33,771 bases of DNA from a virus. How positions within the stretch are numbered: position 1 is the stretch's first letter; each line of letters begins with the position of its first letter. Below the pieces are notes generated by a model that saw only the letters and a program-made list of their open reading frames with translations, was not told the DNA's origin and ran no database searches. Shown in pieces: positions 1-33,771 of this stretch. A program made the position numbers and the translations under genes. The stretch covers positions 1-33,771 of IMG/VR virus record IMGVR_UViG_3300010392_000711, one strand, 5' to 3'.

Positions 1-94
1 GCCGACGATGCCGGCGATGCCGACGATGCCGGCGATGCCGACGATGCCGGCGATAACCTCGAGGCCGCCGCTATTGATTCGATCCAATGGGTGA
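1..94. repeat. Left copy of 94-bp terminal direct repeat (circular join)
   Basis: Bases 1-94 are identical to 33678-33771. The first 54 bases are the 18-bp tandem repeat of the gene crossing the join; bases 55-94 are unique sequence, so the match is a real overlap and not only slippage within the repeat. It implies a circular map (or concatemer) of about 33,677 bp. An assembly break inside the repeat is the simplest reason for the contig ends being here. Confidence 0.95.
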
Positions 95-192
95 CCGGAG
101 ATCCGGCCGCCGATCCGATCGGCGATGAGCCGGCACCGCCGGCCAAAAAGAAGGTCGGCCGACCGCGGAAAAAGAAGGCAACCAAGAAATGA
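1..192 (+). CDS. C-terminal part of acidic-repeat/AT-hook protein (gene crosses contig join)
   Basis: This is the 3' end of the gene that starts at 33369. In frame 1 the window begins inside alternating Ala/Asp/Gly repeats, then passes through a unique segment and ends with a strongly basic tail containing VGRPRKKK before the stop at 190-192. The GRP core flanked by basic residues is the AT-hook pattern for minor-groove DNA binding. Joined across the circle the protein is about 166 aa. The stop overlaps the next start (ATGA at 189-192), so it is translationally linked to the head-tail joining gene. The position between capsid and connector genes suggests a head or head-tail role, but the function is not known. 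Confidence 0.85.
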   Translation, partial: ADDAGDADDAGDADDAGDNLEAAAIDSIQWVTGDPAADPIGDEPAPPAKKKVGRPRKKKATKK

Positions 193-461
193 TCGGCACC
201 GACCAAGAATTGTCCGATGGGATTAAGATGTTAGGCGAAACCGTGACGATCGCCGGGGCAACCGTCTATGGCATATTGGAGCGGCCATTTGTATCCATCG
301 AGGGCATCGAAAGCAATCGGCCAATTCTAACGGTTTTGACGTCGGCCATGGTCGGGGTATCCAGAACGGCCGCGGTCGTGGCCGGCGGGCAAAACTATAC
401 GATACGGAGTATACAACCGGACGGTGCCGGTTTGACGGTGTTGGAATTGGAGACGGCATAG
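189..461 (+). CDS. Head-tail joining protein (lambda gpFII-like)
   Basis: This small 90-aa beta-rich protein has the length and position of lambda-type head-tail attachment proteins: after the capsid genes and directly before gpZ-like, gpU-like and tail-tube genes. Family members form a ring below the portal that closes the filled head and receives the tail. The start is the ATG overlapping the upstream stop by 4 bases. Its stop (TAG 459-461) overlaps the next gene's GTG. Assignment rests mainly on synteny and the gpFII-like pattern of short strands (for example YTIRSIQPDG near the end), so function is likely but not proven. Confidence 0.65.
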   Translation: MIGTDQELSDGIKMLGETVTIAGATVYGILERPFVSIEGIESNRPILTVLTSAMVGVSRTAAVVAGGQNYTIRSIQPDGAGLTVLELETA

Positions 462-1042
462 TGGGGATCCGGATTGCAGCCAAGGTGTACGCCAAAGGGG
501 CTCTCCGCAAATTGCGGAAAATCCAGAAAGCCGATATACCGGCGGCCAAACGATCCGCATTTGTGCGCGCAGGGGCCACCGTGGTCACGCGTGCGGCGAC
601 CAAGGTGGCCAAGGGTGCCGGTGTGCCAAAGTGGATGGTACAGGGCGGCACGGTCGAATACGGGTCGGATAAGAAGCGAAACCGCCATAGTCGGTTCGGC
701 CGTAGCGGGTACAGTAAAAAGCGCGACGGAATAGCTATCTATTTCCGGTATGGGCATTTGAATCCAGGCGGCACGCAACTAAAAGAAACCAAACTTTCGA
801 CGACTAAACGCGGCGTGCGGTTTCGCAAACATCGGTATTCGGATGCATTTGTTGGCCGCCGGCGATATGGCCAAACGGCATACATTCGCGACGGCAAAAG
901 TCTAACCGTGGCCAAGATTGAGATAGCCAGATGGGCGCCGGGTGTTGTGAAAAACACGGTGCGGACGGTGGGACCAAAGGAATTTAAAAAGCGATTCGAA
1001 CACGAATTTAAACGGAGGATTAAACGCCGTGGCGCACGTTAG
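461..1042 (+). CDS. Minor tail protein Z-like
   Basis: The protein is 193 aa, very basic and rich in Arg/Lys, matching the usual length and position of lambda gpZ (about 192 aa), which acts at the head-proximal end of the tail before joining to the head. It starts at GTG 461, overlapping the stop of the head-tail joining gene, and its 3' end overlaps the next gene by 14 bases. The N-terminal helix (KGALRKLRKIQKADIPAAKR) and the following AFVRAGATVVTRAATKVAKG resemble the helical N-terminus of the gpZ family. The basic C-terminus ends RRIKRRGAR. Family assignment is from pattern and gene order. Confidence 0.7.
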   Translation: MGIRIAAKVYAKGALRKLRKIQKADIPAAKRSAFVRAGATVVTRAATKVAKGAGVPKWMVQGGTVEYGSDKKRNRHSRFGRSGYSKKRDGIAIYFRYGHLNPGGTQLKETKLSTTKRGVRFRKHRYSDAFVGRRRYGQTAYIRDGKSLTVAKIEIARWAPGVVKNTVRTVGPKEFKKRFEHEFKRRIKRRGAR

Positions 1043-1484
1043 AACACAGATCCGCGCGCGCGTGCGGGCCGCGGTCACCGGGTTAACGACAACCGGTGCA
1101 AACGTGTTTGTGTTGCGAGATGGGCCGTACGACGCCGATAGATTGCCGAATATTTCCGTCCATCCGGCCGACGCCGCGGAATATCTAGATGGCGAACAAG
1201 GGCATACATACGACGGAATCGAAATCCGTGTTTGTTCGGTGGATACCGTGGTTCGGATGCAGGGCGAAAGCGACGAATTGGATGATGATCTAGATGCCGC
1301 AAGTGTCGAAGTTGAGGAAGCGATTAAGGGCGACGCAACGTTAGCGGCAATGACCACGGGAATAACGTTGGAATCGACCGAACACGAATATGACGATGAT
1401 TCGGAAAAACCGGTTGGAATGATTCGGTTGACGTGGGCAATCCGGTATGCCGTTGCGGCGTCGGATCCCGAAACACTGTTGTAA
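1029..1484 (+). CDS. Tail terminator, gpU-like minor tail protein
   Basis: This 151-aa acidic protein sits where lambda gpU does, between gpZ-like and tail-tube genes. gpU-type proteins form a hexameric ring that stops tail polymerisation and later docks on the head. The sequence has an N-terminal helix (RTQIRARVRAAVTGL), a beta-alpha core and a strand-rich C-terminus (IRLTWAIRYAV), as in gpU-family folds. The start is GTG 1029, inside the end of the preceding gene. A good ribosome-binding site follows its stop and serves the tube gene. Function comes from synteny and fold pattern. Confidence 0.65.
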   Translation: MAHVRTQIRARVRAAVTGLTTTGANVFVLRDGPYDADRLPNISVHPADAAEYLDGEQGHTYDGIEIRVCSVDTVVRMQGESDELDDDLDAASVEVEEAIKGDATLAAMTTGITLESTEHEYDDDSEKPVGMIRLTWAIRYAVAASDPETLL

Positions 1485-1500
1485 ACGGAGGAGACGAAAA

Positions 1501-1899
1501 ATGGCTCTGCAATTGGGCAAAGATGCCACGATCGAAATCGGTGTGTCGGCGTTGGGCAAACTTTTGAGTCACGATATCGAGGTAACCGATGGTGTGATTC
1601 GAACCACTACGTACGACAGCACCGCCGAGGAAAATGTCCCGTTGGGGTTGCCGGGCGGGAAATTTAGCGTCGAGGCGATTTTCGACGCCGCCGACGTGGG
1701 CCAGGCCGCCCTAGAGACGGCGTTGGGTGCGGCCGCGGTTACCGTTAGCGTGTATCCGTCCGGCGCCAGTACGACCGGCGAGGTGGAATTTACCGGGTCG
1801 ATCGTTGTCGATAACTATCGGGTTTCCGGCGGACTCGAAGACGTCCACAAAGTATCTATCAGTGGCACCGGATACCTTGCTCAAGGAACGGTAACCTAA
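1501..1899 (+). CDS. Major tail tube protein
   Basis: The protein is 132 aa. The chosen ATG at 1501 is preceded by a strong Shine-Dalgarno (CGGAGGAGACGAAAA), as expected for an abundant structural protein; an upstream in-frame extension has no such site. The sequence is beta-rich with Gly/Ala/Thr/Val and includes TTTYDSTAEENVPLGLPGGK and FTGSIVVDNY segments typical of siphophage tube monomers, which stack as hexameric rings around the tape measure. Position between the tail terminator and chaperone genes supports this. It is shorter than lambda gpV and lacks an obvious extra Ig-like domain. Confidence 0.7.
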   Translation: MALQLGKDATIEIGVSALGKLLSHDIEVTDGVIRTTTYDSTAEENVPLGLPGGKFSVEAIFDAADVGQAALETALGAAAVTVSVYPSGASTTGEVEFTGSIVVDNYRVSGGLEDVHKVSISGTGYLAQGTVT

Positions 1900-2207
1900 T
1901 GGCGTTGATCCAACAGATGCCATATCAGTCGGTGAAAGCGGATTTTGGCGACGGTGAAATAGAGATTTTTTACCGGCCGATTAATCTGTATGAAATGGAT
2001 AAGATCCAGTGCGCGCGCAAGGTCGGCGACGCCAACGCATTGGCGGAAACGTTGATTCTCCGCGCGCGCGACAAAACCGGCGATCGCATTTTTGACCGGG
2101 CGCCGGACAAAGACAAAATCTTGTGCCAATACGATCCCCATGAGGTGATGCGGATCGCCACGATTTTGAGCGGGGCAAGTGACGAACGACCGGCGGGAAA
2201 CGGATAA
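1899..2207 (+). CDS. Tail assembly chaperone (gpG-like)
   Basis: This 102-aa protein lies between tail tube and tape measure, the fixed position of tail assembly chaperones that coat the tape measure protein before tube polymerisation. It begins MALIQQMPYQSV, has a helical middle, and overlaps the tube gene by one base at its ATG. Near its end the 0-frame codons GGA AAC follow a G, making the slippery heptamer GGGAAAC, and the next gene lies in the -1 frame. This is the hallmark arrangement of the lambda G/GT pair. The stop TAA (2205-2207) shares a base with the downstream ATG. Confidence 0.8.
   Translation: MALIQQMPYQSVKADFGDGEIEIFYRPINLYEMDKIQCARKVGDANALAETLILRARDKTGDRIFDRAPDKDKILCQYDPHEVMRIATILSGASDERPAGNG
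2195..2201 (+). promoter_or_regulatory. Programmed -1 frameshift slippery site GGGAAAC
   Basis: The heptamer G GGA AAC is read in the 0 frame of the chaperone gene starting at 1899, two codons before its stop. A -1 slip gives GGG AAA then CGG ATA ATG, entering exactly the frame of the 2207-2341 gene. Lambda uses GGGAAAG at the same place to make gpGT. The frame relation and location are seen directly; frameshifting itself is inferred from the conserved mechanism. Confidence 0.8.
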
Positions 2208-2341
2208 TGGACGCGGTAAAATTCCAGCGGCATAGGGTGGCACATGCGATGGGATTGACCATCACCGAACTGGAACAAATGCCCGCGTCCGAATATATCG
2301 ATTGGGTTCAGTATTTTAAGGAGACATCCGGTGGCCGGTGA
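2207..2341 (+). CDS. Tail assembly chaperone T domain (expressed as GT fusion)
   Basis: This short reading frame encodes 44 aa from its own ATG, in the -1 frame relative to the preceding chaperone. It contains LTITELEQMPASEYIDWVQYF, the pattern of DUF4035/gpT-type domains that bind tape measure or tube in the GT fusion. The ATG overlaps the upstream stop (TAATG), so independent reinitiation is possible, but the GGGAAAC site six bases upstream argues that it is made mainly as a G-T fusion of about 147 aa. Its 3' end overlaps the tape measure start (2331). Confidence 0.75.
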   Translation: MDAVKFQRHRVAHAMGLTITELEQMPASEYIDWVQYFKETSGGR

Positions 2342-3908
2342 CCAAATACGGGTACGAATGACGGCAAAAGACGAAACCGGTGCGGCGTTCCGGTCGGCCA
2401 ATGCCGGGATAAATCGTCTAAGTGTCGCCGCGCGTAGCCTGGCCACCGTGGTCGGACCATTGGCCGGCGCCGTGGCCGCCATTAGTTTCGTGCGTTTGGG
2501 GCGCGAATCGTTGGATTTTGCCGATCGGATTCACAAGCTATCACTTGCAACAAGTGTATCTGCCGAAGCATTGAGCCAATACAAACACGTTGCCGAATTG
2601 TCGGGGACGTCGTTCGAAACTATGGGCAAAGCATTGGTTAAGATGCAAAAAAATATGTCGGATGCCGAGGATGGGCTATCGACGGCAAAACGGGCTTTCG
2701 CCGAAATCGGAATGAAAGTCGAAGACTTGCGAAAGCTTGCGCCAGAAACCGCATTTGAGACTATTGGCGCCGCGATAAATGATATCGAGGGTCCGGCCAG
2801 GCGGACGCAGGTTGCAATGGCGTTGTTTGGTAAAGCCGGGTCGGAGTTGATTCCGGTATTCGCCGGCGGCGCCGCGGGTGTCAAGGCGATGCGAGACGAG
2901 GCCGACCGGTTGGGCCTAACTATGGATGCCGTGGGGGTCGAAAAGGCCGCCGCCGCTAACGACGCAATGACGCGGTTGGATCATGCATTCGACGGAATGG
3001 CGCAAACAATCGCCATAGGTTTGGCGCCGGCGTTGACAAGTGTTGTCGATCAGATAGGTCGCGATTTGCCGGCCGCTATTGCCGTGGCCGCCAAAAAAAC
3101 CGCCGAGTTAAGGCGCCAGTTGGACGAATTAGGTGTTGAACGCGAAATGGGAGATTCGTGGTGGGATAAAATAACGGACGGTATAAGCGGGGCGGCCGAC
3201 CAAACAAAAGCCGTATTCGAACCAATGGCAATGAATCGCGGGCCGGTTCAAGATTTTACCACGATGTGGGAAAAGGTTGCCGACGTCCGGTCGGGGGCGG
3301 CGGCGCCGGCGGCCGCCGTGATCGCAACCGCGGCCGACGCGATCAATAGCATAGATAATACCAAACTCAAGGATTTTACATCCGCGGTCACCGGTCACGA
3401 TATCATGATGGGCCAGATGGATCAGGTCGAAACGCTAACGCGGTTTTGGTCCACCGCAACCGCCGGCATGGGAACCGTTGCCGAACAATCGGACGCCACA
3501 TTTGTGATGATGGCGGACGCCGCCGAGGGCGGTGCCGATCGCATGGCGGACGCGATATCCAATGCGGTATTCGAATCTAAGGATCTATTAGAGTCGTTGG
3601 GGGGCGTCGCGCGGTCGATATTCGGAACGATCTTTTCGGGGTTTTTGCGGTTGGGTGTATCGTCGGCGATATCGTCGATTTTTCCACCGGCCGCGGTTAT
3701 TCCTGGCGCCGATTTCATCGGACCAATAAAAAGCAGCAACGCCGGCGGGCAATCGGCAAAGGCCGGCGGTGCGACGGTTAACGGGGATCTTGTCGTAAAT
3801 GTCGCGGGGGCGATCAGTCCAGATGATCCGATTAGTGTTCGCCGGTTGGCCGAAGCATTGGACGCCGAACTAAAATCGGTTGCCGCCCAACATGGACCGG
3901 AGGATTAA
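2331..3908 (+). CDS. Tail tape measure protein
   Basis: The protein is 525 aa and starts at GTG 2331 within the end of the T gene, with AAGGAG upstream at 2318-2323. It opens with MAGDQIRVRMTAKDETGAAF and a short hydrophobic stretch (SLATVVGPLAGAVAAISFV, about residues 35-55), followed by long Ala-rich helices, then a Gly/Ser/Phe-rich hydrophobic region (about 425-455). This layout is typical of tape measure proteins, which set tail length and help DNA entry. It is short for the family; at about 1.5 angstrom per residue it predicts a tail near 80 nm. The next gene has its ribosome-binding site inside this gene's last codons. Confidence 0.8.
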   Translation: MAGDQIRVRMTAKDETGAAFRSANAGINRLSVAARSLATVVGPLAGAVAAISFVRLGRESLDFADRIHKLSLATSVSAEALSQYKHVAELSGTSFETMGKALVKMQKNMSDAEDGLSTAKRAFAEIGMKVEDLRKLAPETAFETIGAAINDIEGPARRTQVAMALFGKAGSELIPVFAGGAAGVKAMRDEADRLGLTMDAVGVEKAAAANDAMTRLDHAFDGMAQTIAIGLAPALTSVVDQIGRDLPAAIAVAAKKTAELRRQLDELGVEREMGDSWWDKITDGISGAADQTKAVFEPMAMNRGPVQDFTTMWEKVADVRSGAAAPAAAVIATAADAINSIDNTKLKDFTSAVTGHDIMMGQMDQVETLTRFWSTATAGMGTVAEQSDATFVMMADAAEGGADRMADAISNAVFESKDLLESLGGVARSIFGTIFSGFLRLGVSSAISSIFPPAAVIPGADFIGPIKSSNAGGQSAKAGGATVNGDLVVNVAGAISPDDPISVRRLAEALDAELKSVAAQHGPED

Positions 3909-3909
3909 A

Positions 3910-4350
3910 GTGGCTAATCCGGCATACCAACTAACCGGCGCCCAATATTCCGCAACCGGCGCATTTGGTACGGCACCGTTCGGAACATCTCCGTTCGGTG
4001 GATCGGGTTACAATCCGTATGATTTGCCGATGTTCAATATCGGCGGCGACGATCTAAGGGAAACGCGCCGGCGCAAGGTCGCGCGGATCGTCCATAGGCG
4101 ATCCGGTATGGTTGTCTCCGCGCGTACGTTGGATTATGCGCGTGTTTGGACCGCCCAACATGCCGTAGTCACACAGGACGATTTAGATGTCCTATGGGTG
4201 TATTGTAACGCCGGCACGTTCGATTTATTGCCGGCCGGCGATCCGTCGAACACGATACCGGTGTTGTGGGTTGATGCCGAATTCAATCCGCAATACCTAT
4301 CGCCAGGCAAATATTCGTTGTCTTATACCATTGAAGAGGTAATCACATGA
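3910..4350 (+). CDS. Minor tail protein (gpM-like, distal tail)
   Basis: The protein is 146 aa if started at GTG 3910, which has GGAGG at 3899-3903 with seven-base spacing; in-frame ATGs at 3880 and 3892 lie inside the tape measure gene without a comparable site. The N-terminus is Gly/Ala/Pro/Phe-rich (FGTAPFGTSPFGG). The rest is beta-rich and ends LSPGKYSLSYTIEEV. Its position directly after the tape measure, and the 'data entry then beta-sandwich' pattern, resemble lambda gpM and other distal-tail proteins that start the tail tip. The gene overlaps the next by four bases (ATGA). Confidence 0.5.
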   Translation: MANPAYQLTGAQYSATGAFGTAPFGTSPFGGSGYNPYDLPMFNIGGDDLRETRRRKVARIVHRRSGMVVSARTLDYARVWTAQHAVVTQDDLDVLWVYCNAGTFDLLPAGDPSNTIPVLWVDAEFNPQYLSPGKYSLSYTIEEVIT

Positions 4351-5324
4351 GCCACGCATACGAAGATATCTTGCATTTGGTGTTGCCGAGCGACGACGAC
4401 GAGTCGCACGGGCCAGAAATGCGGCAGAATCTAACGACGTTGGCCATGGTGTCGGCGCCGGATAACCTCTTTTTTGTATCGCCGGGATTCACGGATGCGA
4501 ATTTAGACCACGCGTCGGCCACCGACCAACGGCATTATTCGACGATCCAGGCCGCCATTACCGCGGCGCAATCCACCGGTGTCACGTCGCGCAACGTGAT
4601 TGTGATCGAAGACGGCGACTATCTCGAGCGGTTATCATTCACCGATACGATAACGCTAAGGTCGCGAAACAAGCCGACGCGGGAAGGCATGGGCGCCGGA
4701 TTGGGTGTTAACATCCGCGGCGATGGAACGCAAAATCCCGTACTCACCATCACACCAACGAACGGTAGCCAGGTCGCGGTAAATTTCCAGGGTATTTGTT
4801 TCGATAATCAATATGATACGACCGCCGGCACGATCACAAGCGCATATCTATTGGAGATCGCCGATCAGTCCACATACGGGACAACCAACTATGTAACCAT
4901 GAATGATTGCCAGGTACGCGCCCAAACGTGGGGATCCGGTAACGTATGGGATTATTTAGTCCGATCGACCGGCCAGGTCCGGTTTTATGCGACGAACTCC
5001 GCGTTTTTTACCGGCGGCCACGGCGGCGGCGATCTGGATGGCGGGATTAAAACTATGTTCCGGATTTTGGGCAACAACCCATCGATCCAATCGGTCGCGG
5101 GATTCCAATCGTGCCAATTCCACGAAGACTATAACGGTGCCGGCGTGCCGGCGGTCATTAGTATAGATGAGGGGGTTACCGGGTTTGTGGCCGATTGCGA
5201 TTTTTGGACGAACGGACTCAAGTTGGTAACCGGCGCCACCGGGACAAACTTTTTGAATGGTATGGACGCGGAGAATTTTGCCGCATACGGGAATCGCGAG
5301 GGCATCAACAATTTGCGGTTCTAA
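4347..5324 (+). CDS. Right-handed beta-helix protein, probable tail-tip spike
   Basis: The protein is 325 aa with the pattern of pectin-lyase-like right-handed beta-helices: HYSTIQAAITAA near residue 65, followed by VIVIEDGDYLERL and repeated short strands with Asn/Gly/Asp turns. Such folds bind or cleave surface polysaccharide in phage tail spikes. No signal peptide is present, unlike the beta-helix protein at 8031. It sits between the gpM-like gene and the hub-like gene, an unusual place for a spike, which suggests a tail-tip role. Catalytic residues cannot be assigned from the sequence alone. Confidence 0.6.
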   Translation: MSHAYEDILHLVLPSDDDESHGPEMRQNLTTLAMVSAPDNLFFVSPGFTDANLDHASATDQRHYSTIQAAITAAQSTGVTSRNVIVIEDGDYLERLSFTDTITLRSRNKPTREGMGAGLGVNIRGDGTQNPVLTITPTNGSQVAVNFQGICFDNQYDTTAGTITSAYLLEIADQSTYGTTNYVTMNDCQVRAQTWGSGNVWDYLVRSTGQVRFYATNSAFFTGGHGGGDLDGGIKTMFRILGNNPSIQSVAGFQSCQFHEDYNGAGVPAVISIDEGVTGFVADCDFWTNGLKLVTGATGTNFLNGMDAENFAAYGNREGINNLRF

Positions 5325-5335
5325 GGAGATTACCG

Positions 5336-5653
5336 ATGGCAACGACAGCACAAACGCTAGGTATCACGCGCCCATACGTGCCGACATACGACGCCAACGG
5401 TGTGCCGAACGGGTACACGGAGGCGGACTATCTATTGGTTCGGTTGGACCGGTGGACCGATGGCACATCGACCGCGGTGCATCGCATCCTATTTTCGGAT
5501 TATGCCGGACTTGAAACCGAGTGGGAAGCGCAATCGGCGGTTACGGTTCTCGAGGCCGCTATCGAATCCGAGCTATCGTCGGTGGATTGGTTAACAACCC
5601 ACATGAATGCAACCCAACGCGCGCTAATCGATACACCATTGAGTGAATCATAG
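5336..5653 (+). CDS. Small tail-tip region protein, unknown
   Basis: The protein is 105 aa from ATG 5336, chosen for the strong AAGGAG upstream (5323-5328). It is acidic and contains aromatic residues in YVPTYDANGVPNGYTEADYL and a C-terminal helical segment. I do not recognise the family. Its place between the beta-helix protein and the hub-like protein, with an 11-base overlap into the latter, indicates a tail-tip or assembly role. It has no signal peptide or membrane segment. Confidence 0.6.
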   Translation: MATTAQTLGITRPYVPTYDANGVPNGYTEADYLLVRLDRWTDGTSTAVHRILFSDYAGLETEWEAQSAVTVLEAAIESELSSVDWLTTHMNATQRALIDTPLSES

Positions 5654-7232
5654 GCGGATTTTGAGCTATTTCACAACGGCATTTACCGACATTTGCAACG
5701 ATCCGAACGGGGAACCGACGCGGGCAAAACTGTATGTGCGGTTGAACGATGGCACCGGCGGCGCGCCATCCACGTTAGTGGAATTGACGGCAACCCAAAC
5801 GATCAAAGAGTTGCCGCCAATCGTGCGCGCGCGCGAATACAAGCCGGGGATATTGCAAGGGCAGAGTTGGCAGGTAAAGGTGACCAACAACAACAAGGCA
5901 CTATTGGCCTATGATTTCAAAGATTGTTGGTGTTGTATCCGCGGCGGGTTTTCGACCGCCGACGTGTGGGCCACGTTCGCACAAGGCAAGATTAAGCGAT
6001 CCGTGAAATCGACCGATGGCACGGTCACATTGGAAATTCACGATGTAATCATGGATTTGCTCAAGTTTGAGATTCCGCGCGATATCATGTATCAAGATTC
6101 GGAATGGGTTAGCGAGGTGAAATCGATCACGCGCGACGCCGATTCAAGGTCATACGACAACGACGCCAGCGGCGCCGGGGTCGTTATTTACCAGAATGCA
6201 TCCAATATCCGCGATGAGACATTTCTAGTCGTTTTTACATCGGCGACCGCGTTTAAAATCGTACTCGAGGATGGTGACGATTCCCAAACGGGGACTATCA
6301 GCGCCGACGCGACGATATGGGGATTGGCCGACGCGCAGACAAGCGGCCGGATGTTGCAATTGAATTTCGAGGGTTGGAGTACCGATAGCGGCGCATATGC
6401 CGCGGGGGATACATTCGCCATCTATACGGCCGAAGCGCGGACCGCCGCGGAATTGTCGCCGGTACACATGATCCAACATCTTATCGACGATGTTGCCGGC
6501 ATCACGGTCTATGATGTGATAACCGGCGCCAATTATACCTATCCGCGATTTGATACAACAAATTGGACGAGTTTGGCCACGGACGCCGAGGCATACACCA
6601 TCGGCGGCGAATGGTCGCGGGGGACCACGATCGCAAAGATGATTCAGGATCTATTAAAAGTGGTCCAGGGCGCCGTGTATCCATCGCCAACCGGACAGTT
6701 GGCGTTGTGGGTGTTGCAACCGGCCACGTCCGTGGCGGCGACGCTAAACGGCGTGCGGGGCAACGGGCCGATATCGATTATATCCATGGTCAAAGACGAT
6801 GATATTCGCGAGGCAACCAACGAAGTGACCATTGAATATCTATCGATGGACGGGACCGACGCGTCATATACGGCGGTAGACTCCGACACAACGTTGCACG
6901 GCACGTATCCGCAAAAGTTTTCGGTGGGTTGGCGATTGGATGGGCCGACCGCGGAAAACGGAGTCAACAAACACCTATCAAGGTTTAGCGCCGGCCTCGA
7001 GTCCTATGTAATCAACACCACATTGGCCGGCGCCGTGGCCGACATTGCCGAAGCGGTAACGATGATTGAGGACGAATTAGGGTTGAGCCTAGAACAAGCC
7101 GAGGTATATCGGGTATCGGTCAATCTGTTGGATTCGTCGGCACAAATCAGCGCAATGATAGATCCGGCCGTATTGTCTACAAAGGCCAAGATTGATTCGG
7201 CAGAGGTCGATGGCACGGAGGTAATTTGGTAA
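5643..7232 (+). CDS. Tail hub/tip protein
   Basis: The protein is 529 aa, beta-rich, with no membrane segments. The start used is GTG 5643 inside the end of the preceding gene; TTG 5661 is an alternative, so the first residues are uncertain. An N-terminal region with EYKPGILQGQSWQVKVTN and a following strand-rich domain resemble the layout of siphophage tail hub proteins that cap the tube below the tape measure. The residues from about 260 on include PVHMIQHLIDDVAG, common in hub-like domains. The stop overlaps the next ATG (TAATG at 7230-7234). Function is inferred from size, order and pattern. Confidence 0.5.
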   Translation: MNHRRILSYFTTAFTDICNDPNGEPTRAKLYVRLNDGTGGAPSTLVELTATQTIKELPPIVRAREYKPGILQGQSWQVKVTNNNKALLAYDFKDCWCCIRGGFSTADVWATFAQGKIKRSVKSTDGTVTLEIHDVIMDLLKFEIPRDIMYQDSEWVSEVKSITRDADSRSYDNDASGAGVVIYQNASNIRDETFLVVFTSATAFKIVLEDGDDSQTGTISADATIWGLADAQTSGRMLQLNFEGWSTDSGAYAAGDTFAIYTAEARTAAELSPVHMIQHLIDDVAGITVYDVITGANYTYPRFDTTNWTSLATDAEAYTIGGEWSRGTTIAKMIQDLLKVVQGAVYPSPTGQLALWVLQPATSVAATLNGVRGNGPISIISMVKDDDIREATNEVTIEYLSMDGTDASYTAVDSDTTLHGTYPQKFSVGWRLDGPTAENGVNKHLSRFSAGLESYVINTTLAGAVADIAEAVTMIEDELGLSLEQAEVYRVSVNLLDSSAQISAMIDPAVLSTKAKIDSAEVDGTEVIW

Positions 7233-7675
7233 TGGTACACGTTCCGGTTTCGTGGTCGAGCGGGCAAACGATCACCGAGGTAAAAAAAGATCAGGAGATG
7301 GCGAACGCCGACCACATCCGCGAGGAAACCAATTATTTCCCGTTGCTAACAATCGCCGATTGTCCACGGGGCGCCGTGGTCGGTGGGTTTACGTTGCGGT
7401 TGCGGATAGATTCGACGGATATCGGGGTTGGCGTCGCCAGCGGATCCGAACGCCGGGAAAGCGATATAAACATTTCGGCATTTTCGACCGGGTTGCATAC
7501 GTTGCGGGTCGCGATGGGCGCAACGACGCGGACGTTCCGATTCTATAAAACTGCCGATATGACCTATCTAACCTATTGGGCGCATATTGCATCCGAGGTT
7601 ATCAGTCCGGATACCTACTATTGGGTGGCGAGTTTAACGGTTATCGCTACACGCGAAGAGAAGAGTTGGACATAA
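7232..7675 (+). CDS. Tail-associated protein, unknown
   Basis: The protein is 147 aa from ATG 7232, which overlaps the previous stop; a TTG two codons upstream is possible. It starts MVHVPVSWSSGQTITE and then alternates strands (FTLRLRIDSTDIGVG; HTLRVAMGATTRTFRFY), suggesting a beta-sandwich. I do not recognise a family. It lies immediately after the hub-like gene and before the genes with export signals, so it is probably the last conventional tail protein. It ends at 7675, four bases before a strong ribosome-binding site for the next gene. Confidence 0.6.
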   Translation: MVHVPVSWSSGQTITEVKKDQEMANADHIREETNYFPLLTIADCPRGAVVGGFTLRLRIDSTDIGVGVASGSERRESDINISAFSTGLHTLRVAMGATTRTFRFYKTADMTYLTYWAHIASEVISPDTYYWVASLTVIATREEKSWT

Positions 7676-7692
7676 ACACGGAGGTTCGGAAA

Positions 7693-8040
7693 ATGCGATG
7701 GATCGCAATCATCTTTATGGCGTTGTTGGTGGCCACCGTTACGATAGCGGCGTTGCCAAACGGCGAAGCGGTTATCACGTCGGACGGTGGCGTTCGATTG
7801 ACCGGCGGCAACGGGGCGATCGAAGCGGACGTCTTAGCGAATGGCACCGCGCGCGTTACTTTCTTTTCCATCGGCGCCGGCGGTGTTGTGGCGGAAACCT
7901 GGCCAAGTCATGCCAGCGGTAACGCGTATTTTTCGTTGCGCGATGGGTTGCCGCGGCCGTTTGATCTCGCCGGTAGCGGCGCCGATTCGGTCTATGTCGA
8001 TTTGATTGCCGCCACCGAGGTTATCGTAACATGGCGCTAA
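7693..8040 (+). CDS. Small exported protein with N-terminal signal peptide
   Basis: The protein is 115 aa from ATG 7693, with ACGGAGG at 7678-7684. The N-terminus MRWIAIIFMALLVATVTIAA is a Sec-type signal peptide or membrane anchor: one Arg, then an uninterrupted hydrophobic stretch. The remainder is beta-rich with Gly, Val and Thr (ITSDGGVRLTGGNGAIEADV). No catalytic motif or lipobox Cys is seen. It is the first of three adjacent genes with export signals (7693, 8031, 11317), and its 3' end overlaps the next start by 10 bases. Role unknown; an exported or envelope-associated product is suggested. Confidence 0.65.
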   Translation: MRWIAIIFMALLVATVTIAALPNGEAVITSDGGVRLTGGNGAIEADVLANGTARVTFFSIGAGGVVAETWPSHASGNAYFSLRDGLPRPFDLAGSGADSVYVDLIAATEVIVTWR

Positions 8041-11000
8041 AACGACTCGCCATAGCGGCGACGGTCGTTTTGTCGGTCGTCGTTGCGGTCGGGTCCGCCG
8101 CCGGGTCCGGCACATACCGCGGGGGATACTATACCGGTGCGGGATCGTATCGGTATATCGGTGGGGATCGTGACGTCAATTTGTTGACGTTGGGCCAGGA
8201 TATTCTATCCGGCGAATTTTACACGCCGCCGGCCATGGATTTTACCGGCGCGAATGTATACTATTTTGATCCCAATGCGCTAGATGGGACCGGCGACGGG
8301 TCTATTGACAATCCTTTCCAGGGGTTTGGCACGGAATACACGTCCGGCGCGATATTCCAACGGTACCAATACAACGGCAACCATGTAGATAGTGGGTATA
8401 CCATCGGCGCCGGCGATGTGTGCGTGTTGCGCGATGGTAACCATGGATATGTGGATATCAATTATTCCTATTGGGGTTGGGGGGGCGATTGGTTGGCGGT
8501 TGTTGGTATGCCTGGCGAGGTGGCCACGGTCGATAGTTTGGACCTCGCCGGCGGGTCGATGTGGTATTTTAAGAACATACACAACACCAAGACGTTGCGC
8601 GATGATTGGGAGGGGAGCGTTGGCACCGGCAATTATACGCGCGCCGGGTTTGATGGCGTGCCGAGCTATTTCAAGGTTAGCGACGGGGCGAATGGCGACG
8701 TTAACTATACCCAGCATATAGTATTTCAGGATTGCACCGCGGCATCGGCCGATTATGCGACCGCGGCGGCGTGGAACGAATCCGAATGGCGCGCCGGCGC
8801 CGCAAATGCGTTTCGTGCGGTGCCGGTTTCCACCGGCCGGACGTCAAAAATCCATTTCCAAAATTGCCGCGCGTCGGCGGTCAATTACGGGTTTAAACTC
8901 GCCGAATTCGATTCGTCCAACGTGTTCAATTGTGCGACCGATTTGATTATTGGAGACGGCATACAATTAGGGTCGTGCGACTATCCGCATATACGCGGGG
9001 TCACGATGGGCAATTTCAAAAAAGCAAATGATAACCATCTTGATTTTATTCAGGGGTATTGGCAGGATGCCGCCATTACCGGGGGATTGATCGAAAACAA
9101 CTATTTTCATAACTATGCGTTGGCGGATACGAGTTTGTTGGCCGCAATGAATGGCATACTATTTTCCGGCGGATTACCCACCGGCGTGGATATCATAAAT
9201 AACGTAATCGTTACGGCAAATTGGGGCGGAATCAAATTGGTAACCGCCACCGATTGCGAGATATCTAACAACACATTGGTTGGGCTATGGAGTACATCAA
9301 CGCGTCGCGAATTGGGTGATTCTCTACCGGTGGAATCCGCCTATGAATCGGATGGTGTTCCGGTTATCCATTTCAGTGGCACAACAACCAATTGTCGCGT
9401 GTTCAATAACGTATATGGCGATTCAATCGCGAACGATTTCCATAAAACCGGGGTCACGGCGACCAACAACGCGCGGTATGGGTGGGATTACACCGACGCC
9501 GGGTTTGTGGATTACGAATTACAGACGAGCGGCATCGTTCCGCCAACATGGAATTTGGCGTTGGCGTCCGATAGTGAAAACGTAAACGCCGGATATACCA
9601 CGGCAACGGTCGCGGACGATTATGCCGGCAAATCCAGGCCGCAAAGTATCGCGTATGATATCGGCGCCTATGAATATTTTATAGGAGGGTCAACGACCGC
9701 ACCGGCCGCATCGGCGTCGGCAATGGTGTTGGCATCCGATACGCTATCGGTAACCGCAACGTCGGACCAATGCGCCAGTGCCATTTTTGCGTATCGGGTC
9801 GCGGGGGGCGCGTGGGTTAACTTGGATGTGACCGCCGAGGGAACATCGCACGGTGTATCCGATATCGAAACAGGCGGCGAACACGGTCAACAGGTCGATA
9901 CGCGTGTGATGTTCTATCATTGCACCGACGCGTTTGCAACGTCCGGATGGAACACGATCGATAGCGCGGTTATCGCCATTGCCGGCGAGTCCACGCCGCC
10001 GGATACGGTGTCAACGGCCACGGCATTGAGCCAGGCAAACCTAACATTGGATGCCGAGGCCGATATGTGTTCTAACGCGGTGTTCCGCTATCGGGTCGCC
10101 GGCGGCGCCTGGCAGACACAAACCGAGACGGACAACGGATACATCCACCAAGTCGCCAATATCGCGACAGGGGCAACGGATGGCCAGTTGGTCGAATCGC
10201 AGGTACAACTAACGGATTGCGACGACGCCACCGCGTTTTCGGCCTGGATTGATATGCAGGATAGAACCGCAAGCATTGCCGCGGAAACCTCGAGGACGTT
10301 TGCGATTCCGGATAGTTCCGTATTTGACGATTTGACCGATTTTGTTATTCCCGTAGTAATCACACACAACGATTTGCGCGACGGAGACGCCGGCGGCAAC
10401 GTTGCCAGGGGCACCGGCGGCGATATCCATTTTACCAGCGATTCGGCCGGCACCAACGAGTTGCATTTCGAGCTTGCCGCCTATGATTCTGTAACCGGCG
10501 CGGTTGAGGCGCATGTTATGAAACATACGCTATGGGACGGTGGCGATTCCATCTATATGTGGTATGGGGATTCAGATCGAACCAGTACCGCTAACGCGGA
10601 TAGTGTTTGGTTTGATTATTCGTTTGTGGCGCATTTTAACGATTCAACAACGTGTTATGTGCAGAGCGATCAAGACGCATATATGTCTAACCGCGGCAAC
10701 GCCGGCACGATCGGCACCGGTTTATTGGGTAGCGCGTTGGATTTCGACGAGGACGGCGGGATCCGCGTCATGGACGCGAGGCCGGAATGGGATTGGCAAT
10801 CATCACAAGTGTTTGTCCAGATCACCTATCAGGTACTTTATTCGGTCAATACGCTAAATACCAATAACGTAATAATGGGTCATGCGGCGCCGTCTAACGC
10901 GGGTGGTTGGGAATTGACTATGCGAGATCCTATTGATAGCGATGTATTCTTTTTCACTTTCAATAATGCGAAATGGACAAAAACATATAGCGACGACGTG

Positions 11001-11315
11001 GCGACCGGCGGCGCGTGGCATATGGCCGTTGCAATGATAGATCCGGCCACCGGCACATACGGCACAACCGGATCATGGATCGACGGCGCGACAATCCATT
11101 ACGAGGCGGCAAATAATAACTCAATCCCCACAACCCTAAATGATTGGGCGGCGATTGGCGGCGATCCACGGGAGTTAGATCAATACTACAATGATGGGGC
11201 TTTTGATGAGGTCCGCGTTTTAACCGGATATGTGCCGGATAACGCCAGGATCCGAACCGAGTGGTCGGCCTGGCGTTGGCCAACCGCATTTTGTGCCGAC
11301 CAAGGGGAGAACTAA
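8031..11315 (+). CDS. Large exported beta-helix / LamG-type protein
   Basis: The protein is 1094 aa. It begins with a Sec-type signal (MALKRLAIAATVVLSVVVAV, then GSAAGSG as a plausible cleavage region). Residues about 60-540 show the pattern of a right-handed beta-helix and end at DIGAYEY, common at the end of such domains. Two related repeats of about 95 aa follow (both with FxYRVAGGAW). The C-terminal third has a DUF2341-like segment (YMWYGD) and a LamG/concanavalin-like domain ending in FDEVRVLTGYVPDNARIRTEW. This is the architecture of secreted carbohydrate-binding proteins. A signal peptide on a phage-encoded adhesin or spike-like protein is unusual because virion proteins normally assemble in the cytoplasm. 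Confidence 0.75.
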   Translation: MALKRLAIAATVVLSVVVAVGSAAGSGTYRGGYYTGAGSYRYIGGDRDVNLLTLGQDILSGEFYTPPAMDFTGANVYYFDPNALDGTGDGSIDNPFQGFGTEYTSGAIFQRYQYNGNHVDSGYTIGAGDVCVLRDGNHGYVDINYSYWGWGGDWLAVVGMPGEVATVDSLDLAGGSMWYFKNIHNTKTLRDDWEGSVGTGNYTRAGFDGVPSYFKVSDGANGDVNYTQHIVFQDCTAASADYATAAAWNESEWRAGAANAFRAVPVSTGRTSKIHFQNCRASAVNYGFKLAEFDSSNVFNCATDLIIGDGIQLGSCDYPHIRGVTMGNFKKANDNHLDFIQGYWQDAAITGGLIENNYFHNYALADTSLLAAMNGILFSGGLPTGVDIINNVIVTANWGGIKLVTATDCEISNNTLVGLWSTSTRRELGDSLPVESAYESDGVPVIHFSGTTTNCRVFNNVYGDSIANDFHKTGVTATNNARYGWDYTDAGFVDYELQTSGIVPPTWNLALASDSENVNAGYTTATVADDYAGKSRPQSIAYDIGAYEYFIGGSTTAPAASASAMVLASDTLSVTATSDQCASAIFAYRVAGGAWVNLDVTAEGTSHGVSDIETGGEHGQQVDTRVMFYHCTDAFATSGWNTIDSAVIAIAGESTPPDTVSTATALSQANLTLDAEADMCSNAVFRYRVAGGAWQTQTETDNGYIHQVANIATGATDGQLVESQVQLTDCDDATAFSAWIDMQDRTASIAAETSRTFAIPDSSVFDDLTDFVIPVVITHNDLRDGDAGGNVARGTGGDIHFTSDSAGTNELHFELAAYDSVTGAVEAHVMKHTLWDGGDSIYMWYGDSDRTSTANADSVWFDYSFVAHFNDSTTCYVQSDQDAYMSNRGNAGTIGTGLLGSALDFDEDGGIRVMDARPEWDWQSSQVFVQITYQVLYSVNTLNTNNVIMGHAAPSNAGGWELTMRDPIDSDVFFFTFNNAKWTKTYSDDVATGGAWHMAVAMIDPATGTYGTTGSWIDGATIHYEAANNNSIPTTLNDWAAIGGDPRELDQYYNDGAFDEVRVLTGYVPDNARIRTEWSAWRWPTAFCADQGEN

Positions 11316-11316
11316 C

Positions 11317-12240
11317 ATGCGCCGAATAATTCTAGCAATTGCGCTATTGATCCCGTTGGCCGCGGCCGCCGATGTGAGTGTATTTTTGGGGCACCAATCA
11401 GTTGGCCGATATATTATTGCCGAGCCGGGCCATTACGATGATACGAACACGCCGCCGACACATGCCGGTACGTCGATGCGCGATTCGTTGGCCGCGGGTA
11501 TTGCCCTATGGGATCACGATTATAGCAACTATACGTATGGGGATTATGACGGGTTTACGGGGCCGGACGGGGAGACGGTCGGATGGGCCAGCGGCCAGGG
11601 GTTCGGCCGCCAGGAAAGCCCATATTTCCGGAACAACGGTGTAAAACTTTCCCATTTGATCGGCGATTGTATCACCGCATCGCCAACAACCAACGGTGGC
11701 GCATATCGGGATTCTTTGGCGCGGTTCGATATCGTAATAATCAAGCCGGGATACCGAGATATGCATATGGACGCGGATACATTGGCGACCTACAAAACGA
11801 TGTTAAACACCGCGGCCGATTGGTGGCACGCAAATAATCCTGGCCAGTATCTAGTTGTTACGACGGCGCCACCGTTGCGCCATTACGATGATTATGTGGG
11901 AACCGCCGGATTCGACGATGCGGCCGATGCCGTGGCAAAGGCGGCGGTGTATCGGGATTTCAGTCAGTGGTTACAAAACGTATGGGTTTGCCGGCATCCG
12001 GAATTGCGTTTTTTCGATATGTGGTACATGGCGGTTGAGCATACTGGCGCCGCGGATGTGAAGTGGTTTACGAAAGACGAATATACCGGCACCGGTGTTG
12101 GAAATAGTTCCGGCGATCACCATTTGAATAGTGCCGGGTCCGATGCAATCCAGGCGGCGTTGGTGGATTTTATCAATGGTTTGGCGTTGGATTTTATAGC
12201 GGAAACGCATGAAACAAGACGGATGATCGATTTGCCATAG
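11317..12240 (+). CDS. Exported SGNH-hydrolase-like protein
   Basis: The protein is 307 aa from ATG 11317, preceded by AAGGGGAG. MRRIILAIALLIPLAAAAD is a clear signal peptide with an AAA-type cleavage site. The mature start, SVFLGHQSVG, resembles block I of SGNH-like proteins in which GHQS replaces GDS (candidate nucleophile S28). IIKPGYRDM (about 150) and GDHHLNSAGSDAI (about 275-288, a DxxH-type block V) support the fold. Family members are esterases or deacetylases acting on acylated sugars. It directly follows the beta-helix/LamG gene, which suggests the two act together on a surface polysaccharide. Activity is inferred. Confidence 0.6.
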   Translation: MRRIILAIALLIPLAAAADVSVFLGHQSVGRYIIAEPGHYDDTNTPPTHAGTSMRDSLAAGIALWDHDYSNYTYGDYDGFTGPDGETVGWASGQGFGRQESPYFRNNGVKLSHLIGDCITASPTTNGGAYRDSLARFDIVIIKPGYRDMHMDADTLATYKTMLNTAADWWHANNPGQYLVVTTAPPLRHYDDYVGTAGFDDAADAVAKAAVYRDFSQWLQNVWVCRHPELRFFDMWYMAVEHTGAADVKWFTKDEYTGTGVGNSSGDHHLNSAGSDAIQAALVDFINGLALDFIAETHETRRMIDLP

Positions 12241-12250
12241 GAGACACACC

Positions 12251-12493
12251 ATGGTTGTACGTTGGAAACCAGAGGTAACCGTTAAAGATGCTATCCAGAT
12301 ATGTGTGATGGTTATCGGGTTGGTATATCTGGTATCGCAAATGCAAACGGCAACAGCGGTGAACACCGAAACGAACGCGGCGTTGCGGCGGATACTGGAC
12401 AACCACGAAACCAGAATCGATCTCCTCGAGGACGATCAGCGGTATCATGAGGGTTATGATGCGGCGATCCGCGATCAGGCCGGCGCCCAATGA
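12251..12493 (+). CDS. Small membrane protein with coiled coil, lysis region
   Basis: The protein is 80 aa from ATG 12251, with AGGAGA upstream. One membrane segment (about residues 15-29, IQICVMVIGLVYLVS) is followed by a charged helix likely to form a coiled coil (LRRILDNHETRIDLLEDDQ). It overlaps the endolysin gene by four bases (ATGA), so it belongs to the lysis cassette, possibly as a one-TM holin, pinholin or regulator. The family is not recognised and a spanin-like role cannot be excluded. Confidence 0.6.
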   Translation: MVVRWKPEVTVKDAIQICVMVIGLVYLVSQMQTATAVNTETNAALRRILDNHETRIDLLEDDQRYHEGYDAAIRDQAGAQ

Positions 12494-12918
12494 CGGACAT
12501 ACTCAATCAGATCCGCGCGGATGAGGGATACCGGCGATTCCCGTATGTATGCACCGCCGGCGCGTTGACGATTGGCTATGGTCGCAATATCGATAAAGAT
12601 CACGGCGGCGAGGGTGTAACGGAATCCGAGTCCACCGTGATGTTGGTCAACAATTTGCGGTCGGTCGAACAAGATATGGAGCGGATCTTTCCAGGGCATT
12701 GGGCCAACATCGATCAAGTCCGTAAAAATGCATTAATGAATATGAGATACCAGTTAGGCGCGGGGGGGTTTCGTGGATTCCGCCGAATGATCCACGCGGT
12801 TGAGATGCGGCGTTGGGATTGGGCCGCGCGCGAGGCGATCAATTCGAAATGGGCGATGCAGACACCGACGCGCGCGTTTAGGGTCGCCGACGAATTGAGA
12901 GATGGAATCTCTCTTTAG
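12490..12918 (+). CDS. Endolysin, GH24 (T4-type) lysozyme
   Basis: The protein is 142 aa and would cleave the glycan strands of peptidoglycan at the end of infection. The N-terminus fits the GH24 catalytic pattern E-8aa-(D/C)-5aa-T: E12 (RADEGYR), C21 (PYVCTAG) and T27 (ALTIGYGRN), equivalent to T4 lysozyme E11, D20 and T26. The Asp position is Cys, a known natural variant. Downstream segments (NALMNMRYQLG, FRRMIHAVEMRRW) match the helical lobe of phage lysozymes. No signal peptide or SAR segment is present, so it depends on a holin. Its ATG overlaps the upstream stop. Confidence 0.9.
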   Translation: MTDILNQIRADEGYRRFPYVCTAGALTIGYGRNIDKDHGGEGVTESESTVMLVNNLRSVEQDMERIFPGHWANIDQVRKNALMNMRYQLGAGGFRGFRRMIHAVEMRRWDWAAREAINSKWAMQTPTRAFRVADELRDGISL

Positions 12919-12936
12919 TAGCACGGAGGTCGTACA

Positions 12937-13191
12937 TTGTTTAACCGAATCGTCGAACGTTTGATGGGCCAGGCCGCCGAGGGTCAACGCAAAATGGTTT
13001 ACGGTACTTTGGCGTTGGTTCTGGCGTGGGTTAATCTAATGTGGGGACCGGTGCCGAATAACCTGGCGTCGGCCGATTTCGTGGATCTCAAGGCATCGGC
13101 CGCGCGATTGGTCTGGTATGTGGTGGGTGTGGTGATTACCGGCAATGTTCTCGAATGGGGCGCCAGGAAATTCGGCAAGACGGATAAATAA
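12937..13191 (+). CDS. Holin-like two-TM protein
   Basis: The protein is 84 aa and begins at TTG 12937, seven bases after a strong GGAGG (12925-12929); no in-frame ATG or GTG has a comparable site. Two membrane segments are visible: about residues 20-38 (MVYGTLALVLAWVNLMWG) and about 55-73 (LVWYVVGVVITGNVLEW). A short basic tail (RKFGKTDK) ends it. Size, topology and position right after the endolysin fit a class II holin that permeabilises the inner membrane. The stop overlaps the next ATG (TAATG). Confidence 0.65.
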   Translation: MFNRIVERLMGQAAEGQRKMVYGTLALVLAWVNLMWGPVPNNLASADFVDLKASAARLVWYVVGVVITGNVLEWGARKFGKTDK

Positions 13192-14573
13192 TGCGACCGC
13201 ATTGCCCATATTGCCGGTCACAGGAAACCGGTAGACACCAAACACGCACCAAAAAAGACGGCGCCATCGTAGTGCGATATAGGTGCCGAGATTGCCGCCG
13301 GACGTTTCCATGGGCAGAGCCGGCGGGATACGATGCGGCGTTATACGATGGGCCAGAAACCTACCCAACAGAACCATCGATGCAGGAAGACGGAAATATC
13401 GCGCATGTGGCGATTCCGCGGGTTGGAAATCCCCCAACGCTAGAATCGCTATTCCGTAAATTCGAAATCGATTCAGATGATTGGCGTGTTCTCTCATATA
13501 AGATAAACGAATGGCACCAGCATTCCGCGAAATACGGTTTGATCCCGTTGTATCAGGGGAAAGCTACCCTATTACGGCGGGATCCGGTCGTATGCGAATG
13601 GCCGGCGGTCCGGCCGGTATACCTCCGCCCGAATCCCCCCCTACGGGCACCGGTTGCCGCCGGCCAGATGAAACGCGCCGTGGTTGTTGCAGATGGACAA
13701 ATAGGATTCCACCGATCGTTCGACGACTATAAAGTGCGTACGTTACACGATCGGCGTGCATTCGCTTGTGCCACGGCGGCAATCACGGCGTTGCAACCGG
13801 ATCAATTGGTGATTTTGGGCGATATGCTAGATTTGCCAGATTGGAGCGATCATTTCGTCCAATCTCCGGAATTCGCGTTTACCAGTCAAATGTCAATCAA
13901 TTGGTTCGCCGCGTGGTTGCGCCACGTCCGGCCGTATTGCGGCAAAGTGGTCTATGTTGAGGGGAATCACGAGGCACGTCTAGTGCGGTGCCTAATGACC
14001 AACACCGCCACGGCGTACAAGTTGAAACCGGCCAACATGCCGGCCGCGGCGCCGCTATTGTCCATCCGGTCTATGTTGGGGTTAGATGCGTTGGGAATCG
14101 AATACGTGGGAGATTATCCCAAGGGTGAATATTGGATTAATGACAATCTGTTGATGATCCACGGCAAAAAGGTCGGCGCCAAGTCCGGTCAAACGGCAAT
14201 GAAAATGTTGGATTCGCCACGGACGTCGATCATTCAGGGGCACGCACATCGCCAGGAATCCGCCCATGTAACCACGCATTCGCACAACAAGACGGTTACA
14301 TACGGCGCGTACGCGTTGGGGACATTGGCGCGGTTGGACGGCATCGTTCCGAGCCAAAACGGTCGGGAAAACTGGCAACAAGGGATCGGCGTGGTTGACT
14401 ATACGGACGATCTCTATCAAGTGTATCCGCTCAATATCTACGGTGGCCGAATGGTCATGTTCGGCCGGCAATACGAGGCCGATGTAACCAACGATCCGTT
14501 GAGCGATTGCGAGGTTCGCGAACTGTTGGCCGACGCGTCGAATTTGGTCGATGCCACGGCGCCGGCGGCATAG
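13191..14573 (+). CDS. Zinc-ribbon calcineurin-like metallophosphoesterase
   Basis: The protein is 460 aa. Residues 5-35 are a zinc ribbon (C5, C8, C32, C35) of the kind seen at the N-terminus of transposases (CPYC...YRCRDC). A linker with LFRKFEIDSDDWRVLSYKINEW follows. From about residue 160 there is a calcineurin-like phosphoesterase: VVVADGQIGFH (motif I, Gln in the usual His position), ILGDMLDL, VEGNHEAR, LMIHGK and IQGHAHR supply the metal ligands. Such enzymes cleave phosphodiesters in nucleic acids or nucleotides. The gene lies inside the lysis region, between holin-like and spanin-like genes, so it may be an accessory (moron) gene or a late DNA-processing enzyme. Confidence 0.8.
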   Translation: MRPHCPYCRSQETGRHQTRTKKDGAIVVRYRCRDCRRTFPWAEPAGYDAALYDGPETYPTEPSMQEDGNIAHVAIPRVGNPPTLESLFRKFEIDSDDWRVLSYKINEWHQHSAKYGLIPLYQGKATLLRRDPVVCEWPAVRPVYLRPNPPLRAPVAAGQMKRAVVVADGQIGFHRSFDDYKVRTLHDRRAFACATAAITALQPDQLVILGDMLDLPDWSDHFVQSPEFAFTSQMSINWFAAWLRHVRPYCGKVVYVEGNHEARLVRCLMTNTATAYKLKPANMPAAAPLLSIRSMLGLDALGIEYVGDYPKGEYWINDNLLMIHGKKVGAKSGQTAMKMLDSPRTSIIQGHAHRQESAHVTTHSHNKTVTYGAYALGTLARLDGIVPSQNGRENWQQGIGVVDYTDDLYQVYPLNIYGGRMVMFGRQYEADVTNDPLSDCEVRELLADASNLVDATAPAA

Positions 14574-14581
14574 GGGGTATT

Positions 14582-14887
14582 ATGCGGGTTTTAAAGTGGA
14601 TTGGTGTTATCGCGGGGTTTGTGTTGGGCGTGTTGGGAATCTTTGCCGGCCGCCGGCGACCATCCGAGGCCGATGTGGGCAACGCGCGCCAGGCCGCCGC
14701 GGACGCGCGCAGGGGCGCCGCGAAAGCAGAGGCGGCAACGGAACAGGGGGAAATAGAACATGCGAGACAACGCGACGTGGACGCCATACGCGACGAAACC
14801 GACCGCGAACGCAATGATCTTGATTCTAGCGGCGACGATGGGTTTATGGATCGCGCCTTTGCCGGCGATCGGCCAGGCGGCGAATAG
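14582..14887 (+). CDS. Inner-membrane spanin-like protein (Rz-like)
   Basis: The protein is 101 aa from ATG 14582, shortly after the phosphoesterase stop. An N-terminal membrane segment (MRVLKWIGVIAGFVLGVLGIF) is followed by a long charged helix (RQAAADARRGAAKAEAATEQ...ARQRDVDAIRDETDRERND) likely to span the periplasm as a coiled coil. This is the layout of Rz-type inner-membrane spanins, which fuse inner and outer membranes in the last step of lysis in diderms. The next gene starts inside it in another frame, as Rz1 does in Rz. No sequence homology can be shown, so the call rests on topology and context. Confidence 0.5.
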   Translation: MRVLKWIGVIAGFVLGVLGIFAGRRRPSEADVGNARQAAADARRGAAKAEAATEQGEIEHARQRDVDAIRDETDRERNDLDSSGDDGFMDRAFAGDRPGGE

Positions 14888-15194
14888 CCCAACATCGGCC
14901 GATAGTTTGCGGGCCGCTATCCAATACGGCCGCCGCCTCGAGGACCGATTAGCTATTGCGCGGGGGGATCTCCGTGTGTGTCGCCGGGATTCGGTGGCCG
15001 CGGCCGCCACATACCGGCGCGAACTGGAATTGCGCGATACGTTACGCGAAATCGACCGGCGGGCATTTGAACAGACTATTCAATCGCTAAACGATCGGTT
15101 GCCGCGATGGTACGAAAAACCGGTCGTTATCGCGTTGTCGGTGATGGTTGTAACGATATGGGCGACGTTGCGCGCGGTCACCATCTCAATTTAG
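14760..15194 (+). CDS. Second overlapping spanin-like membrane protein
   Basis: The protein is 144 aa from ATG 14760, preceded by AGGGGGA, and overlaps the previous gene by 128 bases in a different frame. It has an N-terminal hydrophobic segment (about 19-39) with a possible signal cleavage after PAIGQA, a charged helical middle (LEDRLAIARGDL...YRRELELRDTLREIDRR), and a C-terminal membrane segment (VVIALSVMVVTIWATL). There is no lipobox Cys, so it is not a classical Rz1 lipoprotein; with two potential membrane anchors it could link both membranes alone. It is the last gene of the late operon. Confidence 0.5.
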   Translation: MRDNATWTPYATKPTANAMILILAATMGLWIAPLPAIGQAANSPTSADSLRAAIQYGRRLEDRLAIARGDLRVCRRDSVAAAATYRRELELRDTLREIDRRAFEQTIQSLNDRLPRWYEKPVVIALSVMVVTIWATLRAVTISI

Positions 15195-15211
15195 CGGCCG
15201 CCGGCCGGAAA

Positions 15212-15247
15212 AATCCCCCGATACGCGTTGCGGCGCCGCGGGGGATT
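15212..15247. terminator. Hairpin between convergent operons
   Basis: AATCCCCCG (15212-15220) pairs perfectly with CGGGGGATT (15239-15247), a 9-bp stem. On the minus strand the stem runs straight into TTTTT, a good intrinsic terminator for the integrase operon. For plus-strand transcripts leaving the lysis genes the stem is followed only later by a T7-C-T6 tract (15276-15289). It sits in the 70-bp gap between genes ending at 15194 and 15265, so it likely serves both directions. Confidence 0.75.
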
Positions 15248-15264
15248 CTCCTGCCGGTCGTGGG

Positions 15265-15735
15265 TTATGCGATCCTTTTTTTCTTTTTTACTACACGCAA
15301 AATAGGTTCCCATCCAGGCCGGTAAAGCATATATCCCCACCGGAGCCGGGTTATGCCTGGCGGTTTTGGCGGTCCTGTTGGCGTCGTCGGCGCCGGCGGC
15401 GGCGGCGTTGGTGTTGGCGCGTCGGTATCGTCCGCCAGTACCCATGTTAACCGACCGGGATAATGTCGGTGTCCGGCCATGATTGCCGTTGCCTCGAATT
15501 CCGCGGCGATCCGCAATAGTGTCCATTTCACACCGCCACGGCGCCGCGGTCGCGCGACAACCGGCGGCGATTGTCTACCCATAAACCGGCCGGTGATATT
15601 GCCATATCGTTCGCCAAAACAGCGGATTTTACGGCATACCTCCGGCGACGGTGTATAGTCGCAGGTTAGTGCGGATGTTTCGATGTTATCTATTAGTTCC
15701 AATAATGCCTTATTGATTGTTTCCTTATTGGGCAT
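15265..15735 (-). CDS. Proline-rich protein downstream of integrase, unknown
   Basis: The protein is 156 aa from the ATG at 15735 (MPNKETINKALLELID), which overlaps the integrase 3' end by 11 bases, so it is probably cotranscribed with it. The N-terminal half is helical; the centre is a flexible Pro/Thr linker (TPTPPPPAPTTPTGPPKPPG); the C-terminus is basic (VVKKKKRIA). I do not recognise a family. A role in integration or lysogeny is only suggested by the operon. A longer in-frame start (15792) lies well inside the integrase gene and is less likely. Confidence 0.55.
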   Translation of the reverse strand: MPNKETINKALLELIDNIETSALTCDYTPSPEVCRKIRCFGERYGNITGRFMGRQSPPVVARPRRRGGVKWTLLRIAAEFEATAIMAGHRHYPGRLTWVLADDTDAPTPTPPPPAPTTPTGPPKPPGITRLRWGYMLYRPGWEPILRVVKKKKRIA

Positions 15736-17122
15736 TGTCGTCCGCTCCAGGGGGAGTGTGGGCCAGCGTAAAATAACCACACCCATATTCACGCATTTTG
15801 TTGGCCGCGGTGTCTAGTGCGTGACGCATTGGATCCATATCCACGATGGTATAAATCTTTCGCGTCGTTTCTAGGTTGCGATGGGCCAATGTTCGACTCG
15901 CAATCGTAAGGCTAATACCCTCATTAGCCTGAATCGAACAAATGGTACGCCGCATATCGTGGATTCTCAATTTGCGCGGTCCGTCGTTCGCTATGCCGGC
16001 ACGCGTCAAAATCCAATCCCATGCGCGTTTATATTCGACAATGTGGCCGCATTTGCTCCGTGACGGGAACATATAGCGTGGCGTTTCGCCGCGGCGCGCG
16101 TCGATTTCCCCCAAAACCGACGTCCACATTTGTCTAAAACGTTCCGCGTCGCCGGCGTCGCCGGTTGTTTCGAAACGTGATTTGGCCTGTTGGGATTTAT
16201 CCCATTTAGCCACCATATCCCATCCAATCATCCGACAAACGCGTTTAGACAACAATTCTAGCGCGATCGTGGACAGGGGAACAATTTCGGGTTCGCCGGA
16301 TTTTGTATCCGGTATTGACCATGATCCATCCGTGAAAGAAACGGCGTCGATTTCCATCGATTTGGTGTTGCCGCTCCGCATGGGAATAAAAACAAATGCC
16401 AAGATCAATTCGCGCATACAATCGTGGGGATATGCGGCGATTGCGGCAAAAAGGTCGGGAAATTCGCCAGGTTCGACGCGCCGGATCCGTCCGGCGATCG
16501 CTTTTTTCTTGATGCCGGCCGCCGGGTTGGGACCGCCGACCATTCCCCATTCGGCGGCGCGGGCAAACATAGACCGAGCTTGCGCCAAAACCTTGTTTGC
16601 CGTGGGCGCGTGGCCGGCATTTACGAGTTTCGCAAATAGGTGGGACACATCCGCCGGCGTAATCTCGAGGTCCGGCCAGATGGTTCGGTTGCGCCATATG
16701 GCGAGATGGTTTTTGTATTGCGACCAATCGGATCGCCACGTCTTTTTATGAACGCGTGAGTGTTGTTCTAAATAGATGCGAAAAAATTTACTCCAGGTGA
16801 TCGCGTGTTTTTGCCTGGCGCGCGCCGCGGCCAATTCGTCGGCGGGGTTGGTTCCCTCGTTGACCATGGTATTGTAGGCTTGCGCGCGCCGGCGCGCCTG
16901 GTCAATCGTCATATCCGGAATATCGCCGTCTTGCCATATGCCTAGATGCAACCGGCCGGTGTCAAATGCCGCCACGCCGCGGCGAAAGAAAAACCGTTTG
17001 GATCCGGAGGGATAGACAGCAATACCGAGGCCGGTAACTTTGGTATCGGCGCGATAATATCGTTTGGCCGCCGGTCGCAATGCCTCAAGTGCGCGTTTAG
17101 TAAAGGCGATTTTATTCGCCAT
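15725..17122 (-). CDS. int: Tyrosine recombinase integrase, P4 type
   Basis: The protein is 465 aa from the ATG at 17122, which has GGAG upstream. The N-terminus (FTKRALEALRPAAKRYYRADT...GLGIAVYPSGSKRFFFR) is the DUF4102-type arm-binding domain, followed by a core-binding helical domain. The catalytic domain shows the expected residues: Arg in FIPMRSGNTKSM, Lys in PDTKSG, HxxR in RIHDMRRT, His in LAHRN and Tyr in RKIYTIVD. It integrates and excises the phage at a tRNA gene. An open frame continues upstream to 17410, but that part is a translation through attP, including the tRNA half, and is not protein-like. The attP core lies 161-205 bp upstream of the start. Confidence 0.93.
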   Translation of the reverse strand: MANKIAFTKRALEALRPAAKRYYRADTKVTGLGIAVYPSGSKRFFFRRGVAAFDTGRLHLGIWQDGDIPDMTIDQARRRAQAYNTMVNEGTNPADELAAARARQKHAITWSKFFRIYLEQHSRVHKKTWRSDWSQYKNHLAIWRNRTIWPDLEITPADVSHLFAKLVNAGHAPTANKVLAQARSMFARAAEWGMVGGPNPAAGIKKKAIAGRIRRVEPGEFPDLFAAIAAYPHDCMRELILAFVFIPMRSGNTKSMEIDAVSFTDGSWSIPDTKSGEPEIVPLSTIALELLSKRVCRMIGWDMVAKWDKSQQAKSRFETTGDAGDAERFRQMWTSVLGEIDARRGETPRYMFPSRSKCGHIVEYKRAWDWILTRAGIANDGPRKLRIHDMRRTICSIQANEGISLTIASRTLAHRNLETTRKIYTIVDMDPMRHALDTAANKMREYGCGYFTLAHTPPGADDNAQ

Positions 17123-17168
17123 GCCATCTCCAAAAATCCCCCGTGCCATTTTGGTGCCATACGACGCG

Positions 17169-17187
17169 GCGTATGATGGCGTATCTT
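17169..17187 (+). repeat. Direct repeat copy 1 (GCGTATGATGGCGTAT)
   Basis: GCGTATGATGGCGTATCTT closely matches copies at 17253-17270 and 18041-18057 in the same orientation (shared core TRTGATGGYGTA). This copy lies 47 bp upstream of the integrase start, on the promoter-proximal side. Such repeats near attP are typical of integrase arm-type or excisionase sites, or repressor operators. Confidence 0.6.
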
Positions 17188-17252
17188 TGGGTTGGTAGCG
17201 GTGTGCAAAATACAACGAATCGGGACGTAAAACAAGAAAAAAGAGTGCGTTG

Positions 17253-17270
17253 GCGTATGATGGTGTATAT
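17253..17270 (+). repeat. Direct repeat copy 2 (GCGTATGATGGTGTAT)
   Basis: GCGTATGATGGTGTATAT differs from copy 1 in the first 16 bases only by C to T at one position. It lies 12 bp from the tRNA-derived attP core (17283). The close spacing to the core suggests an integrase or excisionase binding site; alternatively it is an operator shared with the early promoter copy. Confidence 0.6.
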
Positions 17271-17282
17271 CGTACTCTTTCT

Positions 17283-17327
17283 CTCGTAATGAGCAGGTCT
17301 GCGGTTCGAGTCCGCACACCAGCTCCA
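17283..17327 (+). other. attP core: 3' half of tRNA-Thr(CGT)
   Basis: The segment reads as a tRNA from the anticodon loop to CCA: loop CTCGTAA (anticodon CGT, Thr), TGAGC, variable AGGTC, T-stem TGCGG/CCGCA closing a TTCGAGT loop, acceptor strand CACCAGC, discriminator T and CCA (325-327). The sequence 5' of the loop (TTTCT) cannot pair with TGAGC, so the 5' half of a tRNA is absent. Phages integrating into tRNA genes carry exactly this 3' portion to restore the gene after integration. The integrase on the minus strand next to it confirms the role. It predicts attB in a host tRNA-Thr gene with acceptor GCTGGTG/CACCAGC. Confidence 0.9.
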
Positions 17328-17460
17328 TAAACCGAAGAAAACAAACGGCTTGCCAAATGGCGGGTCGTTTCTTTTTTGGGGGCCGCCGGACGGTGCCGCA
17401 AATGTGCCATTTTTGGACAGGTTTCGCGACGTCGCGGGGGTCGGGTATGTGGGAAGTGGG

Positions 17461-17979
17461 TTAGCCAATTTTATCCTCGTTTAATTTGGTTGAGGCGAGG
17501 ATTTCGGCAATCTGGCGGTTGGCCTCGTCGCGCGATTTTTCCAATGCGCGGATGGCGCGTTCCTCTGCGACGCGGGTAATTGCCGCCGCGTGGTCGGATC
17601 CAATGAAAAAATAATGCGTGATTTCGTGGAATCGCAAAAACGCTAATTCATAGTGTGAGTCAAGCCGAGAAATGAGCCCAATAAACGGAAGCGACATTTT
17701 AACAGGATGGTTGATATACATCGCCACATTGCCGCGGTCCATACCGAGCGATTTAGCAAGGGCACGTTTATTGGGATAGTCGGCACGAATAAGAGTTGCG
17801 AGATATTCGCGAAAACACAAAGAGTGTTCGCTAATTAATGCGTCCGCGATGTTTCGTTGTGCCGGTGTTAGGGATACGTATCCAATCACGCGCAATTCCT
17901 TGAGGCGCGAAATTTTATCATCCGTAAACCCATATTGATTATGATTCAATGCGTACATGATATACCCATAGTACGCCAT
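17461..17979 (-). CDS. Repressor-like HTH protein
   Basis: The protein is about 172 aa if started at ATG 17979; TTG 18009 and ATG 17958 are alternatives with equally weak ribosome-binding sites. A helix-turn-helix is visible in NKRALAKSLGMDRGNVAMYI, in the middle of the protein. The C-terminal region is a charged helix (ALEKSRDEANRQIAEILAST) that may oligomerise. The gene is divergent from the early operon and shares a control region with it, as lysogeny repressors do. No LexA/CI-type protease domain is seen, so induction would need another mechanism. Repressor role is inferred from position and HTH. Confidence 0.6.
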   Translation of the reverse strand: MAYYGYIMYALNHNQYGFTDDKISRLKELRVIGYVSLTPAQRNIADALISEHSLCFREYLATLIRADYPNKRALAKSLGMDRGNVAMYINHPVKMSLPFIGLISRLDSHYELAFLRFHEITHYFFIGSDHAAAITRVAEERAIRALEKSRDEANRQIAEILASTKLNEDKIG

Positions 17980-18033
17980 AGCCCCACTAACCGCAAGGCG
18001 AATATCCAAATGTCGGAAAATGCAATTTAGGTG

Positions 18034-18062
18034 TTGACCGGCATGTGATGGTGTAGTAGCTT
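18034..18062 (+). promoter_or_regulatory. Candidate early promoter
   Basis: TTGACC (18034-18039) is five of six matches to a sigma-70 -35 box; 17 bp downstream lies TAGCTT (18057-18062), a weak -10. A direct-repeat copy (18041-18057) fills the spacer, the right place for a repressor to block the polymerase. Strength of the -10 is low, so the call is tentative. Confidence 0.4.
18041..18057 (+). repeat. Direct repeat copy 3 (GCATGTGATGGTGTAGT)
   Basis: GCATGTGATGGTGTAGT matches copies 1 and 2 near attP through the core TRTGATGGTGTA, in the same orientation and about 780-870 bp away. It sits between the candidate -35 and -10 of the early operon. Confidence 0.55.
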
Positions 18063-18119
18063 GTACGCCATACCGGTCACATAGTGCTACCGGGGCAACA
18101 CAGGGTACACGGAGGAATC

Positions 18120-18395
18120 ATGCATCTATTGACACCTAAAGAAGCGGCGGAAATGTTGGGCCGCAGTACGCGAACTTTGGAAAAATGGCGCCGGACGGAT
18201 CCGGCGCGGTTGCCGTACATCGCGGATCGTTCCGCGGGTGGCCGGTTGACTATCCGATATGAGCTGGAAACGATCCATGCCTACGTGGATGCGCGACGCA
18301 TCGGGGGAACCATCGGCGCGGTGTCAGTGACGGGAACACCGGCCGCCCACGCCACGGATGGCCAACAGGGGGGGGAGGTACAGCGCCACACATGA
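18120..18395 (+). CDS. MerR/excisionase-type HTH protein (Xis or Cro-like)
   Basis: The protein is 91 aa from ATG 18120, with GGAGGA upstream. The first 60 residues are a winged-helix of the excisionase/MerR type: LLTPKEAAEMLGRSTRTLEKWRRT, then RLPYIADRSAGGRLTIRYELETIHAYV. It is the first gene of the early operon, divergent from the repressor-like gene, so it may act as excisionase, as Cro-like antirepressor, or both. The C-terminal 30 residues are low-complexity and probably flexible. The remaining 82 bp to the next gene hold an inverted repeat. Confidence 0.75.
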   Translation: MHLLTPKEAAEMLGRSTRTLEKWRRTDPARLPYIADRSAGGRLTIRYELETIHAYVDARRIGGTIGAVSVTGTPAAHATDGQQGGEVQRHT

Positions 18396-18407
18396 CGGGT
18401 TTTAAGC

Positions 18408-18445
18408 GGGGATCGGCGCCGGTTACCACACGCCCGCCGATCCCC
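18408..18445. repeat. 11-bp perfect inverted repeat in early intergenic gap
   Basis: GGGGATCGGCG (18408-18418) and CGCCGATCCCC (18435-18445) are exact inverted repeats with a 16-nt loop, in the 82-bp gap between the HTH gene and the membrane-protein gene. No T-tract follows on either strand, so it is not a typical intrinsic terminator. It could be an operator, an RNA stability or attenuation element, or part of a replication origin. Confidence 0.7.
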
Positions 18446-18477
18446 TACGACAATCCCACAATCGAACGGGGGACGTC

Positions 18478-19098
18478 ATGACCAACGCTAACGTATTTTG
18501 TCGAGTGACACAAGATAATGAGAACAACCGGGCCGCCGACGAGGGTTGCGCTTCCTTCTTGGCGCAAAGACTTGCAACGTCGGCGGTCCGCGATTCGCAA
18601 GGCGGCCACGGCGCCGGCGTGGATATAACCAGCGACGCATCCGGTGTGGGAACCGCGTCGCCGCCGGCGCCATCCGTCGAACCGGATCCGGAATTTTGGA
18701 ACGATGATCCGGAGGGGTTGCCGGAATACCGGTCACACACCGAAACCGGGTTTGGCGCGATTGAGGGCATGATTCACGTCATGATGGTGTTAATCCCGTT
18801 GGTGTTTTTGGTTCTAACGGTTTGGACCGGATTGGCTAAGTGGGGGTTGGTTCTCGAGGACAACGTGGCGGCCGCCGGGTTGGCGTTCGCCAAGTGGTTG
18901 GATGGCCACGGGGTAACGCCGAATGAAATGACGTGGTTCGGCGCCTTTGTGTCCGTGGCGATCGGTCTTGCGGTCGCGTGGATCCGCCGATGGCGCCGAT
19001 GGCGCCGGCATCGCGCCGACAACCGCGGCGGGTTGTATCTGTTTTGGTGTCTGCTTTCCCTGTGGGCGGCGTGTGCCGTGTTGTGGGGGTCGGCATGA
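18478..19098 (+). CDS. Early membrane protein, unknown
   Basis: The protein is 206 aa from ATG 18478 (GGGGGAC upstream). The first 90 residues are polar and Pro/Asp-rich (SPPAPSVEPDPEFWNDDPEG). Three membrane segments follow: about 98-118 (MIHVMMVLIPLVFLVLTVW), 152-167 (FGAFVSVAIGLAVAWI) and 186-204 (LYLFWCLLSLWAACAVLW), with a very basic loop (RRWRRWRRHR) after the second. Early expression and membrane location would fit superinfection exclusion or host takeover, but nothing identifies a function. It overlaps the next gene by four bases. Confidence 0.6.
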   Translation: MTNANVFCRVTQDNENNRAADEGCASFLAQRLATSAVRDSQGGHGAGVDITSDASGVGTASPPAPSVEPDPEFWNDDPEGLPEYRSHTETGFGAIEGMIHVMMVLIPLVFLVLTVWTGLAKWGLVLEDNVAAAGLAFAKWLDGHGVTPNEMTWFGAFVSVAIGLAVAWIRRWRRWRRHRADNRGGLYLFWCLLSLWAACAVLWGSA

Positions 19099-19466
19099 AC
19101 AACGACTATTGTGATTGTTTGGGGGCCGATGTAGGCATTGAGGGACCATCTTTCTTTCGTACAACCGACGTTTTATGCGGCCGGAAGGAACACCGTTGTT
19201 CCGGTTGTCGCGGGGCTATTCCGGTCGGCCAACCGTCCGTTACCGCCGTGGGCGCGTGGGACGGGGAATTGAACACATTTAGGTATCACCGGACGTGTTT
19301 TGATATTATGCGCGCCGCGGCCGCATTTTACGGCACCGGGTATTACATGGAATGCGACATAAAGCGGTGTGTCGAAGGTTGGTATAATGATGCGCGATCC
19401 CAAAGCGGCGGCGAACAGTTGCGGCTGGCTATTGAGCGTTATGCATACGAGGGGGGGTCGGCGTGA
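19095..19466 (+). CDS. Cys-rich early protein with putative zinc site
   Basis: The protein is 123 aa from ATG 19095, overlapping the upstream stop (ATGA). It is Cys/His-rich: YCDCLGAD, LCGRKEHRCSGCRGAIPVGQ and YHRTCFDIM form a probable zinc-binding module like a treble clef. The second half is helical (QLRLAIERYAYEG). No family is recognised. Tight coupling to the membrane-protein gene upstream and to the next gene (GTGA overlap) makes it part of the early operon. Confidence 0.6.
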   Translation: MNNDYCDCLGADVGIEGPSFFRTTDVLCGRKEHRCSGCRGAIPVGQPSVTAVGAWDGELNTFRYHRTCFDIMRAAAAFYGTGYYMECDIKRCVEGWYNDARSQSGGEQLRLAIERYAYEGGSA

Positions 19467-19906
19467 GACAATCCCATCCAACGCCGCCGGACGCGTGTTT
19501 GCGGGCATACCATGCGTTGATACTCCGCTACGGCCACACCGCATTTTCGCGGATATGGGGTTGTTTCCGATACCATGATATCGTCGATCTAACCGGCCAT
19601 TTGTGCGATGGCAAAAAATTGCGTGAATTGGTCATGTTTGACCGGAATTTGGTGTGTCGGCAGGATTGGATAATCCCGAATACGGATAACCGGCGCGCCA
19701 GCAGATTCCGCGTATTCTGGATTAATCCAGAGTATTCAGGTCCGCCGGTTGGCAGGGATTTAGACCAAGACAACCGCAACAATCCGCCGGCAGTCGCGCC
19801 ACATGACGTCCGTTTGATCCCCCGTAAAATCCAGATTATTCAACCGGTCATACCATCGGACAACGGTCTGTTGTTTGAGATGGCGTTGCCAGGGCGGCCA
19901 GAATGA
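19463..19906 (+). CDS. Early protein, unknown
   Basis: The protein is 147 aa, beginning at GTG 19463 which overlaps the upstream stop. The N-terminal part has YHALILRYGHTAFSRIWGCF and the C-terminal part is beta-rich (VRLIPRKIQIIQPVIP). It has no membrane segment and no motif that I recognise. The start could also be an internal codon, but the GTGA overlap and the following ATGA overlap fit the operon's style. Confidence 0.5.
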   Translation: MRQSHPTPPDACLRAYHALILRYGHTAFSRIWGCFRYHDIVDLTGHLCDGKKLRELVMFDRNLVCRQDWIIPNTDNRRASRFRVFWINPEYSGPPVGRDLDQDNRNNPPAVAPHDVRLIPRKIQIIQPVIPSDNGLLFEMALPGRPE

Positions 19907-20247
19907 TGCGGTGGCGATCAAAGGCATATCTGAATTGGATCCGGTTGTTGCCGTGCGCGCATTGTGGCCGATCCGGCGACGTTGAAGCACATCACATTAA
20001 GGGGGTTGGTGGGCTATCCGGTGCGGGCTTGCGGGCCTCCGATTATCTGGCGATGCCGTTGTGTCCGGATTGCCACGCGGGGTTACACAACGCGCAATTG
20101 CCGCGGGCCGAACAATGGCAATGGTTGGCGAAGACACAGGCCGCCTTTTTCGAATCGATGGCGCGCGGGTTGGGGCCAAAATCGACGCGCCTATTGATTG
20201 AGGGGCTTGCCGGCGATTACACGCCGGAGATGGGCGGCCAGATATGA
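19903..20247 (+). CDS. HNH endonuclease (Ref/DUF968-like)
   Basis: The protein is 114 aa. It opens with RWRSKAYLNWIRLLPCAHCG, and contains two zinc CxxC pairs (C18/C21, C54/C57) around an HNH core: EAHHIKG (H30, H31) and CPDCHAGLHN (H58, H62). The GxGxxxxRASDYLAMPLC spacing matches phage HNH proteins of the Ref/DUF968 type, which act as RecA-linked or recombination nucleases. It is part of the early operon near the replication and RecU-like genes, so a recombination role is likely. ATG 19903 overlaps the upstream stop; ATG 19906 is also possible. Confidence 0.8.
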   Translation: MMRWRSKAYLNWIRLLPCAHCGRSGDVEAHHIKGVGGLSGAGLRASDYLAMPLCPDCHAGLHNAQLPRAEQWQWLAKTQAAFFESMARGLGPKSTRLLIEGLAGDYTPEMGGQI

Positions 20248-20432
20248 ACACGGTAAAAATCCGCCTCAATCGCAATATCGCCGTATCGGCCGACCATGGG
20301 TTGGTCCGTGGTCGGATCATGGACGCGCGTCGGTCTACGGTTCCCACCGGCCGCGGGCAATGGTGGGTGCAGTCGGATGCCGGCGCGCGGGTTCTGATAT
20401 TCGATACAGAGGCACGCGAAACGGCTAGCTAG
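20244..20432 (+). CDS. Small early protein, unknown
   Basis: The protein is 62 aa, ATG 20244 overlapping the HNH stop (ATGA). It is basic with a beta-rich middle (QWWVQSDAGARVLIFDTE), possibly a small OB- or SH3-like fold. No family is recognised. The next gene follows after 20 bp with its own GGAGG. Confidence 0.55.
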   Translation: MNTVKIRLNRNIAVSADHGLVRGRIMDARRSTVPTGRGQWWVQSDAGARVLIFDTEARETAS

Positions 20433-20452
20433 AATGCACGGAGGCAAATGCC

Positions 20453-21373
20453 ATGCGTGATTATGGGAAATTGGCGACGCGGTTTTGGTCGGACCGCCGG
20501 GTAATAGGTCTATCCGACCATGCCAAACTCGTCTTTATCTATCTATTGGCCGGCGCCGAAACGAATTGTATAGGGTGTTTCCGCGTTACGACATTGCATC
20601 TCGCCGCAAGTGAGATTTGTGATCCGGAAGCGGCCAAATGCGCCATCGATGATCTCGTTGGCGTGGGGTTGATCCAATACGACGACGATGCCAAGGTCGT
20701 ATTATTGCCGCATTTCTTAAAATACAATCCGATTTGCAACGGATCGTCGGGGAAGGCGGCAATAAAGGCGGTTTTGGCGGTCCCAGATTCGCATTTATTG
20801 GATACGATAATTCCGCAAGTCGTTGAATTACTGGATGGTAACATATGGACCGATTCGTTGCCGGACGGGTGGCGACACAAGTGTCTACACCGGTGCAAAC
20901 ACAAGTCCGGTCTTCCTATCCTATCCTATCCAGATCAAGATCAAGATCCAGAGGGGGGAATAGATACCGGTGTACGTAAAGGTACACAAGGCGCAAACGC
21001 GTCGGCCGAATCCGGATCCCCCCCCGAATTGCCTACCGCAAAACAAACCAAAACCATCACGGAAATGGCGATAGAACGCGGCGTATCACTCGCCGGAATC
21101 ACGCATGGTTTAGGTATCCAACGGATCACCGCGGGGGACGTGACGGCAGTTATGGACGCCATACGTGCGAATCCGCGGCCGGATCCGGAGGCGTTGGCCA
21201 CCGAGGAACGGAACGTTGCGTTGCGACTATTAAAGGCCGAACTGGAAAAAATCGTTGGTAGGACGGGCCTGGCGTCGGCTTCTGATTGGATCGGCGGCCA
21301 GGATCCGGTATATCGCTTTGGCCTGTGGGATAAGTTGAACGATATGGTTGGCCAGCACGGAGGTACGGCATGA
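20453..21373 (+). CDS. Phage replication initiator / replisome organizer-like protein
   Basis: The protein is 306 aa from ATG 20453 (ACGGAGG upstream). The N-terminal 110 residues are a winged-helix-like domain: KLATRFWSDRRVIGLSDHAK, FIYLLAG, GCFRVTTLHLAASEI and VVLLPHFLKYNP match the N-terminus of phage replisome organizers that bind the origin. A linker of Asp/Gln/Pro follows (about 160-200), then a helical C-terminal domain that may recruit the host helicase. It is the only clear replication gene in the window, so the phage must use host helicase and polymerase. The origin was not identified, but often lies inside such genes. Confidence 0.7.
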   Translation: MRDYGKLATRFWSDRRVIGLSDHAKLVFIYLLAGAETNCIGCFRVTTLHLAASEICDPEAAKCAIDDLVGVGLIQYDDDAKVVLLPHFLKYNPICNGSSGKAAIKAVLAVPDSHLLDTIIPQVVELLDGNIWTDSLPDGWRHKCLHRCKHKSGLPILSYPDQDQDPEGGIDTGVRKGTQGANASAESGSPPELPTAKQTKTITEMAIERGVSLAGITHGLGIQRITAGDVTAVMDAIRANPRPDPEALATEERNVALRLLKAELEKIVGRTGLASASDWIGGQDPVYRFGLWDKLNDMVGQHGGTA

Positions 21374-21579
21374 TCGATCTGGCGAAATATTGGGTAATCA
21401 TGGATTCCGCCGCACATATCGCCGGTAACCGTTTCCCTACTAAGGATGCGGCATTGAAAGAGGCGGCGGGGTTGGCCATGGAAAACGACCGGACATATGT
21501 GGTTCTCGAGGCGGTCGTTGCGTGCAAAAAAACAGAACATCCGATCGAATGGGCGGTTTTGGCACCGCCGCCGGCGTAA
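21370..21579 (+). CDS. Small early protein, unknown
   Basis: The protein is 69 aa, ATG 21370 overlapping the previous stop (ATGA). Compact alpha/beta pattern: KYWVIMDSAAHIAG, a helix (KDAALKEAAGLAMEN) and a strand (TYVVLEAVVAC). It resembles small phage proteins of unknown role and has no metal motif or signal. Confidence 0.6.
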   Translation: MIDLAKYWVIMDSAAHIAGNRFPTKDAALKEAAGLAMENDRTYVVLEAVVACKKTEHPIEWAVLAPPPA

Positions 21580-21612
21580 AACACGCCAGGAACAACCAAA
21601 CGGAGGTAAACC

Positions 21613-21912
21613 ATGGTTAAGGTCGGGAGCAAGGTAAAAGACATTTTGACCGGATTTGCGGGGACGGTGATTGGTCGAACGGAGTGGCTAACCGGTTGCG
21701 CGACGATCGGGATCCAGCCGGAGGAAACCAAAGATGGCGCCATGGCGAAAACAGAGTGGCTAGACGAAAACCGGGTAAAGGTATTGGCCGACGCCAAAGA
21801 GGGGCAATATACGGCACCGGAGGCCAAGAAATCGGCCAAGAAAGTGGTCGGCGGTCCGCATGACGCGCCGCGTCGCAACCTGGCGCCGGCCGGTCGCGCG
21901 GATAGGGGCTAG
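21613..21912 (+). CDS. Small SH3-like phage protein
   Basis: The protein is 99 aa from ATG 21613 (ACGGAGG upstream). VGSKVKDILTGFAGTVIGRTEWLTGC...IGIQPE...WLDENRVKVL is a pattern often seen in short prophage proteins with an SH3-like beta-barrel of unknown function. The C-terminal third is Lys/Ala/Pro-rich and likely disordered. It lies just upstream of the RecU-like gene. Confidence 0.65.
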   Translation: MVKVGSKVKDILTGFAGTVIGRTEWLTGCATIGIQPEETKDGAMAKTEWLDENRVKVLADAKEGQYTAPEAKKSAKKVVGGPHDAPRRNLAPAGRADRG

Positions 21913-21916
21913 TTAG

Positions 21917-22504
21917 ATGAGCCACACAGGCCACGCCAACCGCGGCAAAGGGTTAGAAAACCTCGTTTTGCAAGCTTGCCAGGTATATGCAAAACGCGGA
22001 TGGGGCAAAATCCAGCGTATCGAAACGCCGGTTTTTCAGGGGAGGCGTGGCCAGGGGGACGGGGACAAATGGACGCGGGGGCGATCGACAGTTGATTTTG
22101 TCGGTGTCTATCAGGGGCGTGGCGTGGCGTTCGACGCAAAGCAGACCAAGATACCGCGGTTCGAATTGGCGCGCATACAACCGCACCAGCGGGCGTATCT
22201 GGCGGACTTTGCCGCCGGCGGCGGTTGCGCGTTCGTTTTGATCGAATTCGTTGGTGTGCGTGAATTCTACGCGGCAACCATCGCGTGGATGGACGAAACC
22301 GCGTCGGCGATGGGCCGGAAGTCTATCCCGTTGGGAACATTCCGATCGGTGGCAAAACTAGGTATCGGCGTAATGGCAATTCCAGAGGGTCTATGCGGCA
22401 TTGGTTGCCATTTTGGACTAGCGGTCGAACCGCATTTGGCTACCGGCCAGTTGGACGCGCCACGCCGCCGCCGGCCGAAATTTGTCAACAGGGGCAACGC
22501 ATGA
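21917..22504 (+). CDS. RecU-like Holliday junction resolvase
   Basis: The protein is 195 aa. The core of a RecU-type PD-(D/E)xK nuclease is visible: ANRGKGLEN (E14), STVDFVGVYQGRGVAFDAKQ (D60, D73, K75), HQRAYL (H90, Q91) and GGGCAFVLIEF. RecU resolves four-way junctions; in phages it processes replicative branches before packaging. It is known mainly from Firmicutes and their phages and from diverse prophages. It is coupled to the next gene by an ATGA overlap. The C-terminal part (about 145-195) is less conserved and ends basic. Confidence 0.8.
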   Translation: MSHTGHANRGKGLENLVLQACQVYAKRGWGKIQRIETPVFQGRRGQGDGDKWTRGRSTVDFVGVYQGRGVAFDAKQTKIPRFELARIQPHQRAYLADFAAGGGCAFVLIEFVGVREFYAATIAWMDETASAMGRKSIPLGTFRSVAKLGIGVMAIPEGLCGIGCHFGLAVEPHLATGQLDAPRRRRPKFVNRGNA

Positions 22505-22707
22505 ATCCCACCGAATGGGCCGACCACATTTTTAACACCGCGAAAGAACGGGCGCAATTGCGGCGCGCCGCGCGCGAGGGTCGATTAGCAACCGCCGATG
22601 GATTCCAATTCGGGATCGATACGCCAACCCATAAATGCGGGGTTTGTGGTCTACGGCAACCGACGCGCCACGCCGCCGAATTTTGTTGCACGGAGGACGA
22701 TAATTGA
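22501..22707 (+). CDS. Small zinc-knuckle protein
   Basis: The protein is 68 aa. The N-terminus is helical (EWADHIFNTAKERAQLRRAAREG); the C-terminus carries CGVCGLRQPTRHAAEFCC, a likely zinc site. It overlaps the RecU-like stop (ATGA) and the sigma-factor TTG start (TTGA). Its immediate position before the sigma gene raises the possibility of a regulatory partner (anti-sigma or adaptor), but this is a guess. Confidence 0.6.
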   Translation: MNPTEWADHIFNTAKERAQLRRAAREGRLATADGFQFGIDTPTHKCGVCGLRQPTRHAAEFCCTEDDN

Positions 22708-23543
22708 GGGATCTACTTACCATTTACAAGGGTGAAATGGGAAAATATTCCCTTATCACCGCGGCGCGCGAATTGGAGTTGGCCGACCGGATCGCGGGCG
22801 GGGATCTCGAGGCGCGCGACGAATTGGTTACGGCGAACCTGCGATTTGTGTTGGTCGTGGCGGCATTGTACCGCGGATATGGGGTCGAATTCGACGATCT
22901 CGTTGCGGAGGGCAATTATGGGCTAATTGTTGCCGCGGAGAAATTCCGGCGCGAACCTGGCGTGCGGTTTTTGTCATATGCCAGATGGTGGATAATCGAA
23001 CGGATCCAACGTGCGATATCCTATCATTCGCGGGTTGTATCCACGCCGGCGAATTCCGCGCGATACTTAAAGACGGTGCGCGCCGCCGAATGGTCCGCCG
23101 GCGGCCGTAGCGATACCGCACCGGACGAAAGCGAGGTAGTTGCCGCTACCGGGTTACGGCCAAGTGAAGTCCGCGCGTGCGTGGTGTTGCGTGCCAATAG
23201 CCATAGTTTAGATAAACCGCTACCGTTCCAGGGAAACGCCGGCGGCGAAAAAAAGACATATTTGGATATGATGAGATCGGACGCCGAACCGCCGGACGCC
23301 GGCGCCATCCGGTCGGATATCGGCGCGAAATTGGCCAAGGCAATGGCATACCTCCGGCCGCGCGACGCCGCGGCCATAATCCATTATTACGGATTGGACG
23401 AATCACGGGTTGGCGAGTCGTATCACCGCGTCGGCCGCCGGTTGGGGTTGTCGCCGGAGGGAACGCGGCAATCGATCCGTCGCGGGATCCGGCGGTTGAA
23501 GCGAACAAGCTTAATCCGCGAAACCCAACGCATCGCGGGATAG
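22704..23543 (+). CDS. Phage-encoded sigma-70 family RNA polymerase sigma factor
   Basis: The protein is 279 aa, starting at TTG 22704 seven bases after GGAGG and overlapping the upstream stop. All core regions are visible: region 1.2-like (YSLITAARELELADRIAGGD), region 2.1-2.2 (NLRFVLVVAALYRGYGVEF, DDLVAEGNYGLIVAAEKF, residues 45-81), region 2.3-2.4 (FLSYARWWIIERIQRAI, 89-105), a region 3-like part, and region 4 (YLRPRDAAAIIHYYGLDE, then RLGLSPEGTRQSIRRGIRRL). This directs host RNA polymerase to specific promoters. It is much closer to group 1/2 bacterial sigmas than T4 gp55. It sits mid-early operon, so a late-gene switch is likely. Confidence 0.92.
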   Translation: MRDLLTIYKGEMGKYSLITAARELELADRIAGGDLEARDELVTANLRFVLVVAALYRGYGVEFDDLVAEGNYGLIVAAEKFRREPGVRFLSYARWWIIERIQRAISYHSRVVSTPANSARYLKTVRAAEWSAGGRSDTAPDESEVVAATGLRPSEVRACVVLRANSHSLDKPLPFQGNAGGEKKTYLDMMRSDAEPPDAGAIRSDIGAKLAKAMAYLRPRDAAAIIHYYGLDESRVGESYHRVGRRLGLSPEGTRQSIRRGIRRLKRTSLIRETQRIAG

Positions 23544-23552
23544 GGGGATAAT

Positions 23553-24074
23553 GTGGCAAAGGAACGGCACAAAATGACGGTGGAAGTCACCGGCGCGGGT
23601 AGGTTGGCCGACGTGTTTGGCGAGAAATTTCGCGCCAGGTTGGCCAAACTGGAAACCGAGAATGATCGAATAACCAACGAAAACAAACGGTTGTCCGTTG
23701 AATTGGTTGATAAAAACTATGCGTTGGCCGATTTGCATGATCGGTTGCAAGACGAGGCCGCCAAGTCCAGGGAATTGGCCAACGAGGTGGCCAATTGGAA
23801 AGACAACGTTAACGATTTGAGAAAACGCCGCGCGTTGGCCGAATCGAGATTGGCGATGGTCAAGATGGATTTAGAGTCGGACAACGCAATCGGGGCACGC
23901 CGCCGATTGGGTTTGTTGGCTAATCCGTTGGCGGTGTGGTCCGGCAGTATGCGAAATCCAGAGCAATTACATTTACATGGCGCGCCGATACACGGTTGGA
24001 GAGCTAGTAACCACGTACCAGGCGATACGCGCGTATTTGCCGTGATTTATGGGGTATTGCCAGAGGAACAATAG
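23553..24074 (+). CDS. Coiled-coil early protein
   Basis: The protein is 173 aa from GTG 23553; the out-of-frame ATG at 23551 gives only a nine-codon frame. Residues about 30-105 form a strong coiled coil (ARLAKLETENDRITNENKRL...DLHDRLQDEAAKSRELANEV). The C-terminal 60 residues are a separate compact region with Trp and His (LHLHGAPIHGW). I do not recognise the family. It directly follows the sigma gene. Confidence 0.6.
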   Translation: MAKERHKMTVEVTGAGRLADVFGEKFRARLAKLETENDRITNENKRLSVELVDKNYALADLHDRLQDEAAKSRELANEVANWKDNVNDLRKRRALAESRLAMVKMDLESDNAIGARRRLGLLANPLAVWSGSMRNPEQLHLHGAPIHGWRASNHVPGDTRVFAVIYGVLPEEQ

Positions 24075-24076
24075 GG

Positions 24077-24157
24077 GTGGCCGCCGCCGCTAATCCTGGC
24101 GTCGCGCGGATAAAGGCAAACGATGGTACGCCGCTATGGTGGCGGCATGGGAGGTAA
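24077..24157 (+). CDS. Possible 26-aa protein
   Basis: A GTG-started frame with 26 codons fills the gap between two genes exactly, from three bases after the upstream stop to three before the next ATG, with GAGG about 10 bases upstream. It ends TPLWWRHGR. Such gap-filling is typical of this operon, but the short length leaves it uncertain. Confidence 0.3.
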   Translation: MAAAANPGVARIKANDGTPLWWRHGR

Positions 24158-24160
24158 CCG

Positions 24161-24625
24161 ATGATTAGCCGATTCGCCAACCGCATGGTGCAGATTCTCA
24201 CCGGCCACAACATCGCCGAAATGTGTTCCACGGTCGATGTCTTGGAAGTGGCCGCCGAAGACCACGCCGCGGATTATAGGCGCGAATTAGGTAAGGTGTT
24301 GGATATCAACAACAAATTGCGTGGCGAGGTTGGCGCCCATCGGTCCGTGTTGGCGAAATTGGGCGCCATGGCCGACCGCCGGCGCCGGGGGCAAATGACG
24401 CGCCGCGGGTTCGATGAAACGGTGGATGCCATCGTTGCCAAGGTGCCGATGCCGATCGCCATGATGGACACCATCGCGTCGCCGGTCGGGTTGCATCCGG
24501 GCGGCCGCACAATGCAGAGCGAACCGATTACATGGGCGGATGCCTCCGATGGTGCCGGCGATTGTCTGGACGATATACCGATCACGTTGATCGCTATTCC
24601 GCGGGGGGACTTGAGTCATGGATAG
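24161..24625 (+). CDS. Early protein, unknown
   Basis: The protein is 154 aa from ATG 24161 (GGGAGGTAACCG upstream). The N-terminal half is helical (about 25-60, VLEVAAEDHAADYRRELGKV), the middle is basic (ADRRRRGQMTRRGFDE), and the C-terminus is acidic with strands. No family is recognised. It overlaps the next gene by eight bases. Confidence 0.55.
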   Translation: MISRFANRMVQILTGHNIAEMCSTVDVLEVAAEDHAADYRRELGKVLDINNKLRGEVGAHRSVLAKLGAMADRRRRGQMTRRGFDETVDAIVAKVPMPIAMMDTIASPVGLHPGGRTMQSEPITWADASDGAGDCLDDIPITLIAIPRGDLSHG

Positions 24626-25001
24626 CAAAGTGTATATACCGGGCGACCGGTCCGTGTGTATCCGTTGCGGTGGGACCATTTGTTACGACGGGAAACTATG
24701 GCGCCATGTGCATATATCGCCGGTCCACGCCGCGGAGCCGATTGTGGGGGCATTGTGGCGAGAACCTAAAATGAGTCTCGTCATAACCGACGCCAGGTTT
24801 AAACGGTTGCGTACGGCGTGGTTGGGGTTTTGGGAAGAAATGGACCGATTAGAACGACCGGAATCGGACGAATTAGATCGTTGGTGCGAGGAAATCGATT
24901 TGGTGTTGACCGAAGAGGACGCGCCGATTGCGATCCAGCACATCGAACACGCCGGCGCGCCGGCGGTTGTGGTTACGTTCGCAACAAAGGCGACGCCATG
25001 A
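24618..25001 (+). CDS. Early protein with CxxC motif, unknown
   Basis: The protein is 127 aa from ATG 24618. The N-terminal part has SVCIRCGGTICYDGKLWRHVH, a possible zinc site with C and H ligands; the C-terminal part is helical then strand-rich (AIQHIEHAGAPAVVVTF). No family is recognised. It overlaps the next ATG by four bases. Confidence 0.55.
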   Translation: MDSKVYIPGDRSVCIRCGGTICYDGKLWRHVHISPVHAAEPIVGALWREPKMSLVITDARFKRLRTAWLGFWEEMDRLERPESDELDRWCEEIDLVLTEEDAPIAIQHIEHAGAPAVVVTFATKATP

Positions 25002-25369
25002 ACGATTACATGCGCGGGTCAACGTGGTGGATTTGCGACCAATGTGGCCAACCGCGGACAAACCGCGCGTGCCAAGGGTGCCGCATCGCCGAGTTAGAAA
25101 AGTGTCTCGCCGTGGCCGACGCCAGGTTGGCCGCCGTGATCATGTGGATAAGGGAACACAAAAGCAACCTCCCACAATTGCACGATATGTGTTTGTTGCG
25201 CGCGGTCGTTGCGGACGTGCCGGCGCCGGCGGCGGTTGGCCAGGTCCGCGGATGGCAGGTTGCCGCCGAGGAAACACTAACCGTTGTGTTGGGCAACAAC
25301 GATGCGACGTTGCCGGATCTAATTGGTCGCACGGTATATGTGATGGACGATCCGCGGGGCAACCGATGA
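24998..25369 (+). CDS. Zinc-ribbon early protein
   Basis: The protein is 123 aa from ATG 24998 (ATGA overlap). The N-terminus WICDQCGQPRTNRACQGCR is a four-Cys zinc ribbon, followed by a helix (RIAELEKCLAVADARLAAVI) and an alpha/beta C-terminus. Family unknown; DNA or RNA contact is possible given the zinc ribbon. Confidence 0.6.
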   Translation: MNDYMRGSTWWICDQCGQPRTNRACQGCRIAELEKCLAVADARLAAVIMWIREHKSNLPQLHDMCLLRAVVADVPAPAAVGQVRGWQVAAEETLTVVLGNNDATLPDLIGRTVYVMDDPRGNR

Positions 25370-25482
25370 TTGCGTGTATTGTTTCCTCAATAGTCGGATT
25401 TGTGGTTGGCATGGCATTGGGCGGTGTGTTGGTGTTGGATTATTTGCATGGTCGGCGCCGCGATAACAGGGGGGATAGGTAG
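25366..25482 (+). CDS. Small membrane peptide
   Basis: The protein is 38 aa, ATG 25366 overlapping the upstream stop. One membrane segment covers residues 3-24 (ACIVSSIVGFVVGMALGGVL), followed by a basic tail (HGRRRDNRGDR). Role unknown. Confidence 0.5.
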   Translation: MIACIVSSIVGFVVGMALGGVLVLDYLHGRRRDNRGDR

Positions 25483-25486
25483 CCTA

Positions 25487-25744
25487 ATGGCGGAATATCG
25501 GATGGAAGGAATATCGGCTAAGGGCAAAAACCGCATCCGCGAACACGGTGCCGTGTGGCGCGTCGTACGGAATAGCGATCAATCGGCGTTACTTGAGGCG
25601 CGTGACGGATACCGGCGATGGTGGGCATATGATGCGGATGAGGATTTCCGTTGTGCCCGCGTTCTTGATGGGGCGAAACAACGTGGCGATTGTCCAACAC
25701 AAACCGCCGGCGTTGGCGATAGCGATGGCGGGGGGCATCAATGA
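25487..25744 (+). CDS. Small early protein, unknown
   Basis: The protein is 85 aa from ATG 25487. It is basic with an aromatic cluster (GYRRWWAYDADEDFRC), and its C-terminus is Gly/Asp-rich. The stop overlaps the next ATG. No family is recognised. Confidence 0.5.
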   Translation: MAEYRMEGISAKGKNRIREHGAVWRVVRNSDQSALLEARDGYRRWWAYDADEDFRCARVLDGAKQRGDCPTQTAGVGDSDGGGHQ

Positions 25745-25926
25745 AACCGCCGCGGTGGGCAAAAATACGAACGGTAACCTATTGGGTGATGTGGGCCGTA
25801 TTGTTGGCAATGTCGGCCAAGGTGATCGGCATCGAACCATGGGATTATCGCGCCATAACGGCCGACGCGGTGTGTCCGCGTTGCGGCGCGCAATTAATCG
25901 TTGAGGTGACCTTTACCCATGAGTAG
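25741..25926 (+). CDS. Small membrane protein with CxxC
   Basis: The protein is 61 aa. A membrane segment (about 12-30, TYWVMWAVLLAMSAKVIG) is followed by VCPRCGAQLIVEV, a zinc-knuckle half-site. Its 3' end overlaps the next gene by eight bases. Confidence 0.5.
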   Translation: MKPPRWAKIRTVTYWVMWAVLLAMSAKVIGIEPWDYRAITADAVCPRCGAQLIVEVTFTHE

Positions 25927-26212
25927 CACAACAACCGTTCCATGTGGAACAATAGGTGCAGGGCTAACAAAAGACGAATTATTGGAATGTGTACGGATAA
26001 ATTTTATCCGCTATTTGGAATCCCACCGGTCGATTAATCTTGATGCGGTTGCCGGGTTGACCGGATACACCGAGGAAACCATAAGGCATTACCGAAACGG
26101 GACAAGGGTAACCGTGCCGGTGGCCATGGCGTTAGTGGTCGCGATACCGGAGGTCGGCGCCGGATTGGTGTGTCCGGCGTGTGGATCCGTCAAAGGTTTT
26201 ACGTGGCGATAA
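25919..26212 (+). CDS. HTH protein with C-terminal CxxC, possible late regulator
   Basis: The protein is 97 aa from ATG 25919. Residues about 28-72 form an HTH of the Cro/XRE type: RSINLDAVAGLTGYTEETIR, HYRNGTRVTVPVAMALV. The C-terminus adds LVCPACGSVKGF. It is the last early gene, directly upstream of the 262-bp non-coding block and terminase operon, the classical place for a late-gene regulator or antiterminator-type factor. Function is inferred from position and fold only. Confidence 0.6.
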   Translation: MSSTTTVPCGTIGAGLTKDELLECVRINFIRYLESHRSINLDAVAGLTGYTEETIRHYRNGTRVTVPVAMALVVAIPEVGAGLVCPACGSVKGFTWR

Positions 26213-26264
26213 CCGAACGATCTAATTCGTACCAGACGAATCTCCTACCATAGTCGCCATACCG

Positions 26265-26303
26265 GGCCAGGGGGAACGGAATCCCCGAGGGAGCAACCTG
26301 GCC
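26265..26303. repeat. Inverted repeat GGCCAGG/CCTGGCC with inner hairpin
   Basis: GGCCAGG (26265-26271) and CCTGGCC (26297-26303) are exact inverted repeats; inside them GGGGA (26271-26275) pairs with TCCCC (26282-26286) around ACGGAA, leaving GAGGGAGCAA as a single-stranded arm. The nested stems look like a folded RNA or a terminase-binding site. Confidence 0.65.
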
Positions 26304-26432
26304 AGATCACCACGGCGGCAAAATGCGCTTACTCTCACAAAACATTACACCGCAAAGGGTTGGGAATATCAAAAGGTACTTCCTAAGGGTATGCCTTGAG
26401 GGTAAGCGCGATCCCGAAAACGTTCTAGTTTC

Positions 26433-26473
26433 AGGCCGCCCTAGTGTTCCACCACAACGAGGCGGAAATGCCT
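26433..26473 (+). promoter_or_regulatory. Hairpin covering the terS ribosome-binding site
   Basis: CCGCC (26436-26440) pairs with GGCGG (26461-26465) and AGG (26433-26435) with CCT (26471-26473), leaving a 20-nt apical loop. The 3' strand includes the GAGGCGG Shine-Dalgarno for the terS ATG at 26475, so the fold would block initiation until opened. The pairing is seen in the sequence; regulation is inferred. Confidence 0.5.
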
Positions 26474-26474
26474 A

Positions 26475-26987
26475 ATGGCAATGACCGCCGAAATGTGGTC
26501 GATCTCCGGACTTGCGGTCGAATTGGATATGGACCGGCGGACGGTTGCAAAGCGCCTCGAGGGCGTCGAACCTGCCGGCCGCCGCGGTCGCGCAAAACTA
26601 TTTCGGATGGCGGACGCGGCGCGCGCGTGTTTCGCGCCGACCGGGAGCGGCGGCGACGATCTGGATTTGACACAGGAATCCGCGCGGTTGAAAAAAGCGC
26701 AAGCCGACAAAACGGAACTCGAGGTGGAAATATTCAAGGGCAATTTACTCGAATCCGAAGACGTCGCCGAGGTGTGGGCCGATCGAGTTTTGTCGGCCAG
26801 GTCGCTATTACTAACCATTCCGCCGCGGTTGGCTATGCAAATGAAAGCTATGGCCGATGAGCCATTGCCGGCAATCGAAGACACAATTGCCGAATCCATC
26901 CACGCCGCGTTGTGCGGACTCGCCGGCGGGGATCCTGGCGAAAGTGGTGGCGGCGGAATGGGCGCCGCCGCCAAGGTTAAAGGTTAG
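26475..26987 (+). CDS. terS: Terminase small subunit (Nu1-like)
   Basis: The protein is 170 aa from ATG 26475. The N-terminal winged-helix (MWSISGLAVELDMDRRTVAKRLEGV, then RAKLFRMADAARA) matches Nu1-type small terminase subunits that bind the cos region. A helical middle (ARLKKAQADKTELEVEIFKG) mediates assembly, and the Gly-rich C-terminus (about 145-165) leads into the end. It overlaps the large subunit start by more than 40 bases, as in other GpA-type phages. Its mRNA leader may mask its own ribosome-binding site. Confidence 0.85.
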   Translation: MAMTAEMWSISGLAVELDMDRRTVAKRLEGVEPAGRRGRAKLFRMADAARACFAPTGSGGDDLDLTQESARLKKAQADKTELEVEIFKGNLLESEDVAEVWADRVLSARSLLLTIPPRLAMQMKAMADEPLPAIEDTIAESIHAALCGLAGGDPGESGGGGMGAAAKVKG

Positions 26988-28797
26988 CGAGTGGGCCGAA
27001 CAAAGGCGGATGTTGAGCCGGGAAAGTGCGGATGCCGCCGGACCATATAGGGTTTCCGCGGCGCCGTATCAACGCGAAATGCAGGATGCATTTAACGATC
27101 CGAACGTGAGAGAACTTGTATTTATGACGTCGGGGCAAATAGGTAAAACAACCATGGTGGAAAATATCATGGGCTATTGCATGGATCTGGCGCCGGCGCC
27201 CATGTTGGGGGTCTTGCCGACGTTGAATCTCGCCGACACATTTTCAAAGGATCGCCTGGCGCCGATGATTAGGGATACGCCGGCGTTGCGGGCCAAGGTT
27301 AAAGATGCCAAATCGCGGGATAGCTCCAATACACTGAAACACAAAAAGTTTCCTGGCGGCCAAATCACATTAATCGGCGGAAATGCGCCGTCCGATATGG
27401 CGTCGCGTCCAATAAAATATGCCTTTATCGACGAGCGGGATAGGTTGGCCGAGGCCGCCGGCAAAGAAGGCGATCCGTATTTCTTGATTATTCAGCGTCA
27501 AGAAAATTACTACGGCGCCAAGATGGTGCAGGATTCCACGCCAACAATCAAAGACGCATCGCCAATCGAATCGGCATTTCTCGAATCCGACCAACGATAT
27601 TTCCACATACCGTGCAAATCGTGCGGCGGATATCAGAAATTGGTTTGGGCTAATGTTACGTGGGAAGTCAAGAAACCGCAGGTTCCCGAAGATGTTTGGT
27701 ATACATGCGCCCATTGTGGGGATAAGTGGAGCGATGGCGATATTGTCGTTGGGTTGAAAACCGGAAATTGGATTGCCGAAGCGCCGTTTAACGGCATCGC
27801 CGGTTTCCACATCAATGCCATCTATTCGCCGTGGGCGCCGATGCAACGGATGGTGTCGAAATTCCTACGAGCAAAAAAAGACACCGAATCACTCAAGGCG
27901 TGGGTTAACACGCAGTTGGGCGAAACGTGGGAAGAACCTGGCGATGTGGTCGAACCATCGACGTTGTTTGCGCGCCGGGAACAATACGCCGCCGAGATGC
28001 CGGCCGGCGCGTTGGTCGCCGTGGCCGGCATCGACGTCCAAGGTGATCGCCTCGAGGTCGGCGTTTACGGGTACGGGATTGGCGAGGAATCTTGGGACAT
28101 AACATATCGTGTTCTATGGGGCGATCCAGATAAAGACGATGTGTGGCAATTACTAGACGACGTTCTAATACGAGGACGGTTCAAACATGAAAGCGGCGCG
28201 ACTATTGGGATTGCCGCGTCTTGTATTGACAGTGGCGGACACCATACACATCGCGTCTATGAATACTGCCGGACGCGGCAGAGCAAACGAATCTTTGCAA
28301 TCAAGGGTATGGCGGGATTCGGACGTCCGATGGTGTCGGCGCCCAGCAGCAAACGCCATGGCCGCAATCGCCGTCCGGTTAAATTATTCACGTTGGGCGT
28401 GGACGAAATAAAGTCGCACGTCCATTCGCGGTTAGGCGTCGAAACGCCGGGGCCAGGTTACGCACATTTTCCCTTAAATCACGAATACGACGAGGAACAT
28501 TTTTCGCAATTGGCGGCCGAAAAAGTGGTCACGCGGATGGTTAAGGGTACGCCAAAGCGGGAATGGATCCGGATCCGACCACGCAACGAAGCATTGGACA
28601 ACCGCGGGTATGGATATGCCGCGTTGTGTTTGCTTAATCCGGATTTCGAAGCATTGGCCGAACGGTTGCGACCGGCGTCGGCCGCCGACGATTCGGTGTC
28701 GGCCACCGACGATGCGGCGCCGGATCGCGCGCCGGCGCGCCGGCGTGCGCGAAAGTCCGGCAATTATCTCAATAAATACCGGAGGCGGCAACGGTGA
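26944..28797 (+). CDS. terL: Terminase large subunit (GpA family)
   Basis: The protein is about 617 aa if it starts at GTG 26944 or 26947; an ATG at 26857 in the same frame would add 29 residues that do not look conserved. It contains VSEWAEQRRMLSRESA, Walker A SGQIGKTT (63-70), Walker B YAFIDERD (159-166), two CxxC pairs (PCKSCGG, TCAHCGD), and nuclease motifs GIDVQGDRLEVG and CIDSGGHHTHRVYEYC, with a C-terminal RNEALDNRGYGYAALC. This ATP-driven motor cuts concatemers and fills heads. The family match to lambda GpA is strong and points to cos-type packaging. The stop overlaps the next GTG. Confidence 0.93.
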   Translation: MVAAEWAPPPRLKVSEWAEQRRMLSRESADAAGPYRVSAAPYQREMQDAFNDPNVRELVFMTSGQIGKTTMVENIMGYCMDLAPAPMLGVLPTLNLADTFSKDRLAPMIRDTPALRAKVKDAKSRDSSNTLKHKKFPGGQITLIGGNAPSDMASRPIKYAFIDERDRLAEAAGKEGDPYFLIIQRQENYYGAKMVQDSTPTIKDASPIESAFLESDQRYFHIPCKSCGGYQKLVWANVTWEVKKPQVPEDVWYTCAHCGDKWSDGDIVVGLKTGNWIAEAPFNGIAGFHINAIYSPWAPMQRMVSKFLRAKKDTESLKAWVNTQLGETWEEPGDVVEPSTLFARREQYAAEMPAGALVAVAGIDVQGDRLEVGVYGYGIGEESWDITYRVLWGDPDKDDVWQLLDDVLIRGRFKHESGATIGIAASCIDSGGHHTHRVYEYCRTRQSKRIFAIKGMAGFGRPMVSAPSSKRHGRNRRPVKLFTLGVDEIKSHVHSRLGVETPGPGYAHFPLNHEYDEEHFSQLAAEKVVTRMVKGTPKREWIRIRPRNEALDNRGYGYAALCLLNPDFEALAERLRPASAADDSVSATDDAAPDRAPARRRARKSGNYLNKYRRRQR

Positions 28798-29357
28798 TTA
28801 ACATTCCTACATCCGAACCTGCCGAGATTATTGCCGGAACGTCGGTCAAGTGGACCAAATACATCGCGGATTATTTGCCGGCGGATGGGTGGACATATTC
28901 GATTGTTTTGGTAAACGCCGATGGCAAATGCACGGTTACCGGGTCGGACAATGGCGACGGTACGCATTTGGCCGAAATCGATCCAACGGATTCCGCGGAT
29001 TGGTCGGCCGGCGAATACGAGTGGCAGTCATACGTTACCGATGGCACCGCAATCTATTTGGTTGCCGTGGGCACCATGACGGTTGTCACCAATTACGCGG
29101 ACCAATCGTCGAATTATGACGCGCGGTCGGTGGCCAAAAAGAATTTGGATGCCATCAACACCGCGTTGATAAATCGGAATGATCCCACCATCGCCACGTA
29201 TTCCCTTGCCGGCCGATCTCTATCGCGTTTCACGTCCACGGAATTATTGGAGGAACGCAAGGTATGGCGCGCCGAATACAACCGCGAACAACGGAAAAAA
29301 GACATTGCCAACGGTAACGGCAACGCCGGCCGGTTGCGTGCGAGGTTTGTTAAATGA
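28794..29357 (+). CDS. gpW-position protein with N-terminal beta domain
   Basis: The protein is 187 aa from GTG 28794 (GGAGG upstream). The first 105 residues are beta-rich (SAGEYEWQSYVTDGTAIYLV) and resemble a small Ig-like domain. The C-terminal part (about 135-187, TYSLAGRSLSRFTSTELLEE...RKVWRAEYNREQRKKDI) is helical and basic, like gpW-type head-completion proteins found between TerL and portal in lambda-like phages. gpW itself is about 68 aa, so this would be a fused, larger variant. The stop overlaps the portal ATG. Confidence 0.55.
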   Translation: MINIPTSEPAEIIAGTSVKWTKYIADYLPADGWTYSIVLVNADGKCTVTGSDNGDGTHLAEIDPTDSADWSAGEYEWQSYVTDGTAIYLVAVGTMTVVTNYADQSSNYDARSVAKKNLDAINTALINRNDPTIATYSLAGRSLSRFTSTELLEERKVWRAEYNREQRKKDIANGNGNAGRLRARFVK

Positions 29358-30928
29358 ACATTTTCGGCATCGGCAAAAACAAAACGCATCGCCGCCGGTT
29401 GTCGTCCGTCCGCGGCGCCGCACCAAAACCAACCGTTCGCCGGTTGCCGGCACGTCCGGCCAGGCCGCGCGGTCGGCGGTCCGCGGCGTTGCGATATTTT
29501 GATTCCGCGGTCACCGACCGATTGACCGCCGGTTGGACCACAACGCCCAAAAGCGCGGACGATGTTGTCCGCGAATGTTTGCGTACGTTGCGCGCGCGGT
29601 CGCGCGAACAAGTGTGCAACAACGATTACGCAAAGAAATTTACCGCGATGGTCAAGGGCAATGTTGTCGGTCCACGCGGCGCCGTGCTAACCGCGATGTG
29701 TGTCGGTATGAGCGGCAAACCGGATTATCTGGCGAACCAATGCATTGAGGAAAATTGGCGCGAATGGTGCGAGGACTTTTGCGACATTGAGGGTCAAAAC
29801 AATTGGTTGGACCAACAGCGGTTATTCGTCGGCGCGGTGGCCGAGGACGGCGAATCATTGTTGCGCCATTATACCGGCCGATTCGCCGGAAAATATCAGT
29901 ATGCAACGCAATTAATCGATCCCGAAACGTTAGATGTGGACCACAACGAGGATGGCCGATCAGGCGCGTCTATCAAGATGGGAATGGAATTCAACCGATA
30001 CAACCAACGCACCGCATATTATCTCCGAACCGATTCGAAAGACAGTACCCATATAGGGCCGTATGGCCGGCGATATCATCGCGTGCCGGCGTCGGATATC
30101 GAACATGCGTTTCTGCCGGATCGCGTCGGTCAATCGCGCGGGTTGCCATGGATGGGCGCCAGTCTAGCGCGGATGCAAATGTTGGACGGGTTCGAAGATT
30201 CCGCGTTGGTGGCGGCGCGGGCCGGTGCCAACAATCTGTTTTCTATCATCGGCGACGATGGTGATTCATACGCCGGTGAAAGCGACGGATCCGGCGGAAC
30301 GTATATGGACACCGAGCCGGGTTCGGTGAATCGATTCGACGCCGGCACCGAAATACAAATGCATGATCCAGCGTATCCGCATGGCGAGTTTGGGAGTTTT
30401 GTTAAGTCGATTTTACGCGGGATCTCCGCGGGGTTGTTGGTGTCGTATAATTCGTTGGCTAACGATCTCGAGGGTGTGAATTTTTCAAGCTTGCGCGCCG
30501 GCGCGATTGAGGAACGCGATGTATGGATGATGTTACAAGAGGTTGTGTTAATCGCGCGCCTGTGCCGGCCGGTCTATAACCATTGGCTAAAACGCGCGTT
30601 GTTGAGTGGTGAGTTGACCATTAACGGCAAACCTTTGAAACAATCGCGAATCCGCAAATATTCCAAAGTCCAATTTAACGCGCATAGGTGGCCATGGGTT
30701 GATCCGCTAAAAGACGTTAACGCGTCGGGGAAAGCGATATCGATGTGTTTGACCACATACACGCGCGAGGCCGCCAAATTGGGATCGAATTTCCACGATA
30801 ACGTACGGCAACAACAGTTGGAACGCGAAGCGATGGCGGCCGCCGGTATCACGTCGGAACAGGCATTGACGGGCAATAGTGGCAACGGCAAGGAGGCCGG
30901 CGATGGCGGACAAGACGCAGACAATTAA
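29354..30928 (+). CDS. Portal protein (lambda GpB family)
   Basis: The protein is 524 aa. It forms the dodecameric ring at the head vertex through which DNA enters and leaves and to which terminase docks. Typical features are the basic N-terminus, VTDRLTAGWTTTPKSADDVV, RARSREQVCNNDYAKKFTAM, NVVGPRGAVL, LIDPETLDVDHN and GISAGLLVSYNSLANDLEGV, all in lambda-type portal order. The C-terminus is Gly/Asn/Asp-rich. ATG 29354 overlaps the previous stop; the end contains the strong ribosome-binding site of the capsid gene, which overlaps it by 26 bases. Confidence 0.92.
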   Translation: MNIFGIGKNKTHRRRLSSVRGAAPKPTVRRLPARPARPRGRRSAALRYFDSAVTDRLTAGWTTTPKSADDVVRECLRTLRARSREQVCNNDYAKKFTAMVKGNVVGPRGAVLTAMCVGMSGKPDYLANQCIEENWREWCEDFCDIEGQNNWLDQQRLFVGAVAEDGESLLRHYTGRFAGKYQYATQLIDPETLDVDHNEDGRSGASIKMGMEFNRYNQRTAYYLRTDSKDSTHIGPYGRRYHRVPASDIEHAFLPDRVGQSRGLPWMGASLARMQMLDGFEDSALVAARAGANNLFSIIGDDGDSYAGESDGSGGTYMDTEPGSVNRFDAGTEIQMHDPAYPHGEFGSFVKSILRGISAGLLVSYNSLANDLEGVNFSSLRAGAIEERDVWMMLQEVVLIARLCRPVYNHWLKRALLSGELTINGKPLKQSRIRKYSKVQFNAHRWPWVDPLKDVNASGKAISMCLTTYTREAAKLGSNFHDNVRQQQLEREAMAAAGITSEQALTGNSGNGKEAGDGGQDADN

Positions 30929-32816
30929 GAGCAAAAAGGTGTATCGCGAAGCGGCGTTTATTTTGCCGCCGCATGGCGAAACCACGCGCGGATTCATAGA
31001 CGAGGAAGCGCGGACAGTCGAACTGGCGTTTTCGAGTGAGGCGCCATGTTCACAGTGGTTCGGGCAGGAAGTTTTGGACCATTCGCCGGGTGCGGTGCGG
31101 TTGGAGCGAATCAAGGCGGCCGGCGCCGTGTTGGTTGGCCACGATCGTTCCGATCTAGTCGCGGTTCCCGAAAATATACGCATTGACGACGACCGCATGG
31201 GGCGGGCGAGTGTGCGCTTTGGTAATAGCGCGCGGGCCAATGAAATATTTCAGGACGTGATAGATGGCATCCGCCGAACGGTGTCGGTTGGTTATCGCAT
31301 TCACGAAATGAAGATGATCGAAGAGCGCGACGACGGACCGGATACCTACCTCGTAACCGATTGGGAGCCATTCGAAATCTCGTTTGAACCGGCGCCAAAC
31401 GATTACACGGTGGGCGTGGGTCGCGACGATGGCGACCATCCGCAAACAATCAACGTCAAACCTTTAGATAAGGAGATCGAAGCTATGGGTACCGAAACCA
31501 TCACCGCAGATGTGGACGTGGATGCCATCCGCGTCGAAGAGCGTGCGAATGCTCTCAAGGGAGAGCGCGAACGGTCGGCGGAAATCCTGGCGATGCGGAA
31601 AACGCATCCGCAGCACGCCGAGATTTGCGATCAATTCCTGCATTCCGACCGGTCGGCCGCCGATTGTGGTTTGGCCATTCTCGCCGCCATGGAAACCGCC
31701 GGTGAAGTGACCAAGGCACCGGAAACCGGGGCAATCGGACTTAGCAAACAGGAAACGCGCGATTTCAATCTGATGAAAGCTTTGCGTTATCTGGTAAGTC
31801 CGTCGCAGCGCAACGCCAGTGCCGCCGGCCTGGAACTCGAGGCGAGTCGAACGGTGGCCGACAACATGGGAAAAGAGCCGGAAGGGCTTTATATCCCGTA
31901 CGATTTCACGAGTCGCGCCATCAACGTCGGCACCGATAGTGCCGGTGGCTATACCGTGAACACCGAAGACGCCGGTATGTCGATGATCGAAATGTTGAGG
32001 AACGCCATGGTCGTGGCGCAGGCCGGTGCGAAATATTATCCGGGTTTGGTCGGGGATTTCGCGGTGTCTAAGCAGACCGGCGGCGCAACCGGGTATATCG
32101 TCGCCGAGGGCGTCGATGTTACCGAATCCGCATTGACGTTCGGCCAGGCCACCATGACGCCGTATACGTTCGGCGCCTACTCCGACATTACGCGCAAGAT
32201 GCTATTGCAGTCGTCTATCGCAATTGAAAACGGACTCAAGATGGATCTGGCCACCACGTTGGCGACCATGATCGATCTCAAGGCAATACACGGATCCGGA
32301 TCAAGCGAACCGACCGGTGTTTTGGCGACGTCCGGTATCGGATCCGTTGCCGGTGGCACCAATGGATTGGCGCCGGCGTGGTCCCATGTGGTCGATCTGG
32401 AATCCGAGGTTGCCGTTGATAACGCGTTGATCGGCACCGCCGGTTACATCACGAATCACCGGATTCGTGGCAAGCTCAAGAAAACGCCGCAGCACGCAAC
32501 CGCCGCGGTCGGTCCGTGGGTTTGGGAAAACGGTTCGGCGCCTGGCGTTGGCGAGATCAATGGATATCCGGCGTATGCGACCAATCAGGTTTCCAGCACG
32601 TTGACAAAGGGATCCTCAACCGATTGTTCCGCCATCGCGTTCGGCATTTGGGCCGAAATGATCGTGGGTTTGTGGTCGTCGATCGATATCAACGTGGATA
32701 TGGCAAGCTTGTCGAAGTCCGGCGGGATCCGCGTGGTGGCATTGCAGGATGCCGACGTGATGATTCGCCATGCGGAAAGTTTTGCCGCGATGTTGGACGC
32801 GCGTCACGCGGGTTAA
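30903..32816 (+). CDS. Prohead protease-major capsid protein fusion (HK97 type)
   Basis: The protein is 637 aa from ATG 30903, six bases after a perfect AAGGAGG (30890-30896) inside the portal gene; an upstream start (30879) lacks one. Residues 1-165 match U35 prohead proteases, with catalytic candidates H80 (VLVGHDRSD) and S128 (RTVSVGYRI) and EPFEISFEPAP. From about 195 a scaffold-like helical delta domain leads to an HK97-fold capsid part ending AESFAAMLDARHAG. Protease-capsid fusions occur naturally and are cleaved during maturation. A second strong start at 31485 could give the capsid part alone. Confidence 0.9.
   Translation: MADKTQTIKSKKVYREAAFILPPHGETTRGFIDEEARTVELAFSSEAPCSQWFGQEVLDHSPGAVRLERIKAAGAVLVGHDRSDLVAVPENIRIDDDRMGRASVRFGNSARANEIFQDVIDGIRRTVSVGYRIHEMKMIEERDDGPDTYLVTDWEPFEISFEPAPNDYTVGVGRDDGDHPQTINVKPLDKEIEAMGTETITADVDVDAIRVEERANALKGERERSAEILAMRKTHPQHAEICDQFLHSDRSAADCGLAILAAMETAGEVTKAPETGAIGLSKQETRDFNLMKALRYLVSPSQRNASAAGLELEASRTVADNMGKEPEGLYIPYDFTSRAINVGTDSAGGYTVNTEDAGMSMIEMLRNAMVVAQAGAKYYPGLVGDFAVSKQTGGATGYIVAEGVDVTESALTFGQATMTPYTFGAYSDITRKMLLQSSIAIENGLKMDLATTLATMIDLKAIHGSGSSEPTGVLATSGIGSVAGGTNGLAPAWSHVVDLESEVAVDNALIGTAGYITNHRIRGKLKKTPQHATAAVGPWVWENGSAPGVGEINGYPAYATNQVSSTLTKGSSTDCSAIAFGIWAEMIVGLWSSIDINVDMASLSKSGGIRVVALQDADVMIRHAESFAAMLDARHAG
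31485..32816 (+). CDS. Internal in-frame start: delta domain plus major capsid protein
   Basis: AAGGAG (31470-31475) lies nine bases before the in-frame ATG 31485, codon 195 of the fused gene, at the exact protease-scaffold boundary. Translation from here would give a 443-aa scaffold-capsid protein without protease, providing many capsid copies per protease copy. From here codon use shifts to more CTG and CTC (absent or rare elsewhere), as expected of a highly expressed product. Expression is inferred from the site, not measured. Confidence 0.65.
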   Translation: MGTETITADVDVDAIRVEERANALKGERERSAEILAMRKTHPQHAEICDQFLHSDRSAADCGLAILAAMETAGEVTKAPETGAIGLSKQETRDFNLMKALRYLVSPSQRNASAAGLELEASRTVADNMGKEPEGLYIPYDFTSRAINVGTDSAGGYTVNTEDAGMSMIEMLRNAMVVAQAGAKYYPGLVGDFAVSKQTGGATGYIVAEGVDVTESALTFGQATMTPYTFGAYSDITRKMLLQSSIAIENGLKMDLATTLATMIDLKAIHGSGSSEPTGVLATSGIGSVAGGTNGLAPAWSHVVDLESEVAVDNALIGTAGYITNHRIRGKLKKTPQHATAAVGPWVWENGSAPGVGEINGYPAYATNQVSSTLTKGSSTDCSAIAFGIWAEMIVGLWSSIDINVDMASLSKSGGIRVVALQDADVMIRHAESFAAMLDARHAG

Positions 32817-32845
32817 CATTTAGTGGTGTGATGGATAGTTAAAAT

Positions 32846-32873
32846 CTTGGGGATCTGGAAACAGATCCCCAAG
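32846..32873. terminator. 12-bp perfect hairpin with GAAA tetraloop after capsid gene
   Basis: CTTGGGGATCTG (32846-32857) pairs without mismatch with CAGATCCCCAAG (32862-32873) around a GAAA loop. Downstream on the plus strand is TGAAAAAAG, not a U-tract, so full termination is unlikely; a partial terminator or mRNA 3'-end protector for abundant capsid transcript is more plausible. The stem ends 24 bp before the next ATG. Confidence 0.85.
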
Positions 32874-32897
32874 TGAAAAAAGAAAGAGGACGAAACC

Positions 32898-33341
32898 ATG
32901 GGCGGCAATCTCCGAGATTTTGAAAACAATCTCAAGTATACCCAATTGATCGATCCGGCGGCGGCCACCGCGGACGTCGATAGCGCATCGGTCGATATGG
33001 CAAACTACGAATCGGTCGCATTCTATGTGTTGGTCGGTGCCACCGGCGACACATTGGATGGATCCAACCACATCCAATTGGAAATCGAAACGTCGGCCGA
33101 TGATTCCACATTTGCCGATTGTGCCGATGCGTACATTACCAATGCGGTCACCGGCACGAACACCGGCACGTTTGCGTTGATTAACGCGGCGGACGAGGAC
33201 GACGCGGTGTATATGACCGAATACCGCGGTAACGCGCGCTATGTGCGGGTTGTGGTCAATGTCACGGGGACGCATACGAATGGCACGCCGATCGCCGTGT
33301 TGGCGTTGCGGGGCCAGGCGAAAAACCTGCCGGTTAGCTAG
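32898..33341 (+). CDS. Capsid-associated (decoration-like) protein
   Basis: The protein is 147 aa from ATG 32898 with AGAGGA upstream. It is beta-rich and acidic: SVAFYVLVGATGDTLDGSNH, IQLEIETSADDSTFADCADA and YVRVVVNVTG are typical of small proteins following the major capsid gene in many phages, thought to decorate or stabilise the head. The family has no fully proven function. It has no signal or membrane segment. Confidence 0.6.
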   Translation: MGGNLRDFENNLKYTQLIDPAAATADVDSASVDMANYESVAFYVLVGATGDTLDGSNHIQLEIETSADDSTFADCADAYITNAVTGTNTGTFALINAADEDDAVYMTEYRGNARYVRVVVNVTGTHTNGTPIAVLALRGQAKNLPVS

Positions 33342-33368
33342 AAAGCGGCCGGCGGATACGGAGGTAAT

Positions 33369-33771
33369 ATGCTAGTACGAATCACAAGGCATACAATCGG
33401 CGACGGTAGGCCGGTGTTTGCCGGCGAGATCCATGATCTCAATTGCGCCGAAATATTGGTTGCGTTGGGGAAAGCCGAGCCAGTATCGGCCGCCGAAGCG
33501 ATCCCGTCGTTGATCGAACAATTCGACGACGACGACGACGACGATACCGAACGAATGTTGGATGAGGTTTTCGGTCCGGCCGACGATGCCGGCGATGCCG
33601 ACGATGCCGGCGATGCCGACGATGCCGGCGATGCCGACGATGCCGGCGATGCCGACGATGCCGGCGATGCCGGCGATGCCGACGATGCCGGCGATGCCGA
33701 CGATGCCGGCGATGCCGACGATGCCGGCGATAACCTCGAGGCCGCCGCTATTGATTCGATCCAATGGGTGA
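33369..33771 (+). CDS. N-terminal part of acidic-repeat/AT-hook protein (gene crosses contig join)
   Basis: ATG 33369 has ACGGAGGTAAT upstream. The first 55 residues are a compact alpha/beta region (MLVRITRHTIGDGRPVFAGE), then a poly-Asp stretch, then from residue 71 an 18-bp-repeat-encoded region of Ala, Asp and Gly. The frame stays open to 33771 and continues at base 94 onward to the stop at 192, giving 166 aa. The mixture of acidic repeats and a basic AT-hook tail at the C-terminus is unusual. Repeat number may be misassembled. Location suggests a head-completion or head-tail role. Confidence 0.85.
   Translation, partial: MLVRITRHTIGDGRPVFAGEIHDLNCAEILVALGKAEPVSAAEAIPSLIEQFDDDDDDDTERMLDEVFGPADDAGDADDAGDADDAGDADDAGDADDAGDAGDADDAGDADDAGDADDAGDNLEAAAIDSIQWV
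33579..33731 (+). repeat. 18-bp in-frame tandem repeat (Ala-Asp-Asp-Ala-Gly-Asp)
   Basis: The unit GCCGACGATGCCGGCGAT occurs in tandem about 8.5 times over 153 bp: five full units, one half unit (GCCGGCGAT), and three more full units. Units are essentially identical at DNA level, including synonymous positions, which implies recent expansion or gene conversion. The three rightmost units also form bases 1-54. Because the contig breaks here, true copy number is uncertain. Confidence 0.9.
33678..33771. repeat. Right copy of 94-bp terminal direct repeat
   Basis: Identical to bases 1-94. It contains the last three tandem units and the unique continuation into the AT-hook gene. Removing one copy gives a circular map of about 33,677 bp with an uninterrupted reading frame. 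Confidence 0.95.

Follow-up and report, generated by a model that had tools for sequence, protein, structure and literature searches.

The window, by which we mean the whole 33,771-nt stretch of viral DNA analyzed here, encodes a genuine sigma-70 family protein of 279 aa at 22704..23543 (+ strand). The explanation we favor, with a rough probability of 0.55, is that this is an early sigma factor that was captured from a bacterium of Bacteroidota/Krumholzibacteriota type, has since diverged, and would steer host RNA polymerase toward non-canonical promoters, mainly those of the phage.

The gene begins with a TTG codon preceded by GGAGG seven bases upstream, and the start codon overlaps the stop codon of the preceding gene. 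In Pfam searches, Sigma70_r2 (8.4e-14; 51.6 bits, cut-off 24) and Sigma70_r1_2 (2.4e-6; 27.8 bits, cut-off 22) scored above their cut-offs, Sigma70_r4 (1.6e-4; 21.6 bits) was under its cut-off of 24.1, and Sigma70_r3 (0.06) was well under. Region 4 was aligned in every full-length model and shows the predicted helices of a helix-turn-helix. PHROG 351 ('RNA polymerase sigma factor') matches the protein from end to end (1.2e-37), placing it in that family, and the NCBIfam RpoS and RpoD models also align along its entire length (down to 3.7e-40), with scores that miss the equivalog cut-offs (138 bits vs 379 for RpoS and 118 vs 572 for RpoD). Its best match among solved structures (PDB) is E. coli sigma-S (1.9e-30, residues 3-267 of the phage protein). 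An AlphaFold model has a mean pLDDT of 86.6 with confident individual domains, and a PDB fold search with this model returned sigma-S and sigma-A at the top, with a global TM of only 0.39, a value that, together with the pTM of 0.45, is to be read as the mutual packing of the domains not being fixed by the model. The original prediction of a sigma-70 protein with regions 2 and 4, for which a Pfam profile search had been proposed as a check, is therefore borne out by the region 2 profile, the full-length profiles and the fold, which together give a protein with regions 1.2, 2, 3 and 4 and without region 1.1. Identification as MzaA of the MZA defence system was rejected, as that match spans region 2 only, reaches 102 bits against an equivalog cut-off of 800, and no Mza neighbors were seen.

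In group 2 sigma factors, the promoter-reading residues resemble those of the primary sigma. The phage protein shares the layout of that group, with region 1.2 present, region 1.1 absent, and a length of 279 aa against a range of about 280–340 aa. Since it carries Q437E, R436I, R451S, R584P and R586G (E. coli sigma-70 numbering), 'group 2-like layout' is, as judged from sequence, a way of filing the protein and does not make it a true group 2 factor.

These replacements were seen in an alignment with 120 other sigmas, both cellular and viral, where E99, I98, S113, P251 and G253 of the phage sigma correspond to Q437, R436, R451, R584 and R586 of E. coli sigma-70. Glutamine occupies position 437 in 119 of the 120 compared proteins and R or K occupies position 451 in the same number; the isoleucine at 436 is unique among them, a proline at 584 recurs in one, and the replacement of R586 is by glycine. 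Residues N383, F427, Y430, W433 and W434, which we take to form the pockets that accommodate the -11 A and the -7 T once these bases have flipped out, are all retained, as are most of the core-binding residues of region 2. The protein keeps 23 of the 25 columns conserved at 90%, and Q437 is one of the two exceptions, so that the change at this position does not reflect general decay. In E. coli sigma-70, Q437 and T440 read position -12 and substitutions there alter this reading, position -31 is read by R584, and the promoter duplex is bound less well when R436 or R451 is mutated (PMC2613000). Because the readers of -12, of the promoter duplex and of the -35 element depart from those of nearly all 120 sigmas, the phage factor is unlikely to read ordinary promoters, and an altered promoter specificity is predicted in place of ordinary housekeeping recognition. 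The earlier description of the factor as 'housekeeping-like' fits its fold and fails for the promoter-reading residues (Q437E, R436I, R451S and R584P). A codon-degenerate search pattern with E at 437 retrieved one real sigma from 2.9 million viral contigs (a further match, L239, proved to be a chance one) and was absent from all 80 Krumholzibacteriota genomes; with Q at 437, the same pattern gave at least 120 matches in the viral contigs.

The best matches to the phage sigma are RpoS-like paralogues of Krumholzibacteriota (34–37% identity), and short primary-type sigmas of Bacteroidota (RpoD-type of Hymenobacter) are 34.6% identical; the sigmas of other phages score below these cellular proteins. 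In a maximum likelihood tree, a 100/96 branch separates the window sigma, together with sigmas of Bacteroidota, Gemmatimonadota and Krumholzibacteriota, from cyanophage sigmas, RpoS and long RpoD proteins. Phylogeny had been one of the checks suggested at the outset; it indicates the side of the tree, and any finer position is unsafe owing to the great length of the branch leading to the window sigma (2.7 changes per column). An initial tree paired the protein with another long-branch sigma (L087); this pairing was discarded and the tree rebuilt without L087. A clade with the cyanosiphovirus sigmas was rejected (AU p 0.0028), and a clade with the Krumholzibacteriota sigmas was not (AU p 0.32, to be read with the 2.7-long branch in mind). 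From the grouping with Bacteroidota/Krumholzibacteriota types and the rejection of a cyanophage clade, the capture was probably separate from that of the cyanophage sigmas. No close relatives of the window sigma were found in the viral contigs searched, searches by capsid and by Holliday resolvase returned the same phage or none, and no sigma was found in 33 records with relatives of the large terminase subunit (TerL), many of which are fragments. Krumholzibacteriota genomes (G034–G043) themselves encode about three to seven full-length sigmas each, near group 2 type, and this expansion is worth a separate study.

The ends of the window share a 94-bp direct repeat, of which about 40 bp is non-repetitive, which makes the record a closed circle. 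At the record junction (33580–33730 and 1–54) lies an 18-bp tandem repeat encoding an acidic ADDAGD repeat, the copy number of which may be misassembled. The late genes follow a lambdoid order (TerS/TerL, portal, capsid-protease fusion, neck, tape measure and endolysin), and a metallophosphoesterase-like protein is encoded within the late (tail/lysis) block at 13191–14573. The late block is followed by a convergent integrase gene (15725..17122, - strand; phrog_1, 2e-40; probably starting at M97 in the longest ORF) and then by a divergent early operon that leads back to terS. The operon (+ strand) opens with an excisionase-like HTH_17 protein (18084..18395, profile match) and continues with an HNH protein, a DnaD-like helicase loader or replication protein (20453..21373, profile match), a Holliday junction resolvase-like protein (21917..22504; phrog_843, 1.1e-32), the sigma and small genes. 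As originally described, the sigma gene sits in the middle of a co-directional early operon; spacing there is tight, and early and late genes run in the same direction. The ORF at 17461..18009 (- strand) is a candidate repressor by its position and divergent orientation; it had no family match and one distant match, to a Krumholzibacteriota prophage contig (4.6e-4). A candidate early promoter, TTGACC-17-TAGCTT, lies at 18034..18062 (+ strand), below the threshold of the consensus scan, and its spacer is one copy of a 16-bp repeat, GGCRTRTGATGGYGTA. Three perfect copies of this repeat are present (17168–17183, 17252–17267 and 18040–18055), all intergenic and in one orientation, the other two lying between the integrase start and the attP core; they are probably operators or integrase arm sites. 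An Rfam scan of the window gave nothing credible. Of the 'temperate siphophage' named in the original prediction, the first half is supported by the integrase and attP, and the second is consistent with the presence of a tape measure gene and the failure to find a sheath gene in the closed genome.

The attP core (17283..17327, + strand) consists of the 45-bp 3' end of a tRNA-Thr(CGT) gene. The tRNA-Glu(ctc) called by ARAGORN at 17249–17327 is a miscall of this fragment, which adjoins the integrase. Among 84,980 species genomes, the 45 bp were matched exactly in 11 contigs, and all 10 genomes with an exact match (10/10) are among the 80 Krumholzibacteriota genomes; in the contigs checked, the core forms the end of the tRNA-Thr(CGT) gene. 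Relatives of the phage TerL occur in 11 of the 80 genomes, and in one Krumholzibacteriota contig (L370) the genes for TerS, TerL, portal, capsid and tape measure follow one another as they do in the window. The host is thus probably a member of Krumholzibacteriota, an uncultured phylum, an assignment that is well supported, though indirectly, by the exact attP core and the TerL relatives. A literature search found no study of Krumholzibacteriota phages, and attP provides a link between a closed phage genome and this phylum. In one of the genomes (G038), the tRNA-Thr 3' end occurs twice at contig ends (L173, 95–139; L174, 3–47), possibly reflecting an integrated element or merely contig overlap.

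Under the favored explanation, host sigma-A would transcribe the early operon after infection or induction, and the phage sigma would then compete for host core RNA polymerase. The new holoenzyme would be directed to promoters that deviate at -12 and -31 from the consensus, as its readers of those two positions are replaced. Its likeliest targets would be phage promoters of later genes, from which transcription would continue across the rejoined cos into terS, and we infer redirection to late genes as the likeliest role. A group 2 sigma in the early region of a phage has a precedent in P-SS2 (PMC2784084). Several points weigh against this explanation. No common promoter motif could be demonstrated, and late expression may not need the phage sigma, since none was found in relatives with similar packaging genes (many of these records being fragments). 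Read-through from the early promoter could also suffice, given that early and late genes are co-directional, and with so long a branch the replaced DNA-reading residues could mean that promoter recognition has been lost.

The position of the gene bears on a second explanation, in which the phage sigma works chiefly at promoters of the host, whether in a lysogen or in the course of infection, and alters host physiology. Bacillus phage sigmas change sporulation and biofilm phenotypes (PMC2716549; PMC9429907), and the three to seven or so such sigmas in each Krumholzibacteriota genome would offer a host network to tap. The Bacillus factors, however, are sigF/sigG-like, whereas the window sigma lacks residues retained by every host paralogue compared, and its gene lies inside the replication/early operon, away from the integrase and repressor, next to which many lysogeny genes are found. 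We consider this unlikely. The replaced residues also tell against the proposal that the factor reads near-normal promoters and boosts phage transcription when sigma-A is scarce, as host group 2 sigmas do. The group 2 layout, the best matches to RpoS and group 2 proteins, and the suggestion that the P-SS2 group 2 sigma reads canonical promoters (PMC2784084) would all fit, but Q437, R436, R451 and R584, each implicated in reading or binding canonical promoters, are all replaced, and we regard such a role as distinctly unlikely. A pattern of largely retained core-binding residues in region 2 and changed promoter-reading ones is also what would be expected if the protein sequestered core RNA polymerase or displaced sigma-A, shutting off the host without promoters of its own; a complete region 4 and intact DNA-melting pockets would be needless in a pure sequestering protein, making this slightly less probable again. 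That the gene is a decaying passenger of no present use, as its very long branch and the failure to find any relative carrying it might suggest, is very improbable for a gene whose 279-aa frame is intact and preceded by a ribosome-binding site, which is tightly spaced within its operon and which keeps 23 of 25 highly conserved positions.

In the ORF list, a non-coding block of 262 bp (26213..26474, + strand) separates the early genes from terS (26475..26987, + strand; profile match), the first late gene, which is followed by terL (26857..28797, + strand; profile match, with relatives found). This is indeed the only long gap between the two blocks, and it had been proposed as the natural target of the sigma. 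It proved to contain the cos site, a feature common to relatives in which no sigma was found, which argues against that proposal and accounts for the block being non-coding. The cos end, GGTAAGCGCGATCCCGAAAACGTTCTAG, lies at 26401..26428 (+ strand), and the contigs of relatives begin at its first base: both L003, a 68%-identical relative, and L002 start at the equivalent of 26401 (GGTAAGCGCG...). In more than 20 TerL relatives (43–48% identity), GGTAACGCGCGACC is found at the same place, and many of these contigs start at its first base. As relatives' contigs start at one conserved base, 26401 is taken to be the genome end, and a conserved sequence next to terS coincides with genome ends, as in cos-type packaging. 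A cos end of the form GGTAA(C/G)GCGCGACC... is common to a large lambdoid TerL group (cos-end records: 26401 of the window, L005, L007, L015, L018, L021–L023, L032, L035, L037, L051, L054–L056 and L063), with contigs starting at it or a few bases away, so that metagenome contig ends reveal the packaging site.

A promoter motif shared upstream of terS, which the original prediction had led us to look for, could not be shown. The element TAGTGTTCCACCACAACGAG (26442..26461, + strand), 5' of terS, is conserved at 19–20 of 20 positions in L002, L003 and a Krumholzibacteriota prophage (terminase 41–45% identical), and it cannot be tied to the sigma because the searched records of relatives, many of them fragments, yielded no sigma of this kind. 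A consensus scan found no sigma-70-type promoter above threshold in 26213–26474, and fewer promoter-like sites than in shuffled sequences. A gapped-motif search with six gaps gave the pair CATAGT-17-GGGAAC (p about 0.03), and CATAGT alone had a p of 0.008; the latter was chosen post hoc, and both results are treated as leads. CATAGT at 26249..26254 (+ strand), to the left of cos, is a weak candidate -10 element that is insignificant after allowing for the choice of motif; the same hexamer recurs at 18080 and a variant, GATAGT, at 32834, and each of the three lies in a gap ahead of + strand genes or where these begin. A promoter to the left of cos (26213–26400), with its transcript crossing the joined cos into terS, is possible, and the C that CATAGT has at -12 would suit an altered -12 reader, which is no more than a lead. 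The G-rich pair GCGGGGG..GTGGGT (15238 and 17434) was not placed as a promoter.

It is known from classical genetics that replacing Q437, T440 or R584 in E. coli sigma-70, one residue at a time, alters or relaxes promoter reading. A bolder version of the favored explanation is that the phage acquired a complete sigma of primary type from the lineage of its host and rewrote the -12 and -35 readers, which would take host RNA polymerase to private phage promoters with a non-T at -12 and possibly a CATAGT-type -10. We advance this tentatively, at less than even odds; if true, nature would have produced an equivalent of the Q437/R584 specificity mutants made in the laboratory. A complete sigma from nature in which several readers have been replaced together would offer a test of how promoter specificity evolves, and it may serve as an orthogonal transcription part.

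The supposition that phages seldom carry such a sigma did not hold up. Relatives of the window sigma are encoded by 577 among the 600 pattern matches listed from viral contigs, PHROG 351 is a phage family of such proteins, and phage sigmas of this class have been known in early regions since P-SS2 (PMC2784084), followed by S-CBS1, KBS-S-2A and S-LBS1. What is new is a probably separate capture, in a phage linked to Krumholzibacteriota, together with the replaced promoter readers. The cyanosiphovirus factors (P-SS2 ORF113, S-CBS1 gp27, KBS-S-2A gp11 and that of S-LBS1) likewise have full regions 1.2–4 in about 280–310 aa and are encoded among the early/replication genes of siphoviruses, several of which have an integrase. 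Those of S-CBS1 and KBS-S-2A are about 27–28% identical to the window sigma and, unlike it, they keep Q437, R436, R451 and R584; the hosts are cyanobacterial. Bacteroidota and Krumholzibacteriota have short group 1/2 sigmas that share its length and layout and are the closest sequences found, but they are cellular genes, and all those compared keep the readers changed in the window sigma; E. coli RpoS is about 31% identical to it. The only other sigma found with E437 is that of the gut phage MT835492 (IMGVR_UViG_3300001528_000174), which also has P584, is 26–27% identical to the window sigma and is nearest to Bacteroidota sigmas; the two may have acquired these residues either independently or by descent. 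The gut-phage gene (L087, 1941–2765; L237, 9944–10783) adjoins a DNA polymerase gene in a phage of more than 120 kb. Factors of the T4 gp55 and SPO1 types are also phage proteins that redirect host RNA polymerase, a role we infer for the window sigma, and they lack its full region 1.2–4 layout.
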